From NCBI GenBank assembly GCA_027314515.1, contig DAHVAR010000060.1, positions 1-64,000 of the forward strand: a stretch of DNA of 64,000 nucleotides, in the 5' to 3' direction. Positions 1 through 64,000 of the stretch are shown here, piece after piece. The DNA is from Actinomycetota bacterium (GTDB lineage: Bacteria; Actinomycetota; Actinomycetes; Streptosporangiales; Streptosporangiaceae). A program made the translations under genes and the position numbers. The stretch's first letter is position 1, and each line of letters opens with the position of its first letter. The notes under the pieces are model-generated. The model searched no databases and was not told where the DNA came from. It saw only the letters and a program-made list of their open reading frames with translations.

Positions 1-571
1 CGCCGAATCCGAAGCCCTCCAGCACCTGCGGCGCGTTGGCCCGGTAAAGCAGCACCACGATCGCCGCGCCGAACAGGCCCAGGCCCACCGTGAACATGCC
101 GGCCACGCCGCCGGTGCGGAACGCGATCCGCATAGCGCGGCGCTCGCCGGCCTCACGGGCCGCCGCCGCGACCCGCACGTTGCCCCGCACACACAGCGAC
201 ATGCCGGTGAACCCCGTCAGCGCGGAGAACAGCGCGCCGACGAGGAAGAAGGCGCTGCGGCCCCAGCGCACGCTGTTCCCGTCGGCCGGCAGCACCAGCA
301 GGATCCAGGGAATGATGAAGGCGAAGATGCCCAGCGTCCTGAACTGCCTCCGCAGGTAGGCCGCGGCGCCCTCCTGCACCGCATGGGCTATCTCCTGCAT
401 CTTCTCGGTCCCCTGGCTAGCGGCCAGGACCTCACGCACCAGGAAGCCCGCGACGGCAAGGGCTGCCAGGGCAATGACCGCGACGACCACAACCCAGGTA
501 AGGTTGCCGCCGCTAACACTGACCGGGCCACCCGGTCCACTCGCCGCGAGGGCGAGGTCGTGCTCAGACAT
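1..571 (-). CDS. hppA: K(+)-insensitive pyrophosphate-energised proton pump, N-terminal part (runs off the window)
   Basis: Reverse-strand translation MSEHDLALAASGPGGPVSVSGGNLTWVVVVAVIALAALAVAGFLVREVL...EKMQEIAHAVQEGAAAYLRRQFRTLGIF is typical of membrane H+-PPases. Confidence 0.9.
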   Translation of the reverse strand, partial: MSEHDLALAASGPGGPVSVSGGNLTWVVVVAVIALAALAVAGFLVREVLAASQGTEKMQEIAHAVQEGAAAYLRRQFRTLGIFAFIIPWILLVLPADGNSVRWGRSAFFLVGALFSALTGFTGMSLCVRGNVRVAAAAREAGERRAMRIAFRTGGVAGMFTVGLGLFGAAIVVLLYRANAPQVLEGFGFG

Positions 572-765
572 TCGATCTCCTTGGACGTCTGATAAGCGCC
601 GCTAAGGCAGACGTATAGCCAACAAAGCTCGTCTCAACCTGCTCCGTACGCCCGGAAAGCAGGCGTGGGCGGGAGTCTACAATGCTTGCCCAAGATCCTG
701 AAGCGCCGTAACTTCCTAACATCTTCGTTATCAAAACTTGATGTTAGCGGTGCATCACGGCCGAT

Positions 766-1293
766 TCAGGCGGTCGCGGAGCGGCGCTTCCAGCTCATGG
801 CGACGCTCGTGCCGTCACCGGTGGGCGAAATGTGCACGTCGTCGGCGAGCCCGGTGATGACCGCGAGGCCTACGCTCGCGGGGAGCTGCAGGATCACGCC
901 GTCCGCCCCGGCAGTGGTACCGCCGCCGGCGACAGGAGCCCCGTCGCCGGCCGCGGTACCTCCGTCCCTGGCGGCAGCGCCGCGAGCGGTACCGTGACCG
1001 CCCTGCGGTGCCGCGGCCACGGGAGCTTCGCCGTCCGCGTCCGCTGGGGCCGCGTCGGTCACCACCACCTCGAACCGCTCGCCGTCATCGCACAGCGCTA
1101 CCCGGATCGGCTGCCCTGGGCAGTGCTTGCGGTGCGCCTCGACCGCGCGGGAGCAAGCCTCGCCGACCGCGAGGCGTACTTCGTCAAGGAGCGACTCGTC
1201 AATGCCGCTCCGACGGGCAACCGCGGTGGCGACGAGCCTCGCGGTCCGCACATGCGCGGGGAGCGGCGGGAAGGTGACTTCGACGGTGGCCAT
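766..1293 (-). CDS. ATP-binding anti-sigma factor-like (HATPase/RsbW family) protein
   Basis: N-terminal LVATAVARRSGIDESLLDEVRLAVGEACSRAVEAH and C-terminal GLAVITGLADDVHI match RsbW-type HATPase; directly downstream of a STAS-domain gene. Confidence 0.8.
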   Translation of the reverse strand: MATVEVTFPPLPAHVRTARLVATAVARRSGIDESLLDEVRLAVGEACSRAVEAHRKHCPGQPIRVALCDDGERFEVVVTDAAPADADGEAPVAAAPQGGHGTARGAAARDGGTAAGDGAPVAGGGTTAGADGVILQLPASVGLAVITGLADDVHISPTGDGTSVAMSWKRRSATA

Positions 1294-1305
1294 GGGGAGC
1301 GGTGG

Positions 1306-1656
1306 CTACTTCTCGGCCTTCCGGGCGGCGATCGCCTGGTCCACCGATTCGTAGATCCCGAAGACCTTGGTGAGACCGGTGATGCGGAAGATCTTCAGAA
1401 TGCGCTCTTGCGTGCAGACCAGGTCGAGCGACCCGTCGTGGGCGCGGACCCGCTTGAGCCCGCCGACCAGGACCCCGAGGCCCGTGGAGTCGAGGAACTC
1501 GACCTTCTCCATGTTCACTACCAGCTGGTAGTTCTTCTTGTTGACAAGCTCGATGAGCAGTTCGCGAAGGCGCGGTGCGGTGTAGACGTCGATCTCACCC
1601 TCGACGTCGACGACCTCGATACCGTCCTTGTTGTTGTGGCCAAGCTTCAGATCCAC
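1306..1656 (-). CDS. bldG: STAS-domain anti-sigma factor antagonist, BldG-like
   Basis: [80 protein letters not shown] closely resembles BldG; likely GTG start at 1656. Confidence 0.85.
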
Positions 1657-1797
1657 AAAATCCTCCAGCGCCGTGAAGGCGTCATCTCTTGCGTCGTGGC
1701 GGCCGACCCCTGCTCGGCATTCAACCACGCTCCGGGTACATGTCTATACGAAATCAAAGTGTCCGGCACCCGCCTAGAGGATGTCACACTTTAAACC

Positions 1798-4092
1798 GTG
1801 TCTACGGTCACGCCTGTCTCCGCGCTCTCGGTCTTGAGGGCCGCGCAGCATGCGGGAGAACTCGTGCACCTAGAGCACATACCCGGCCGGGCGGGGCAAA
1901 CCACATCATGGCCGCAATCGATCCATACCGAGGTGGCTGACGCGCTCGCCGCCAGCGGTATCGAAGCCCCGTGGACACACCAGGCGCAGGCCGCGGCGCT
2001 CGCCCGCGCCGGACAGAACGTGATCATCGCCACCAGGGCAGCCTCGGGCAAATCCGCCGGATATCTCGCCGCGGCGCTGTCAGAGATACTCGACGGCGGC
2101 ACGGTGCTGTACATCGCGCCGACCAAGGCGCTCGCCGCCGACCAGTTGCAGGCGGTCCGCGCCCTCGGCGTGCCAGGAGTGCGCGCGACCTGCTACGACG
2201 GCGACTCGACCGCTGCCGACCGGGCCTGGGCACAGGCCCACGCCAACTACCTGCTGACCAACCCTGACATGCTGCACCAAGCGCTGCTGCCGAACCACAC
2301 CCGCTGGCGCGGCTTCTTCAAGCGGCTGCGCGTGGTGATCATCGACGAGTGCCACAACTACCGGGGGGTCTTCGGCTCGCACGTCGCGCAGGTGCTGCGC
2401 AGGCTGCGCCGGGTCGCCGCGCACCACAAGCCGGAAGATGGCCAGGCGGCGCCGGTCTTCGTGCTCGCCTCCGCGACGATCGCCGAGCCCGCCACGGGCG
2501 CCCGGCTGCTGACCGGCCTGGACGTAGTCGCGGTCGCCGAGGACGGCTCGCCCCGCGTGCCGCTCACGTTCGCGCTGTGGGAACCCCCGTTGCTGCACAC
2601 GCCTGGCGTTGTCAGGTCCCGCCGCGCGGCCACCGGGGAGGCGGCGGACCTGCTGGCCGCGCTGGTCAGGTCGGAGGTGCCCGCGCTCGCCTTCATCAGG
2701 TCCCGGCGCGGCGCGGAAACCGTCGCGCTCACCGCGCGCACCGCCCTCGGCAAAGGACAAGGCGACGAGGTCGCGGCATACCGGTCCGGCTACCTGGCGG
2801 ACGACCGCCGCGACCTGGAGGCCGGGCTGCGCAACGGGCGGATCACCGGCATGGCCGCCACCACCGCGCTCGAACTAGGCGTCAACATCCCCGCCCTCGA
2901 CGCGGTGCTCATCGCCGGCTGGCCTGGCACCTGGTCGTCGCTGTGGCAGCAGGCCGGCCGGGCCGGCCGCGCCGGGCGGCCCGCCACCGCGGTGTTCATC
3001 GCCCGCGACGACCCGCTCGACACGTACCTGATCCACCACCCGGACACGCTGCTGCACCATCCGCTCGAGCCGGCCGTGCTCGATCCGGCCAACCCGTACG
3101 TGCTGGCGCCGCACCTGGCCGCGGCCGCCGCCGAGCTCCCGCTGACCGACCCGGACCTTGACCTGTTCGGCCCGGCCGCCGCGACGGCCGTGAACGGCCT
3201 GACCGAGGCGGGCGAGCTCAGGAGGCGGCAGTCCGGCTGGCATCCCGCCCGCAGGGACCACCCCGCCAGGCGGATTAGCCTGCGCGGCGGGGCCGGGCGG
3301 CCGGTGCGGGTGGTGGAGGAGGAGACAGGCCGCCTGGTGGGGACGATGGACGAGCCGTCCGCGCACCGGTTCGTCCACGACGGCGCCGTCTACCTGCACC
3401 AGGGCGAGAGCTACCTGGTGGGCAAGCTGGACCTGGACGACCGGGTGGCGCTGGTGGAGTGCCGCGATCCCGGGTACAGCACCCAGGCGCGCGACATCAC
3501 CGACATCGACGTGATCGCGGAGCACCGTCACGCGCGCTGGGGCGGAGCTGACGTCGTGTTCGGCGAGGTGCGGGTGACACGGCAGGTGGTGGGGTACACA
3601 CGCGTCCGTTCCGAGTCGAAAAGGAGGGAAGCCGAGGTGGCGCTCGAGCTGCCGGAGCGAACCCTTGTCACGGCCGCTGTCTGGTGGACTATCCCGAACG
3701 ACCTCGTGGTTCCCCTCGCAGGCACCCATCTCGGCGGCGCGGCCCACGCCGCCGAGCACGCATCCATCGGCATGCTGCCGCTGCTGGCGGCGTGCGACCG
3801 CTGGGACGTGGGCGGGGTGTCCGCGGACCTGCACCCGAGCACGGGGCGGCTGACTGTCTTTGTCTACGACGGCCACGCCGGCGGAGCCGGGTTCGCCGAG
3901 CGTGGCTTCGCCACCGCGAGTCGCTGGCTGACGGCTACCGCTGATGCCATCGCCAGTTGCGATTGCACGTCCGGCTGCCCGTCGTGCATCCAGTCGCCCA
4001 AGTGCGGCAACGGCAACGAGCCGCTCACCAAGGACGGTGCGATCGCCCTCCTGCAGTGCCTGCTCGCCGGTCAGCCCGGCGATGCTGCCTGA
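1798..4092 (+). CDS. DEAD/DEAH box helicase with C-terminal DUF1998-type Cys motif (YprA/MrfA-like)
   Basis: ATRAASGKSAGYLAAALSEIL, IDECHNYRG, GRAGRAGRPATAVFIARDDPLDTYLIHHP; C-terminal CDCTSGCPSCIQSPKCGNGNEPL. Confidence 0.9.
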   Translation: MSTVTPVSALSVLRAAQHAGELVHLEHIPGRAGQTTSWPQSIHTEVADALAASGIEAPWTHQAQAAALARAGQNVIIATRAASGKSAGYLAAALSEILDGGTVLYIAPTKALAADQLQAVRALGVPGVRATCYDGDSTAADRAWAQAHANYLLTNPDMLHQALLPNHTRWRGFFKRLRVVIIDECHNYRGVFGSHVAQVLRRLRRVAAHHKPEDGQAAPVFVLASATIAEPATGARLLTGLDVVAVAEDGSPRVPLTFALWEPPLLHTPGVVRSRRAATGEAADLLAALVRSEVPALAFIRSRRGAETVALTARTALGKGQGDEVAAYRSGYLADDRRDLEAGLRNGRITGMAATTALELGVNIPALDAVLIAGWPGTWSSLWQQAGRAGRAGRPATAVFIARDDPLDTYLIHHPDTLLHHPLEPAVLDPANPYVLAPHLAAAAAELPLTDPDLDLFGPAAATAVNGLTEAGELRRRQSGWHPARRDHPARRISLRGGAGRPVRVVEEETGRLVGTMDEPSAHRFVHDGAVYLHQGESYLVGKLDLDDRVALVECRDPGYSTQARDITDIDVIAEHRHARWGGADVVFGEVRVTRQVVGYTRVRSESKRREAEVALELPERTLVTAAVWWTIPNDLVVPLAGTHLGGAAHAAEHASIGMLPLLAACDRWDVGGVSADLHPSTGRLTVFVYDGHAGGAGFAERGFATASRWLTATADAIASCDCTSGCPSCIQSPKCGNGNEPLTKDGAIALLQCLLAGQPGDAA

Positions 4093-4167
4093 CAGCCGCA
4101 GGGAAGGTAAGGGCCTGCTGTCATTGCCGCCCCGGCCTGCGCAATTACTGCGCAAAAGTGGCCAGAC

Positions 4168-4208
4168 ATGGGGCGACCCCCGTCGGGGGGGAGAACGGGG
4201 GTCGCCAT
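4168..4208 (+). terminator. Strong stem-loop just after the helicase gene (terminator or 5' domain of the ncRNA)
   Basis: ATGGGGCGACCCCCGT ... ACGGGGGTCGCCAT inverted repeat. Confidence 0.5.
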
Positions 4209-4727
4209 ACGGTCCGGCTCCGGGGGGGCAGAGCCGGGTCCGTTACCCAAGAAAGCCTAGTTGCAATCGGGGCAAGTTACCAGCGGGTCAGGCCGAAGCG
4301 CAAAGGGTTGCTGTGCCTTCCCCTTATGCTGCCGGACCGCGGGTGCATCCGTCGAGAGTACCGGGACAAACTGCAACTGTTTTCTTGCCGCGGCCAGGGG
4401 CCACCGCCAGGCCGGACGGCCGGGTTGCCCGCGGGCATGCAACCGGCTCGATCGATCGAGATAACGAATCCATCACGGCACGGGCTTCCCAAAACGACGG
4501 GGGGCCAGTACAAAGGAATCACGGGCCACTGGCCCGTACACGGAAGCCGGGTACCCACGCGCGACCAGCCGCGGGAGGCGTGCCGTGGCAGGCGAATAGT
4601 GGCGCAAAGAGCGCCGGGAGTACCAGGGCGCTCGCCATCGTCTGCCTACCACGGCAGTGTAAGGGTGCACGCTTGGTAGCCCGGTCTGACGTGTCCGTGC
4701 GACGGCGCCCCTGGCCGGGGGCGCCGT
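4209..4727 (+). ncRNA. Candidate structured non-coding RNA, possibly Ms1-like (RNA polymerase-binding RNA); boundaries approximate
   Basis: No convincing ORF across about 650 bp; dense hairpins (4209-4243; 4581-4656), a long-range closing pairing (TACCCAAG 4244-4251 with CTTGGTA 4672-4678), ends in a perfect 10-bp GC hairpin followed by TTT; neighbours match the mycobacterial Ms1 locus. Confidence 0.55.
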
Positions 4728-4730
4728 TTG
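4702..4730 (+). terminator. Intrinsic-type terminator
   Basis: ACGGCGCCCC-TGGCCG-GGGGCGCCGT then TTTG; perfect 10-bp stem. Confidence 0.75.
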
Positions 4731-4925
4731 CGGTGCGCGCCGGAATCCGTCCGGCAGCGGGCTGGCCTGCGTGCGGCTGACTTTGCCACTATCGGGGGAG
4801 CCCCGGATAATGCCGCGTCAGCGTTCGCGTGCCGCATGGCTATTGCCAAATATCGGATGCCGGCTCCTGCCGCCATTGGGGATAAGCAAGACTTTGAGTC
4901 GACAGCGTGAAACAGGGAGGTACCC

Positions 4926-5375
4926 ATGGCCGATCCCGCGGTCAGGCGCGCGGCAGCCGGCGTGACTGATCAGTCCATCGGCGATCTAGTCTCCGTGGCG
5001 GCCAGGGACGTCTCGCAACTGGTCAGATACGAGCTCGAACTTGCCAAGCTGGAACTGAAGGCCGACGCCAAGCGCCTCGGGATCGGCGCCGGGCTCGCAG
5101 TGCTCGCGATGTTCGCCGCCTGCCTGGTGCTGATGCTGCTCGCCTTCGCCTTCGCCTTCGGCCTGAACGCACTGCACGTCTGGCTGTGGGCGGCATTCCT
5201 GATCGTCGCTGGCACATGCGTTCTGATCATTGGCATCGCTGCGCTGGTCGGGCTGCGGATGGTGCGCAAGCTCGACGGGATGAGCAAGACCAGGCGCAGC
5301 CTGGCCGACGGCGTGTCGCTGCTACGCCGCGGCAAGTCCCGCAGCTCGGCCAGGGCCTCAGCTAAAGCCAGCTAG
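4926..5375 (+). CDS. Phage holin family protein (DUF1469/holin superfamily III-like membrane protein)
   Basis: SIGDLVSVAARDVSQLVRYELELAKLELKADAKRLGIGAGLAVLAMFAACLVLMLLAFAFAFGLNAL. Confidence 0.85.
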   Translation: MADPAVRRAAAGVTDQSIGDLVSVAARDVSQLVRYELELAKLELKADAKRLGIGAGLAVLAMFAACLVLMLLAFAFAFGLNALHVWLWAAFLIVAGTCVLIIGIAALVGLRMVRKLDGMSKTRRSLADGVSLLRRGKSRSSARASAKAS

Positions 5376-5377
5376 CC

Positions 5378-6301
5378 ATGCCCGCGCGCGGCAACGACTC
5401 CATCTACCTGCCCGGCCCATGGACCCACCGGTCAGTGAGCGCCAACGGCACCCGGTTCCATCTTGCCGAAAGCGGCGACGGACCGCTCGTGCTGCTGCTG
5501 CACGGGTTCCCGGAGTTCTGGTGGGCATGGCGGCGCCAGCTCGACTCGCTCAGCCGGGCCGGGTTTCGTGTCGCGGCCCCGGACCTGCGCGGATATGGTG
5601 GCAGCGACAAGCCGCCGCGCGGTTACGACTTGGTGACCGCGGCCTCCGACGCTGCCGGCATGGTCCGCGCGCTCGGCGAGGCGAACGCCGTGGTGGTCGG
5701 GCACGACTGGGGCGGGCTGATCGCCTGGACGATGGCCACTTACCACCCGAAAGTCGTCCGGCGGCTCGCGATCGTCTCCATGCCGCACCCATTGCGATTG
5801 CGCGCCGCCGTGTTGACGGCGCCATTCGCCCAGGCCAAGAGCATGAGCTACGCTCTCGGCTTCCAGCTGCCCATGCTGCCCGAGCGGCGGCTGCTCAAGG
5901 ACGGGGCCAGCCGGGTCGGGCGGCTGCTCTCCGCCTGGTCAGGGCCGGGGTGGCCAGATCGGGAAACGGAGCGGCGGTATGCGGATGCGATGTGCGTGCC
6001 GTCCGTTGCCCACTCTGCCCTCGAGTACCACAGGTGGTACCTGCGGTCCAGGTTCCGGCCGGACGGGATCGCCTATACCCGCATGATGCGATCGCCGATC
6101 CAGGTCCCCACGCTGCACCTGCACGGGGCGCTCGACCCGTGCGTGCTGCCAGGTGCTGCCCGCGGTTCCGGCGTCTATGTCGAGGCGCCGTACCGGTGGC
6201 GGCTGCTGGACGGGATCGGCCACTTCCCGCATGAGGAGGCGGCCGACCGGTTCGACTTCGAGCTGCGTTCGTGGCTGGCTGACCCTGAGCCCGAACGCTA
6301 G
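5378..6301 (+). CDS. Alpha/beta hydrolase, epoxide hydrolase-like
   Basis: LLHGFPEFWWAWRRQL, PDLRGYGGSDKPPRGYD, VVVGHDWGGLIAW, GIGHFPHEEAADRF. Confidence 0.9.
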   Translation: MPARGNDSIYLPGPWTHRSVSANGTRFHLAESGDGPLVLLLHGFPEFWWAWRRQLDSLSRAGFRVAAPDLRGYGGSDKPPRGYDLVTAASDAAGMVRALGEANAVVVGHDWGGLIAWTMATYHPKVVRRLAIVSMPHPLRLRAAVLTAPFAQAKSMSYALGFQLPMLPERRLLKDGASRVGRLLSAWSGPGWPDRETERRYADAMCVPSVAHSALEYHRWYLRSRFRPDGIAYTRMMRSPIQVPTLHLHGALDPCVLPGAARGSGVYVEAPYRWRLLDGIGHFPHEEAADRFDFELRSWLADPEPER

Positions 6302-6304
6302 CTC

Positions 6305-6805
6305 ATGCCAGCCAGCCGAGACCGCGATGCCGTCGGCCGGGCGCGGAATGCCCGGCCACGCGACGCGCTGGGTCGCCCGCTGGCAAGGGACGCAGTCGGC
6401 CAGCCGCCCGCCGACGACCGGCCCAGGCCGCCGCTGGAAGTACTGGCGACCGCCCAGAAACTGATTGACGCCGACCGCCCGTTCCACGCGCATGAGGTGC
6501 TCGAGGCAGCCTGGAAGGCCGCTCCGCCGGCCGAACGCGATCTCTGGCAGGGCCTGGCCCAGATCGCGGTCGGCCTGACGCACGCGCTGCGCGGCAATGC
6601 CCGCGGTGCCGCCAGCCTGCTGCGGCGGGGCGCCGACCGGCTGGCGGGCTACCCCGCCGTCGGCCCGCACGGCGTCGACGTAGCCGGGCTGCGGCTGAGC
6701 TGCGCCGAACTTGCCGCGCAGATCGAACGGTCCGGCGCGGGGCAGCTAGACGCCGGCGGCCTGCGCGTCAGGCTGCGGATGCCGGGCGAAGCAGCCCGGA
6801 CCTAG
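6305..6805 (+). CDS. DUF309 domain-containing protein
   Basis: AQKLIDADRPFHAHEVLEAAWKAAPPAERDLWQGLAQIAVGLTHALRGN is the DUF309 signature. Confidence 0.8.
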   Translation: MPASRDRDAVGRARNARPRDALGRPLARDAVGQPPADDRPRPPLEVLATAQKLIDADRPFHAHEVLEAAWKAAPPAERDLWQGLAQIAVGLTHALRGNARGAASLLRRGADRLAGYPAVGPHGVDVAGLRLSCAELAAQIERSGAGQLDAGGLRVRLRMPGEAART

Positions 6806-8007
6806 CCGTCCTGGCAGCCCTGCGTGGATACGGCCGCGTAGTCCTGACTGCCGGCCAGGACATCGCTGCGCACCTCGAGCGAGGTGAGGGCGTACCCGAT
6901 ATCGGAATAGTCGGTGGAGGCAGCGAACACCACGCCGTACACCTGCCCGTCGCGGGCGAGCAGCGGCCCGCCCGAATTACCCGGCCGGATCTTCGCCTTG
7001 ATCGGGTAGATCTGCCGGGTGACATTCTGAGTCGAGTAGATGTTCGGACCCGAGGCCATGATGCTGAGCCCGATCCTGGCCGGGACCTTGGTGAGCGGCT
7101 CATTCTCCGGATAGCCGACCACGGCGGCGCTGGTACCGTTCGAGGCGGGTCCGGCCAGCTTCAGCGGCGGCGCGGACAGGCCAGGGACATAGAGCACGGC
7201 CAGGTCGCGCTGCGGGTCATAGAGCACCACGCGGGCCGGCAGCTCCTGGCCGCCGCCGGGCGGGTAGACGTTCAGGTTCGCGTTGACTCCGGCGACGACG
7301 TGGGCATTGGTCAGGACGTGCTGCCGGGCGATCACGAAGCCGGAGCCTTCGATTTTCTGTGAGCACTCGCGCGCGACGCCCGTGATCTTGACGATGCTCT
7401 GCTCATCCCTGGCCACCCCCGGTGCTCGCAGCACCGCAGGGTTTCCGGCAGCGAGGCTCAGGCTATCCTCGGCCCCGATGGCGCTGAAGACCTGGGAATA
7501 CAGCCCGTTCGACAACAGGCTCCGCAAGCCAGGAAAGACCGGCAGGTACAGCGCGGAGCGCGGCATCACGGCGTCGACGGTACGCAGCAGCGCCGAGTTG
7601 CCAACCTGCCGGGAGATGGCCGGGAACTGGGTATTCACCAGGAACGAGCCGATCAGCCAGGCGACGATCAGGACGGCGGCGATATTCACGACGGCCCCGC
7701 CGAGCGAGTCGATAACGGTCGCCGGACGGCCGCTCAGCCGCGACCGGATCGCGACGCCGAGCCCCGATGCGATCAGCATGCCGATGACGGCCACCGCGAA
7801 TACGACCAGGATCGCCACGAATGCCTGCCATTGCTGGCTCTTGGCGACCGCACGGGAGATTCCGGGCGCGATGAACGCCCCGCCTGCGACGCCCAGCACG
7901 AAGCCGGCCAGCGACAGCACGCCGATGATGAAGCCCTGCCGGTACCCGGCCACGGCGAACGCAGCGATCAGCGCGAGCAGGATGAGGTCGAGCAGGTCAC
8001 CGGGCAC
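6802..8007 (-). CDS. MarP-family membrane serine protease (CvpA-like N-terminus plus trypsin-like domain)
   Basis: N-terminal CvpA-like TM region; VLTNAHVVAG, RDLAVLYV, IRPGNSGGPLLARDGQVYGVVFA. Confidence 0.9.
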   Translation of the reverse strand: MPGDLLDLILLALIAAFAVAGYRQGFIIGVLSLAGFVLGVAGGAFIAPGISRAVAKSQQWQAFVAILVVFAVAVIGMLIASGLGVAIRSRLSGRPATVIDSLGGAVVNIAAVLIVAWLIGSFLVNTQFPAISRQVGNSALLRTVDAVMPRSALYLPVFPGLRSLLSNGLYSQVFSAIGAEDSLSLAAGNPAVLRAPGVARDEQSIVKITGVARECSQKIEGSGFVIARQHVLTNAHVVAGVNANLNVYPPGGGQELPARVVLYDPQRDLAVLYVPGLSAPPLKLAGPASNGTSAAVVGYPENEPLTKVPARIGLSIMASGPNIYSTQNVTRQIYPIKAKIRPGNSGGPLLARDGQVYGVVFAASTDYSDIGYALTSLEVRSDVLAGSQDYAAVSTQGCQDG

Positions 8008-8064
8008 CTCAACAACTTATAGCGCGGCCTGCCCCGGTGCGGCATGTGTAACCCGCCCGAGACG

Positions 8065-8757
8065 TCAACTGCCCGGCGATGGCCAGGTTGCCGGCCGTTC
8101 GCCGGCCGGGAAGCTGATCAGCCGGCCCGAGTTCCATGACTGCTCGAAGCCGCCGATGGCGAGCACGCGATCCAGCAGCATGGCCGTGAAGCCCCAGACG
8201 ATCAGGCCCTCGGCGCGGAACGCCGGACCTGACTGCCCGCCCGGGTAACGGATCATCATCCGGTTCGCCGGGCTCGCCAGCTCGGCCACCGGCACGCGGA
8301 TGACAGCGGCGATCTCCGCCGGGTCACCCGGCGCGACCGGCACCGGCGTATGCCACCAGCCGATCACCGGCGTCACCCGGAAGTCACTGCGCCAGATGTA
8401 GTGCTCCGGCATCACCGCTAGCACGCGCACTCCGGCAGGGTCGACACCGGTTTCCTCGGCGGCCTCCCGGAGCGCGGCATGGACCGGGCTCTCGTCGGTC
8501 TCGTCGACCGCGCCGCCGGGAAAGGCGGGCTGTCCGGGGTGCTTGCGCAGCAGCGCGGAACGTTCGATGAGGAGCAGATCGGGGCCGGCCGGGCCGATGC
8601 CGAACAGGATCAGCACCGCGGCCGCCCGGCCGCGGCCGGCCGGGCGCAGCGCAGCCGGGACCTCCATGTCCGCGGCGGCGGCGACCAGCCTTTCCAGCCA
8701 CGCGGGCGCAGCATCCGCCAGATCGGCGCCCGCGGCGCTGTCGGGTTCAGCGGTCAA
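8065..8757 (-). CDS. NUDIX hydrolase / CoA pyrophosphatase
   Basis: [32 protein letters not shown] box; TTG start near 8757 inferred from the overlap with nth. Confidence 0.85.
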
Positions 8758-9494
8758 GAGAATGGCCCGGTCTTGACAAGCTTGCTCGCGATGTCCGCGT
8801 CGGTCGGGCCGGTGCCGAACGACGGGCAGAGGCCGGCGACCGGGCAGGCGCCGCAGGCAGGCTTGCGGGCATGGCAGATCCGCCGGCCGTGCCAGATCAG
8901 CCGGTGCGACAGCATCGTCCACTCCGACTTCGGGAACAGCTCCCCGACCTCCTGCTCGATCTTGACCGGGTCGTCCTGGCTGGTCCAGCCGAACCGGCGG
9001 GAAAGGCGCGCGAAGTGGGTGTCGACCGTGATGCCGGGCACTCCGAACGCATTGCCGAGCACGACGTTCGCCGTCTTCCGCCCCACGCCCGGCAGCGTGA
9101 CCAGGGCATCGAGCCGGCCCGGTACCTCGCCGCCGTGCAAGTCCCTGATGGCCGCCGACAAGCCCAGCACCGCCTTCGTCTTGGCCCGGAAGAATCCGGT
9201 CGGCTTCAGCAGGGCTTCAACATGTTCGGGGTCGGCCGTCGCGAGGTCTTCCGGCGTCGGGTATTTCGCGAAGAGGGCTGGCGTGGTCAGGTTCACCCGG
9301 ACGTCCGTGGTCTGCGCGGACAGCACGGTCGCGATCAGCAGCTGGAACGGATTCCGGAAGTCCAGCTCGCAGTGCGCATCCGGATAGGTCTCGGCCAGAA
9401 TCCGGTTAATCTGCCGGGCCCGCCGCAGCAGGCCGAGGTGAGTCTCCGGCTTCCGCCACCGCGCCGCCCTGGGCACGGCCATTTTTGTCACCAT
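8754..9494 (-). CDS. nth: Endonuclease III
   Basis: [55 protein letters not shown]-terminal 4Fe-4[18 protein letters not shown]. Confidence 0.95.
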
Positions 9495-9883
9495 CCCGTC
9501 AGGGTAGGGCTTCCCCGGCGGCGCCGAGACATCCGCGGCGTCGCCTGCTAACTGCCGCCGCCAATCCAGCCGCGGCGCCGGAATGCCGCGTACAGGCCGG
9601 CGACCGCTATCGGCTCGGTGCCGATCCCGACTGCCAGGAACGTGCCCAGGCCGCCGAGCCAGCGATCAGGCACGCGAAACTCTGCTGTCGATCAGGCTGT
9701 CCAGGATGTGATGCAGCAAGATCAGCCGCACCGGCCGGGAGTTGCTAGCCGGCGAACCATCGCGCAAGATGAGCTTTCCTTCCGCCGCCATATCATCGCA
9801 AATGCCGGCGAGCGCTTCCGGGCGCTCACTGACGGCGGGAAGCGTAAGCGCGCGATTACCGTCCGTAATGTATTGTCAGCGGG

Positions 9884-10561
9884 ATGACAGCGCCGCAGGA
9901 ACCGGCATCGCTCGCTGCTGGCACGATTACGGCAGCTCACCCGGCTGCGCAGGCTCGGGTCAGCCCGCAGGCCGACAGCCTGTTCGACCGCCGGGAGCAG
10001 CCGCTGCACGATTTCGCGATGCAGGCGGCGGCTGTCGCGGCAGCCTGCTATCAGATTGCGGCCAGGTTCCATCAGGGCGGCACGCTAGTCGTCTTCGGCA
10101 CCGGCGGGCCGAGCGCGGACGCGCAGCACGTCGCCGTCGAGTTCGTGCACCCGGTCATCGTCGGGAAGCGCGCGCTGCCGGCCATCTCGCTGACCGCCGA
10201 TATCGCGACCGTGACCGGCATCGCGGCCCGCGACGGAATGGCCGCGATCTTCAGCCATCAATTGCGTTACCTGGGAACCTCCGCCGACATCGCGCTCGGC
10301 ATCGACACCGACGGCAACTCTTCCAGCGTCCTGTCCGGCCTGCTCACGGCCCGCGAACTCGGCATGCTGACGATCGCGCTCGTCGGCGGGGACGGCGGCG
10401 CCATCGCCGCTTGTCCCGCCGTCGGCCACCTGCTGATCACCCGGTCAGCGGATCCGCGCATCGTCAGGGAACTTCAGGTGACCGCCTACCACCTGCTGTG
10501 GGAGCTAGTGCACGTGTTCCTTGAGCAGCCCGGCGTACTGGCACCGGAGGCGGGCGCATGA
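9884..10561 (+). CDS. SIS-domain protein (phosphoheptose isomerase/GmhA-like) of a hydrogenase-maturation cluster
   Basis: FHQGGTLVVFGTGGPSADAQHVAVEFVHP; IALGIDTDGNSSSVLSGLLTARELGMLTIALVGGDGG. Confidence 0.8.
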   Translation: MTAPQEPASLAAGTITAAHPAAQARVSPQADSLFDRREQPLHDFAMQAAAVAAACYQIAARFHQGGTLVVFGTGGPSADAQHVAVEFVHPVIVGKRALPAISLTADIATVTGIAARDGMAAIFSHQLRYLGTSADIALGIDTDGNSSSVLSGLLTARELGMLTIALVGGDGGAIAACPAVGHLLITRSADPRIVRELQVTAYHLLWELVHVFLEQPGVLAPEAGA

Positions 10562-10782
10562 CGAAGGCCCGGCGCGACGTTCCTGATTGCCCCGGCGAGG
10601 CATGCATCACCTGCTCGGATACGGCCGTCCAGGTAACGGTCATGCGCTTGCTCCCCGGCGGGCTCGCCCTCGTCGAGGCCGGCGGCGGCACCGGGGAAGT
10701 GAGCGTGGCGCTGGTAGCTGCCGAGGTCGGCGACAGGATCCTGGTGCACGCCGGGGAAGCGATAGCGGTGGTGCCGGCATGA
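10558..10782 (+). CDS. HypC/HupF-like small protein (divergent hydrogenase-formation chaperone)
   Basis: DCPGEACITCSDTAVQVTVMRLLPGGLALVEAGGGTGEVSVALVAAEVGDRILVHAGEAIAVV; overlaps the upstream SIS gene by 4 nt. Confidence 0.7.
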   Translation: MTKARRDVPDCPGEACITCSDTAVQVTVMRLLPGGLALVEAGGGTGEVSVALVAAEVGDRILVHAGEAIAVVPA

Positions 10783-11489
10783 CGGCACCACCGGGATCGA
10801 TCGAGTCGCTGTACCCGTTCCTTTACCAGGGCACGACAGCCGCGTCCGGGCTGCTTGACCAGGTCAGGCAGTCGACGATCGCCAAGACGGCGGAGATACT
10901 CAGCCTGCGCCGGGCCGTGCGGGACGCCATGGCAGGCCAGTTGCTGGCCTGCGCGCGGGAGATGGCCAGGCGGTTCGCTGCGGACGGCCGGCTGCTGGCC
11001 TTCGGCAACGGCGGCAGCGCAACCGATGCGCAGCAGCTTGCCACCCTCTTCCTGTACCCCGGCGGGACTGCCAGGCCATTGCCAGCGCTCAGTCTCGCCA
11101 GCGACGCGGCGGTGCTGACCGCCCTCAGTAACGACATCGGCGTCGACGTCGTCTTCGCCCGGCAGCTGGCTGCGTTCGGCGGCAAGTCCGACATCGCCGT
11201 GGGGCTGTCGACCAGCGGCAATTCCGAGAACCTGCTGCGCGCCCTTGACGAGGCCAGCAGGCGCGGCATGCTCACGGTGGGTTTCGCCGGCTACGCCGGC
11301 GGCAAGATGGCCGAGCTGGACAGCATGGACTATCTGTTCGTCGCGCCATCCACATCCGTGCATCGCATCCAGGAAGCCCAGACCACGATGGGCAACATCC
11401 TCTGGGAGCTGTGTCAGGACGCACTGAGCGGCAGCGCCGGCCTGGAGACACCGAAGGAGCAGGCTCATGTGCCTCGGCATTCCCGGTGA
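10779..11489 (+). CDS. SIS-domain protein, second copy (GmhA-like)
   Basis: LLAFGNGGSATDAQQLATLFLYP; IAVGLSTSGNSENLLRALDEASRRGMLTVGFAGYAGG; ATG at 10779. Confidence 0.85.
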   Translation: MTAPPGSIESLYPFLYQGTTAASGLLDQVRQSTIAKTAEILSLRRAVRDAMAGQLLACAREMARRFAADGRLLAFGNGGSATDAQQLATLFLYPGGTARPLPALSLASDAAVLTALSNDIGVDVVFARQLAAFGGKSDIAVGLSTSGNSENLLRALDEASRRGMLTVGFAGYAGGKMAELDSMDYLFVAPSTSVHRIQEAQTTMGNILWELCQDALSGSAGLETPKEQAHVPRHSR

Positions 11490-11739
11490 GGTGATCGAGT
11501 TCCTGCCCGGCCAGGCAGACCTGGCCAAGGTCAATGTGAGCGGAGTCAAGCGGGTCATCAACGTCGGCTTGCTCGCCGGTGATCAGATCGAGCCGGGAGA
11601 CTGGGTACTCATCCATGTCGGGTTCGCGCTGTCGAAGATCGACGAGACCGAGGCCGCCGCGACAATGCGGTTCCTCGCCGCGATCGGCCAGGCGTACGAA
11701 GACGAACTCGCTGCCCTGGCCGACTCACGGATCGAGTAG
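11467..11739 (+). CDS. hypC: Hydrogenase formation chaperone HypC
   Basis: MCLGIPGEVIEFLPGQADLAKVNVSGVKRVINVGLLAGDQIEPGDWVLIHVGFALSKIDETEA. Confidence 0.95.
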   Translation: MCLGIPGEVIEFLPGQADLAKVNVSGVKRVINVGLLAGDQIEPGDWVLIHVGFALSKIDETEAAATMRFLAAIGQAYEDELAALADSRIE

Positions 11740-11770
11740 GCATACCCGGATCGAGCAGGCAGGAGCAGCG

Positions 11771-12898
11771 ATGAAGTTCGTCGACGAGTTCCGTGACTCC
11801 GGCAAGGCACGCGCACTCGCCGTCCGGATCGCCGCCCTCTGCGAGCCTGGCCGGCAGTACAAGCTCATGGAAGTGTGCGGCGGCCACACTCACACGATCT
11901 ACAAGCACGGCCTGCAGGACTACCTGCCCGAGCAGGTGACGCTGGTTCACGGCCCCGGTTGCCCGGTCTGCGTGATCCCGATGGGCCGGGTAGACGACGC
12001 GATGGCCATCGCCAGCCAGCCGGGCGTCATCCTGACGTCATTTGGCGACATGATGCGCGTCCCCGGCAGCGACGGATCGTTCTTCGATGCCAAAGCTCGC
12101 GGCAGCGACATCCGCATGGTCTACTCGCCGCTCGACGCGCTCAAGATCGCCCGGCAGAATCCGGACAAGCACGTGGTCTTCATGGCTATCGGGTTCGAGA
12201 CGACCGCGCCGTCTACCGCCATGACGGTGTTGCGTGCCGCCGCTGAGGGCTTGCCGAACTTCTCGGTGTTCTGCAATCACGTCACGATCATCCCGGCGAT
12301 CAAGGCCATCCTCGATTCGCCCGACCTGCGCCTTGATGGCTTCATCGGGCCCGGTCATGTGTCCGTGGTGATCGGTTGCCGGCCGTATGAATTCATCGCC
12401 CGCGACCACGGAAAGCCCGTCGTCGTGGCCGGCTTCGAGCCGCTCGATATCCTGCAGTCGATCTACCTGCTGATGCTGCAGCTGTCCCGCGGGCAGGCGG
12501 TGATCGAGAACCAGTACTCCCGCGTCGTTTCCCTGGACGGGAATCCGGCGGCGCTGCGCGCCATCGGGCAGACCATGGAGCTGCGCCCCTACTTCGAGTG
12601 GCGCGGGCTCGGGTTCATCTCTTACTCCGCGCTGAAAGTCCGGGATGCCTACGCGAGGTTCGATGCCGAGGCGCTGTTCTCCGTGCCGGGCATCCGGGTC
12701 GCCGACCCCACGGCATGCCAATGCGGCGAAGTGCTGAAAGGCGTGCTCAAGCCGTGGGAGTGCAAGGTATTCGGCACCGCGTGCACGCCGGAGACGCCGA
12801 TCGGCACGTGCATGGTCTCGCCGGAAGGCGCCTGTGCCGCGTATTACAACTACGGCCGGCTCACCCGGCGCCGGGTCAGCGAGGCGAGCGCCCGGTGA
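11771..12898 (+). CDS. hypD: Hydrogenase formation protein HypD
   Basis: MKFVDEFRDSGKARALAVRIAAL, MEVCGGHTHTIYKHGLQDYLP, VHGPGCPVCVIPMGR. Confidence 0.95.
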   Translation: MKFVDEFRDSGKARALAVRIAALCEPGRQYKLMEVCGGHTHTIYKHGLQDYLPEQVTLVHGPGCPVCVIPMGRVDDAMAIASQPGVILTSFGDMMRVPGSDGSFFDAKARGSDIRMVYSPLDALKIARQNPDKHVVFMAIGFETTAPSTAMTVLRAAAEGLPNFSVFCNHVTIIPAIKAILDSPDLRLDGFIGPGHVSVVIGCRPYEFIARDHGKPVVVAGFEPLDILQSIYLLMLQLSRGQAVIENQYSRVVSLDGNPAALRAIGQTMELRPYFEWRGLGFISYSALKVRDAYARFDAEALFSVPGIRVADPTACQCGEVLKGVLKPWECKVFGTACTPETPIGTCMVSPEGACAAYYNYGRLTRRRVSEASAR

Positions 12899-14043
12899 CC
12901 GCGCCGCACGACACCCCGGCCAGCTCGGGCAGGATCGAGGATGCCCTGCGCGAGCATGCGGAAGAATGGCCGTACGCGCGCGAGGAGCGGGTGCTGGCAC
13001 GAATCGACCGCGCCAGGCAGGCCCGCCCGCGAGTGAGGGAAGCTCGCATCACGATGTCCCATGGGGCGGGCGGCAAGGCGACCCAGTCGCTCGTCGAGGC
13101 GATCTTCCTCGATGCCTTCCGCAACCCGCTGCTCGAGCCCCTGGAAGACGCCGCCCGGCTGGCCGTGAACGGCGTCAGGCTCGCAATGACGACCGACTCC
13201 TACGTCGTCAGGCCGCTGTTCTTTCCCGGCGGCGACATCGGCGATCTCGCTGTGAACGGCACGGTCAACGACCTGTCGATGGCCGGCGCGGTACCGCTGT
13301 ACCTGTCCGCCGGATTCATCCTCGAGGAGGGATTCCCGGTCTCCGACCTGGCCAGGATCGCCGCCTCGATGCAGGCTGCCGCTAGCCGGGCCGGCGTTCA
13401 GGTGGTGGCCGGCGACACCAAGGTGGTGGAAAAGGGCAAGGCCGACGGCTGCTACGTCACGACAGCCGGCCTCGGCGTCATTTCTCGCGACACCGACCTC
13501 GGCGTGGCGCAAGCGCGGCCAGGCGACGTGATCCTGGTCTCCGGCCCCATCGGTGATCACGGCGTCACCATCATGCTGGCCCGCGGCGAGCTGGACATCG
13601 AGGCCGACATCTGCTCGGACACCGCGCCGCTGAACGGCCTGGTCGCGGGCTTGCTCACAGCGGCGCCCGGAGTGCGGGCCCTGCGCGATGCCACCAGGGG
13701 TGGCGTCGCCACGATACTCAACGAGATCGCCGCCGCCGCCCGGGTCGGCGTCATGGTCGCCGAAGACGACATCCCGGTTCGCGCTCAGGTACGCGGCGCG
13801 TCGGAACTGCTTGGCGTCGACCCGATGTACGTCGCCTGTGAGGGGCGGCTGGTGGCAGTCGTGAGCCCCGGGGACGCCGCCCCCGCGCTGGCAGCGCTGC
13901 GGGCACATCCGCTGGGTGCCGAAGCGGCGATCATCGGTACCGTCACTACCGGGCCGCCCGGCATCGTCCAGCTCACGACCGCGTTCGGCGGGACCAGGAT
14001 CATCGACCTCCTGGTGGGCGACCCGTTGCCGCGGATTTGCTGA
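12895..14043 (+). CDS. hypE: Hydrogenase expression/formation protein HypE
   Basis: ITMSHGAGGKATQSLVEAIFLDAF, LAMTTDSYVV, GDIGDLAVNGTVNDLSMAGA, C-terminal PRIC; GTG start overlapping the hypD stop. Confidence 0.95.
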   Translation: MTAPHDTPASSGRIEDALREHAEEWPYAREERVLARIDRARQARPRVREARITMSHGAGGKATQSLVEAIFLDAFRNPLLEPLEDAARLAVNGVRLAMTTDSYVVRPLFFPGGDIGDLAVNGTVNDLSMAGAVPLYLSAGFILEEGFPVSDLARIAASMQAAASRAGVQVVAGDTKVVEKGKADGCYVTTAGLGVISRDTDLGVAQARPGDVILVSGPIGDHGVTIMLARGELDIEADICSDTAPLNGLVAGLLTAAPGVRALRDATRGGVATILNEIAAAARVGVMVAEDDIPVRAQVRGASELLGVDPMYVACEGRLVAVVSPGDAAPALAALRAHPLGAEAAIIGTVTTGPPGIVQLTTAFGGTRIIDLLVGDPLPRIC

Positions 14044-16336
14044 TCGGGCCTCCGGCTAGCCGGTCGCGGGAGCCCGCTACCGCGGCTTGCCCCAGGCTGA
14101 TCCCGCCGTCGTTGCACGGCACCCGGCTGTGCACCAGCACCCGGAAGCCCTCGTCCGCAAGCCCAGCCACGACCTGGCCGGTCAGCAACTGGTTCTGGAA
14201 CACCCCGCCAGAAAGCGCGACTACCGAGAGCCCGCTCTGCTCACGCAGCCGGGCACAGACGGTAACGATCGCGGCCGAGAGGCCATTGTGGAAGCGTGCG
14301 GCGATCACCGCCGGCGCGACGCCAGCCAGCATGTCGTCCGCGGCCGCGCGCACCAGGTCCGCCCCGTGCACGGATAGCCGCCCCGCACGGCCGGCGATCG
14401 CGGCCGGGTAACTGCCGCGCTCGTGCGCATCGGCGGCCTGCTCCAGCTCGATGGCGGCCTGGCCCTCGTAGCTGACAACGTCCCGGATGCCGGCCAGCGC
14501 GGCTACGGCGTCGAATAGCCGTCCGGCGCTCGACGTCAGCGGCGAGTTGACGTGGCGATCCGCCATCGCGAGGACAGTTGCGAAGCGGCGCTCGTTCCGC
14601 CGGACGACTGCCAGGCCGGCTGGCGGCCCGGCCGGGTAGCAGGCGGCCAGGTAGGCGGCGGCCATCCGCCACGGCTGCCTGATCGCCGCCTCGCCGCCCG
14701 GCATCGGTACCGGCTCCAGGCAGCCGGCCCGCTCGAACCCGGCCAGGTCGGCGATCAGGAACTCGCCGCCCCAGACGGTCCCGTCGGCACCGTAACCGGT
14801 CCCGTCGAAAGCCACCCCGATGACGGGCCCGGCCTCGGAGTTGTCGGCCAGGCACGAGGCGATATGCGCGTGATGATGCTGGACTGCCAGCAGTTCGACA
14901 CCATCCAGTTGCGCCGCGTACTTGGTGGAAAGGTAATCCGGATGCATGTCATGCGCCACGACTTGCGGCACCACGTCGAACAGCCGCCGGAAGTGCTCGA
15001 TCCCCTCGGTGAAGGAGCGCAGCGTCTCGGCGTTCGCCAGGTCGCCAATGTGCTGGGAGACGAACACCCGGTTCCCGGTGGCGAGGCAGAAGGTGTTCTT
15101 GAGCTCCGCGCCGCAGGCCAGTACCGGCCGGCGGAACCGGAGGCTGGTCGTGAGCGGCTCGGGCACGTAGCCACGGGAGCGGCGGATGACCGACTCGCGA
15201 CCGCCGAGCACGCGGACAACCGAGTCGTCGGCCCTGATCTGAATCGGGCGGTCGTGCAGCAGGAAGGCGTCGGCGATGCCAGCCAGCCGCGCCAGCGCCT
15301 CGCCGTCGCCGTAAGCGATCGGCTCGTCCGACACGTTGCCGCTGGTGGCCACGATCGGCCCGGCCACCGCCTCGAGCAGCAGGTGATGCAGCGGGGTGTA
15401 CGGCAGCATCAGCCCGAGCTGCCGGTTACCCGGCGCCACGGCCGGCGCGACCGGCACGCTCGCGCCGGATCGCCGCGGCAGCAGCACGATCGGCCGCCGG
15501 GGGCTCATCAGCAGTCGCCGCGCGGCCTGGTCCAGCACGCACAGCTGGCCGGCCGTGGCAAGGTCGGGCACCATGACCGCGAACGGCCTGTCCTCACGGT
15601 GCTTGCGCGCGCGCAGCGCGGCCGCAGCCTCGGAGTTTCCGGCGTCGACCGCGAGGTGATATCCGCCGAGTCCCTTGACGGCGACGACCCGGCCGCAACG
15701 CAGCAGTCCGGCGGCGGCCGCCACGGGATCGCTGCCGGACAGTCGCGTTCCGTCCGGGGTCACCAGCGACAGGCGCGGGCCACAGGCCGGGCAGCAGACC
15801 GGCTGAGCGTGGAAGCGGCGGTCCGCCGGATCGTGATACTCGGCCGCGCACGGCGCGCACATTCCGAAGCCGCTCATCGTGGTGAGCGGCCGGTCGTAGG
15901 GCACGTCGCGGACGATCGTGAAGCGCGGGCCGCAGTTCGTGCAGTTGATGAACGGGTAGCGGTACCTTCGGTCGGCCGGGTCCGCGAGCTCGCGCAAACA
16001 GTCCGCGCAGGTCGCGCTGTCCGCGGCGATCAGCGTACGGCGCTCGCCGCCAGCCTGGCTGGGCACGATGGCGAAGTCCGCGGCCCCGGTCACGCCGAGG
16101 CGGGTCGAGCTGATCCGCTCGATCCTGGCCAGTGGCGGCGCCTCCTGCCCGAGCAGGGCGAGGAACCTCGCCACCGCCCGCGCGCTGCCCTCGACTTCGG
16201 CGAACACGCCGTCGACGTCGTTGCCCACCAGGCCGGCCAGCCCCAGGCCGGTCGCCAGCGAGTAGACGTACGGGCGGAAACCTACGCCCTGAACTACTCC
16301 CTCGACCCGTATCCCGGCCCGGACGCGATCGCCCAC
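14000..16336 (-). CDS. hypF: Carbamoyltransferase HypF
   Basis: VQGVGFRPYVYSLA acylphosphatase motif, CADCLRELADPADRRYRYPFINCTNCGPRFTI zinc fingers, VAFDGTGYGADGTVWGGEF; converges on and overlaps hypE by about 44 bp. Confidence 0.95.
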   Translation of the reverse strand: MGDRVRAGIRVEGVVQGVGFRPYVYSLATGLGLAGLVGNDVDGVFAEVEGSARAVARFLALLGQEAPPLARIERISSTRLGVTGAADFAIVPSQAGGERRTLIAADSATCADCLRELADPADRRYRYPFINCTNCGPRFTIVRDVPYDRPLTTMSGFGMCAPCAAEYHDPADRRFHAQPVCCPACGPRLSLVTPDGTRLSGSDPVAAAAGLLRCGRVVAVKGLGGYHLAVDAGNSEAAAALRARKHREDRPFAVMVPDLATAGQLCVLDQAARRLLMSPRRPIVLLPRRSGASVPVAPAVAPGNRQLGLMLPYTPLHHLLLEAVAGPIVATSGNVSDEPIAYGDGEALARLAGIADAFLLHDRPIQIRADDSVVRVLGGRESVIRRSRGYVPEPLTTSLRFRRPVLACGAELKNTFCLATGNRVFVSQHIGDLANAETLRSFTEGIEHFRRLFDVVPQVVAHDMHPDYLSTKYAAQLDGVELLAVQHHHAHIASCLADNSEAGPVIGVAFDGTGYGADGTVWGGEFLIADLAGFERAGCLEPVPMPGGEAAIRQPWRMAAAYLAACYPAGPPAGLAVVRRNERRFATVLAMADRHVNSPLTSSAGRLFDAVAALAGIRDVVSYEGQAAIELEQAADAHERGSYPAAIAGRAGRLSVHGADLVRAAADDMLAGVAPAVIAARFHNGLSAAIVTVCARLREQSGLSVVALSGGVFQNQLLTGQVVAGLADEGFRVLVHSRVPCNDGGISLGQAAVAGSRDRLAGGPISKSAATGRPPGGR

Positions 16337-16397
16337 CAGCCCAGTGTGACCGTGGTGCAGTCAGCACGCACGCACCCGCCCGCTCTTGCGGGTCTTC

Positions 16398-17381
16398 TCA
16401 CCGGTGACGGCGCGCGGCCGGACCGCCCGCCGGCTCGGCGACGGCGACCAGGAGCCGGTCGCCTGCCTGAATCACCGGGTCGTCGCCTATCCCGAGCGCG
16501 AACCTGCCATCGTGCACCAGGCCGAGCACGAGACCGTCACGCTCGTCCCGGATGGCGCTCAGCGGCCGGCCGACGGCGTTCGCGCCGGCCTCGAGCTCGC
16601 TGAGCCGATGGTTGTTCGATCCGACGAGATGGGCGAGCATGTCCCCGGCGTGCGGCGCCTCCAGGCTCTTCGCCAGCGTCGACGCGATCAGCGCGTGCGC
16701 CGAGATGACCTGATGGACGCCCAGCGCGGTGAGCGCCTCGCGCACCGATGATGAGCTCACCAGGGCGGCCGTCTCCAGGCGGGGAGCCAGCTTGCGCAGC
16801 AGCACCGAACTGACCAGCACGTCTCCGTCCGACTGCCCGGTGATCAGTGCCTGCTCGGCGCCTTCCGGCCTGGCTGACCGCAGGACTGTCTCGTCGGTCG
16901 GGTCGCCGCGCACCAGGTGAACCTCCGGCGGGACGCCGACCGGATCGGTGTCGGCGACCAGCACCACCGGGATCCCCGCCATGGCCAGTTCGGCCAGGAT
17001 CGCGGGCACCGCGTCGTTCGTGCCGATCACCAGGCGGTAGCGGCCCTCCGGGAAGTGGCTGCGCATAGCCAGGATCCTTCGTATTCCGGCCGCTGCCGCG
17101 TCGGCGCTCGCGAGCGCGAACACCGAGGCCAGCAGCGGGATCGTGATGAGCATGACGAGCGAGGCGACCACCCGGCCGGCCGCGTTGTGCGGCGTCACGT
17201 CGCCGTACCCGACCGTCGTCGCAGTGGTGATCGCCCAGTACAAGCCGGTGCTGAACGGCAGCCCCTGGGTGGCGGCGAATGCCCCGGCACCGGCCAGCAC
17301 GCAGCAGGCGGCCGCCGATAGCAGCACCGCGATGTGCTTCCGGTGGTGCGGGCCGAACAGGCGAACCAGTATCGTGAGCAC
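16398..17381 (-). CDS. Potassium channel with TrkA-N (RCK) domain
   Basis: TTATTVGYGDVTP selectivity filter followed by an RCK-like region. Confidence 0.9.
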   Translation of the reverse strand: MLTILVRLFGPHHRKHIAVLLSAAACCVLAGAGAFAATQGLPFSTGLYWAITTATTVGYGDVTPHNAAGRVVASLVMLITIPLLASVFALASADAAAAGIRRILAMRSHFPEGRYRLVIGTNDAVPAILAELAMAGIPVVLVADTDPVGVPPEVHLVRGDPTDETVLRSARPEGAEQALITGQSDGDVLVSSVLLRKLAPRLETAALVSSSSVREALTALGVHQVISAHALIASTLAKSLEAPHAGDMLAHLVGSNNHRLSELEAGANAVGRPLSAIRDERDGLVLGLVHDGRFALGIGDDPVIQAGDRLLVAVAEPAGGPAARRHR

Positions 17382-17430
17382 GCATCAATCGTGCCGTATG
17401 GCTCCTTGTGCTACAGCCGGGCCATCGTGG

Positions 17431-18264
17431 CTAACGCAGGCCGGCGAACAAGTCCTCTTCCGGCACCGCGGCTCCGGTCGTGTCGGACGCCCGGACGAAG
17501 CTCTCCCGCCCGAAGGTCTGCGCGGCGATCTGCGGTGGCAGCTTGCTGAACCAGGACTCCTGGATCTGGCTGGCATGCGCGAACAGAGCCTCGCGCTTGC
17601 GCTCGAGGACCGGCCGGATGTCCACCGTCGTGGTGATCCGCTGCTCGGCCTCCTCCATCTGCCTGCGCTGCTCAGCCGTGAACTCGCCGGGGTCCGGTAC
17701 CTCGGCGCCGAGTTCGCGCAGCGCCTCCCACACCTTGCGCCAGTCGCTGCCGCGCATCGCCGTCTGGTAGTACTTCGCCGGGATGCCGGACTGCGCCGCC
17801 GCTGCCTGCGCCGCCCTCGCGGCATGCACATGGTCGGGGTGCTGGTACATGCCCTTGTCGTCGTAGGAGATCACGATCTGCGGGCGGTACAGCTCGATCA
17901 GCCCGCCGATTCGCTCGGCCACGAGGTCCAGCGGCACGTTGCAGAACGCGCCCGGCCGGTCTCTGAACTCCCAGTCCGGCATGCCTGAATCGTGGTAGCC
18001 GAGCAGCTCCAGGCTGCTCACGCCGAGGATCTTGCACGACTGTTGCAGTTCGGCCAGCCGCAGGCCGGCCACGGCCCGCTCGTCGTGCCCGTCCTCGCCC
18101 GGCTTGATCTGGCCGGGAGCATCGCCGAACTCGCCGTTGGTGCAGGTGACGACGACCGTCCGGACACCCTGGTCAGAGTAGAGGGCGAGCACACCGCCGG
18201 TGCTCGATGCCTCGTCGTCGGGATGTGCATGCACAGCCATCAGGGTGAGGGTGTCGGGTGCCAT
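17431..18264 (-). CDS. mca: Mycothiol conjugate amidase
   Basis: MAVHAHPDDEASSTGGVLALYSDQGVRTVVVTCTNGEFGDAP; DDKGMYQHPDHVHAARAA. Confidence 0.9.
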   Translation of the reverse strand: MAPDTLTLMAVHAHPDDEASSTGGVLALYSDQGVRTVVVTCTNGEFGDAPGQIKPGEDGHDERAVAGLRLAELQQSCKILGVSSLELLGYHDSGMPDWEFRDRPGAFCNVPLDLVAERIGGLIELYRPQIVISYDDKGMYQHPDHVHAARAAQAAAAQSGIPAKYYQTAMRGSDWRKVWEALRELGAEVPDPGEFTAEQRRQMEEAEQRITTTVDIRPVLERKREALFAHASQIQESWFSKLPPQIAAQTFGRESFVRASDTTGAAVPEEDLFAGLR

Positions 18265-18385
18265 GGTCGCAAGCCTGCCTTATTTCGCCAGGCAGCGCAC
18301 ATTGGGCACCCGGCGCCGGCGTCGATCCGAACCAGTCGATCTCCGGTGGTCCGGACCGCCGGGCCGGCAGTGGTAAGCAGGAATC

Positions 18386-18742
18386 ATGACGGCTGACAGT
18401 AGCCGTGGCGCCTTGCTGGCCGCGGAGCGGCAAGCGGCACTGGACCGGCTAGCGGCACTGGACCGCGACTTCAGCGCGATCATCGAGGCCGCCGGGCAGG
18501 CCAATGCCGACGACGAGCACGATCCGGAAGGTGCCACGATCGCATTCGAGCGGCAGCACATCGCTGCCCTGATCGACCAGGCCACCCGGCAACTCGCAGC
18601 GGTGGACGCGGCTATCGGCAGGCTCGAGTCCGGCCAGTACGGCCGGTGCGAACGGTGCGGCAAGGCCATCGCTGCGGCTCGCCTGGCGGCCAGGCCGACC
18701 GCGACCACCTGCATCGGCTGCGCGAGCCGCAGGTCAGGCTGA
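18386..18742 (+). CDS. TraR/DksA-type zinc finger protein
   Basis: IGRLESGQYGRCERCGKAIAAARLAARPTATTCIGCA. Confidence 0.85.
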   Translation: MTADSSRGALLAAERQAALDRLAALDRDFSAIIEAAGQANADDEHDPEGATIAFERQHIAALIDQATRQLAAVDAAIGRLESGQYGRCERCGKAIAAARLAARPTATTCIGCASRRSG

Positions 18743-18783
18743 GCATCCCGGTGAGCCGTGCGGAGCCCTGCCGATCGGTCATG

Positions 18784-19713
18784 TCAGGTGCCCTCGTCGC
18801 CGGCGCCCTCGCCGGCCGGTGCCTCGCCGCCGGAACCCGGCCCCGCACCAGGCGGCTCGGGCGGCTCGGCAGCCCCCGGCCGCTCCGGCGCGGCCTGCGG
18901 TTCCCCAATCCGGGTTGGGTGCCACAGCGTGCCGAGCGTGCCCTGTGCTGCCCTGGTCCCGGACAGCCCGCCGCCCGGCCCGCGCAGGATCTGGGCAATG
19001 CCCACCGCCACGAGCGCCCCGATCGCCGGTCCGAGCAGGTACGCCCACCAGGCCGTCCAGTTGCCGATCACCAGGGCTGGCCCCAGCGACCGGGCCGGGT
19101 TCATCGAAGCTCCGCTGACCGGCGCGCCGAACAAGCCGGCTAGCGCGATGTACCCCCCGACGCCGAAGGCAGCTACCGCCCCGAGTTGCTGCGCCCCGGA
19201 TGCGGTCCCGAGCACAACGCTGACCAGGCCGGCTGTCAGCAGCGCCTCCCAGGCCAGGGCGGTCCATGTGGATATCCCGTGGCCGGGCAAAGTCAGCCCG
19301 GCGCTGCCCTGCTCACCGATCAGGCCGATCAGCAGCAGTGTCGCTAGCGCCGCGCCAGCGAGCTGCGCCGCGATATAGAGCGGCACCCGGCGCCAGGGAA
19401 AGTCGCCCCGCAGCGCGAAGGCAGCGCTGACCACCGGATTGAGATGCGCGCCGGAGACAGCGCCCATGAACAAGATGATCGCCATGACCATCACGCCCGG
19501 TCCGACGGCCTGGGCCGGGCCGGGTACCACGTCGCCGCCGAACCGCGTATTGACCATCCCGCCGCCGACGGCCACGACCACGAGCAGGAACGTCCCGAAC
19601 AGCTCGCTGAATATCCGGCGCCACTCGTAGCTGGCGTTCCAGAAGTCGAACTGGCGAGCGAACGCGTTGGGCCGGCCGATCGACCGCAGCGCCACATTGA
19701 CGTGGGTCGGCAA
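18784..19713 (-). CDS. MIP/aquaporin family channel
   Basis: FSELFGTFLLVVVAVGGG, SGAHLNPVVSAAFALRGDFPW, SGASMNPARSLGPALV. Confidence 0.9.
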   Translation of the reverse strand: MPTHVNVALRSIGRPNAFARQFDFWNASYEWRRIFSELFGTFLLVVVAVGGGMVNTRFGGDVVPGPAQAVGPGVMVMAIILFMGAVSGAHLNPVVSAAFALRGDFPWRRVPLYIAAQLAGAALATLLLIGLIGEQGSAGLTLPGHGISTWTALAWEALLTAGLVSVVLGTASGAQQLGAVAAFGVGGYIALAGLFGAPVSGASMNPARSLGPALVIGNWTAWWAYLLGPAIGALVAVGIAQILRGPGGGLSGTRAAQGTLGTLWHPTRIGEPQAAPERPGAAEPPEPPGAGPGSGGEAPAGEGAGDEGT

Positions 19714-19780
19714 GCCCGGCGGGGTGCCCGGGGTGCCCTGAGGCTGGCTGCTGATGCCTGTCTCCTTCCGCTAGCAGCTG

Positions 19781-21145
19781 CTAGGCCGACCCGGCCATCC
19801 GGTCCAGAATCTGCCTGACCAGGCCCATCGGTGTCTGCGGATGCAGGAATGCGAGCCTGGCCACGGTCTCGCCGTCCCAGCGGGTCGGCGGCGCGAACGC
19901 CACCTGGTCGTCAAGCAGCGCGTCTGCCCAGGCCGCGTAGTCGGCGGGCTGCCAGCCAATCCGCCGGAACAGGACTACCGACAGCTGAGGTTCCCTGACG
20001 AGTTCCAGGTAACCCCTGGCGGAAATCTCTGCCGCAGTCTGCCTGGCGAGATCGATGGCTGACTCGATGGCCGCGCTGTAGGCGCGCACGCCGTGCACGC
20101 ACAGCGAGAACCACAGCGGCAGGCCCCTGGCGCGCCGGGTCAGGTGGTAGGCGTAGTCGGTCGGGTTCCACCCGGCCGGCTCGGAGTGGATGACATCGAG
20201 GTATCCGGCGTCCTGCAGATGGACGGAACGGGCTAGTTCCGGGTCACGGTACAGCAGCGCCGCGCAGTCGAACGGCGCGAACAGCCACTTGTGCGGGTCG
20301 ACCACGAACGAGTCAGCGCGCTCGATGCCGTCGTAGGCCGCCCGGACGCTCGGCGCGAGCAGGCCGGCGCCGCCGTAGGCGCCATCCACGTGAAACCACA
20401 GGGCGTGCCTGCTCGCTACGTCCGCAAGTCCGGCCAGGTCGTCGATGATGCCGGCGTTGGTAGTGCCAGCCGTCGCCAGCACCGCAGCCAGCGACTCGGG
20501 TTCGCCATCAGCGGCGATCGCCGCGGCAACCGCGTCCCCGGTCAGCCGGTGATCCGCGGTCGGCACCACGAGCGGGTCCATTTCCAGCAGCCGGAGCGTA
20601 TTGCCGACCGAGGAATGCGCGTCCGAGCCGACAATCACGCGCCACCGCCTGCCCGGTGCAGCGGACCTCCGCTTGGCTGCCTCGCGGGCGACGGCGAGCG
20701 CGGAAAGGTTAGCTGCAGAGCCACCGGACACGAAGCAGCCGCCTGCTTCGCCCGGCAGCCCTGCCCGGTCCGCGAGCAGCCTCAGGACCTGATTCTCGGC
20801 GTGGATCGCGCCTGCGGCTTCCAGCCACGAGATGCCCTGGATCGACGCGCAGGAGACGAGCATGTCGAACAGCAGGGCCGCCTTGGTCGGCGCCGCCGGG
20901 ATGAAGCCGAGGAAACGCGGGCTGTCCGCGGAGATCACCGCCGGCGCGAGCGTCGAGGCGTACACGCCGAGAACCTGATCGGGGTTGTGGCCCTCGTCGC
21001 CGAGCAGCCCGGACAGCGCCACGTCCAGCTCGGCCGGATCACGCGAGCCGGAATCCAGCGGCACCGGATCAAGCCGGAGCCGGTTCTCCGCGTAGGCCAG
21101 CACCGACCTGATCATCATCTCGGTCGTCGGGTCCACGCTGTGCAT
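19781..21145 (-). CDS. Pyridoxal-dependent (group II) decarboxylase/aminotransferase-family protein
   Basis: ATAGTTNAGIIDDLAGLADVA, WFHVDGAYGGAGLLAP, DSFVVDPHKWLFAPFDCAALL. Confidence 0.9.
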   Translation of the reverse strand: MHSVDPTTEMMIRSVLAYAENRLRLDPVPLDSGSRDPAELDVALSGLLGDEGHNPDQVLGVYASTLAPAVISADSPRFLGFIPAAPTKAALLFDMLVSCASIQGISWLEAAGAIHAENQVLRLLADRAGLPGEAGGCFVSGGSAANLSALAVAREAAKRRSAAPGRRWRVIVGSDAHSSVGNTLRLLEMDPLVVPTADHRLTGDAVAAAIAADGEPESLAAVLATAGTTNAGIIDDLAGLADVASRHALWFHVDGAYGGAGLLAPSVRAAYDGIERADSFVVDPHKWLFAPFDCAALLYRDPELARSVHLQDAGYLDVIHSEPAGWNPTDYAYHLTRRARGLPLWFSLCVHGVRAYSAAIESAIDLARQTAAEISARGYLELVREPQLSVVLFRRIGWQPADYAAWADALLDDQVAFAPPTRWDGETVARLAFLHPQTPMGLVRQILDRMAGSA

Positions 21146-21170
21146 GGCGGCAACCTAGCGCACTAGCGCA

Positions 21171-22439
21171 CTATCTGGGCGGCTTGCCTGCGGACCCGCC
21201 ATCCCCGGCCGCGTCCCGCGGCTCGCTGACCCAGGCGGAGAAGACCGGAAGCCCGTGCCACGGGCCGGGGCGGGCGCTACCGGACCCGGCGTCAGCGTTC
21301 CCGGCGGTGCCGGCACCGGCACTGCTGTCGCCGCTGTCGGCCGGGTCGGTCGTGATCGCTACTGCGGCATAGGGATGCGCGAAGCGCAACTCGGCTTCCC
21401 GCCGCCTGGACGGCTGCCGCATCGCGAGCACGATCCCCACCGCGGTGGCCGCCGCAGCCTCGAAGCCGGTACGCGAGTACCGGGCCGTCGCCGACTGGCT
21501 GGCCTGCCAGGGGCCCGGACGGGGCGCGATCGCATTCCTGGCCGCCTGGAAGCCTAGCGACGGGTCAGTCAGCTCGTGCTGCGATGTAGCTGACCAGGCG
21601 GGCAGCACCGCGATACAGGCATCTGAGCCGGCCGTGACCTCGCGCAGCCGCCACAACGGTCCCTCGCCGAGCGGCAGGTCGGCGAGGGCCCTGCGCCGCA
21701 CCGGGCCGCCGGTCGCGTGCTGGACCCCGATCCGGTGCGCTACCGCCAGCACCGTACCGGCGGGCACGTCCGCCGCGGCCGCGACCGAGATGACGAGCAG
21801 GCCGCCAGCCGCCTGGGCAGCGTGCACGATCACGTCCCCGGCATCGGGCGTGACCGCAACGTACTGCGTGTGACCGCCCTGCCGGGGGGATCGCAGCACC
21901 AGGCTCAGCCGTCCGGCCCACGGGCTTGCGCTGCCGAGGCTGGCTGCCGGGGCCAGCTCGAACGGAACCGTCCACGACACCTTGCTGGCCAGCACGGAGG
22001 CCAGGATCAGGGTCAGGCCGTCGCCGCGAATCGGGAACCGGTCGATCAGGCCGAACGTGTGCGCCCGAGCCCACTGGTCCAGCCCGGCCGGGCCGGGCAC
22101 TTCGCCGGTGGTGACCTGAGCTGGCAGGCCGGCGCGCCAGCGCCGGAATCCGGGACCGGGATCGGCTCCGCCGCTGGTCCAGGCCGCGACCGCGCTTGCG
22201 ACTACGGGATGCGGACGGGCCAGCAGGTCAGCGGCCGCGCGAGCGGCGGCGTCGGCATCGCAGCCAAGCACCTCGGTCAGGGCTTCACGATCCGGCCCGG
22301 CGCTGGCGGGCGCGGCAAGCGCCAGCAGCAGCCAGGCCCCGAGCGGCGAGGCGACGTGGTGCCTCGCCCCGATGGCCGAATGCAAGCGCGCCGCATAGCG
22401 AACTACGCAGGTCGCGACGAGGCTTGTCGAGTCAGCCAT
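21171..22439 (-). CDS. Serpin-like protein (proteinase inhibitor I4-like)
   Basis: SPLGAWLLLALAA, LDQWARAHTFGLIDRFPI, LTLILASVLASKVSWTVPFEL resemble serpin core segments; remote similarity judged by eye. Confidence 0.5.
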   Translation of the reverse strand: MADSTSLVATCVVRYAARLHSAIGARHHVASPLGAWLLLALAAPASAGPDREALTEVLGCDADAAARAAADLLARPHPVVASAVAAWTSGGADPGPGFRRWRAGLPAQVTTGEVPGPAGLDQWARAHTFGLIDRFPIRGDGLTLILASVLASKVSWTVPFELAPAASLGSASPWAGRLSLVLRSPRQGGHTQYVAVTPDAGDVIVHAAQAAGGLLVISVAAAADVPAGTVLAVAHRIGVQHATGGPVRRRALADLPLGEGPLWRLREVTAGSDACIAVLPAWSATSQHELTDPSLGFQAARNAIAPRPGPWQASQSATARYSRTGFEAAAATAVGIVLAMRQPSRRREAELRFAHPYAAVAITTDPADSGDSSAGAGTAGNADAGSGSARPGPWHGLPVFSAWVSEPRDAAGDGGSAGKPPR

Positions 22440-22507
22440 AAGGCAACCTTGCCAAACTGTCGCCGCGACCGCGAAGCGCTGGGTCGAAGGAGCAGTATGG
22501 CGGCCGG

Positions 22508-24151
22508 TCAGACCGCGGAGGTGACCTGGGCCGCGGCGCCGGTGTTGTCGCCGCCAGCCTGCTGGCGCCTGAGCCAGAAGAAGGTGACGATTCCGGCGAC
22601 CAGTACCAGGGCTGCCGCCAGGTACAGCGCGGCGTGCAGCCCGGACTCGAACGCGCTATACGCCGCCTGGATGACTTCCTGGACCAGTTTGGGCTGGCCG
22701 GCGCCAGCGGCTCCGCCCGCGCCCTGGGCGTGCCCGTTGGACGGCTCGAGCCCTGTCTCGACGCCGTTGATGACAATCTGCTGGATGCTCTTGGGCAAGC
22801 CGAGCGACTGGAGCCGGGTGGCGATGTAGGCAGACAGCCGGGCGGACACCAGGGCACCGAGCACTGCCACGCCGGTGACGGCACCAATCTCGCGGCTGGT
22901 GTTGGTCGTAGAGGCCGCCATGCCCGAACGCTCCGGCGGCACCGCCGACAGCGCCGAGGAGGTGGCGGGCACGACAGTGGCGCCGATGCCGATTCCGGTG
23001 AGCGAGAGGGCGGCTGCCAACGGCAGGTAGCCCGGATGCGGGTTGACGGTGACCGAGGTCAGCAACAGCCCGAGAGCGAACAGCAGGCAGCCGGTCACGA
23101 TCGTCCACCGCTCGCCGATCACCACCGTCGAGCGGCCGGCCAGCAGCGCCGCAGCCGCGAGCAGCACCGTCATCGGCAGGAATATCAGCGCGATCTGGTA
23201 ACCGCTGTAGCCCACGACCTCCTCGAGGTACAGCGCCGTGAAGAAGAACACCGCAAAGGTGGCGAAATATGCGCAGAACGCAACGACATTGGCGACCGCG
23301 AATCGTGGCACCCGGATGAAACGCAGGTCGAGCAAGGGGTGCGCGGCCTTGGTCTCCCACCAGAAGAAGGTGATCACGGCAAGGACGCCGACGCACAGCA
23401 ACGCGATCACCCGGGCGGAGCCAAAGCCTGATTTCTCGGCCAGGATCACCGCGAAGGCCACCGCTGACAGCGCGACCGCGCCGAACGCAACGCCCGCGGT
23501 GTCGACCCGGTGCGCATCAGGATCAGCGTTCTCTGGCAGCACCGCCAGCACGCCCGCCAGCGCGATCGCGCCGACGATCAGGTTGAACCAGAAGATCGCG
23601 CGCCAGTCCCATTCGCCGACCAGCGCGCCGCCGATGACCGGGCCCATGGCGAGCGCCACCCCGGTAACCGAGGTCCAGACGGCGAGCGCCCTGGCTCTGA
23701 TGCGCTCGTTGGTGTAGATATGCCGGATCATCGACAGCGTGCCCGGCTCGCTCGCCGCCGCGCCGAACCCCATGACGGCCCGGCCGGCAATCAGCACGCC
23801 GACGTTGGGTGCCTCCGCGGACAGGATCGAGCCGGCGCAGAAAATGACGACGCCGATGACCATGACGCGCTTGCGGCCGAACTCGTCGCCGACCATGCCG
23901 AAGCCCAGCATCGCCCCGGCGAATGTCAGGGCGTAGGCACCGACCACCCACTGCAGGCCGGCCACGCCCGCGTGCAGCTGAGTCTGCACGTTCCCGAGCG
24001 CGACGCTGACCACGGTGTTATCGAGGAAGGTCAGGAAAACGACGACGCACAGCACGATGAGGGCAAGGGGGCGGCCGCCGTGCCTAGCCGCCACCGCCTC
24101 GCCTTCGTCGGCGCCGTCCGGGCTGACCACTATCAGGTGGCTGACTTGCAT
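22508..24151 (-). CDS. MFS transporter, DHA2/EmrB-QacA type
   Basis: FLDNTVVSVALGNVQTQLHAGVAGLQWVVGAYALTFAGAMLGFGMVGDEFGRKRVMVIG; 14-TM-like profile. Confidence 0.9.
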   Translation of the reverse strand: MQVSHLIVVSPDGADEGEAVAARHGGRPLALIVLCVVVFLTFLDNTVVSVALGNVQTQLHAGVAGLQWVVGAYALTFAGAMLGFGMVGDEFGRKRVMVIGVVIFCAGSILSAEAPNVGVLIAGRAVMGFGAAASEPGTLSMIRHIYTNERIRARALAVWTSVTGVALAMGPVIGGALVGEWDWRAIFWFNLIVGAIALAGVLAVLPENADPDAHRVDTAGVAFGAVALSAVAFAVILAEKSGFGSARVIALLCVGVLAVITFFWWETKAAHPLLDLRFIRVPRFAVANVVAFCAYFATFAVFFFTALYLEEVVGYSGYQIALIFLPMTVLLAAAALLAGRSTVVIGERWTIVTGCLLFALGLLLTSVTVNPHPGYLPLAAALSLTGIGIGATVVPATSSALSAVPPERSGMAASTTNTSREIGAVTGVAVLGALVSARLSAYIATRLQSLGLPKSIQQIVINGVETGLEPSNGHAQGAGGAAGAGQPKLVQEVIQAAYSAFESGLHAALYLAAALVLVAGIVTFFWLRRQQAGGDNTGAAAQVTSAV

Positions 24152-24702
24152 GCGGCGGGCAAACCTGACGTCTTGCCCGCGTTCTCGATGATCAGCAGCC
24201 CGCAGAAGCTTGCCACGCCCACCTTCCAGGTGCCGTTCTGCAGCACGGCCGTCCCTGTCTGGTTCTTCAGCTCGGGCGTGCCGCTGACGAGGATCTCGTA
24301 TTTCACCGTCGCCTGGGTAGGCGAGGTGACGGTGACGTTTGTGACCTTAGCGGTCGCCAGCGATGCGAGGCTAGAGCCCGACTGGCTCCTGATTACCGAC
24401 GCGAACGTCGGTCCGTCCTGGAGCAGCGTTACCCGCTTGCTATCCGGTGTCCTGGCGTTGAAGAAGGCTTCCCAGTTCGAGGTGATCGCGGCAATCGTTG
24501 CGGCGCTCGCACTCGATGACGTGCCCGCCGAGGCGGCCGGGGATGACGAGGCCGGGGGTGTGGCGGCCGGCGAAGAGGTCCCCGCCGGCGCAGACGAACC
24601 CGCTGACGTCGGGCTGCTGCCGCCGCAGGCCGCCAGGGTCACGGTGAGGGCAGCGAGCGCGCACGCCCCGAGCAGCTGCGAGATGTGCCTATGAGAATTC
24701 AT
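24133..24702 (-). CDS. Putative lipoprotein, hypothetical
   Basis: MNSHRHISQLLGACALAALTVTLAACGGSSPTSAG lipobox followed by an S/A-rich linker. Confidence 0.75.
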   Translation of the reverse strand: MNSHRHISQLLGACALAALTVTLAACGGSSPTSAGSSAPAGTSSPAATPPASSSPAASAGTSSSASAATIAAITSNWEAFFNARTPDSKRVTLLQDGPTFASVIRSQSGSSLASLATAKVTNVTVTSPTQATVKYEILVSGTPELKNQTGTAVLQNGTWKVGVASFCGLLIIENAGKTSGLPAACKSAT

Positions 24703-24816
24703 ACAGCAATCCTCCAACTGTCTTTCAGCCGGTGGCATTCCACCCTGGACCTGATCTTCTCGCAATTACCGGCCGGCCGGTTAACCGTGAGGTGACAGCC
24801 GTGTCATGCTGGCAGG

Positions 24817-25164
24817 ATGTCCGACCTCGAACTGCTCCGGGGCCGCGTGCGCCAGTTCACCGCCGACCGGGACTGGAGCCGTTACCACGATCCGAAATCA
24901 GTGCTGCTCGCCCTGGTAGGTGAAGTCGGCGAACTCGCCGAGTTGTTCCAATGGCTGCCCGCAGGCACAGCGGCCAAACTCGCCGCTTCCGAGCCACTGC
25001 ATACCAGGGCTGCCGAGGAAATGTCGGACGTGCTGCTGTACCTGATCCTGCTGGCCGATGTCCTGGGGGTCGATCTGGCTGCCGCGGCCAATGCCAAGCT
25101 GGATGACAATGCCCGCCGGTACCCGCCAGGCGTTCCCCAGCCGCAGGCCGGCCCGGCGAGCTGA
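24817..25164 (+). CDS. MazG-like nucleotide pyrophosphohydrolase
   Basis: LLALVGEVGELAELFQWL...EEMSDVLLYLILLADVLGVDL. Confidence 0.85.
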   Translation: MSDLELLRGRVRQFTADRDWSRYHDPKSVLLALVGEVGELAELFQWLPAGTAAKLAASEPLHTRAAEEMSDVLLYLILLADVLGVDLAAAANAKLDDNARRYPPGVPQPQAGPAS

Positions 25165-25178
25165 GCCGCCGAGCTGCG

Positions 25179-27215
25179 CTAGCGAGCCGCCGCCGGCCCG
25201 GACCACAGGGACTGAAGCTCCCGGTCCACGCTCGCGGCCAGCGGCGCGATCGGCGTCAATGCGGGCCTCGGCGGATCCGCGTGTGCCTGGTCACACTGCG
25301 CTAGCGCGGCACTGGTCAGGAACCTGGTCAGCTGCCCGTAGCTGTGCCGGTCGTCGCGAGCCAGCCGGTGATGGTGCATCCGCAGCGGCGCGTACAGGTA
25401 AAGCCGGTCCCGTGCTCTGGTGACCGCCACGTAGAACAACCGCTGCTCCTCTTCGAGCCCGGCTGGCGTGGTCAGCGCCATGTCGCTCGGCACCGCGCCG
25501 TCCACCAGCTGGGGCAGGTGGACGACCGGCCACTCCAGCCCCTTGGCCGAGTGCACCGTGGAGATAACCAGGTAGTCGTCGTCCAGTCGCGGCTTGCCCG
25601 CGAGGTCGGAGGCCGACACCGGCGGGTCCAGCGCCAGCTGAACCAGCGCGTCGTGCAGCGAGGGGCTGTCCGCCGCCGCGTCAGCCAGCCGTTCCAGGTC
25701 AGCGAACCGCGCGGCGGCGTCAGCGTAACGGGCTGCCATCGGGCCATGCAGCGCGGACAGGATGGACGCAGCCCGGTCCGCCGTCCGCTCCAGCTGTGCC
25801 GCCTGTGCCAGCTGCCGCACAGTGAGCCCGACGGCGGCGGCGCAGCGCTGCGGGAGAGAGCGCTCGGCATCGGCCCAGCGGGCAAACTGCTGCGGCTGCG
25901 CCACCTGCATGGTCTCGATCACCCGCCTGGCGAGTACCGGGCCGACGCCCTCGTGCAGCCGAAGCAGCCGGAACCAGGCCAGGTCGTCCGCCGGGTTAGC
26001 GACGACCCTGGCGGCGGCGATGAAATCCTTGACGTGGGCGGCCTCAGTGAACCGCAGGCCGCCGTACTTCACGTACGGGATGCCGCGTGCGGCTAGCTCG
26101 ATCTCCAGCAGGTCACTGTGATGTGCCGTTCGCACCAGTACCGCCTGCTGCTGGAACGCGACGCCGACTTCATGCTCGGCCAGCACCTGTCGGCATACCT
26201 CGCGCGCCTGCGTCGCTTCGTCGTGGCAGCGGGTGAGCAGCGGCCGGTGACCCTCGCCGCGCTCGGCGCAGAGCGCTAGCTCCAGCCCGCCGAACTGCGG
26301 GCGGATGACATTCGCCAGCCCGAGAACCGGGTGCCGGGAGCGGTAATTGCGGGACAGGCGGATGATCGCCAGGTCGCCGTAGGTGCTGGCGAGCGCGCGC
26401 AAATGGGCCGGGCCGGCGCCGCGGAAGGCATAGATCGCCTGCGCATCGTCGCCGACGCAGGTGAGGCCGGAGCCATCGGGCTGCAGCAGCCGGACGATCT
26501 CAGCCTGGACGGCGTTCACGTCCTGGTACTCATCGACCAGAACCGCGTCGAACAGGCCGCGCAGGGCCGGGCCGGCCGCGGCGTCGGCGAGCGCGGCCCG
26601 CCACAGCAGCAGCAGGTCGTCGAAGTCGACCAGGCCGTGCCGTCGCTTGTAGCTCACGAAGTCGCTGAAGAGCGCGGCAAGCTGCTCGGTGAACTGCGCG
26701 CACCATGGATAGCCCTGCGACACGACATCGGCCAGCTGGGTGCTCGCGGCGACACACCGGGAGTAGATCTCGGCACAGGTGGCCGCGCGCGGACAGCGGC
26801 GGCCCGCGCTGGTGCCGACCAGACCGTGGACATCACGCAGCGTGTCCATGATGTCGGCAGAGTCCGCGGGGTCGATGACACTGAACTCCGCTGGCAGCGC
26901 GAAGGCCTCGGCATGGGCTCTGATAATGCGATGCGCGACCGCGTGGAACGTTCCGCCGACGATCCGGCCGGACGCCTTGCGATCTCGCGGCTCAGCCCTG
27001 GCGAGCATGTCGTCGGCGGCCCGCCGGGTGAAGGTGAGCAGCAAGATCCGGCCCGGCTGGACGCCCTGCTCCTGCAGCCATGCCGCACGGGCCACGAGGG
27101 TGCCGGTCTTGCCGGTGCCGGCCCCGGCAAGGATCAGCAGCGGACTGCCCTGATGGGTGGCGGCGCGGCGCTGATCCTCGTTGAGCACATCAAGAACGCC
27201 ATTCAGCGCTGTCAT
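25179..27215 (-). CDS. UvrD/PcrA-type ATP-dependent helicase
   Basis: LNEDQRRAATHQGSPLLILAGAGTGKT, VDEYQDVNAVQ, TVHSAKGLEWPVV, LFYVAVTRARDRL; likely start MTALNG at 27215. Confidence 0.9.
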   Translation of the reverse strand: MTALNGVLDVLNEDQRRAATHQGSPLLILAGAGTGKTGTLVARAAWLQEQGVQPGRILLLTFTRRAADDMLARAEPRDRKASGRIVGGTFHAVAHRIIRAHAEAFALPAEFSVIDPADSADIMDTLRDVHGLVGTSAGRRCPRAATCAEIYSRCVAASTQLADVVSQGYPWCAQFTEQLAALFSDFVSYKRRHGLVDFDDLLLLWRAALADAAAGPALRGLFDAVLVDEYQDVNAVQAEIVRLLQPDGSGLTCVGDDAQAIYAFRGAGPAHLRALASTYGDLAIIRLSRNYRSRHPVLGLANVIRPQFGGLELALCAERGEGHRPLLTRCHDEATQAREVCRQVLAEHEVGVAFQQQAVLVRTAHHSDLLEIELAARGIPYVKYGGLRFTEAAHVKDFIAAARVVANPADDLAWFRLLRLHEGVGPVLARRVIETMQVAQPQQFARWADAERSLPQRCAAAVGLTVRQLAQAAQLERTADRAASILSALHGPMAARYADAAARFADLERLADAAADSPSLHDALVQLALDPPVSASDLAGKPRLDDDYLVISTVHSAKGLEWPVVHLPQLVDGAVPSDMALTTPAGLEEEQRLFYVAVTRARDRLYLYAPLRMHHHRLARDDRHSYGQLTRFLTSAALAQCDQAHADPPRPALTPIAPLAASVDRELQSLWSGPAAAR

Positions 27216-27373
27216 GGAGACTGACTGTAGCCAGCACCACCGACAGCGCGGCCCGAACACGCGGCCCGCACGGGAAGGATCGGGACCGCGATAGGCCTTT
27301 TCTTCCATTAGCGGCCGACGTCCCGCATGCTAGTTATAGCCATAGCTGCGCGGCCCGGTTCGCGGGACCCAGG

Positions 27374-28078
27374 GTGCGGGAGGCCCCATTGTCGGTATCG
27401 GCGCTTGTAGCGTCCCTGCAGCGCATCGGCCAGGTTCAGGCGCATCTTTCCGGGCCGGTGTCGCTGCTGCTCGCGCTCATGGCCGTGGGCGCGGCATCCC
27501 TTCCGTGGCTGTGGCCGGTGACCAGGCATCTCACCGTGATGGCGCACGAGGGCGCGCACGCGACGATAGCCTCGGCATTCGGCCGCAAAGTACAGGGCTT
27601 CGAGTTCAAGCTCGATGCCAGCGGCGCCACCCACCACTCCGGCAGCGCAGGCGGCCAGGCGGGCAGCTTCGCGATCACGTTCGCCGGATACCTTGGGCCG
27701 AGCGCGTTCGGCGTCGGCGCGGCCGAGCTGATCAGGGTCGGCTACATCGTCGCTGTGCTGTGGATCGGCCTGGCCGGGCTGCTGACGATCATGCTGAGCA
27801 TGCGCCGGAGCTTCGGCATCGTCAGCGTGCTCCTTGCGCTGGTCGCGGTATTCCTGGTGGCCGGCTTTGCGACGGTAGAGGCCCAGGTCGTTACGGCCTA
27901 CGCCGTCACCTGGTTCCTGCTGGTTTCCAGCGTGCAGATCATCAGGAGCCGCGGCAAGAACGCCGATGACGCGGGCAAGCTGCAGGGCATGACGCGGATC
28001 CCGGCTGGCTTCTGGGCGAGAACCTGGCTGGCCGGGGCGTTCGCCGCGCTCGTGTTCGGCGCGGTCCAGCTCGTCTGA
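27374..28078 (+). CDS. M50-family metallopeptidase-like membrane protein
   Basis: LTVMAHEGAHATIASAFGRKVQGFEF; multiple TM segments. Confidence 0.8.
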   Translation: MREAPLSVSALVASLQRIGQVQAHLSGPVSLLLALMAVGAASLPWLWPVTRHLTVMAHEGAHATIASAFGRKVQGFEFKLDASGATHHSGSAGGQAGSFAITFAGYLGPSAFGVGAAELIRVGYIVAVLWIGLAGLLTIMLSMRRSFGIVSVLLALVAVFLVAGFATVEAQVVTAYAVTWFLLVSSVQIIRSRGKNADDAGKLQGMTRIPAGFWARTWLAGAFAALVFGAVQLV

Positions 28079-28118
28079 GCCCGACCGGGCAGCTGCCAGC
28101 TCTGACCGCCATCGCCGG

Positions 28119-28478
28119 TCACCAGCCGAGTTCGCGCAGCCGCTCGTCGGTGATGCCGAAGTAATGCCCCACTTCGTGGATTACCGTCCGGCGAACCTGC
28201 TCGACGACTTGCGCCTCGGTGTCGCAGATCGCGCTGATGGCCTGCTGATAGATCGTGATCCGGTCGGGCAGCACGCCTGCGTAGCCGGTGTCGCGGCTGG
28301 TCAGCGGGATGCCCTGGTACAGGCCGAGCAGGCCGTGCGGGCCAGGGTCGTGCTCGACGAGCACCGCGACATTCTTCATGCGATCGGCAAACTCACCCGG
28401 CAGCGAGTCGAGCGCCGTGGCGACCATCTGCTCGAATGACTGCGGATCGACCGTGATCACCAGTCCATTGTCTGCCAT
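28119..28478 (-). CDS. Small zincin-like metallopeptidase family protein
   Basis: VIHEVGHYFGITDERLRELGW; LYQGIPLTSRDTGYAGVLPDRITIYQ. Confidence 0.85.
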   Translation of the reverse strand: MADNGLVITVDPQSFEQMVATALDSLPGEFADRMKNVAVLVEHDPGPHGLLGLYQGIPLTSRDTGYAGVLPDRITIYQQAISAICDTEAQVVEQVRRTVIHEVGHYFGITDERLRELGW

Positions 28479-28506
28479 CCGGGCCGTAGCCCAGGGCGGT
28501 AGGCGC

Positions 28507-29391
28507 TCACCGGGCGGCGGCTGCCAGCGTCCCGATGACGACCGTGGCGTCCATTTCCCTGTCGGCGCAGACCTCTGCCGCAAGCCCGGCGGCGGTCATC
28601 GCCGCCGCGGTCTGCGGGGCTTGCCGTTCGCTGGTCTCGATCAGCAGGCAGCCGTCCGGCGCCAGCCAGTCCGGTGCGCCCGCGGCGACACGCCGGTGAA
28701 TCGCCACCCCGTCCGGGCCGCCGTCCAGCGCTGCCAGCGGTTCATGCAGCCGGGCCTCGGGCGGCAACAGGGCGATCTCCGCGGTGGGCACATACGGCGC
28801 GTTGACCACGAGCACGCTCACCCGGCCGCGCAGCGCCGGCGACAGCGCGCCATACAGGTCGCCCTGGCAGGCCGCGCCGCCGACGGCAGCGACGTTACCG
28901 CGGGCGCACTGCACGGCGACTGGATCGATGTCGGCGGCATGCAACTCGACCCGGCCGAGCGCGCGCAGCCCGGCGGCCACCGCAACGCCCACCGCGCCCG
29001 AGCCGCAGCACAGGTCCACGACCACCCAGCCGCCGTCAGCGTGAGCCAGCCAGCCGCCGTCAGCGTGAGCCAGCTGGCCGCCGTCAGCGTGAGCCGTCCG
29101 GCCGGCGGCGGCAATCGCCTGGCCGGCCAGGAACTCGCTTCGGCGCCGCGGCACGAAGACGCCGGGGCCAACGGTGATGCGCAAGCCGCAGAACTCGGCC
29201 CAGCCGATGACATGCTCCAGCGGCAGCCCGGCTGCGCGCCGCCGTACCATCTCGTCGAGTTGGCCCGGCGTTCGCGCCGCCGCAATCAGCAAGCCGGCCT
29301 CGTCCTCGGCGAAGACACAGCCTGCCGCCCGGAGCCGGGCGGCCGCCGACGCCCGCGCCACCGACGCCCGCGCCTTCGCTGCCGCGCTCAC
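28507..29391 (-). CDS. Putative protein N5-glutamine methyltransferase (HemK/PrmC-like)
   Basis: GVFVPRRRSEFLAGQA, VVDLCCGSGAVGVAVAAGL, VLVVNAPYVPTAEIALLPPEAR. Confidence 0.85.
   Translation of the reverse strand: MSAAAKARASVARASAAARLRAAGCVFAEDEAGLLIAAARTPGQLDEMVRRRAAGLPLEHVIGWAEFCGLRITVGPGVFVPRRRSEFLAGQAIAAAGRTAHADGGQLAHADGGWLAHADGGWVVVDLCCGSGAVGVAVAAGLRALGRVELHAADIDPVAVQCARGNVAAVGGAACQGDLYGALSPALRGRVSVLVVNAPYVPTAEIALLPPEARLHEPLAALDGGPDGVAIHRRVAAGAPDWLAPDGCLLIETSERQAPQTAAAMTAAGLAAEVCADREMDATVVIGTLAAAAR
29026..29094. repeat. 24-bp in-frame tandem repeat (about 3 units) inside the PrmC-like gene
   Basis: CAGCCAGCCGCCGTCAGCGTGAGC / CAGCTGGCCGCCGTCAGCGTGAGC units, encoding AHADGGQL-AHADGGWL-AHADGGW. 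Confidence 0.85.
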
Positions 29392-29870
29392 CAGGGCAGC
29401 GACGAGCTAGTCCAGTGTGACAGCGTGTCTATGTCGCTCATCTTGTAGACGTGCCGGGGCGGCGTCTCGAAGGTGGCGTACGGTTTGACCCTGATGACTA
29501 CCCGCTGCTCCTCCATCGCCAGCTGAGCAATCTGAGGGCGGCGGCTATCGGGAACCTCCTGGCCAGCCATCAGGCCCACGACCCTGGTGAGGACGTCCGC
29601 GGCTAGCCCGGGATCGGCCTCGACCGCTCCGTTGCCGTATACCTGCAGATAGTTGAACGGCCAGTGCTCGTCAAGAATGCACAGGCTGACCCGCCCGTCA
29701 CGAGCCACGGCCCTTGCCTTACCGCGCTCGGCCATGGTCGAGACCAGCAGGTCGTCGCCATCCATGACGTAGTGCACGACGGTCATCGCCGGCCCGTGGG
29801 CTTTCCTGGCGTAGCCGAAGACGCAGGTGCGATGGTCACGGACGAACTTGCGCCGTTCTTCCTGGTTCAC
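29388..29870 (-). CDS. PPOX-class, probably F420-dependent, oxidoreductase
   Basis: RKAHGPAMTVVHYVMDGDDLLVSTMAERGKARAVARDGRVSLCIL; GTG start at 29870. Confidence 0.8.
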   Translation of the reverse strand: MNQEERRKFVRDHRTCVFGYARKAHGPAMTVVHYVMDGDDLLVSTMAERGKARAVARDGRVSLCILDEHWPFNYLQVYGNGAVEADPGLAADVLTRVVGLMAGQEVPDSRRPQIAQLAMEEQRVVIRVKPYATFETPPRHVYKMSDIDTLSHWTSSSLPW

Positions 29871-30196
29871 GCTCCGCCTTCCGCCTGCTGAGTCGGGGCC
29901 GGTGCAACCGGCTGCCAGTCGGGCTGACTGCCAGCCGTCAGCCTTACCTGCCCGGCGAACGGACTCACCCGGTAGATCACGGGACGGCCGGGCACGTTGC
30001 GGACGAACGCGATCAGTCCGCCGGTCGGAGAGTACACGCCCAGGTGCCCGCGCCGGGACAGCGGCGCTGCCGGCCCGGTCAGGTCCAGGCCGACGGACAG
30101 CGCGCCGCCGAGCAGCGCCGCTGCTGTGACTCCGGCCACCAGCCGGCCTAGCCGACCGCCACTGCGGCGCCGGCGACTGGCCCGTATCACGTGCAT
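29867..30196 (-). CDS. Hypothetical protein with N-terminal TM/signal region
   Basis: MHVIRASRRRRSGGRLGRLVAGVTAAALLGGALSVGLDL...; 4-nt overlap with the downstream gene. Confidence 0.55.
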   Translation of the reverse strand: MHVIRASRRRRSGGRLGRLVAGVTAAALLGGALSVGLDLTGPAAPLSRRGHLGVYSPTGGLIAFVRNVPGRPVIYRVSPFAGQVRLTAGSQPDWQPVAPAPTQQAEGGA

Positions 30197-30343
30197 CGAC
30201 ACGGCTCTCCCTCGGCCGGCTATCCCGGTTCTGCGCACAGTCTCGCCGTGTGCGCGACGTTCTGCCAGGGGCAAATGCGCGTTCCCGAACGAGTGGGCCT
30301 GGTGCCGGGAATGCCAGGCGACGTCGTGGCGTTGCGAGTGCAC

Positions 30344-31291
30344 ATGTCACGAGTCGTGGTCGCGACCGCCTATGGCGGTCCGGAAGTTCTGGCTGTGACC
30401 GAGGAGCCGACGGCTGCGCCGGGGCCGGGCGAGGTCCGGATCGCGGTGCGGGCGAGCGGGGTGAACCCCGTCGACTACAAGGTTTACAGCGGCGCGATGG
30501 GCGCCGATCCTGGTCGGCTGCCGCTCAGGATCGGCTCCGAGGCAGCCGGCCAGGTCACCGAAGCAGGGCCGGATGCGGTCGGCCCCGTCGGCCCGGTAGC
30601 AGTCGGCGACGAGGTCATTGCCTTCCGGGTGACCGGCGCGTACGCGGCCGAGCTCGTGGTCCCCGCCCAGGCGCTCGTGCCCAAGCCACCCGACCTGGGC
30701 TGGGCGGAGGCCAGCGGGCTGATGCTCGCGGGCGCGACCGCCTGGCACGCTCTGGCGGCCACCCGGGTGGGCGCTGGCGACACCGTGCTCGTGCACGGCG
30801 CGGCGGGCGGCGTGGGGCTGATGGCGATCCAGCTTGCCACCGCTCGCGGAGCCACCGTGATCGGGACAGCGAGCCCGGCGAAGCACGAACTGCTGCGCGA
30901 GTTCGGCGCGATACCCGTCGCCTACGGTGACGGGCTCCCCGGCCGGGTGACGGCCGCCGCGCCGGACGGCGTCACTGCCGCGCTGGACTTGGTCGGCACT
31001 GACGAAGCCGTGGACGTGTCGCTAGCGCTGGTCACCGACCGGGAACGGATTGCCACGATCGCAGCGGCCCGGCGCGGGCTAGACCTGGGCATCAAGGTGC
31101 TCGGCGGCGCTCCGGGCGCGGACCCTGGCACGGACATCCGCGCCGCAGCTCGCCTGGAGCTGGCCAGGCTGGCCGGGCTGGGCCGGCTGAGGGTTCTGGT
31201 GGCTCAGACGTTCCCGCTCGAGAACGCTGCCGACGCGCACCGCCTCAGCATGGCCGGCCACGTTGCCGGAAAGCTCGTCCTGACCCCGTGA
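30344..31291 (+). CDS. NADP-dependent oxidoreductase, zinc-type alcohol dehydrogenase/quinone reductase family
   Basis: MSRVVVATAYGGPEVLAVTEEPTAAPGPGEVRIAVRASGVNPVDYKVYSG; VLVHGAAGGVGLMAIQLA. Confidence 0.9.
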   Translation: MSRVVVATAYGGPEVLAVTEEPTAAPGPGEVRIAVRASGVNPVDYKVYSGAMGADPGRLPLRIGSEAAGQVTEAGPDAVGPVGPVAVGDEVIAFRVTGAYAAELVVPAQALVPKPPDLGWAEASGLMLAGATAWHALAATRVGAGDTVLVHGAAGGVGLMAIQLATARGATVIGTASPAKHELLREFGAIPVAYGDGLPGRVTAAAPDGVTAALDLVGTDEAVDVSLALVTDRERIATIAAARRGLDLGIKVLGGAPGADPGTDIRAAARLELARLAGLGRLRVLVAQTFPLENAADAHRLSMAGHVAGKLVLTP

Positions 31292-31412
31292 GGCGTCATC
31301 GGGCGCCGGAGGCCGGTCACCGCGCTGTTGCGTAATGTACCGGTATTGGCTGGTTCAATCTCGGGTCAGCAGAGCCCGGTAGCCACGCTGAGCCCGCCGG
31401 ACGCGGCATACC

Positions 31413-32186
31413 ATGCTTGCCATGAGACGGCTCCGGCACGGCGCGCAGACCTGGGTTTTCGCTACCGCTGGTCTTGCTGCTGTAGCTGTGCTGACGGCCG
31501 GCTGCGGCGGTCCCGCCGCACCGGCTCCCGCCACAGCAAACAGCCACCGCAATACCGCATCCGGGGCGGCAGCGGGGGCATCGGCCTCTGCCTCGCAGTC
31601 GCCAGCCCAGTCGGCCGCCTCGCCGTGGCCGATCGTCGTGGCGGTGCCGGCCGCGAGGGCGGGCCAGCACCAGACCCGCGCGCTGCCGCCCGCGACCTCC
31701 GCGGTATTCCGGGCTGAGATGACCGACCTGTGGGCTGGCATCGTGTCGGGCCGGCCGATTCTCGCCATGCCGGCCTTCTTCCCGCTGGTCGCCTACGAGC
31801 AGGTCAAGGCGATCTCGAATCCTGCCGCCGACTGGCACAACCGCCTGGTGGCGGAGTTCCGGCTGGACGTCTACGCCGCGCATGACCTGATCGGCACGCG
31901 ATTCAGGGAAGCGCGACTGGTCCGGGTCGTCATACCAGAACAGCAGGCCGGCTGGATCTACCCCGGCGTCTGCTCCAACGGCATCGGCTACTGGCATGTG
32001 GCCAACGCGCGGCTTGTTTACCGGATCGGAGGCCGGATCAGGTCCTTCGGGATCTCGACGATAATTTCCTGGCGCGGCCGCTGGTACGTGGTGCACCTGG
32101 GCGGCGAGGTCCGGACCGGGTCGGGCGGCATGGTGGATCAGCCGTCTAGCGGCCCTGGCGTGCCTGGCCCGCCAGGCGGTTGCTGA
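31413..32186 (+). CDS. Putative lipoprotein, hypothetical
   Basis: MLAMRRLRHGAQTWVFATAGLAAVAVLTAGCGGPAAPAPA lipobox. Confidence 0.7.
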   Translation: MLAMRRLRHGAQTWVFATAGLAAVAVLTAGCGGPAAPAPATANSHRNTASGAAAGASASASQSPAQSAASPWPIVVAVPAARAGQHQTRALPPATSAVFRAEMTDLWAGIVSGRPILAMPAFFPLVAYEQVKAISNPAADWHNRLVAEFRLDVYAAHDLIGTRFREARLVRVVIPEQQAGWIYPGVCSNGIGYWHVANARLVYRIGGRIRSFGISTIISWRGRWYVVHLGGEVRTGSGGMVDQPSSGPGVPGPPGGC

Positions 32187-32264
32187 CGCGACCCGGCTCG
32201 TCCGTGGCTGTCAGAACCCCGGAAAGATCTCGCGGAGCGTGCTGAGCGCATCCGGTCGGCAGCC

Positions 32265-32509
32265 ATGTCCGCGGGCGTGTGCTCAGGATCAAGCTTCGGG
32301 CCTGAGCATGCCCACGCGCAGGTTGCCGCCGACATCCAGCGCCGTATCGCAGCGGGCGAGATAACGGTCAAGCTGCCAGCCGAGAAGGATCTGGCGCAGG
32401 AGTACGAAGTGGCCTACGTGACCGTGCGGCATGCAAGGCGATCTTGCGCGAGCGGGGCGTCATTATCACCGTGCACGGGCGGGGGACATTCGTGCGCAGG
32501 ACCGACTAG
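32265..32509 (+). pseudogene. Frameshifted GntR-family regulator remnant
   Basis: Frame 1 HAQVAADIQRRIAAGEITVKLPAEKDLAQEYEVAYVTVRHA then, after an apparent 1-nt deletion near 32433-32437, KAILRERGVIITVHGRGTFVRRTD*. Confidence 0.75.
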
Positions 32510-32546
32510 GCACCTGTCTCGGACATCAGCGTGGCAGACTGCGGGC

Positions 32547-33008
32547 GTGACGGAAAGTGCTGGCATGCAGCCTGAGGGCATCCCCCATGCCAGCCAAGCC
32601 GGTGAACCTTCCGGAGCTCTCGGGCATCTTAATGACGAGACCGTCGTTGTACGTGGCGGACAGATGCTACGGAAGGACGTAATCAGGGCCGCGGAGAAGT
32701 ACGAGGCCAGGTACCCGGGCACTTGGGGAATCTCCGTTTACTCTCTGCCTGGTGCAAGCGTCGATGAGATCGCCCAGGCGGCCGAGATGCCTCATGTTGA
32801 CCTACGGCGGTCGGCGCGAGGCAAGATCCTGAACGCGCGAACTAGGGATGGGCGAGGGATGAAACTGTTCCAAACAGGCACGAACTTGTATCATTACACT
32901 CTTGTGCTTCCGTGTTCGCCGTCAGACGATGAGTGTTGGCAACTCCTGGATGGAGTGTTTGACGCGCCGGAGCAGAACCCGGCGCGCTGGAGGGATGAGC
33001 AGGGATGA
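32547..33008 (+). CDS. Hypothetical protein
   Basis: GTG start; soluble protein ending ...CWQLLDGVFDAPEQNPARWRDEQG; 4-nt overlap with the next gene. Confidence 0.6.
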   Translation: MTESAGMQPEGIPHASQAGEPSGALGHLNDETVVVRGGQMLRKDVIRAAEKYEARYPGTWGISVYSLPGASVDEIAQAAEMPHVDLRRSARGKILNARTRDGRGMKLFQTGTNLYHYTLVLPCSPSDDECWQLLDGVFDAPEQNPARWRDEQG

Positions 33009-33427
33009 CCAGGATCTTTGTCGATTTCAACGACATTGAAGATGGCCGCCTATCGGCGCTCGCGAAGCATGCCGACGATCCCGGAGCGCTTGCTGTGGGT
33101 TCTGACGTCCTCCTAGTGGACGAGGAGGGCAATAGCGCTCTGGGCCACATCATGGGACTCGAAGCCACCGGATTCGTGCACATCGACGTTGTCCGCAGCA
33201 CATGGCGTAGCCGCCTCACCCCTCCCGCTATAGCAACAGAGCAGTTGGATAGCTTTCTCGGTTGCTTTGCCACGCGCCACACATCGAGCAGCTTTGCCGA
33301 GATGTATCGACTGTGGCAGGGACAATCGCAGTCGCCAGTAGCGACGGCCACTCCCACGCGCCAGTGGCACCCTACGGCTGTGCTGCCCTCGGCGATCGGC
33401 ACAGGTGCTGTACCTTCATCCGTGTGA
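33005..33427 (+). CDS. Hypothetical protein
   Basis: MTRIFVDFNDIEDGRLSALAKHADDPGALAVGSDVLLVDEEGNSALGHIMGLEATGFVHIDV; overlapping starts/stops on both sides. Confidence 0.65.
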   Translation: MTRIFVDFNDIEDGRLSALAKHADDPGALAVGSDVLLVDEEGNSALGHIMGLEATGFVHIDVVRSTWRSRLTPPAIATEQLDSFLGCFATRHTSSSFAEMYRLWQGQSQSPVATATPTRQWHPTAVLPSAIGTGAVPSSV

Positions 33428-33936
33428 GCAACGTTTCCGAGAACGCGGCCGTCCGACTGATACTCGCCGATTATGCCGCTGCCGACGCGGCGGGGAAGCT
33501 CGACATCATTGGCGGTGGCCTGACCGGATTGGGGCAGAACAGGGGCACCCCTGGCTTGACGCTACCATTCGCCCTGGTGGTGCTCATTGTTGTTCCTCCG
33601 CAGTTCTACAACGAGCAGTGCTCGGTCGAGATTCTTCTTGAGGACAGCGCCGGGAGCCTCGCCGTCCTGCCTGCTCCCGCACCGGGCATGACACCGCAGC
33701 CGATGCGAATCGGCCAGGCCATAACATTCGAGGAGCAGAGATTCCCTGCCGGAGTCAACGCTCCGAGAGGATTCCTTCCCTTGCGCGCCCAGTGGGTAGT
33801 CGCCTTTAATCCAGGTTTGCCCCTCCTTGTCGGGCAGGGTTACAAGTGGCGAGTGAGGATTGACGACGAAACTCGGGACGAGTGGACAGAGCGGTTCGTA
33901 GTGTTCGGACCGGCTCCGGGTCCCGTCTTGGGCTGA
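33424..33936 (+). CDS. DUF6941-like hypothetical protein
   Basis: NAAVRLILADYAAADAAGKLDIIGGGLTGLG...LVVLIVVPPQFYNEQCSVEILLED; family assignment from memory. Confidence 0.6.
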   Translation: MSNVSENAAVRLILADYAAADAAGKLDIIGGGLTGLGQNRGTPGLTLPFALVVLIVVPPQFYNEQCSVEILLEDSAGSLAVLPAPAPGMTPQPMRIGQAITFEEQRFPAGVNAPRGFLPLRAQWVVAFNPGLPLLVGQGYKWRVRIDDETRDEWTERFVVFGPAPGPVLG

Positions 33937-34052
33937 CCTGCGGGCCGCAGGCCACGGTCGCAGAAGGGACACCCGTTGCGTTGCGTTGCGTGGCTACTGG
34001 GACTGCTGCCGGTAGAACATAGAATGGCCTCCAGATAGGAGGTGATGTCCGG

Positions 34053-34196
34053 GTGGAAAAGCTCGTCATCAAGGCCGCCATCGGGCTGGCTATTGGCTGG
34101 GTCGTTGACCAGGCTGCCGCCGAACTTCTCCGCGAGCTGGGAGCACCGCCGCACACGGCCAAGGCCGTCGGCGCCGTCGTCGGCGCGCTTGTCTGA
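34053..34196 (+). CDS. Small hydrophobic protein (47 aa)
   Basis: RBS-like AGGAGGTG, GTG start: VEKLVIKAAIGLAIGWVVDQAAAELLRELGAPPHTAKAVGAVVGALV; followed by a terminator-like hairpin. Confidence 0.5.
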   Translation: MEKLVIKAAIGLAIGWVVDQAAAELLRELGAPPHTAKAVGAVVGALV

Positions 34197-34230
34197 CGGC
34201 AGCGCATATCGAGTCCCTGTGCAGCCTAGC

Positions 34231-34257
34231 AGGCCCCGGTCGTCAAGACCGGAGCCT
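34231..34257 (+). terminator. Terminator-like hairpin after the small ORF
   Basis: AGGCCCCGGTC-GTCAA-GACCGGAGCCT. Confidence 0.5.
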
Positions 34258-34345
34258 GTGTCAGTCCTCAGCAGGGACGATCAGACTGCCCCGTCGGTCG
34301 GCGCGCTTACCCGCGCCGCGGGCGCTGGGAACTTGAGCTTGGTCC

Positions 34346-34555
34346 GTGAAGATAGCGATTCGCGACGGCCGCAAGATTGCTCCTGACGGGAAGGGCGCCG
34401 TGCTCGGGACAATCGAGCACCCGACGTTCCTCGAAGTCGGTGACAAGATCGCGCTAGCTGATGGGACCGACGTAGTTGTGATCGGCGCCGGAGATGTTCG
34501 GCTGGCTGGCCACGATCGCAGCCGCTTTGGCCGCAGGCTTGGCCGCCCTGCGTGA
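34346..34555 (+). CDS. Hypothetical protein
   Basis: MKIAIRDGRKIAPDGKGAVLGTIEHPTFLEVGDKIALADGTDVVVIGAGDV. Confidence 0.45.
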   Translation: MKIAIRDGRKIAPDGKGAVLGTIEHPTFLEVGDKIALADGTDVVVIGAGDVRLAGHDRSRFGRRLGRPA

Positions 34556-34862
34556 CCGCTGCCGGCCGGTTCGCGGCCGGTCGGGCTGGGCGCCCTGTGA
34601 CCGGCGGGGAGTCGGCCACCGGAACCGGCCACGCCAGGCGCAGGGAGGGCCGGTGCGCGCAGTCAGCGAATCGACCGGAGCCGGTGCCAACGGCTCTGCG
34701 TGCTCCCGGCTCGCCACCACGCGCTTAAGCACGCCGAGACCGACCGCGAGCGCTGCGGACGCTGCCTGCGGTGGCACGGCGGCGGTCCGCGACTGGCTCT
34801 TGGGTTTGGCTCTTGGCTCTGCGATGAATCAGCATCGCCAGCAGCCATTTACCTGCGAAAAC

Positions 34863-34908
34863 CTGGAGCCGCCTGTCGGAATCGAACCGACGACCTATTC
34901 ATTACGAG
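34863..34908. repeat. attL (46-bp direct repeat, tRNA-Thr 3' half)
   Basis: CTGGAGCCGCCTGTCGGAATCGAACCGACGACCTATTCATTACGAG, identical to 52134-52179. Confidence 0.95.
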
Positions 34909-35006
34909 CGCACTTCGACATGCCGGTGATCTGGGCACACACGCCCGTGACCTGCATTCCAGCGTCCACCGATGTCCATCAGCGTCTGACCGAGGCCGGG
35001 GCCGTA

Positions 35007-35026
35007 GTCACTCAGTTAGTCACTCA
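35007..35026. repeat. Candidate left integrase arm-type site
   Basis: GTCACTCAGTTAGTCACTCA, same orientation as 52069-52088; internally repeated GTCACTCA. Confidence 0.55.
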
Positions 35027-35220
35027 CTGGCGCGCTCAGCTCGCTGCTGGCTCGACAGGTAGCCGCGTGCGTTTGCCTCATCCCAGCATCCCTGCGACGA
35101 GCAGATACGTATAGGAGCGGGAGTGCCATCACTCCACATGTCAGTGAGGACGTTGACGTCGTTCTGCACTCCATCGCAGAGTTCGCAACGCGGGACATAT
35201 CTTGCGGACTTGGTTGGCAC
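35020..35220 (-). CDS. Small Cys-containing hypothetical protein
   Basis: MPTKSARYVPRCELCDGVQNDVNVLTDMWSDGTPAPIRICSSQGCWDEANARGYLSSQQRAERASE; CxxC zinc-ribbon-like. Confidence 0.55.
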   Translation of the reverse strand: MPTKSARYVPRCELCDGVQNDVNVLTDMWSDGTPAPIRICSSQGCWDEANARGYLSSQQRAERASE

Positions 35221-35336
35221 TGTGTACTCCTGATCATCGGTCGTGCGGTGCCGCCGGACAGCTGAGCAGAGTCTCGCACCGAATGAGGCGGCTCCGCCCC
35301 CGTCCTCCTGATAGGCGCCGATGATCTCGCCGTACG

Positions 35337-35413
35337 AAGATCACACTCAAGGGTGGCGCGGAGCGCCATCGCGCAGCGACGCGAGCGCAGCGAGCGCCCT
35401 TGACTGTGATCTT
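35337..35413. repeat. Long imperfect inverted repeat (stem-loop)
   Basis: AAGATCACACTCAAGGG (35337-35353) vs CCCTTGACTGTGATCTT (35397-35413), one mismatch in 17 bp, with GCGAGCG-rich loop. Confidence 0.8.
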
Positions 35414-36064
35414 TGCTCGGTAGAAGGATGCCGAGCGCGAGGAGGACGGCCGGTCACATCCTGCACACGCAGTTACCGTCACCACGCGTGGCGGCGAGCA
35501 CTGGCGCGGCGGGGATCGCGCGAGCGGACGTGCGGCGGGCCGCCGCGACCGGAGGCAAGCTTGGTGTAGGGAGCGGCGAAAGCCTGCCGCCCAACGGACT
35601 GCGGATGCCCGGCCTTCTCGCCATCCAACCAATCGATCTTCGCCGCTTCTCGCTTGACGCTGACCGGTAACTACCGCGTGCCCGCAAGGTTAAGGGCACG
35701 GGCGTAGGCCCGGTGGCGCGCCGCAGGCGTGCCCTTGAAGACGTAGAGAAAGTTCTCACGGGTGGTGCTGCCGCCTGCTGTGCCGCCTAGAGCCTGGGTA
35801 GTGCTGATTGATCAACTCAATCACGGAGACCTCTGCTCGCTGCGGCGTGCAATCACCATGCGTCGCGAGGCTTGGGCTCATCGAAGCGCGCCCGTGCACA
35901 GGGCAGGATCTTGCGGAAGTGTCGAGAGCGCCGCGCTGGCATCCGATGCGGCGTGTCCGACTGCCAGAGCGTCCGACGCGCGAACCTGCGCCAAAGGACC
36001 TGCACAGCCCGGTAGGTACGACTAACCTCATCCCTGACCAATTCATTGCTAGGGGCCGGGACTT

Positions 36065-36970
36065 ATGGAACATGTTATCCGATTTTATCGGATAGTCGAC
36101 CAAGATCAATTGCCTTTCCCGAATGCGTTTCCTTTCGAAGACCTTCGAGATGTCATTGTCGGCCTTCCGGATGAGGCTGCTTACGTCGCGCTCAACAGGA
36201 TGGAGCTGCTTGGTTCCGCATGGACCCCGAGGTCAGGCGCTGGCGCTAGGCAGCAGGTGGGACTGCTGGCACTCGACAGGATCACTCGTGAACCACAGCT
36301 ACGTATAGAACGGCGACGGAGCTATCGTCCGCTTGTGCTGGGAGACGGAGAAAACCTTGCTGATCCCACGTTTTACTCTGTGTTCGACCGCGGTGTCCTG
36401 GCCGTCATGCGAACCAGCACCCTTGCTCCTGGTCCGGCCTCCTTCCGGGACTATGTCAACTACCTAGAGGTGCTCAAGCCACCTATAGGCATCGTTCCGC
36501 TTGTTGACGGAAACGCAGTGCGTGCTCTGAGTCAGGTCGGAACGCTTACAAAGTTGACGGTCGCGGTTGGTCCTGACGTGAACCCGGACACCTTCAGTAG
36601 CTCTCAGATGATCGCGGATGCTATACGTAGTGCGCGCCAGTCGCTTGGTGGTGTGGCGGTCGAGCTAACTGTCAAGATCGCTGCCAAGGGGCAGGCGGCT
36701 GCGGCGGAGGAAGCCCATCGGCAACTCTCGAACATAGTCACTTCAAGCGCGCTCGCCTTCACCGAGAAGGCTCAGATCAGTTATCGCCGTCTAGAAGATG
36801 GCAGAGCGGACACTCACGACTTCCTTCAGGAGGCAATCACTAAATCGGCGGCAGTCGAGTTGGACGCTCAGACCAGGCAGCCGATCGAATCGTCCGTCTC
36901 TGAGGCAATTGCGGCTGCTTATGACAGCCTGTATGAAGACATCCAGTCGGCCTTGCGTCCTACAAGTTGA
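36065..36970 (+). CDS. Hypothetical protein (possibly DUF6731-like), first gene of a two-gene unit
   Basis: MEHVIRFYRIVDQDQLPFPNAFPFEDLRDVIVGLPDEAAYVALNRMELLG...; long intact ORF with no family recognised firmly. Confidence 0.7.
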   Translation: MEHVIRFYRIVDQDQLPFPNAFPFEDLRDVIVGLPDEAAYVALNRMELLGSAWTPRSGAGARQQVGLLALDRITREPQLRIERRRSYRPLVLGDGENLADPTFYSVFDRGVLAVMRTSTLAPGPASFRDYVNYLEVLKPPIGIVPLVDGNAVRALSQVGTLTKLTVAVGPDVNPDTFSSSQMIADAIRSARQSLGGVAVELTVKIAAKGQAAAAEEAHRQLSNIVTSSALAFTEKAQISYRRLEDGRADTHDFLQEAITKSAAVELDAQTRQPIESSVSEAIAAAYDSLYEDIQSALRPTS

Positions 36971-36995
36971 CAGACCCATAGCGTAACCTCGCACT

Positions 36996-37589
36996 GTGGT
37001 CGATCGGCTAGGACTCGCTCGTAAGCGGCTCTTGGCCTGGTGTATGAGGCCGGGCAGGCGGCTTTTGGCCTTCTGGATCCAGTGGTGGTGGGCTGACGCC
37101 CTAGTAGCTGCTGCAGTGGCATTAATGCTTCATGCGTCTGTACGGCCAGGTACTGGCGTAGACATCGTCGGCGAGCTAGGTCTGAGCGGTCGGATAGGCG
37201 CGTACGCGAACATGTTGCAACTGACTGTGATCTTTGCAGGGTTCAGCGGGGTCGGTTTCGCGATCTATCTAGGTCTAGGGAGTCGAAGCGTTCGCCAGAT
37301 CAAGCTCGCGGCTGGGGCTCCACTGCTGCGTGTATGGATCGCGGCGCTGGTCACTCCGTGGCTCTGCGCGCTCATCCTGGTCTTCTGCGGTGTGACCGAT
37401 AGAGGTCCGGCTGGAAGCAGGAATGACACGCGGTGGGTCGCGATCGCTGCACTGGCGGTTGTCTTTCTTCAGATGGCCCGGATCGTGTGGATCTTCTATC
37501 AACTTGCAGTAACGGAGCTAGAGTCTGCGAGGCCGGCGAAGAACGTCAGTAGCGACGAGGTGCATGTGATCGGATACCGGGCCTCGTAG
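36996..37589 (+). CDS. Hypothetical multi-TM membrane protein, second gene of the unit
   Basis: Hydrophobic segments ALVAAAVALML, MLQLTVIFAGFSGVGFAIYLGL, VWIAALVTPWLCALILVFCG, WVAIAALAVVFLQMARIVWIFY; 25 bp after the upstream stop. Confidence 0.7.
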   Translation: MVDRLGLARKRLLAWCMRPGRRLLAFWIQWWWADALVAAAVALMLHASVRPGTGVDIVGELGLSGRIGAYANMLQLTVIFAGFSGVGFAIYLGLGSRSVRQIKLAAGAPLLRVWIAALVTPWLCALILVFCGVTDRGPAGSRNDTRWVAIAALAVVFLQMARIVWIFYQLAVTELESARPAKNVSSDEVHVIGYRAS

Positions 37590-37705
37590 TCGCTACGCTC
37601 TTCACCCTGGCGAGGGTCGCGCGAAAGCCATGACGTAAGTTGATCAAGACGTCCGCACTCCATGATTTGTAGAGAGTTGCCGACCGCTGAGGTCAGGAGA
37701 GCGCT

Positions 37706-38626
37706 CTAGCCGACGCCGGCTGAATTTATCCACTTAATCATGGCGGAGATGTTCATTGTTGGTACGTCGTGAGACCACCAAATGGTCAGGCCACGCTCCT
37801 GTGCAGCAATCAAGTTTCCACTGTTGTACACACCAGCAATCACCGCGGCTGGAACGATGCCCAGCACGCCAAAGTCCTCGAGCCACTCGCGCGCCTTGCC
37901 TAGTGCATCGTTAATGCGTTTCGTCGAGTTCACCTTCGAGTTGCTGACCTTACATTCGATGGCGAGAATTCGGTCGTCCCGGAGGCCAACAACTACATCT
38001 GCTTTCTTCTTTCCAACTAGACTCTCGCCGCAGAATTCGCCAGACTTCGGGAACGCTCTCGAGGAACGTATCTCTCGAGTGGCTACCTGCTCAAAGTTCG
38101 CTTGACGGAGTGCCTCCTTGACAAGGCTCTCTTGTTCTTTCTTGGCCTCGTTACGCCGAGCCGTTTCTACTTTCTGCGCGGCCAACTGCGCAGCGGTCGA
38201 GATAATGGCAGCGTAACGCTCGACCTCAGTCGGCTCGTGGTTATCAACTACCCAAGGGAACCTGTGCGAGTCTATGTAAGTGCGTATCGTGTCAACTACA
38301 TCTGGCCACATGTCAGGCTTGGAGTATTGGCTCTCACGCACACCGCTAAGCGTCTCTAGGTCATCGTCGGAGACTGGCGGAGCCGCGACATAGCGCAGAG
38401 CTGCCAGGTAACCACCGTCGATGATGGCCTGGCCCCCGACCTCCTCAAGGGCGGCGAGGTCTGTTGTCAACTCCAGAAGGTCCTCGACGGCACTCTGCGC
38501 TTCGTTGAAGTGAGAGGAGTAGTCTTCACGGGCCTCGCTGAGGCGTTGATCGCGGAAGAGCTCGATACCACGCTCGACGCCCTGCGCAAACTCCTCAGGC
38601 GTCCAACGTGGGGGTGAGAGGGCCAT
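37706..38626 (-). CDS. XamI-like type II restriction endonuclease
   Basis: PD-(D/E)xK-like KKKADVVVGLRDDRILAIECKVSNSKVNSTKRINDALGKAREW; overlaps an adenine methyltransferase gene. Confidence 0.75.
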   Translation of the reverse strand: MALSPPRWTPEEFAQGVERGIELFRDQRLSEAREDYSSHFNEAQSAVEDLLELTTDLAALEEVGGQAIIDGGYLAALRYVAAPPVSDDDLETLSGVRESQYSKPDMWPDVVDTIRTYIDSHRFPWVVDNHEPTEVERYAAIISTAAQLAAQKVETARRNEAKKEQESLVKEALRQANFEQVATREIRSSRAFPKSGEFCGESLVGKKKADVVVGLRDDRILAIECKVSNSKVNSTKRINDALGKAREWLEDFGVLGIVPAAVIAGVYNSGNLIAAQERGLTIWWSHDVPTMNISAMIKWINSAGVG

Positions 38627-40211
38627 GACCCATTAGGGTACCTATATCAGGAACCATCAGACGTTCCATCTCCTTAGGTTCGAACTTGATCAACCCTCCC
38701 GCGTAGATGCGACCTTGAGCGTTTGCAGCACCGTTGCGGAGCGCCTCAGCTAGGCGAGTCAGGGTGTGGGCGTCGAGGTCCTGGCGAGGGTAGAGACCGT
38801 GTGCGATATTGATGTGTCGCGCTTCAGCCGCGTTGAGGACGAATGCTGGTGGGCGCCTCGCCATGTAGGTCGCGAGTATCGGAGCAGGCGCCGTCAGGCC
38901 CACCGACCACCAGGTACGTCTGTGGGCGGCAATGTAGCCCTTGTCGGCTCCGGCTTGCTTGGCCGATCCGATGAACCGACTGACCTTCTCTCTGTCGGTG
39001 TTATCTAGCTCATCCAGTTCAGATGGAATGTCTACGACCAGGCGCAAGTGCCCGTCGTCAGACAACACAGTGCCGGCAGCAAACAACTCACGGGCGCGGG
39101 TCACCGCTGGATACAGGACTGATGGAGGTAGATCCGCCTGGTGCCGTAGCACCCAGATTGCATTGGCACCCGTGACAGCCCCGCGATGGACTCGACAAAG
39201 CTCGCCGAGCTGAATGAAACCTTCAGGGGCCTTGGCCGACGATCGGAGAAGGCCGGTCCAGCGTGACGACTCTTGCAGCCGAGCGCGCGCTACGGGACGG
39301 CCCGACCTGGCGAGATCCTTCAGCTCATGTTTGGATTCCACGTCTTGCAGTCTGATGTTCTGTTCTTGGCTACCGATCTTGAAGGTGGTGATTACAGCAG
39401 TTGTTTGGGTGCCTTCGAACGGCAACGCCTTCGGCTCAATCACATGCAGCGATTGGCCTCCCAGGCGACCGAGGACAAGAGATCGCATGATCGCTCCGTA
39501 GTTGACGTCGAGCCATTCCGCCGAGGTGACGAAACAGCCCACGTCGTACGGGCGGGCCAAGATCGCTGTAGCGAGGAAGAAGTAAGCGTGCAAGCCGGCC
39601 AGGCCGCTGATTCGTTGGCCAATACTGGCGGCGGCATTCTGAGCCCACGCCTTCGCCTCTGGCGGCAGCTGGTGGTGACGCACGTATGGTGGATTCCCTA
39701 TGAATGCAGTGCGACCGCTGATGCCCAGCAGATGAAGGCTCGTGTAATCACCTTGGGCGACCCGGACGTTGGCCACATTCATGGTCGCGAGCATTGCCCT
39801 CGTCATGAGAGTCGCGACCGGGTCGGTGTCGACGGCGACGGCATCGACGGAAGGTGATCGCCGCAGGACTTCAGCAAGAAAGCGGCCTGATCCGGCGCCA
39901 GCATCGATGACGCGAGTAGGCCGCTGCTCAAGGGTCCAGTCCACCATTGGTGCGACAATCGCTCTGGGCGTGTACACAGCGCCATTAGCTCGTCGGGTCG
40001 ATGCGTCGCGAAGGAGGCAGAACGCCTCTCCCAACGGATCGCCGCCCGCGAGTATGGCTGACCGAGCAGTTACTACCTGCGAAAGTGGCGGTTCCGGAGC
40101 ATCCGTTGCCCGTCGAACAAGCTGGGTTTCGTCCCGCGAGAGCGGCCCGCCGAACTCGGTCGCGCCGAGTGATATCGCCAGGCGAATCAGCGACTGCTCG
40201 GACCGAATCAT
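38595..40211 (-). CDS. N6-adenine DNA methyltransferase of the XamI-like R-M system
   Basis: RVIDAGAGSGRFLAEVL and NPPYVRHHQLPPEAKAW motifs; operon with the endonuclease. Confidence 0.88.
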   Translation of the reverse strand: MIRSEQSLIRLAISLGATEFGGPLSRDETQLVRRATDAPEPPLSQVVTARSAILAGGDPLGEAFCLLRDASTRRANGAVYTPRAIVAPMVDWTLEQRPTRVIDAGAGSGRFLAEVLRRSPSVDAVAVDTDPVATLMTRAMLATMNVANVRVAQGDYTSLHLLGISGRTAFIGNPPYVRHHQLPPEAKAWAQNAAASIGQRISGLAGLHAYFFLATAILARPYDVGCFVTSAEWLDVNYGAIMRSLVLGRLGGQSLHVIEPKALPFEGTQTTAVITTFKIGSQEQNIRLQDVESKHELKDLARSGRPVARARLQESSRWTGLLRSSAKAPEGFIQLGELCRVHRGAVTGANAIWVLRHQADLPPSVLYPAVTRARELFAAGTVLSDDGHLRLVVDIPSELDELDNTDREKVSRFIGSAKQAGADKGYIAAHRRTWWSVGLTAPAPILATYMARRPPAFVLNAAEARHINIAHGLYPRQDLDAHTLTRLAEALRNGAANAQGRIYAGGLIKFEPKEMERLMVPDIGTLMGHGPLTPTLDA

Positions 40212-40448
40212 CTACGCTCCTCGCCGTAGCCTGAACACGCCTCGTGACACCCGTTCGAAGTACCGCTCGTCCTGCAGACCGCTGCGGTAGGACGAATCCG
40301 GTGCGACGCCGACTTTTGGTGCGATCGCAGCTTTGATCTCGGTGATTGAGGCAGGTTCGCCCTCTTTGCTGGCGAGGTAGTCCCGCATGGCTGCCTTAAG
40401 CTCACCGTGGGGCCGCCGCCGCCGCGGACTGATCGCGTGTCCGGCCAT
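40212..40448 (-). CDS. Small winged-helix/HARE-HTH-like protein upstream of the methyltransferase
   Basis: GELKAAMRDYLASKEGEPASITEIKAAIAPKVGVAPDSSYRSGLQDERYFERVSRGVFRLRR; its TAG is immediately followed by the methyltransferase ATG. Confidence 0.65.
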   Translation of the reverse strand: MAGHAISPRRRRPHGELKAAMRDYLASKEGEPASITEIKAAIAPKVGVAPDSSYRSGLQDERYFERVSRGVFRLRRGA

Positions 40449-40578
40449 CGTGCTCAGCTTTCCCGAGTCGACGTTATTGCGTCGACGCTATCACGGCGGT
40501 TTAGCGCTCTGGAAGCACCGACATCCGTAGTCACTGCGCCATTTACGGCGAGCGGCAGTCAGGGGACTGTCGGCCTGC

Positions 40579-40785
40579 TCAGTGGGCTGCGCGCTGTTCG
40601 GGGATCTCCGAGAGCAGGGCGCGCACTTCGGCCTCGCGATAACGGCGGTGCCCGCCGAGCGTCCTGATTGATGTCAACTTCCCAGCCTTAGCCCAGCGGG
40701 TCACTGTCTTGGGGTCGACCCGGAACATGGTCGCGACTTCGGCTGGTGTAAGTAGGGGCTCACTTTCGGGTGCTCGCGCAGGCAT
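40579..40785 (-). CDS. BldC-like MerR-family DNA-binding protein
   Basis: EPLLTPAEVATMFRVDPKTVTRWAKAGKLTSIRTLGGHRRYREAEVRALLSEIPEQ is nearly identical to my recollection of Streptomyces BldC. Confidence 0.85.
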   Translation of the reverse strand: MPARAPESEPLLTPAEVATMFRVDPKTVTRWAKAGKLTSIRTLGGHRRYREAEVRALLSEIPEQRAAH

Positions 40786-41107
40786 GGCTTACGCCCTTCC
40801 TCTCCCAGGGCGCCGAGTCCGCTACGCCGACGGATGTCCCATATGGAGTGTTCATCTTGATTTTGGCATCACTAACCGCAGCAAAGCAACCACCCGCAGC
40901 ACTCCTCTGCGGCGGGGTACAAGTCGCTTCTGGGCCAGCGAGCTGAGTTGTCAGTAGCCATGTTGCTTCACTTGGCGTTCCGTGCCCGGCGGAACCGCTC
41001 AGTAACGGGTTGGCCATGCTTCTGTGAGGCTGTGGAGTGATGCAAGGCCCTGCTCGGGTTGGGCTGGGGGTGGCGTTTGCGTAACTCCTGGCGTGTTAAC
41101 CGTCGGC

Positions 41108-41359
41108 TCAGGGCTCTGGCCGCACGTACGTCCCGCGACCCTGCACCGTCACCACTAGGCCATTGTCACGAAGCACCGCTATGGCCTGCCGTACTGTGCC
41201 GCGCGCAAGGCCGCTGGCGTCTATCAGGTCAGACTCGCTAGGTAGAGGCTGGTCGGCGCGCAGCGCTCCGGTCTCGATCTGCGCAGCGAGATAGTCCGCT
41301 AGTTGTTTGTATGCGGGTATGGACGAGCGCAAGTCAATCTTGATCTCCTGCGCAACCAT
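41108..41359 (-). CDS. GntR-family winged-helix regulator
   Basis: IPAYKQLADYLAAQIETGALRADQPLPSESDLIDASGLARGTVRQAIAVLRDNGLVVTVQGRGTYV. Confidence 0.9.
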   Translation of the reverse strand: MVAQEIKIDLRSSIPAYKQLADYLAAQIETGALRADQPLPSESDLIDASGLARGTVRQAIAVLRDNGLVVTVQGRGTYVRPEP

Positions 41360-41387
41360 AAGGACATGACACACTCCGCTATAGGAC

Positions 41388-41681
41388 GTGCCTGTCGCTC
41401 GGTACGACCTGGACGACCTGGACGACTTATATATGTCGGACTACCATGTGGTTATGTCCCACACCGACCGAGAAGAAACCGCGGACTCAAGCGAGGGTCT
41501 CGACAGCACTGCCAAGGTCGTGTCGCTATTGGCCGACTACGGGCATGACTGGCAGATCGACCGGCAGGTCTCGCCTACCGCATGGGTGGCGCTTCGCCGT
41601 TGCCAGCCGCCCGCCGTAGAAGTCCACTGTGCACTGACCATTGACGAGCTCCGGGCGAAGCTGGAACGCGCCGGGAGCTAG
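41388..41681 (+). CDS. Hypothetical protein (start uncertain, possibly internal ATG)
   Basis: MSDYHVVMSHTDREETADSSEGLDSTAKVVSLLADYGHDWQIDRQVSPTAWVALRR. Confidence 0.55.
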   Translation: MPVARYDLDDLDDLYMSDYHVVMSHTDREETADSSEGLDSTAKVVSLLADYGHDWQIDRQVSPTAWVALRRCQPPAVEVHCALTIDELRAKLERAGS

Positions 41682-41740
41682 TTGAAACAACGAAGCATTG
41701 CAGGCACGCCCAGAGCTGAACCGCAGTACTTCGAAGTTGG

Positions 41741-42052
41741 TTACATGATGGCTGCCGAGCGATCGTTCAGTCGGTCGATTAGCGTATCCGCGGCCTCACG
41801 ATGCCACCTCACTCCGCCCTGGCCGTCTGTGGTCTCTAAGATCACGACAGCGCGGCGGTCCTCGGCCCCAGCATGTCCGATTTCTTCAAGTAGAGCGATC
41901 TGCGATGCAGTGGAGCAGCGTGAGCCACTTAACAGGACGGTCCGGCCAGTTATGCACTCTGCATGCAGCCCATTGACACCGCCTTCAATTAACACTATTG
42001 AGTCCGCGCGAACCAGGACGTCTCCTGCAGCCCGAATCCAAACATTACTCAC
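41741..42052 (-). CDS. Hypothetical protein downstream of creatininase
   Basis: VSNVWIRAAGDVLVRADSIVLIEGGVNGLHAECITGRTVLLSGSRC; GTG start just after the upstream stop. Confidence 0.55.
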   Translation of the reverse strand: MSNVWIRAAGDVLVRADSIVLIEGGVNGLHAECITGRTVLLSGSRCSTASQIALLEEIGHAGAEDRRAVVILETTDGQGGVRWHREAADTLIDRLNDRSAAIM

Positions 42053-42079
42053 AGCCGCTCTCCTGTCCAAGCTTCTCAA

Positions 42080-42787
42080 CTACATCAGTGTTTGTAGACA
42101 ACGCTCAAATGACTCCACAAGGCTTTCAACTGCTACCTTGCCTTTGAGTGCTGATGACAGCGAGGGCCGACCAATGACGCCCGATGATGTATATGCTTCC
42201 ATTCCGACAGTTAGCAAGTCGGCTCGCTCGTTCGCAGTATGGTCGGTGTTCGTGTAGCCATCACGAACGAGTTCAGGACAACCGTGTAGCAGCATGGAAG
42301 TCTCTAGCTCGCCTGCGTGCATGTCTTCGTGATCGTCGGTTGTCATGTCCGCTGCGGCACGAGCGCGCTGCCAATCGGCACCGGTTGGAAACAACGCCAT
42401 ATTCCGGTGTACAACAGTGGATTCCTGAACGATGTTTCGAAGGACGTAATTGCCGCCGTGTCCATTGATGAGGACTAGCTTGTCGATACCGGCGAGGCGC
42501 AGCGAGTTCTGAACATCGGAAATTATCGCTGACAGCGTCCGAGAGGAAATGCTGACGGTCCCAGGCCAGGCCTTGTGCTCATGCGAGCAGGAGATGGTCA
42601 CGGGTGGCAAGTACAGGACGGGATATACGTCCGCTACATTGCGAGCGATGATGCAGGCTATTGCCGTGTCACTCACCAGCGGGAGACATGGGCCGTGTTG
42701 TTCAAAGCTGCCGATTGGAAGTATCGCGACGAGCGCGTTGCGCATGCGCTCGTCCTCCGTTGTCTGTACAGGCAGCAGTTTGTGCAT
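42080..42787 (-). CDS. Creatininase-family protein
   Basis: ILPIGSFEQHGPCLPLVSDTAIA, LVLINGHGGN, DMHAGELETSMLL. Confidence 0.88.
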   Translation of the reverse strand: MHKLLPVQTTEDERMRNALVAILPIGSFEQHGPCLPLVSDTAIACIIARNVADVYPVLYLPPVTISCSHEHKAWPGTVSISSRTLSAIISDVQNSLRLAGIDKLVLINGHGGNYVLRNIVQESTVVHRNMALFPTGADWQRARAAADMTTDDHEDMHAGELETSMLLHGCPELVRDGYTNTDHTANERADLLTVGMEAYTSSGVIGRPSLSSALKGKVAVESLVESFERCLQTLM

Positions 42788-42832
42788 GATTTATGAGTTC
42801 CTATGTCTTGGTGGTCGGTACACCCGTCTGCT

Positions 42833-44020
42833 TCATGTAACCCTGACGAGGTTCCCTCGCAGGTGCCGCACGGATGACTCGCTTTCGTGCGGAGCGAGTT
42901 CAGTGTAGAGCGCGTGGAGCTGGTTGCGGATGCGCGCTGACCCGGTGCTGCGTGCGATCGCGAGTGCTTCTGCTCCGGCCAGGCAGCTGCGCTCAATGTT
43001 ACCTTGCGCTGCGGAAACGGTGGCGAGACGCGCTAGGCACAAGCCTCGATCGCGCGTCTGGCTTCCGACTGGCCACGCAGCCAGGCTGCGCTCAAAAACG
43101 TCGAGTGCAGGTCCTGTGCGACCCAGGTGCGCCCAAGCTATCCCTGCATCCATAGCCACGTACGACTCAGTGCAGTACGTTGCCAGGTCTGGTGTCGTCT
43201 GCTGCGTGCCATCGGACGCCTGGATCATGGCGAGGTCAACCGACTCCTCAAATTCTCGGTGCTCTAGGAGAAGGGCATGCGCGTTAGCTAGTTGGCGAAG
43301 GGATACCGCTCGCATCCGCGGCGTGAGGACGTCGTAGGCATTTAAGGCTGCGATAGCAAGGCCGAGCCCATGACCAGGACGGCCGGATTCAGTGGCGATA
43401 TTGCTCTTGCGCATCATGATGTACGAAATGATCTGAGGGTCGTTTAGTTCTTGGGCATAATCGAGAGCGGTATTGGTCCAGAAGACTGCTGACTCTGAAT
43501 TGCCAGAATCTTGATATAGCCAGCCGCAGAACTCCGCGAACTGCACGGCAACCGAAAGCACATCGCTTCGATCGGGCCCTCTTGTTACCTGACAAAGGCG
43601 GTCTATTAGAGGTAGCTGACTCTGGACAGTTGGTACAAGATACCGAGGGCCAACGACTGCGTCTGCTTTAACGTGCTCTGCTAGGACGTTGGCGAGGTAG
43701 CTCAAGATCTCGGGTGATGCTGTCTCTGGTAGATCGGCTGGTAACGGCGGCGGGACAGGGAGACATATGTGTGGCGTGCTGCCCGAGAAACCAAGCTCTT
43801 CATCTGTTGCCCGGTACAGCTCCCGGAAGATCGGCTGGTAGTGGTCAGGCACAATCCGGCGGCTGTTCTCAAACATTGACAACAGGGTCCGCAGGCTTGA
43901 TCGCACAGGAACTCGAACGCCCATCGCTTGGCTTAGGCCCTCGAGCCTGACAATGGCTTGCTCTTGAGACCAGCCGCGTCGCTCGCGCGCCAGTTTCAGG
44001 AGGCTCAACTGGCCGTCCAT
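42833..44020 (-). CDS. XRE-type helix-turn-helix regulator with TPR-like C-terminus
   Basis: MDGQLSLLKLARERRGWSQEQAIVRLEGLSQAMGV N-terminal HTH; alpha-helical repeat C-terminus. Confidence 0.8.
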   Translation of the reverse strand: MDGQLSLLKLARERRGWSQEQAIVRLEGLSQAMGVRVPVRSSLRTLLSMFENSRRIVPDHYQPIFRELYRATDEELGFSGSTPHICLPVPPPLPADLPETASPEILSYLANVLAEHVKADAVVGPRYLVPTVQSQLPLIDRLCQVTRGPDRSDVLSVAVQFAEFCGWLYQDSGNSESAVFWTNTALDYAQELNDPQIISYIMMRKSNIATESGRPGHGLGLAIAALNAYDVLTPRMRAVSLRQLANAHALLLEHREFEESVDLAMIQASDGTQQTTPDLATYCTESYVAMDAGIAWAHLGRTGPALDVFERSLAAWPVGSQTRDRGLCLARLATVSAAQGNIERSCLAGAEALAIARSTGSARIRNQLHALYTELAPHESESSVRHLRGNLVRVT

Positions 44021-44106
44021 CTTTGCCCCAAGGAACTCCGTGTGCTGCGAGTCACTACCCCTGCTTAGACCAGCATGCACCACTCACGACGCGGTGACGA
44101 AGGGTT

Positions 44107-44119
44107 AACACGTCGTGTT
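44107..44119. promoter_or_regulatory. Palindromic candidate operator
   Basis: AACACG-T-CGTGTT between divergent XRE regulator and SCO3933-like gene. Confidence 0.35.
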
Positions 44120-44244
44120 GGGCTCTGTTGGGGTCTGTCGGGTGCCCTGGAGCGCTGGCGTCTGGATGTCATGGCCGTGTGACCGATCCCGGTCGCTACA
44201 GCACTAGCCCCAGTGCCGGGGCTGCCACAGAAGGAGTGGTGATC

Positions 44245-44565
44245 ATGCGTCTGATGCTCGACACCTCGAAGGTCGCCTTTTCGGTGACCAAGGCTCCGGA
44301 GCCGCGCAAGGACTTCGGCAAGGACGTGCAGAAGGTGGACCGCGACACCGGCCGCCCGCAGTGGGTTGTGGAGGTACTCGCCATGGATTCCGAGCGCGGG
44401 GAGGTGATCCGGGTCACGGTGACTGGTGATCAGCCCAAAGTGAGCCAGGGTCAGCCTGTCATGTTCTCGGAGCTTGAGGCGATCGCCTGGAACAACAACG
44501 GCAAGTCCGGAGTGGCCTACCGTGCCGCCAGCATCCAGCCCGCCGCCCAGCCCAAGGCTGCCTGA
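44245..44565 (+). CDS. SCO3933-family regulatory protein-like (AICE-associated)
   Basis: MRLMLDTSKVAFSVTKAPEPRKDFGKDVQKVDRDTGRPQWVVEVLAMDSERGEVIRVTV; upstream AAGGAG RBS. Confidence 0.7.
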   Translation: MRLMLDTSKVAFSVTKAPEPRKDFGKDVQKVDRDTGRPQWVVEVLAMDSERGEVIRVTVTGDQPKVSQGQPVMFSELEAIAWNNNGKSGVAYRAASIQPAAQPKAA

Positions 44566-44668
44566 AGTCCATCGCGTCACGCTCAGGCACGTCGTTGCCG
44601 TCAGCGCGGCTGGCTTGCCTGCCGCTCGTGTCCCACCGCATCACGCACAGAAAGGATCAACCGCTGCC

Positions 44669-45034
44669 ATGACCAGCAGCACCGCAACCGACAAGGCCGC
44701 CAGCAACGGCACCGACACAACCATAGATGCCAGGCCTGCCGAACGGGAGCACGGCATCGCCCGCGTCCAGGAAGAGCTGGTTTACCACGTGTCCGGCCTG
44801 GCCGAGTCCGCGCTTTACGAGGCGGAGCGCCTCATGTACGGGCTCAAGAACACCGCTATGAGGCGGACTGCCGACCATGACGGCAGCAAGGGCACCGAGC
44901 CCATCGACATGGGCTGGGTCGTCATGATCGTCTCGGAGACCCTGGACTGCATCGACGTCGCTGCCGAGCAACTGTCCAGGCTCTGCAACGACGTACGCGT
45001 CCGCCAGGACGAACAGTCTCTGTCACTGATCTAG
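44669..45034 (+). CDS. Hypothetical AICE protein
   Basis: MTSSTATDKAASNGTDTTIDARPAEREHGIARVQEELVYHVSGLAESALYEAERLMYGLKN. Confidence 0.6.
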   Translation: MTSSTATDKAASNGTDTTIDARPAEREHGIARVQEELVYHVSGLAESALYEAERLMYGLKNTAMRRTADHDGSKGTEPIDMGWVVMIVSETLDCIDVAAEQLSRLCNDVRVRQDEQSLSLI

Positions 45035-45123
45035 AAGGCACGCCGGGCCTGGAGGACTCGCACTCCCCCGGCCCGGCCAGCCACACCAAACCCCATCCAA
45101 CGCCTCATCGGAGAAAGAGGTGA

Positions 45124-45588
45124 GTGGCGTGCTTCACGCTACCGAGTCCTGGGCGGCCTGTCGTGTGTAAGCCGTCGAACTTCAACACCAGCGCAAGGAC
45201 CGCGGACGCCGTCGGCCTTGTCGCCACGGTCGTCGTCGGACTAGCCGTTATCGGCGTGGTCCTGCCAGTCGTCACCGCCGTAGCGCACGTCATGGTGGAA
45301 GTGATCAAGCTCGCGGCGATCGGTATCGGCTCAGGCGCCATGCTCGCAGCGATCACATGGATAACCATCCAAATGATCCGAGCCGCTGCGATCAGCAGGC
45401 TAGGGTCGCAGATTCGCTTGACCGCACGGCAAGAACCGGCTCGCCTCACGTCGGCACCAGTGCCGATCAGCGAGCAGTCCTGCCTCACGTGCGGCGACAA
45501 AGGCCGCATCATCCGGGTCATCGGCAATGGCAGCGCGATGCAGCTGCGGCCGTGCCCGGACTGCCAGCCCACGCAGCTGACTAGGTGA
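45124..45588 (+). CDS. Membrane protein with C-terminal zinc-ribbon
   Basis: Two hydrophobic stretches, then CLTCGDKGRIIRVIGNGSAMQLRPCPDC; GTG start. Confidence 0.6.
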   Translation: MACFTLPSPGRPVVCKPSNFNTSARTADAVGLVATVVVGLAVIGVVLPVVTAVAHVMVEVIKLAAIGIGSGAMLAAITWITIQMIRAAAISRLGSQIRLTARQEPARLTSAPVPISEQSCLTCGDKGRIIRVIGNGSAMQLRPCPDCQPTQLTR

Positions 45589-45593
45589 TCACT

Positions 45594-46205
45594 ATGCCGA
45601 CCAGGTCAGCCCGTAACCACCGAAACAATCCCTACATCCTCGATGAGCTGATGCTCACCGCGCACCACAGCGCCATCGGCACGCTATGGCGGTTCCGGAC
45701 AGAGCTGCTCATCCCGCTGATCGTCATCGACGTCGTCAAGGTGCTCTCACTGCTCCTGCCAGTGGTGGTCGCCACCGTCGTAGTAGGCGCCTTCACTACC
45801 GTCGTCATGGTCCTGCCGTGGACCCGGCGGTCTGTCACCGGGCGGGTCTGGTGCATCCTGTCCCGCCACCGCATCCAGCGGGTCTGCTACGAGACGCGGA
45901 TGCACACCCGGTCCGGCAGGCTCCCCCTGGTCCTGCGGATATCGCCCACTCAGGTAGGCGAACGGGCACTGATTTGGTGCCGTGCTGGGATCTGCGCTGA
46001 GGACTTCGAAGCGCACGCCGGCGAGATCGCCGCCGCCTGTTACGCCCGCGAAGCCCGCATCGAGCGCTCCAAGCGCCGAGCCCAGCTCGTGCAGGTACAT
46101 ATCGTGCGCCGTGACCCGCTCGCCGCGCACAACGTCATCGCATCCGGCCTGGCATCCAACTTGCCTGCGGCCCGCGAGACCGACACCTTCACCGCTGCCC
46201 GGTAG
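45594..46205 (+). CDS. Membrane protein, probable N-terminal partner of the FtsK-like transfer ATPase
   Basis: TELLIPLIVIDVVKVLSLLLPVVVATVVVGAFTTVVMVLPW TM hairpin; C-terminal QLVQVHIVRRDPLA typical of the linker before FtsK domains in AICE Tra proteins. Confidence 0.6.
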   Translation: MPTRSARNHRNNPYILDELMLTAHHSAIGTLWRFRTELLIPLIVIDVVKVLSLLLPVVVATVVVGAFTTVVMVLPWTRRSVTGRVWCILSRHRIQRVCYETRMHTRSGRLPLVLRISPTQVGERALIWCRAGICAEDFEAHAGEIAAACYAREARIERSKRRAQLVQVHIVRRDPLAAHNVIASGLASNLPAARETDTFTAAR

Positions 46206-46297
46206 CGGCAACCGATCGGGCCATCCTCGGAGCCCGCTAAAGCGTTCCGGGGATCGCCCCGACAACCAGTGATCACCGAAAGGAGAGTGACTCAGCC

Positions 46298-46426
46298 ATG
46301 TGCGAATGGGCCTGCCAGCAGTGCCGGGAGGCCTTCTGGGGCCACCCGCCCGAATCCGGGCTGTGCATCGCCTGCCAGCAAGACAACGAACAACGCGACG
46401 ACCAGGCGGCCTGCGATGAGCACTGA
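46298..46426 (+). CDS. 42-aa double CxxC zinc-ribbon protein
   Basis: MCEWACQQCREAFWGHPPESGLCIACQQDNEQRDDQAACDEH; AAAGGAGA RBS; stop overlaps the FtsK-gene start. Confidence 0.6.
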   Translation: MCEWACQQCREAFWGHPPESGLCIACQQDNEQRDDQAACDEH

Positions 46427-47258
46427 TCCCGTCCCGACCATGTCGATCTGGAAACCGATTCACCTGGGATCAGATGAAACCAGTCAGGAAGTTAACGTCA
46501 GCCTCGCCGAGCGCAACATGCTCATAGGCGGCGAACCCGGCGGCGGCAAGTCTGTCGCCCTGCAGCTCATCGTGGCCCACGGGGCCCTGTCGATGGACTG
46601 CAAGCTCATTCTCATCGACGGCAAGCGCGTCGAGCTTGGCCTGTGGGCCGACTGCGCCGAGCGGTTCGTCGGCCCGTCCATCGATGACGCCATCGACGTC
46701 ATGCACGGACTCCAGCAGATCATCGACGAGCGCACCGACATCCTGCTCCAGATGAAGAAGCGGAAGGTCACCCCCGAACTGGGCTGGCCGGTCTACCTCG
46801 TCCCCATCGACGAAGTGGCCTACTTCTCCGCCACCGTCGGCACATCAGTGCAGCAGAAGGAATTCAACGCCAGCAACCGCGACGTCGTCGCCCGCGGACG
46901 CGCCCCCGGCATCATCGCCGTCGAGGCCACCCAGAGGCCTTCCGCTGACATCATCCCCACATCCCTGCGTGACCTGTTCGGCTACCGGTGGGCTTTCCGC
47001 TGCTCCACCGAAGCATCCTCGGACACCATCCTCGGCCACGGCTGGGCCAACATGGGCTACTCAGCCACCGAGATCGACCCCCAGGCACGCGGGGTGTCCT
47101 GGCTCCGCGCCGAAGACGGCATCCCCCGCCGCGTCAAGGCCGCCTACCTCACCGACGACCAGATCATCCACATGGCCGCCTGGGCCGCCCAATCCCGTGC
47201 CGATCAGGCCAGCGGGCCGAACGTGATCTGGCTGCGCCGCGACGGTGATGCCGCATGA
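46416..47258 (+). CDS. FtsK/SpoIIIE-domain DNA translocase (AICE transfer protein)
   Basis: MLIGGEPGGGKSVALQLIVAHGAL Walker A; LVPIDEVAYFS Walker B; AVEATQRPSADIIPTSLRDLFGYRWAFRC. Confidence 0.9.
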   Translation: MSTDPVPTMSIWKPIHLGSDETSQEVNVSLAERNMLIGGEPGGGKSVALQLIVAHGALSMDCKLILIDGKRVELGLWADCAERFVGPSIDDAIDVMHGLQQIIDERTDILLQMKKRKVTPELGWPVYLVPIDEVAYFSATVGTSVQQKEFNASNRDVVARGRAPGIIAVEATQRPSADIIPTSLRDLFGYRWAFRCSTEASSDTILGHGWANMGYSATEIDPQARGVSWLRAEDGIPRRVKAAYLTDDQIIHMAAWAAQSRADQASGPNVIWLRRDGDAA

Positions 47259-47656
47259 GCCGCGTCGCCTACCTCGATGACCTGCGCGGCAAAGGCATCC
47301 ACGCCACGTACTACGACCCCGAAGGGCAGCGATACGGACTGCCCACCTACCCCTATCACTGGGCACCAGACGGCCTGCTGACCATGCGCCAGCTCCGCTC
47401 TCGCGGTCTTCGTCCAGGGGGCCAGGACATCGCCGCCCAGATCCTGTGGCGACACCGGAGCCAGCGGCGCGTCGCCTACCTCTACCGCGCCGACCTCAGC
47501 AAGCCCAAACGGCAGGCCACACCCGCGCAGCTCGCCGCCATCGCCAAGGCACTGCGAGCCCGCCGGACCTGCTCGATATGCGGGACAGAAAAGGACTACT
47601 GCATCCCGCTCTCTACCGGCGAATGCAACGACTGCGCCAGCGGGCACGGCCGATGA
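47255..47656 (+). CDS. RRQRL-motif zinc-binding-like protein (AICE-associated)
   Basis: YGLPTYPYHWAPDGLLTMRQLRSRGLRPGGQDIAAQILWRH...CSICGTEKDYCIPLSTGECNDC. Confidence 0.75.
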   Translation: MSRVAYLDDLRGKGIHATYYDPEGQRYGLPTYPYHWAPDGLLTMRQLRSRGLRPGGQDIAAQILWRHRSQRRVAYLYRADLSKPKRQATPAQLAAIAKALRARRTCSICGTEKDYCIPLSTGECNDCASGHGR

Positions 47657-47988
47657 CTCCCCCCGCGCACGAACGCGCTTTCACTGTCAACAAATCCTTG
47701 ACACCAAACAGGCGACGGCGCGTGGTCGAGAACGACGAGTACGCCGCCTTCCTCCGACGCGCCATACGTGCCTACAGCCGCCGCGTCGCCGCAGGAGACA
47801 TCGAGGCAGTCGGGGACATGACCGCGCTGGCCGACGAGATCGACACTGCCATCCAGGACGCGATCAGCCACCTGCGCGGCCACGGCTACAGCTGGGCCGA
47901 CATCGCGCTCCGCCTCCACATCACCCGGCAAGCCGCACAGCAGCGCTGGGGCTCCCCCACTAGCGGCGAGCCCGACTCAGCAGCCTGA
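47653..47988 (+). CDS. Small helix-turn-helix protein
   Basis: DAISHLRGHGYSWADIALRLHITRQAAQQRWG HTH. Confidence 0.7.
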   Translation: MTPPAHERAFTVNKSLTPNRRRRVVENDEYAAFLRRAIRAYSRRVAAGDIEAVGDMTALADEIDTAIQDAISHLRGHGYSWADIALRLHITRQAAQQRWGSPTSGEPDSAA

Positions 47989-48045
47989 CCCGGCACCTGC
48001 CGCACCACACCAGCAAGCCCTTGATTCCGGAAGGAAGAAACACTC

Positions 48046-49029
48046 ATGCCCGCAAACGTCGAAGCCATGTTCTCGGTCCGCCAGATGCCCTGGCACCGCG
48101 AAGGCACCATCCTGGCCGACTACCCCGGCGACTGGGCCGAGGCCCGCAAGCTCGCCGGACTCGACTGGGAGCCCGTTACCGCTCCGGTCTACAACGTCAC
48201 CGGCATCAACGAAGACGGCAGCCCGCACTACGAGCCGATCGCGGACTGGAAGGCCATCAGCCGGTCCGACAACGGCGCGGTCCTGTCCCTGAACCGCGAC
48301 ACCTACACTCTCATCGACCACGCCGAGATGGGCGAGATCGTCGAAGCTGTCCTCGCCCAGCCAAACGTCAAATGGGAAACCGCTGGAGTACTCGACCGCG
48401 GCCGGTCTGTCTGGTGCCTGGCCCTGCTCGACGAGCCGATCAGCCTGCCCGGCGACGCGAGCCCGATCCTGCCCTACCTGGCCATCACCAACCGGCACGA
48501 CGGCACAGGAGCGTGCGCCCTGCGCGCCACCGCTGTGCGCATCGTCTGCGCCAACACCTTCCGCGCCGCCGAACTCGAAGGCGAGCGCACCGGCACCACC
48601 TTCTCCTTCGTCCACAAGTCCGGCTGGCGGAACCGGATCGACGAAGCACGTCAGGCCGTCACCGGCGCCCGCACCGAGATGCGCCGCTACGCCGAACTCG
48701 CCGGGGAACTGCTCGGCATCCCCATCACCCGGCAGCAGCGGGAACTGTTCATCACCGAGTTCATCCCCATGCCACCACAAGGCCTGATCACCGATCGGGT
48801 CGCCCGCAACGTCGAAGAGGCCCGCAAGGCCGTCAGCCTGCTCTTCGACTCGGTCACCAACGAGCAGATCGCCGGAACCGCCTACGGCCTGGTCCAGGCC
48901 GCCGGGGAGTACCTCGACCACGTCAGGAGAGCCCACAGCTGGGAAACCCGGCTCAACCGGACCCTCATTCGGCCCGAGCCGCTCAAGCACCGGGCCCTGA
49001 CCCTCGTCCGCGAGATCACAGCAACGTGA
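48046..49029 (+). CDS. DUF932 phage/plasmid-like protein
   Basis: MPANVEAMFSVRQMPWHREGTILADYPGDWAEARKLAGLDWEPVTAPVY...TGACALRATAVRIVCANTF. Confidence 0.85.
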   Translation: MPANVEAMFSVRQMPWHREGTILADYPGDWAEARKLAGLDWEPVTAPVYNVTGINEDGSPHYEPIADWKAISRSDNGAVLSLNRDTYTLIDHAEMGEIVEAVLAQPNVKWETAGVLDRGRSVWCLALLDEPISLPGDASPILPYLAITNRHDGTGACALRATAVRIVCANTFRAAELEGERTGTTFSFVHKSGWRNRIDEARQAVTGARTEMRRYAELAGELLGIPITRQQRELFITEFIPMPPQGLITDRVARNVEEARKAVSLLFDSVTNEQIAGTAYGLVQAAGEYLDHVRRAHSWETRLNRTLIRPEPLKHRALTLVREITAT

Positions 49030-50477
49030 CCGCTCCGGCCATGACCCTCGCCCCCGTGCTCATCACCGGCACGGGGGCGGGAGCGATGCCCGGAACCACC
49101 ACCTTGCATTCTGAGCTGCTGAGCCGTGCTGCCCGTGACGACTACCAGCAATGGCTCACCTCCGTGGCGCCGGCGGGCGGATGCGTCCGCCCGATCCGGC
49201 TGCACGGACGCATGCACGACGTCCACACGGCAACAGGGGAGATCCTGGCCACCCTGGACACGGCATCGCTGCCGGACCGGGTGATCTACACCGCCTGCGG
49301 AGACCGCCGCGCGTCTGTATGCCCGGCCTGCGCCGAGACCTACCGCCGCGACACCTACCAGCTCGTCCGCGCCGGGCTCGCTGGGGGCAAGGGAGTCCCC
49401 GAATCGGTCGCCATCCACCCGGCCGTATTCGCCACCTTCACCGCCCCCTCCTTCGGCCCCGTGCACACCCGGCCCATGAGCAAAGGCGGCAAAGTCGCAC
49501 GCTGCCGCCCCCGCCGCAACGCCAGCTACTGCCCGCACGGACGGCGGCTGTCGTGCGGCCAGCGGCACAAGGAAACCGACGCCTGCCTGGGCAGGCCGCT
49601 GTGCCCGGACTGCTACGACTACCAGGCAGCCGTCGTGTGGAACGCCCACGCCCCTGAACTGTGGCGCCGCACCACAATCGGCATCCGCCGTCGCCTCGAC
49701 CGGCTCACCCGCGACCATGGCGTCCGGGTCCGGCTCTCCTACGCCAAGGTTGCCGAGTTCCAGGCCCGCGGCCTGGTCCACTTCCACGCCATCCTCCGCC
49801 TCGACGGCCACGACCCCGCCCGCATCACTCCGCCCGCCAGAGTCACCGCCAGCCAGCTCGCTAGCATCATCCGCGACGCCGCCCGCGCGACCCGGTTCGC
49901 CACCGTCTCGCACCCGGCCAACCCGCGCGGCTGGGACATCGCCTGGGGCCGCCAGCTCGACACCCGCGTCGTCAAAGTGACCACAGCAGGAGAACTCACC
50001 GACACCGCTGTAGCCTCGTACCTGGCGAAATACGCCACCAAGGCCACTGAAGCCGTTGGGACACTCCCAGTCCGCATCAGCGACGGCAACCTGACGATCT
50101 ACGGCAGCCCGCACAGTCACCAGGGCAGGCTCATCGCCGCCGCGTGGCGGCTCGGCAACCACCCGCATGCCGACTTCCAGGCACTGCGCCGCTGGGCGCA
50201 CATGCTCGGCTACCGGGGTCACTTTTCCACCAAGAGCCGCCGCTACTCCACCACTCTCCGTGCTCTGCGCTCGGCACGCGCCGACTGGAAACGCCGCCAG
50301 CACCTCATGGTCGCACCGCTGGCCAACGCCTCGAACCCGATCGTCGCCGTTGCCACCGGCCTGTCGTACGCCGGAAAAGGCTGGCGCACCAGCGGAGACG
50401 CCCTCCTTGCGCTCTCGGCCGCCGCACGAGCCCGCGACCACGAGCGCATCGCACGCGAGGAACTCACGTCCGGCTGA
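49026..50477 (+). CDS. Rolling-circle-type replication initiator (RepSA-like)
   Basis: VYTACGDRRASVCPACAETYRRDTYQLVRAGL...CPDCYDYQAAVVWNAHAPELWRRTT...EFQARGLVHFHAILRLDG (HxH motif). Confidence 0.9.
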   Translation: MTAPAMTLAPVLITGTGAGAMPGTTTLHSELLSRAARDDYQQWLTSVAPAGGCVRPIRLHGRMHDVHTATGEILATLDTASLPDRVIYTACGDRRASVCPACAETYRRDTYQLVRAGLAGGKGVPESVAIHPAVFATFTAPSFGPVHTRPMSKGGKVARCRPRRNASYCPHGRRLSCGQRHKETDACLGRPLCPDCYDYQAAVVWNAHAPELWRRTTIGIRRRLDRLTRDHGVRVRLSYAKVAEFQARGLVHFHAILRLDGHDPARITPPARVTASQLASIIRDAARATRFATVSHPANPRGWDIAWGRQLDTRVVKVTTAGELTDTAVASYLAKYATKATEAVGTLPVRISDGNLTIYGSPHSHQGRLIAAAWRLGNHPHADFQALRRWAHMLGYRGHFSTKSRRYSTTLRALRSARADWKRRQHLMVAPLANASNPIVAVATGLSYAGKGWRTSGDALLALSAAARARDHERIAREELTSG

Positions 50478-50681
50478 CCGCCAGAAAGGCAGCACGGGCC
50501 GACCCGTAGACGAGCACATCGTCCTGATCATCAAGACCTTTGAAAACGCAGGCACCGACCACGCCTCTGAAGGCGGCAGGCAGCGCGCTCTCGCGTCCGC
50601 TGCCCGCGTCCGCGAGCACGGCCGGGCCGTCCTTGCGTCTGGCACTCGACACCCGCACGGCACGAAGGAGACCGATGCTCA

Positions 50682-50894
50682 GTGAATCCGCACGACACCC
50701 GACAGCACCCCGGCAAGGCGTTGTACCGGGTCACGGACGCGATGACTCTGCTGTCACTCAGTCGCAGCGTCATCTATGAGGAGATCCGATCTGGCCGACT
50801 CCGGTCGGTCAAGCGTGGCCGATCACGGCTCATCTCTGCCGCCGCGATCACTGACTACGTGACCCTGCTCGAAGCCGAGAGCAGGGCAGCCTGA
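50682..50894 (+). CDS. xis: Excisionase (HTH)
   Basis: YRVTDAMTLLSLSRSVIYEEIRSGRLRSVKRGRSRLISAAAITDYVTLLE; directly upstream of int. Confidence 0.88.
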   Translation: MNPHDTRQHPGKALYRVTDAMTLLSLSRSVIYEEIRSGRLRSVKRGRSRLISAAAITDYVTLLEAESRAA

Positions 50895-52081
50895 TGCCGG
50901 CGCGGCGGAGTCGCGGTGATGGCGGTCTGCATTTCGATCAAAGGCGGCAGCGGTGGATCGCTGAGATCACGGTCGGCTACAGTCCAAGCGGAAAGCGCAT
51001 CGTCCGCCATGCGAGCGGCACGACCAAGACCGCTGCCCAGCGCAAGCTCAGGGAAATGCTTCGCGACCATGAGGACGGGCTAGCGATCGGCCCGCAGAAC
51101 TTCACGGTTGCCGACGCCGTTCAAGACTGGCTTCAGTACGGTCTCGGTCATCGCGATCAGGCGACTGCCAAGAAGTGCCGTGCCCTGGCAACGCGTCACA
51201 TCGTGCCCGCTCTGGGAGCACGCAAGCTTCGTGAGCTGTCCGCCGACGACGTAGATAAGTGGCTGGCGGCCAAAGCGATGATTCTCAGCACCGACAGCCT
51301 TCGTCAGCTCCGCTCGATTCTGAAGCGTGCAGTTGGACGTGCCCAGGCTCGCGACAAGGTGAAGCGCAACGTCGTGCTGCTATGCGACGTGCCAAGGGGC
51401 CGAACTGGCCGGCCGTCCAAGGCATTCACTTTCGACCAGGCCGAGGCCGTCATTAACGCTGCGGTCGGCACGGCGATGTATGGCTACATCGTGCTGTCGA
51501 TCCTCATTGGCGCACGCACCGAAGAACTTCGGGCTCTCACCTGGGATCACGTCGACCTGATCGGCAGTTCGGACGCGACTCCGACTGTTCCACCTTCGAT
51601 CATGGTGTGGCGGTCGGTGCGCACTGGCGGTGACACCAAGACTCGGAAGTCGCGCCGAACCCTAGCCCTTCCTGTCCGGTGCGTAGAAGCGCTGGCGTTC
51701 CACCGCGACTATCAGGACCGCCAGAGGAAAGCCGCAGGTAAGAAGTGGCATGAGCGCGGCCTAGTCTTCGCATCGGCTGTCGGAACTGAGCGCAATGCAA
51801 ACAACGTGCTCCGGTCATTCCGCGTGATCGTCACGAGAGCTGGGCTTAACGGGGCTGACTGGACACCACGTGAGATGCGCCACAGCTTCGTGTCCTTGCT
51901 GTCCGACTCCGGCGTACCCATCGAGAACATCGCCCGCCTCGTCGGTCATGCTGGCGGCTCCGAGGTCACCGAGACTGTCTACCGCAAGCAGATACGCCCG
52001 GTCTTGCTGGAGGGCGCCGAGGTCATGGACCAAATCTTCGGAGAACACCCGCCAGTTGCAGGCTCATTGTCACTCAGTTAG
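50894..52081 (+). CDS. int: Tyrosine site-specific integrase
   Basis: GARTEELRALTWDHVDL, REMRHSFVSLLSDSGVPIENIARLVGHAGGSEVTETVYRKQIRPVL. Confidence 0.95.
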   Translation: MPARRSRGDGGLHFDQRRQRWIAEITVGYSPSGKRIVRHASGTTKTAAQRKLREMLRDHEDGLAIGPQNFTVADAVQDWLQYGLGHRDQATAKKCRALATRHIVPALGARKLRELSADDVDKWLAAKAMILSTDSLRQLRSILKRAVGRAQARDKVKRNVVLLCDVPRGRTGRPSKAFTFDQAEAVINAAVGTAMYGYIVLSILIGARTEELRALTWDHVDLIGSSDATPTVPPSIMVWRSVRTGGDTKTRKSRRTLALPVRCVEALAFHRDYQDRQRKAAGKKWHERGLVFASAVGTERNANNVLRSFRVIVTRAGLNGADWTPREMRHSFVSLLSDSGVPIENIARLVGHAGGSEVTETVYRKQIRPVLLEGAEVMDQIFGEHPPVAGSLSLS

Positions 52082-52088
52082 TCACTCA
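52069..52088. repeat. Candidate right integrase arm-type site, overlapping the int stop
   Basis: GTCACTCAGTTAGTCACTCA identical to 35007-35026. Confidence 0.55.
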
Positions 52089-52133
52089 GTCGCCTGAGGA
52101 CGATGCCTTGAAGGGCCAGACAGGGCCTGTGAA

Positions 52134-52179
52134 CTGGAGCCGCCTGTCGGAATCGAACCGACGACCTATTCATTACGAG
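52134..52179. repeat. attR (46-bp direct repeat)
   Basis: Identical to 34863-34908; overlaps tRNA-Thr from the anticodon loop to CCA. Confidence 0.95.
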
Positions 52180-52210
52180 TGAATCGCTCTGCCGACTGAG
52201 CTAAGGCGGC
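52135..52210 (-). tRNA. tRNA-Thr (anticodon CGT), CCA encoded
   Basis: GCCGCCTTAGCTCAGTCGGCAGAGCGATTCACTCGTAATGAATAGGTCGTCGGTTCGATTCCGACAGGCGGCTCCA folds as a cloverleaf. Confidence 0.95.
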
Positions 52211-52242
52211 GCTGGCCCGGCGAACCAGGCAGCCACAGGAGT

Positions 52243-53091
52243 CTACCGGTCCGCCGCGGGTTCGCGCGCACTGCCGTGCGTCGCCTCGTACGCCTTCCTG
52301 GACCCGCACACGCTGGCCTTGGAACAGGCGGTCCGGCGGCCGTCCTCAGCCAGCCTGACGATGACCTGGTCAGCCGGGACGTTGTGGCCGACCACGGTGC
52401 CAGGGCCGGCTGGCGTCTCCACAAGTTCGCCGTGCTTCGGGGCGGACGCGCGGAAGTCCTGGTAGAGCGGGTGCTCGTACTTCAGGCAGCACATCAGGCG
52501 ACCGCACGCCCCGGCGATGCGCAACGGGTTCACCGGCAGGTCCTGCTCCTTGGCCATCCGTACCGAAACGGGCTCGAAGTCCTTCAGGAACGTCGCGCAG
52601 CACAGGTCGCGGCCGCACGGCCCGATCCCGCCCTGCAGCCTGGCCTCGTCCCGCGGTCCGATCTGGCGCAACTCGATCCTGGCGTGCAGCCGGCCGGCCA
52701 GGTCCTTCACCAGCCCGCGGAAGTCCACCCGGTGCGGCGCGCTGAAGTACACCGTGAAGACGTTGGACTTCTCGATGTAATCGACGCCAATGACCTTCAT
52801 CGGCAATTCGTGCTCGCGGACCAGCCTGCGGGTGGCGACCCGAGCCTCGGCCCGGCGCGCGCGGTTGGCCTCGTCCCGGTTCAGGTCCTCATCGCCGGCC
52901 AGTCCCGCGCAGACTGGCAGGCCGGTGATGTCATCGTCCACCCATTGTGGTGCCCAGATGCACTCGGCTACCTCCGGGCCGGCGTCCGTGGGCACCAGCA
53001 CCTTGCTCCCGACGGCCGGCTGATAGGGACCGGGGTCCAGGTAATACAGCCGCCCGTTGCGCTGAAAGCTCACCGCCATCATCATGCCCAC
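52243..53091 (-). CDS. PSP1 domain protein (RicT/YaaT-like)
   Basis: GGIGPCGRDLCCATFLKDFEPVSVRMAKEQDLPVNPLRIAGACGRLMCCLKYEHPLYQDF. Confidence 0.9.
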   Translation of the reverse strand: MGMMMAVSFQRNGRLYYLDPGPYQPAVGSKVLVPTDAGPEVAECIWAPQWVDDDITGLPVCAGLAGDEDLNRDEANRARRAEARVATRRLVREHELPMKVIGVDYIEKSNVFTVYFSAPHRVDFRGLVKDLAGRLHARIELRQIGPRDEARLQGGIGPCGRDLCCATFLKDFEPVSVRMAKEQDLPVNPLRIAGACGRLMCCLKYEHPLYQDFRASAPKHGELVETPAGPGTVVGHNVPADQVIVRLAEDGRRTACSKASVCGSRKAYEATHGSAREPAADR

Positions 53092-53225
53092 GCCGACACA
53101 TTACGGCCTGATAACGTCAGTCGTCTCCCCCAGGCGGATCCACGATCAAGACCTTCACTCCGGGAACGGGCACGCCTGCGCCAGTCCAGCCTGACACCTC
53201 GCGGCAGTAACTAGTCCACCGCCAC

Positions 53226-54407
53226 CTAGTCCGCCGCGAGCGCTATGGTCAGTTCCTCGACAGCGAGCAGCGGGGCAGCGTTGGCGGCCAGCCGCTGCCT
53301 GCAGCGCATGATCGCCTCGATCCGCCGGACCGTGCCGGCCGGACCCGAGGCTGCGGCCAGCTGCCGCAGTTCCGCGTCCCGCGCTTCATTGGCGAGTTCA
53401 ACCGACGCGCCGAGCTGAACCGCGAGCACGTCCCGGTAGTAACCCGCCAGGTCCAGCAGCGCGCGGTCCAGCGAGTCGCGCTTCAGCCTCGTCGCTCGCG
53501 ACTTCTGCCGGTCTTCCAGGTCACGCAAGGCCCCGGCCCCGCCGCGCAGCGCAGCTGCCACGCCCTTGCCGGTCGACCCCTCCCCGAAGGCACGGCGCAG
53601 CGCCCCTCGCTCGGGCTCGTCGAGTTGCTCGGTCGTCGCGGCTGCCTCCGCGTCCGCCGCCTTCACCAGCGCGGCAGCCGCCTTGAGCGCCTGGCCGAGA
53701 GTGCCGATGTGAGCCGGCACGCGCAGCACCTCGGCACGCCGGCGGGCTGCTTCCTCGTCGGTGGCAAGCCGCCGCGCCCGGCCGATGTGCCCCTGGGCCG
53801 CCAGCGCTGCGGTTCTGGCCCGCTCGGCAGGCACACCCTCGCGCTCGAGTACCTCGGTGACGGCGGACGTGCGCGGCGTCATCAAAGTCACCAGGCGGCA
53901 CCGGGACCTGATCGTCGTCGGCAGGTCGTCGGCGTATGGCGCGCACAGCAGCCACACCGTCCGCGGCGCCGGCTCCTCGATTGCCTTCAGAAGCGCGTTC
54001 GCGGCCTGCTCGGTGGACCGGTCGGCATCCTCGAACAGCACGATCCGCCATCGCCCGCTGATAGGCGCGGCGGCCGCCTTCAGCACCAGGTCCCTGGTCT
54101 GGCGGACGCCGTAGGACAGCCCGTCAGGCCGGACCAGCAGCAGGTCGGCGTGGGTGCCCGCGGCCAGCTGGCGACAGGATGGGCACTCCCGGCAGCCGCC
54201 GCGGTCGCACAGCAGCGCGGCCGCGAACGCCCGGGCCGCCAGTGACCTGCCCGAGCCGGGCGGCCCGGTAAACAGCCAGGCGTGAGTCATGCCGCCTGAA
54301 CCGCGCCCGGCTGCCTGGCCGGCGCTCGCCTCGACTGCCCGCTGCAGCTGATCGATCACGGCCTCCTGACCGATCAGGTCGGCGAACACCGGGGCAGGAT
54401 CGCTCAC
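53226..54407 (-). CDS. holB: DNA polymerase III subunit delta'
   Basis: FADLIGQEAVIDQLQRAVEAS, THAWLFTGPPGSGRSLAARAFAAALLC, ANALLKAIEEPAPRTVWLLCA. Confidence 0.92.
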   Translation of the reverse strand: MSDPAPVFADLIGQEAVIDQLQRAVEASAGQAAGRGSGGMTHAWLFTGPPGSGRSLAARAFAAALLCDRGGCRECPSCRQLAAGTHADLLLVRPDGLSYGVRQTRDLVLKAAAAPISGRWRIVLFEDADRSTEQAANALLKAIEEPAPRTVWLLCAPYADDLPTTIRSRCRLVTLMTPRTSAVTEVLEREGVPAERARTAALAAQGHIGRARRLATDEEAARRRAEVLRVPAHIGTLGQALKAAAALVKAADAEAAATTEQLDEPERGALRRAFGEGSTGKGVAAALRGGAGALRDLEDRQKSRATRLKRDSLDRALLDLAGYYRDVLAVQLGASVELANEARDAELRQLAAASGPAGTVRRIEAIMRCRQRLAANAAPLLAVEELTIALAAD

Positions 54408-56557
54408 TCGCGTACCGCCGGGAACGACCCGGTGTTCTCCTCCGCGGAGCACGGGATCGGGTCGGGTAGCAGCTCACGGACGCGCCGCTGGATGTCCCTG
54501 CTGACCTCGGCTTCCGGCCGGTCCGCGGTCAGCACCAGGTAACGCCCTGGCTCGGCCGCTGCCAGCGACAGGAACCCCGACCTGACCCGCTCGTGAAACT
54601 CGACCGGCTCGGACTCCAGCCGGTCGGCCGAGCTCAGCCGGCGGCTCAGCCCGGTCACCGTGGGCAGGTCGAGCAGGATCGTCAGGTCCGGCGTCAGGCC
54701 GCCGGTGGCCCACCGGTTCAGGTCCGCGATCTCGGACACGGGCAGCTGGCGTCCGGCTCCCTGGTAGGCAAGCGAGGAATCGACGTACCGGTCGGTCACT
54801 ACGACCGCGCCGCGCTCGAGGGCCGGGAGGATCACGTTCTGGACGTGCTCGGCCCGGTCCGCCGCGTACATCAGCGCCTCGGCTCGCGACGCGAGGCCGG
54901 TGTGGGCGGTGTCAAGCAGCAGCGCCCGCAGCCGCAATCCGATCTTCGTCGCGCCGGGCTCGTGCGTCGTCACCACGTCATAGCCCTGGTCGCGCAGCCA
55001 GATCGCGAGAAGCCTGGCCTGCGTCGACTTTCCCGCGCCTTCGCCGCCCTCCAGGGCCAGGAAGACGCCCGGCCGGCGCGGCTCAGCAACCTGCCGGGCC
55101 AGCGAATCGCCTGACCGGGCCCGCCCGGATAGCGCCTTACGTCGTACTTTGCGGTGGCCGTTCATGCTTACCTCCCCGTCCGGCCGGAACAGCGAGCCGA
55201 GGTCGGCCAGCAGCGGCACGCCCTCACGGTCGTCCATCTGCCGGTAGGCCGTCCGGCCCAGGGCGACCGCGATGCCGGCCGCTAGCAGCAGCACCACGCT
55301 GTATCCGACGTTACGGTAGTCCGCGCTGCCGATGTGGAGGCTCGACCCGCCCGCGGCGCCGGCCAGCGAATTGAAGCCGCCGGCCAGCGTCGGGGCGATC
55401 GCGATGACGGCGAACAGGATGACCCGGATCGCGGACTGCAGGAAGGAGAACGTGCGCCCGCGGGTGACGTCGTCCACCTCCAGGCCGATGACCGTGTATC
55501 CCGTCACGTAAGCGATCCCGGCGCAGGCGCCGAGCACGACCGTCAGGATTACCGTCAGGACGATGCTCGGGACCAGCGCGATCAGTGCCAGTGGCAGCGC
55601 CGCGAACATGATGGACAGGCCGAAAAGCCGGCGCCTCGAGAAGCCGCGCAGCACCCGCAGCCCCAGGAACATACCGAGCGCCAGGCCGACGAAGAGAGCA
55701 GCGAATACCGCTCCGTAGCCCGCGTTGCCGCAGCCAGGCGGCGAGTGAGGGGAACAGCCTTCCAGCGAGTTCTTGACATAAGGGGACCCTAGGCCGACGA
55801 CTACGCCGCCGGCCGCGAAGGCCCCGGTCAGGCCGACGAGAATTCCGCGCACGACCTGCGTCCCGCCGACGAACCGCCAGCCCTCCCAGATCGACTTGAG
55901 CACCGACGGCGACGAGATCGCCTCGCGGGAACTCCGGCGCAACTCGCTGAGCATGAAGATGGTGAACGCCGACACCATGAAGGTCGCCGCGTTGATATAC
56001 AGGGCAACATCGTACGGCGCGTTGCCCGGCAGGGGCGTCAGCACGGCGAAGAGCAGGGCCGCGACCGGTGCCGTGCCATACGTGGTGAACAGGCCGAACT
56101 GGTTGGCCTGCTCCAGTTTGTCGGGCGGCACCAGATTCGGCACCGACGCGTCCTTGGCGGGCGTCCAGAACAGCGACGCGCACGAGGCCAGGAACTGGAC
56201 GACGTACACCCAGGTCAGCTGGTTAGCGAAGCCGAACGTCAGGTTGAGCGGGATGGTGAGGTAGAGCAGTGCCCTGATCACGTCCCCGGTGATCATGTTG
56301 AGGCGGCGGTCGAACTTATCCGCGACCGCGCCCGCGAAGGGCCCGAACAGCAGCGCCGGCAGCAGCGAGGTCAGCCAGACGCCGCTGACCGCATAGGCGC
56401 TGCCCGTGCCGCCCAGCTTGACGGCCAGGGCCGACAGCGCGACCAGGCTAAACCAATCCCCCAGACTGGATAGCGACAGCGCTATCCACAACCGCCGGAA
56501 CGGCGTGATCGACAGCACGCCCGCGCCACGGTAGTCCAAAGGGGATCTAAAGTTCAC
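54404..56557 (-). CDS. tmk: MFS-domain / thymidylate kinase fusion
   Basis: N-terminal MFS (FGPFAGAVADKFDRR); C-terminal FLALEGGEGAGKSTQARLLAIWLRDQGYDVVTTHEPGAT, TDRYVDSSLAYQGAGR. Confidence 0.92.
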   Translation of the reverse strand: MNFRSPLDYRGAGVLSITPFRRLWIALSLSSLGDWFSLVALSALAVKLGGTGSAYAVSGVWLTSLLPALLFGPFAGAVADKFDRRLNMITGDVIRALLYLTIPLNLTFGFANQLTWVYVVQFLASCASLFWTPAKDASVPNLVPPDKLEQANQFGLFTTYGTAPVAALLFAVLTPLPGNAPYDVALYINAATFMVSAFTIFMLSELRRSSREAISSPSVLKSIWEGWRFVGGTQVVRGILVGLTGAFAAGGVVVGLGSPYVKNSLEGCSPHSPPGCGNAGYGAVFAALFVGLALGMFLGLRVLRGFSRRRLFGLSIMFAALPLALIALVPSIVLTVILTVVLGACAGIAYVTGYTVIGLEVDDVTRGRTFSFLQSAIRVILFAVIAIAPTLAGGFNSLAGAAGGSSLHIGSADYRNVGYSVVLLLAAGIAVALGRTAYRQMDDREGVPLLADLGSLFRPDGEVSMNGHRKVRRKALSGRARSGDSLARQVAEPRRPGVFLALEGGEGAGKSTQARLLAIWLRDQGYDVVTTHEPGATKIGLRLRALLLDTAHTGLASRAEALMYAADRAEHVQNVILPALERGAVVVTDRYVDSSLAYQGAGRQLPVSEIADLNRWATGGLTPDLTILLDLPTVTGLSRRLSSADRLESEPVEFHERVRSGFLSLAAAEPGRYLVLTADRPEAEVSRDIQRRVRELLPDPIPCSAEENTGSFPAVRE

Positions 56558-56751
56558 TGCGCTAGGGTATAGGTCCAGCCGGGAGACGGTTGCTTACAGC
56601 GTCAAGCTCACCGTCGGTGAGATAGCGATTCGCACGGTAACGGCAGTTTCCAGTACACCGCTGTCCGCCGGGCCTGGCAAGCCGGACTGGCCCGGACAGC
56701 GCCCGTACCGGACGGCCCTGGCCGGTCGGCTGACCCGGCTCGCTGCAGAAC

Positions 56752-59712
56752 TCAGCCGTCCTGCTCATCCCCGGCAGCAGCCCTTTTGGCTGGCCTGCTC
56801 GCCTTGGCGGCGCCGGTCTTTACTGTGCCGGTCTTTACCGCAGTTCGCGCCTTCCTGGTTGCGCCAGTTCTGGCGGTGCCAGCCTTGGCGGTGCCAGCCT
56901 TGGCGGTACCTGCCGCAGACGGCCGGCCCGACCCGGCCGACCTGGCGGCTGGCTTCCGCTTAGCCGTCGGCGCCGCCGCGCGCCGCTCCGCGAGCAGTTC
57001 GACCGCACGTTGCGGCGTGATCGACTCGATCGCGTCGCCCTTACGCAACGAGGCGTTAGTCTCCCCGTCCGTCACATACGGCCCGAACCGGCCCTCGCGC
57101 AGCACGATCGGCTTGCCGCTGGCCGGGTCGTCACCCAGTTCCCGCAGTGGCGGCGCCGCGGCGGCGCGCGCCGCCCGGCCGCGCGGCTTGGGCTGTGCGA
57201 GCAGTGCCTTTGCTTCGTCCAGGGTGATGGTGAACATCTGCTCTTCGGACTCAAGCGACCGGCTTTCCGCGCCTCTTTTGACATACGGGCCGTAACGGCC
57301 GTTCTGCACGGTGACCGGCTCGCCGTCCAGGTCGCCGAGCGTGCGCGGCAGGGTGAGCAGCCGGAGCGCGTCGTCGAGCGTCACGCTGTCCAGGTCCATC
57401 GACTTCAGCAGCGAGGCAGTGCGCGGCTTGGCGGCCGCTGTGCCCGTAGCGGTCTCGTCAAGTACCTCGGTCACGTACGGGCCGAACCGGCCCGCCTTGG
57501 CGACGATCGTCTTGCCGGTTTCCGGGTCCGAGCCGAGGATCTTGTCCCCGCTCGGCCGGTCGAGCAACTCAACGGCGTAATCGGGCGTCAGCTCGTCTGG
57601 CGCGGTGCCCTCCGGCACGTTGACCCGCTGGCCTTCGCGCTCCAGGTACGGGCCATACCGGCCGACCCGCACCACGATGTCGGTGCCTGCCAGCGGGAAC
57701 GAGCTGACGTCACGTGCGTCGATTTCGCTCAGGTCGCTGACCATCTCCTTCAGGCCCTCTTCGCCGTCCGCGCCGAAATAGAACCGGCGCAGCCAGGGCA
57801 CGCGCTCGGCCTGCCCGTTGGCGATATCGTCGAGCGCGTCCTCCATCTTGGCCGTGAACTCGTAGTCCACCAGGTGCGCGAAGTGCCGCTCCAGCAGCGT
57901 CACCACTGCGAACGCGACGAACGACGGGACCAGGGCAGAGCCCTTCTTGAACACGTAGCCCCGGTCCAGGATCGTGCCGATGATCGAGGCGTACGTTGAC
58001 GGCCTGCCAATCGCGCGGTCCTCAAGCTCCTTGATCAGCGTCGCCTCGGTGAACCTGGCCGGAGGCCTGGTTGCGTGCTCGGCAGACTCCAGGCCGAGCG
58101 CGCGCAGCGGCTCCTGCTCGGTCAGCGGCGGCAGCCGGCGCTGGTTGTCATCAAGCTCGGCGTCGGGGTCGTCCGACCCCTCAACGTAGGCCTTCAGGAA
58201 GCCGTGGAAGCTGATGACCTTGCCCGATGCGCCAAACTCAGCCTCACGGCCGGGAACGCTGCTCGTCCCGCCGGCCACCCCAGCCTGGCCAGCCAGGGCA
58301 GGCTGGCCGGGCTCCCCGACCGCGATCGGCTGGCGCGCGTCGGTCTCGCCCAGCACGCGCACCGAGACCGATTCGCCGGTCGCGTCCTTCATCTGCGAGG
58401 CTACGGTCCGCTTCCACACCAGCTCATACAGGCGCAGTTCGTCCCCGGATAGCCCGGACTGGGCCGGCGTCCTGAATTCGTCGCCGGCCGGGCGGATCGC
58501 CTCGTGCGCTTCCTGCGCGCTCTTGACCTTGCTGTCGTAGGTGCGCGGCGCATCCGGCACGTACTCGGCGCCGTACAACTGCCTGGCCTGCGTCCTGGCC
58601 GCGTTCAGCGCGGTTTGCGAGAGCGTGACGGAGTCGGTCCGCATATAGGTGATGTGACCGTTCTCGTACAGCCGCTGCGCCACCTGCATCGTGTACTTGG
58701 CCGAGAAGCCGAGCTTCCTCGACGCCTCCTGCTGCAGCGTGGTGGTGCGGAACGGCGCATACGGCGACCGCCGGTACGGCTTGCGCTCTACCGACTTCAC
58801 GCTGAACGCCGCGCTCGCAAGCCGGTCACGCAGGGCGCCGGCAGCGGCGCGGTCCAGGTGCAAGAGCCGGCCGCGACCGTCCTCTCCGGACGCGTCGCCG
58901 CCGCGAAGCTCGCCGACGGAGCTGAAGTCACGGCCCTGCGCCACCCGGCGTCCGTCGACCGACACCAGCGTCGCGTTGAACGACGTCACGTCGCCAGCCG
59001 CTTCGAGCTCCGCCTCGGCGGCGGCCTTGGCGAACTCGGCCTCCAGATCCCAGTACTCCGCTGGCCGGAACGCGATTCGCTCCCGTTCCCGGTCCACTAC
59101 CAGCCGGACCGCAACCGACTGGACACGGCCGGCCGAAAGCTGCGGCATGACCTTCTTCCACAGCACCGGCGACAGCTCGTAGCCATACAGCCGGTCGAGC
59201 ACGCGCCTGGTCTGGTAAGCCTCGACCAGGCCCTGGTCGACGTCTCGCGGCGACGCGACCGCCTGCGCTATCGCCTCCGGCGTGATCTCGTGGAACACCA
59301 TGCGCTTGGCTGGCACCCTGGGCTTCAGCTCTTCCATCAGGTGCCAGGCGATGGCCTCGCCCTCGCGGTCCTCGTCAGTGGCGAGCAGCAGTTCGTCGGC
59401 GTCCTTCAGCAGCTGCTTGAGCTTGGTGACTTGCTGCTTCTTGTCCGAGTTGACGACGTACAGCGGCTCGAAGTCATGGTCGACGTCGACGCCGAGCCGG
59501 GCCCAGGATTCGCCGCGATACTTCATCGGGATCTCGGCTGCCTTATCTGGCATGTCACGTATATGGCCAATGCTGGACTCAACGGTGTAGCCCTTGCCGA
59601 GGAAGCCCGCGATCGTCCGCGCCTTCCGCGGCGACTCGACGATGACGAGCTTGTTGCCGCCGCCCGCTGCCGCTTTCCGACGGCCGGCGGATTGCTCGGT
59701 CCCTGCTGCCAC
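56752..59712 (-). CDS. topA: DNA topoisomerase I
   Basis: KLVIVESPRKARTIAGFLGKGYTVESSIGHIRDMP, TDEDREGEAIAWHL, ITYMRTDSVTLS; Lys/Ala/Thr-rich basic tail. Confidence 0.95.
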   Translation of the reverse strand: MAAGTEQSAGRRKAAAGGGNKLVIVESPRKARTIAGFLGKGYTVESSIGHIRDMPDKAAEIPMKYRGESWARLGVDVDHDFEPLYVVNSDKKQQVTKLKQLLKDADELLLATDEDREGEAIAWHLMEELKPRVPAKRMVFHEITPEAIAQAVASPRDVDQGLVEAYQTRRVLDRLYGYELSPVLWKKVMPQLSAGRVQSVAVRLVVDRERERIAFRPAEYWDLEAEFAKAAAEAELEAAGDVTSFNATLVSVDGRRVAQGRDFSSVGELRGGDASGEDGRGRLLHLDRAAAGALRDRLASAAFSVKSVERKPYRRSPYAPFRTTTLQQEASRKLGFSAKYTMQVAQRLYENGHITYMRTDSVTLSQTALNAARTQARQLYGAEYVPDAPRTYDSKVKSAQEAHEAIRPAGDEFRTPAQSGLSGDELRLYELVWKRTVASQMKDATGESVSVRVLGETDARQPIAVGEPGQPALAGQAGVAGGTSSVPGREAEFGASGKVISFHGFLKAYVEGSDDPDAELDDNQRRLPPLTEQEPLRALGLESAEHATRPPARFTEATLIKELEDRAIGRPSTYASIIGTILDRGYVFKKGSALVPSFVAFAVVTLLERHFAHLVDYEFTAKMEDALDDIANGQAERVPWLRRFYFGADGEEGLKEMVSDLSEIDARDVSSFPLAGTDIVVRVGRYGPYLEREGQRVNVPEGTAPDELTPDYAVELLDRPSGDKILGSDPETGKTIVAKAGRFGPYVTEVLDETATGTAAAKPRTASLLKSMDLDSVTLDDALRLLTLPRTLGDLDGEPVTVQNGRYGPYVKRGAESRSLESEEQMFTITLDEAKALLAQPKPRGRAARAAAAPPLRELGDDPASGKPIVLREGRFGPYVTDGETNASLRKGDAIESITPQRAVELLAERRAAAPTAKRKPAARSAGSGRPSAAGTAKAGTAKAGTARTGATRKARTAVKTGTVKTGAAKASRPAKRAAAGDEQDG

Positions 59713-59956
59713 GTCTCCCACCTCTGAATCCTGCGAACGCCCCAGGAGGCTACCGCACGTAAGGCTGCGGCCACCCGGCGCTGTGGTTTTTGCCGTGTCG
59801 CATACGACATTGACCGGGCGAACCCCCGGACCGAGTGCTACCCCGTTTCCTCTCAACGAGTAAACCTGCCGTCGGCGTCAGCCTGTTCCCTCGGCCGTTC
59901 GCGGCGGATTCCCTCAAGGTGATTGAACCATCCCGCCCATCGCGCACAATGAGTTG

Positions 59957-60193
59957 ATGGCGGAGTACTCGTACCTGGTGCTCTATATGCCGCGCGGCAC
60001 CTCACGGGACGCGGCACGTCGGATACTGACCGATCACGCCGAGTATGGCAACTGGGAATTGTCCAGGATGCGGCTGTACCCAGACGGCAGCCGCAAGGCC
60101 ACGCTGCGCCGTATGATCATCCGCCAGGTGAGACCGCAGCTGGGCTTCCAGCCGATAACGGGCCAATGGCACGGCCGCTATCCGTCATCCTGA
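59957..60193 (+). CDS. DUF5703-family small protein
   Basis: MAEYSYLVLYMPRGTSRDAARRILTDHAEYGNWELSRMRLYPDGSRKATLRRMIIRQ. Confidence 0.75.
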   Translation: MAEYSYLVLYMPRGTSRDAARRILTDHAEYGNWELSRMRLYPDGSRKATLRRMIIRQVRPQLGFQPITGQWHGRYPSS

Positions 60194-60323
60194 TCGTCTG
60201 CCACGTAGCTGACCGGCAAGTACCTGACCGGTGATCTGGCCGGCGATCTGGCCTGCGAACGCGGCGAGACGGGGGTGCCTGAGCCGGGCGGGCTATGCCC
60301 GTGGCCCGGCCCGTCGGTCGTCC

Positions 60324-60809
60324 TTAGCGATTGGCGGCCAGCTTTCTCGCCAGGCGGCCGGTGATGCTGGCTCGCGGCGCAGCGTGCCTGCCATGGCGCC
60401 GTCTGGCCATCGGCAGCCGGATGTCGCCAGAGTCCTGCGGGCTGACCGGGCAGCCGAACCCGCCAGTGCCCGCCTCGGGCAACCCGGCCAAGTCCTCGGT
60501 CGGCGGCCCGGTAGGCACGACCATCTCATCCGAGTCAGCCGCAAACGGGTTGAAAACCGTCGATGGCCACGACGCCTCCGGGTCATCGGGCGGCTGTGAC
60601 ATGTTGACCCAGACGTTGTCGCGCGCCGACGGCTTCGATCGCCAAAGCTGCTGCCTGGGTGCCGCACTCAGCATGGAGAACGCCCGGGACAGCAACGGCC
60701 GGCCTGCCGGGCCATCGCCGGTGCCCGGCCCGCCGTGCGCGGGCAGGCCGCAGCCAGGGCCAGCCGGGTCCGCAGTCTCCCTCGCTGCGAGAGCACCAAT
60801 TCCGTCCAT
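60324..60809 (-). CDS. Hypothetical protein (start uncertain)
   Basis: MSQPPDDPEASWPSTVFNPFAADSDEMVVPTGPPTEDLAGLPEAGTGGF...; composition plausible but no family recognised. Confidence 0.35.
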   Translation of the reverse strand: MDGIGALAARETADPAGPGCGLPAHGGPGTGDGPAGRPLLSRAFSMLSAAPRQQLWRSKPSARDNVWVNMSQPPDDPEASWPSTVFNPFAADSDEMVVPTGPPTEDLAGLPEAGTGGFGCPVSPQDSGDIRLPMARRRHGRHAAPRASITGRLARKLAANR

Positions 60810-61231
60810 GGCAATTCCTCTTTCTCATCAGGCGCTGCTGTTTGTTCGCTACGGCTGGCTCGGCTTCCGGCGCACACTGGCCGAGCGCCTCCGGTCAACG
60901 GTTTGAGATCTCTGTGTATCGGACTGCTTACTATGAGTGATCTGCTGAAGCCTGGCTGCGCTCCGGTCAGGCTGTCGTGACGCTTGCCCCCGCTTTGGCG
61001 ACCTGCCGAAATGCGAGGGCAGCCGATTCGGTGCGCATGACGGGACTGCACCGCGAGGGTTGCCGCCCGCACACTTAGTTACGGTAGCACTACACACCGT
61101 GAATGCCGTGTATAAGCGGAACGACACGCCGGGTCCGGACACGCCCGCACCTGACAGGCACGTCCTAACTGACCGAAAGCCGCGGTATTCCGGCCTTCAC
61201 GTTGCCCGTGGGGCTAAAAGCTAGCCCTCGG

Positions 61232-62563
61232 CTAACAGATGTCCAGGAAGTTGTCGAGCACCCGGACCCCGAATTGGAGGGCGCTGACCGGCACGCGCTC
61301 GTCGACGCCGTGGAACATTCCGGCGAAGTCCAGGCCCGCCGGGAGGCGGAGCGGGGTGAATCCGAAGCAGCGGATGCCCAGCCGGGCGAACGACTTGGCG
61401 TCGGTGCCACCCGAAAGGCAGTAAGGCACCATCTCGCCGTCAGGGTCTTGCGCTGCCAGCGCCCGCGCCATCGCGGTCACCAGATCGCCGTCGAAGCTGG
61501 TCTGCACCGCGATGTCATGGTGCACTTGCTCCCGGCTGATTCCGGGGCCGATCAGGGCGTCGATCGCGCGGAAGAACTCCTCCTCGTAGCCGGGCAGGAA
61601 GCGGCCGTCGACCTGGGCACTGGCTACCTGGGGTATAACGTTCACCTTGTAGCCGGCGGAGAGCATGGTCGGATTCGCGGTGTTGGTCAGCGTGGCGCCG
61701 ACCATCTTGGCGATCGGGCCGAGCTTGGCCACCACGGCAGCCGGGTCGCTGGGATCAAAGGTGACGCCGAGCGCCTCGCTGGCGTGCCGGGCGAAGGCAA
61801 AGGCAGCCTCGGTCTCGCGGACCGGCCACTCGTGCCGGCCAAGCCTGGCGACCGCCTCGGCCAGCTCGGTGACGGCATTCTCCGGGTTGATCATTGAGCC
61901 GTGGCCGGCGGTCCCGCGAGCGGTCAGCCGCATCCAGGCCATGCCCTTTTCGGCAGTCTGGAGCAGGTACAGGCGCTTGCCGCCGATCGTGACGCTGAAG
62001 CCGCCGACCTCACTGATTGCCTCGGTTACGCCCTCGAACTGCTCCGGGTGGTTGTCGACGAGCCAGCGGGCACCCCAGCTGCCGCCCGCTTCCTCATCCG
62101 CCACGAACGCGACGACCACGTCACGCGCGGGCCGGCGGCCCTCGCGCAGGCGCTGGCGGAGCACCGCGAGGATCATCGCGTTCATGTCTTTCATGTCGAC
62201 GGCGCCGCGACCCCAGACGCAATCCTCGGCTATCTCGCCGGAAAACGGGTGCACCCGCCAGTCAGCCGCATCGGCCGCCACCACGTCCAGGTGACCGTGG
62301 ATCAGGAGAGCGTCGCGCGACGGATCGGTGCCCTCGATCCTGGCGACCACGCTGGACCGCTTCGGATGAGACTCGAAAATCTTCGGCTCGAGTCCGACCT
62401 CAGCCAGCAGGCCGGCGACATGCTCGGCAGCGGCTCGCTCTCCCGGGCCGGAATGGTCGCCGGGGTTGCTGGTGTCGATCCTGATCAGCTCACTCGCCAG
62501 GGCGGCGACCTCGTCCTGGGCCGCCGTCGGGCGGATGCCCTCGGCTGAGACATTGTCGGTCAT
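61232..62563 (-). CDS. M20/M25/M40-family metallo-hydrolase
   Basis: LIHGHLDVVAADAADW, VWGRGAVDMKDMNAMIL, ADEEAGGSWGARWLV, SGGTDAKSFARLGIRCFGF. Confidence 0.93.
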   Translation of the reverse strand: MTDNVSAEGIRPTAAQDEVAALASELIRIDTSNPGDHSGPGERAAAEHVAGLLAEVGLEPKIFESHPKRSSVVARIEGTDPSRDALLIHGHLDVVAADAADWRVHPFSGEIAEDCVWGRGAVDMKDMNAMILAVLRQRLREGRRPARDVVVAFVADEEAGGSWGARWLVDNHPEQFEGVTEAISEVGGFSVTIGGKRLYLLQTAEKGMAWMRLTARGTAGHGSMINPENAVTELAEAVARLGRHEWPVRETEAAFAFARHASEALGVTFDPSDPAAVVAKLGPIAKMVGATLTNTANPTMLSAGYKVNVIPQVASAQVDGRFLPGYEEEFFRAIDALIGPGISREQVHHDIAVQTSFDGDLVTAMARALAAQDPDGEMVPYCLSGGTDAKSFARLGIRCFGFTPLRLPAGLDFAGMFHGVDERVPVSALQFGVRVLDNFLDIC

Positions 62564-62690
62564 CTCGCCATCGTCGCATCTTCTGCACCCGACTGCAGGA
62601 CGGGGCTGGTCCTGGTAGGCAAGCTCCGTCGCCGGATGGTGCCCTTATTTGCTATCGTGAGGCCGGCCCAGCCTTCTGGGCCGAGCCCAC

Positions 62691-62778
62691 GTCCGGGTGG
62701 CGGAATAGGCAGACGCGCTAGCTTGAGGTGCTAGTGCCCCAAAAGGGCATGGGGGTTCAAGTCCCCCCTCGGACACCA
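62691..62778 (+). tRNA. tRNA-Leu (anticodon GAG)
   Basis: GTCCGGGTGGCGGAATAGGCAGACGCGCTAGCTTGAGGTGCTAGTGCCCCAAAAGGGCATGGGGGTTCAAGTCCCCCCTCGGACACCA; long variable arm. Confidence 0.95.
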
Positions 62779-63032
62779 AGTCTGTGCAGGTGAGAGGCTA
62801 CGGAACCTAGCCTGATCCGGGTCCTGATACTGCCGCTGATACTTCACCGGCTGTTCGCCTCCCGGATCAGCGCAGCGAAGCGGTCGGCGGCGGACGCGGC
62901 TGAGCAGCTGACGGCCCCGCTGATCCGGCCGGCCGGCCGGATGGCTGGCCGGGGCGGCGGACGCGGCCGGCCGGTGCCGGTCCCGCTGCCGCTCGCGGTC
63001 CCTCCCGACTCACCGGCACCCCATCCGAGCTC

Positions 63033-63371
63033 GTGTACGGCATGGGCCGGGTCGACGCGTCCGGCCGCATCGGCGACAGCCAGGTGATGCGTGCCCTCGG
63101 CTGGCGGGCGGGTGAGCGGCTGACGATCACGGCCACGAACGGCGTCGTGCTCGCGCGCAGTGACCAGACCGGCCTGCATGTCGTCGGTGACAGCGCTCAC
63201 CTGACTATCCCCGCGGTGCTGCGCCGGCGTTACGGGCTAGCACCAGGAACCCGGGTGCTGCTGGCAGGCCACCCTGACGGCCAGGTCCTCGCGGCCTGCG
63301 CCATGGCCGTTGTCGATCAGGCCATCCGGACAGAGATGTCGTTGCCGGCCGGCGAGGACGGTGCGCGATGA
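63033..63371 (+). CDS. AbrB/MazE/SpoVT-like DNA-binding protein
   Basis: GRVDASGRIGDSQVMRALGWRAGERLTIT...AHLTIPAVLRRRYGLAPGTRVLLAGHPDGQVL. Confidence 0.7.
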   Translation: MYGMGRVDASGRIGDSQVMRALGWRAGERLTITATNGVVLARSDQTGLHVVGDSAHLTIPAVLRRRYGLAPGTRVLLAGHPDGQVLAACAMAVVDQAIRTEMSLPAGEDGAR

Positions 63372-63650
63372 GCGCCGCGCAGGACACCGGTGGCTCTGGC
63401 GGCAGACGGGCTGATGTCGAGGCGGCGCTGCTGCTGCTGGACCGGATGGGCCTCACGCCCGCCGACCTGGCCGCCGCCGCATCACCGCGGCGCGAGGTGC
63501 CGACGTTCGCCGACTACGTCCCGGTGGTGTCGGCGTCGGTCAGTGCGGGCACCCGCCGGGCCTACGGCTCGTACTGGGCCAAGGTTCTGGATCAGTGGGC
63601 CGGGCGGCGGCTGGACGAGCCGTCGCCGTCGGAGATCCGCCAGCTTATAC
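63368..63650 (+). pseudogene. N-terminal remnant of a tyrosine integrase
   Basis: TFADYVPVVSASVSAGTRRAYGSYWAKVLDQWAGRRLDEPSPSEIRQLI is an integrase SAM-like N-domain; no catalytic domain follows, and the sequence runs into an opposite-strand PIN gene. Confidence 0.65.
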
Positions 63651-64000
63651 GGGCTGGACCCTCGCCGGGATCCCGCGAGCTTGAAGCAGCGTGCGGATGT
63701 CACCGGGATCGCTTGTCAAGACGAGGTCGGCTGGTGCGGTCAGCAGCGCGACATGTGCGTCGACCACGTCGGTGGAACGTGCTTGGGCGAGAAGCTCGCC
63801 GATGCGCTTGCCGTCGTCCGTTTCGAGCGCCTCGACGCCGAGGCCGGCCAGGACCCGCGCGAGATTAGCCTGCCTGCGCCCGTCCCGCCAGACCTGGCCG
63901 ACCACCGCGGCGCTTACCCGGACAGGCGTTCCCTGACGCTGGAGCACCCTCAGCTGGGCACCGACCAGCCGGTCCCGGCGATCGACCGCTACGAGGGCGC
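63645..64000 (-). CDS. PIN-domain (VapC-like) protein, runs off the window
   Basis: ALVAVDRRDRLVGAQLRVLQRQGTPVRVSAAVVGQVWRDGRRQANLARVLAGLGVEALETDDGKRIGELLAQARSTDVVDAHVALLTAPADLVLTSDPGDIRTLL. Confidence 0.75.
   Translation of the reverse strand, partial: ALVAVDRRDRLVGAQLRVLQRQGTPVRVSAAVVGQVWRDGRRQANLARVLAGLGVEALETDDGKRIGELLAQARSTDVVDAHVALLTAPADLVLTSDPGDIRTLLQARGIPARVQPV

Follow-up and report, generated by a model that had tools for sequence, protein, structure and literature searches.

The window, by which is meant the whole 64,000-nucleotide stretch of DNA analysed here, carries a gap between a helicase gene ending at 4092 and a holin gene starting at 4926, and the question raised by this locus is what the gap encodes. 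A preliminary description had proposed an interval of about 650 bp without a credible reading frame, holding a candidate, possibly longer Ms1-like RNA. The gap measures 833 bp and contains no supported gene. The helicase on its left belongs to the 'helicase/secretion neighborhood' family (TIGR03817), and the other neighbours are a holin-superfamily protein, an alpha/beta hydrolase and MarP, in agreement with the genes named earlier. Neither ssd nor a HAD hydrolase gene is found in the window. The gap is occupied by two divergently oriented RNA genes separated by ~280 bp, a 6C RNA on the minus strand and an Ms1-type RNA on the plus strand (Table 1). A single transcript over 4168-4730 is ruled out, its first part being 6C on the opposite strand. 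The plus-strand RNA is an orthologue of Ms1, as evident from its position, promoter, core sequence and covarying structure. The reading as a whole, namely 6C at 4168-4244 and a divergent Ms1 orthologue at ~4521-4732 that would bind core RNA polymerase as its published counterparts do, is considered very probable. Farther out, two reading frames at 766-1728, left of the helicase, resemble by eye an anti-sigma kinase and a STAS-type anti-sigma antagonist; those at 9884-12898, right of nth, resemble SIS-domain isomerases followed by HypC- and HypD-like hydrogenase maturation proteins, again by eye.

Table 1. Coordinates of the RNA genes and their elements in the helicase-holin gap
Feature	Position	Strand	Evidence
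6C RNA (RF01066), two C-loop hairpins, leftward transcription	4168-4244	-	58.8 bits, gathering score 47
-35-like TTCCCA of Ms1 promoter	4486-4491	+	paired-motif search upstream of homologues
-10-like TACAAA of Ms1 promoter	4509-4514	+	AGTACAAAGGAATCACGG here versus AGTACAAAGGAACCACGG at mycobacterial Ms1
Ms1-type RNA, ~212 nt (model core 4521-4696 plus terminator)	~4521-4732	+	model R1 102.6 bits, fold z -4.22, covariation, position
5' hairpin ACGGGCC-ACT-GGCCCGT	4521-4537	+	fold; 5/5 modelled pairs vary on both sides (wide alignment)
Closing rod, 5' strand, with invariant strip GTACCCACGCG (4551-4561)	4538-4566	+	fold, conservation, covariation
Conserved hairpin GCC-GCGGGA-GGC	4568-4579	+	99.5% of cells paired; 2/3 pairs vary on both sides
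Variable hairpin, ~45 nt longer than in compact members of the order	4581-4656	+	alignment and fold
Closing rod, 3' strand, with invariant strip GTGCACGCTTGGTARCC	4664-4692	+	fold, conservation, covariation
Intrinsic terminator, 10-bp stem 4702-4711 / 4718-4727, short T run	4702-4730	+	stem kept in relatives with compensatory changes

The minus-strand RNA is a clear member of the 6C family, scoring above the gathering cut-off of RF01066. The hairpins at 4168-4208 and 4209-4243, described before as part of the long plus-strand RNA, both exist; they belong, however, to this one minus-strand 6C RNA, which is a separate RNA outside the Ms1-type transcript. A 6C RNA also stands at the corresponding place in mycobacteria-like, Streptomyces-like and other relatives, where the first two labels are inferred partly from Rfam matches and synteny. 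Beyond 6C, the rest of the interval gives no Rfam match at gathering score. Weak matches to npcTB_6715 (4318-4478, minus strand) and cold-seep-1 (4239-4366, plus strand) fall far under their own cut-offs and were rejected.

The fold of the full span 4244-4730 is weakly better than chance (z -1.81; 6 of 100 shuffles equally good), while none of 200 shuffles folds as well as the corrected RNA at 4520-4732. A compact homologue adopts a similar fold (z -6.27; 0/200 shuffles equally good). The start of the RNA was set at A4521 by analogy with mycobacterial Ms1, whose model opens at the corresponding base. The perfect 10-bp terminator stem at 4702-4727 recognised earlier is present and ends the Ms1-like RNA, and the long arm TGCCGTGG...CCACGGCA is recovered as the variable hairpin. 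The closing pairing proposed between 4244-4251 and 4672-4684 is complementary, but the conserved stem joins the two rod strands of Table 1, and the partner of the 3' strand CTTGGTA-GCCCGG is CCGGGTACC at 4548-4556, in a strongly covarying fold. Furthermore, six relatives (G005, G007, G008, G027, G019 and G036) have a ~700-bp HAD gene in the space between the end of 6C and the RNA. The ~420-nt closing stem is thus ruled out, its 3' strand covarying with another partner and the HAD gene intervening in relatives. The suggestion of a possibly longer Ms1 also falls away, the RNA measuring ~212 nt against ~304 nt for mycobacterial Ms1 and lying near the 228 nt of scr3559.

The structure of the Ms1-type RNA was followed across relatives by alignment. 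When 4244-4740 was searched at the DNA level against 60 relatives, 40 gave a match, and the regions conserved at distance were 4508-4593 and 4664-4731 of the window. An alignment of 31 loci displays a promoter-like pair, the 5' hairpin, two near-invariant strips, the variable hairpin and the terminator. Standard pairs fill 85% of cells in a 28-sequence alignment as compared to 32-35% with the partners slid, and 20/45 pairs show changes on both sides. When Streptomyces-like and mycobacteria-like members were added, these values became 87.5% against 29-40% and 34/45; this wider alignment was fitted to the model, which biases its numbers upwards, the structure itself was derived from one of the sequences, and the count of 34 still includes the antisense R1 matches in L088 and L014. 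Those matches (E 0.004-0.01) were attributed to the rod's own symmetry and omitted from the conservation table. An RNAalifold consensus obtained with no structure supplied recovered the outer stem, the 5' hairpin and the terminator as well, and compensatory changes are seen in them. The predicted fold and its covariation thus give the long hairpin, internal open region and short hairpins near the ends that characterise Ms1; the central pairs say nothing for or against pairing because they are invariant.

The same observations bear on whether the region could be a spacer that is not transcribed, or a decayed protein-coding gene, for example that of the lost HAD hydrolase. Some reading frames are open here and close relatives carry a HAD gene between 6C and the RNA, as such a reading would expect. 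Against it, tblastn at E up to 10 detected no HAD remnant in the spacer, and the HAD gene and the RNA co-occur in G005, G007, G008 and G027. The covarying structure and the conserved promoter and terminator also argue against decay, which is extremely improbable.

An Ms1 orthologue with its own promoter is further indicated by the upstream sequence. The pair TTYCS-N17-TASAAA occurs upstream of 23 of 56 homologues; the mean for shuffled sequence is 0.01 of 56. The -10 and start region, AGTACAAAGGAAYCACGG, is almost the same as that of mycobacterial Ms1, whose model starts at the A of ACGG. With promoter and terminator both conserved, the predicted transcript falls within the 200-300 nt of Ms1 RNAs, which have their own promoter and terminator. 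In the form TTYCCA-N17-TASAAAGG, the same departure of the -10 element from the primary-sigma consensus is seen in mycobacteria-like, Streptomyces-like and Streptosporangiaceae genomes.

The identity of the RNA was also approached with covariance models. Model R1, built from the window's relatives only, with no mycobacterial or Streptomyces-like sequences, matches the window RNA and falls inside the RF02566 Ms1 in mycobacteria-like genomes (L091, L092 and L095; E 1e-6 to 5e-6 over 52 kb). R1 recovers the Streptomyces-like RNA as well. A broader model, R2, lies inside RF02566 matches in all 18 of the Mycobacteriaceae-like genomes that it matches, 17 of which were not in training. RF02566 itself (gathering cut-off 162 bits) gives no match in the window or in the window's genome, G000. 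Weak RF02566 matches coincide with the R1 position in two further genomes, G209 and G256. It exceeds the cut-off in 28/397 genomes of the class; its matches number 43 among the same 397 genomes and nearly all fall in one family, so that the RF02566 model is narrow. The distance from promoter to terminator in the Streptomyces-like homologues is 225-230 nt, as compared to 228 nt for scr3559 by its RACE ends. A published scr3559 primer matches exactly, over the 17 nt of its 3' end, at the promoter of a Streptomyces-like homologue. The proposal of an Ms1 homologue is therefore supported by synteny, covariance models, promoter identity and covariation.

Gene order at ssd, 6C, HAD and Ms1 has been used to define and find Ms1 (PMC9130861). 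Many relatives of the window display the order ssd, 6C (minus), HAD-IB (plus) and the RNA (plus), often with an acetyl-CoA synthetase beyond. 6C adjoins the RNA divergently in the window, and relatives of the same genus and family-level group keep the HAD gene between the two. That gene is missing from between 6C and the RNA in G000, G006, G001, G002 and G003, and a search for a HAD orthologue elsewhere in the bin gave only a 37% match on another contig. In most species the HAD gene is a marker of Ms1; its absence, and that of ssd, from the window is read as lineage loss, and synteny with the relatives bears out the earlier view that intervening genes had been lost. Streptosporangiaceae are already in the published Ms1 list (PMC9130861), and the window RNA is therefore a further member of a known family; its closest copies lie in uncultivated Streptosporangiaceae MAGs. 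The window is distinctive in its layout lacking the HAD gene and in its enlarged variable hairpin.

The R1 model places the RNA in 131 of the 151 genomes of the order and in 141/397 genomes of the class. There is one copy per genome in the order, except in the window's own bin and in G521, where a weak second match (G521:C3:603764-603882, E 7e-4) is a paralogue or a chance hit. R2 covered 389 genomes of the phylum and recovers the RNA in 53, of which 11 lie outside class Actinomycetes, in three family-level groups; 7 of these 11 were included in the training of R2, and G530, G545, G610 and G620 are the independent cases. A HAD-IB gene lies within ~5 kb of the RNA in 10 of the 11 (the exception is L131) and in three of the four independent cases. 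The loci concerned are L122-L128 and L131-L134. What is new here is the shared core, the shared promoter and the reach beyond class Actinomycetes. It appears likely, on balance, that Ms1 is one ancient family, described by a single covariance model with a near-invariant two-strand core, which reaches at least three further family-level groups beyond Actinomycetes, usually beside HAD-IB, and whose core would bind core RNA polymerase.

The assembly calls for caution at 6C. The window matches G006 at 93-98% identity from ~4250 onwards, whereas before ~4250 the identity is only 52-81%, and its helicase has 79-87% protein identity to the helicases of G005, G007 and G008. The mirror pattern is found on contig C146, which is in the same bin, with 90-98% identity to G006 up to 6C and ~72-74% thereafter. 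The probable cause is a cross-join, at a nearly identical 6C stretch, between two related organisms of the bin, and the first ~4.2 kb of the window may come from another species; natural recombination at 6C is a possible alternative. A second copy of 6C and the Ms1-type RNA lies at the end of that contig (G000:C146:58658-59288, within a mosaic tract at 58658-59320), its Ms1 part 75% identical, and the helicase ahead of it is 62-63% identical to that of the window. This copy is probably no true duplication but the other half of the cross-join. The order helicase, 6C, RNA and holin is the same in G006, and the conclusion on Ms1 is therefore independent of the cross-join.

By analogy with the RNAs described from M. 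smegmatis, M. tuberculosis and S. coelicolor, the Ms1-type RNA would accumulate as growth slows and be abundant in stationary phase. Its fold would be, as described for other Ms1 RNAs, a long rod that opens into a bubble-like centre, and it would bind core RNA polymerase without the primary sigma factor, as has been shown for the M. smegmatis and S. coelicolor RNAs. The polymerase so bound may serve as a store for regrowth. The invariant strips, 4551-4561 and 4664-4681, form the centre of the rod, and they are the putative polymerase contact because an M. smegmatis Ms1 variant devoid of the central bubble had much reduced polymerase binding.

Two other functions were weighed against this proposal. 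An Ms1-derived structured RNA could occupy the Ms1 place and have a different job, with no polymerase binding in this order; the shorter length compared with mycobacterial Ms1 and the enlarged variable hairpin are in keeping with that. The reading is nevertheless improbable, as the core strips and the promoter are conserved in common with mycobacteria-like and Streptomyces-like genomes, whose RNA is known to bind core polymerase. A 6S RNA binding the polymerase holoenzyme would likewise be a rod with a central open region and of similar size, and 6S-like claims have been made for scr3559. The 6S covariance model (RF00013), however, is absent from the matches at E up to 5 in the 3800-5000 region, and the homologous scr3559 and Ms1 favour polymerase without the primary sigma factor, so that a 6S RNA can hardly be entertained. 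An Ms1 orthologue binding core RNA polymerase thus remains the preferred reading.

As compared to known systems, the likeness to 6S RNA is in working only, that of a polymerase-binding rod with a central bubble; Ms1 binds core polymerase, whereas 6S binds the holoenzyme. With mycobacterial Ms1 / MTS2823 (RF02566), the window RNA shares the place beside 6C, a near-identical -10 and start, the two core strips, the outer rod and the 5' hairpin; it differs in its shorter length, in its middle part and in the loss of the adjoining HAD and ssd genes, and it escapes RF02566. With scr3559, the S. coelicolor Ms1 (PMC9130861, PMC11077062), it shares a similar length, the core strips and the promoter type, while scr3559 has a longer 5' domain and keeps HAD, the Streptomyces-like genomes having a 6C and HAD neighbourhood. 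Ms1 has been described as conserved so weakly that relatives were found via gene annotations and not by RNA homology (PMC9130861). The window RNA acts as a bridge, since a model from its relatives reaches both the Streptomyces-like and the mycobacterial Ms1 and exposes the invariant core and the common promoter. The model shows that Ms1 RNAs which match one another poorly have a single conserved core in common over much of the phylum, and offers a short list of bases to mutate in asking how Ms1 holds core RNA polymerase, together with a better search model than the current Rfam entry.
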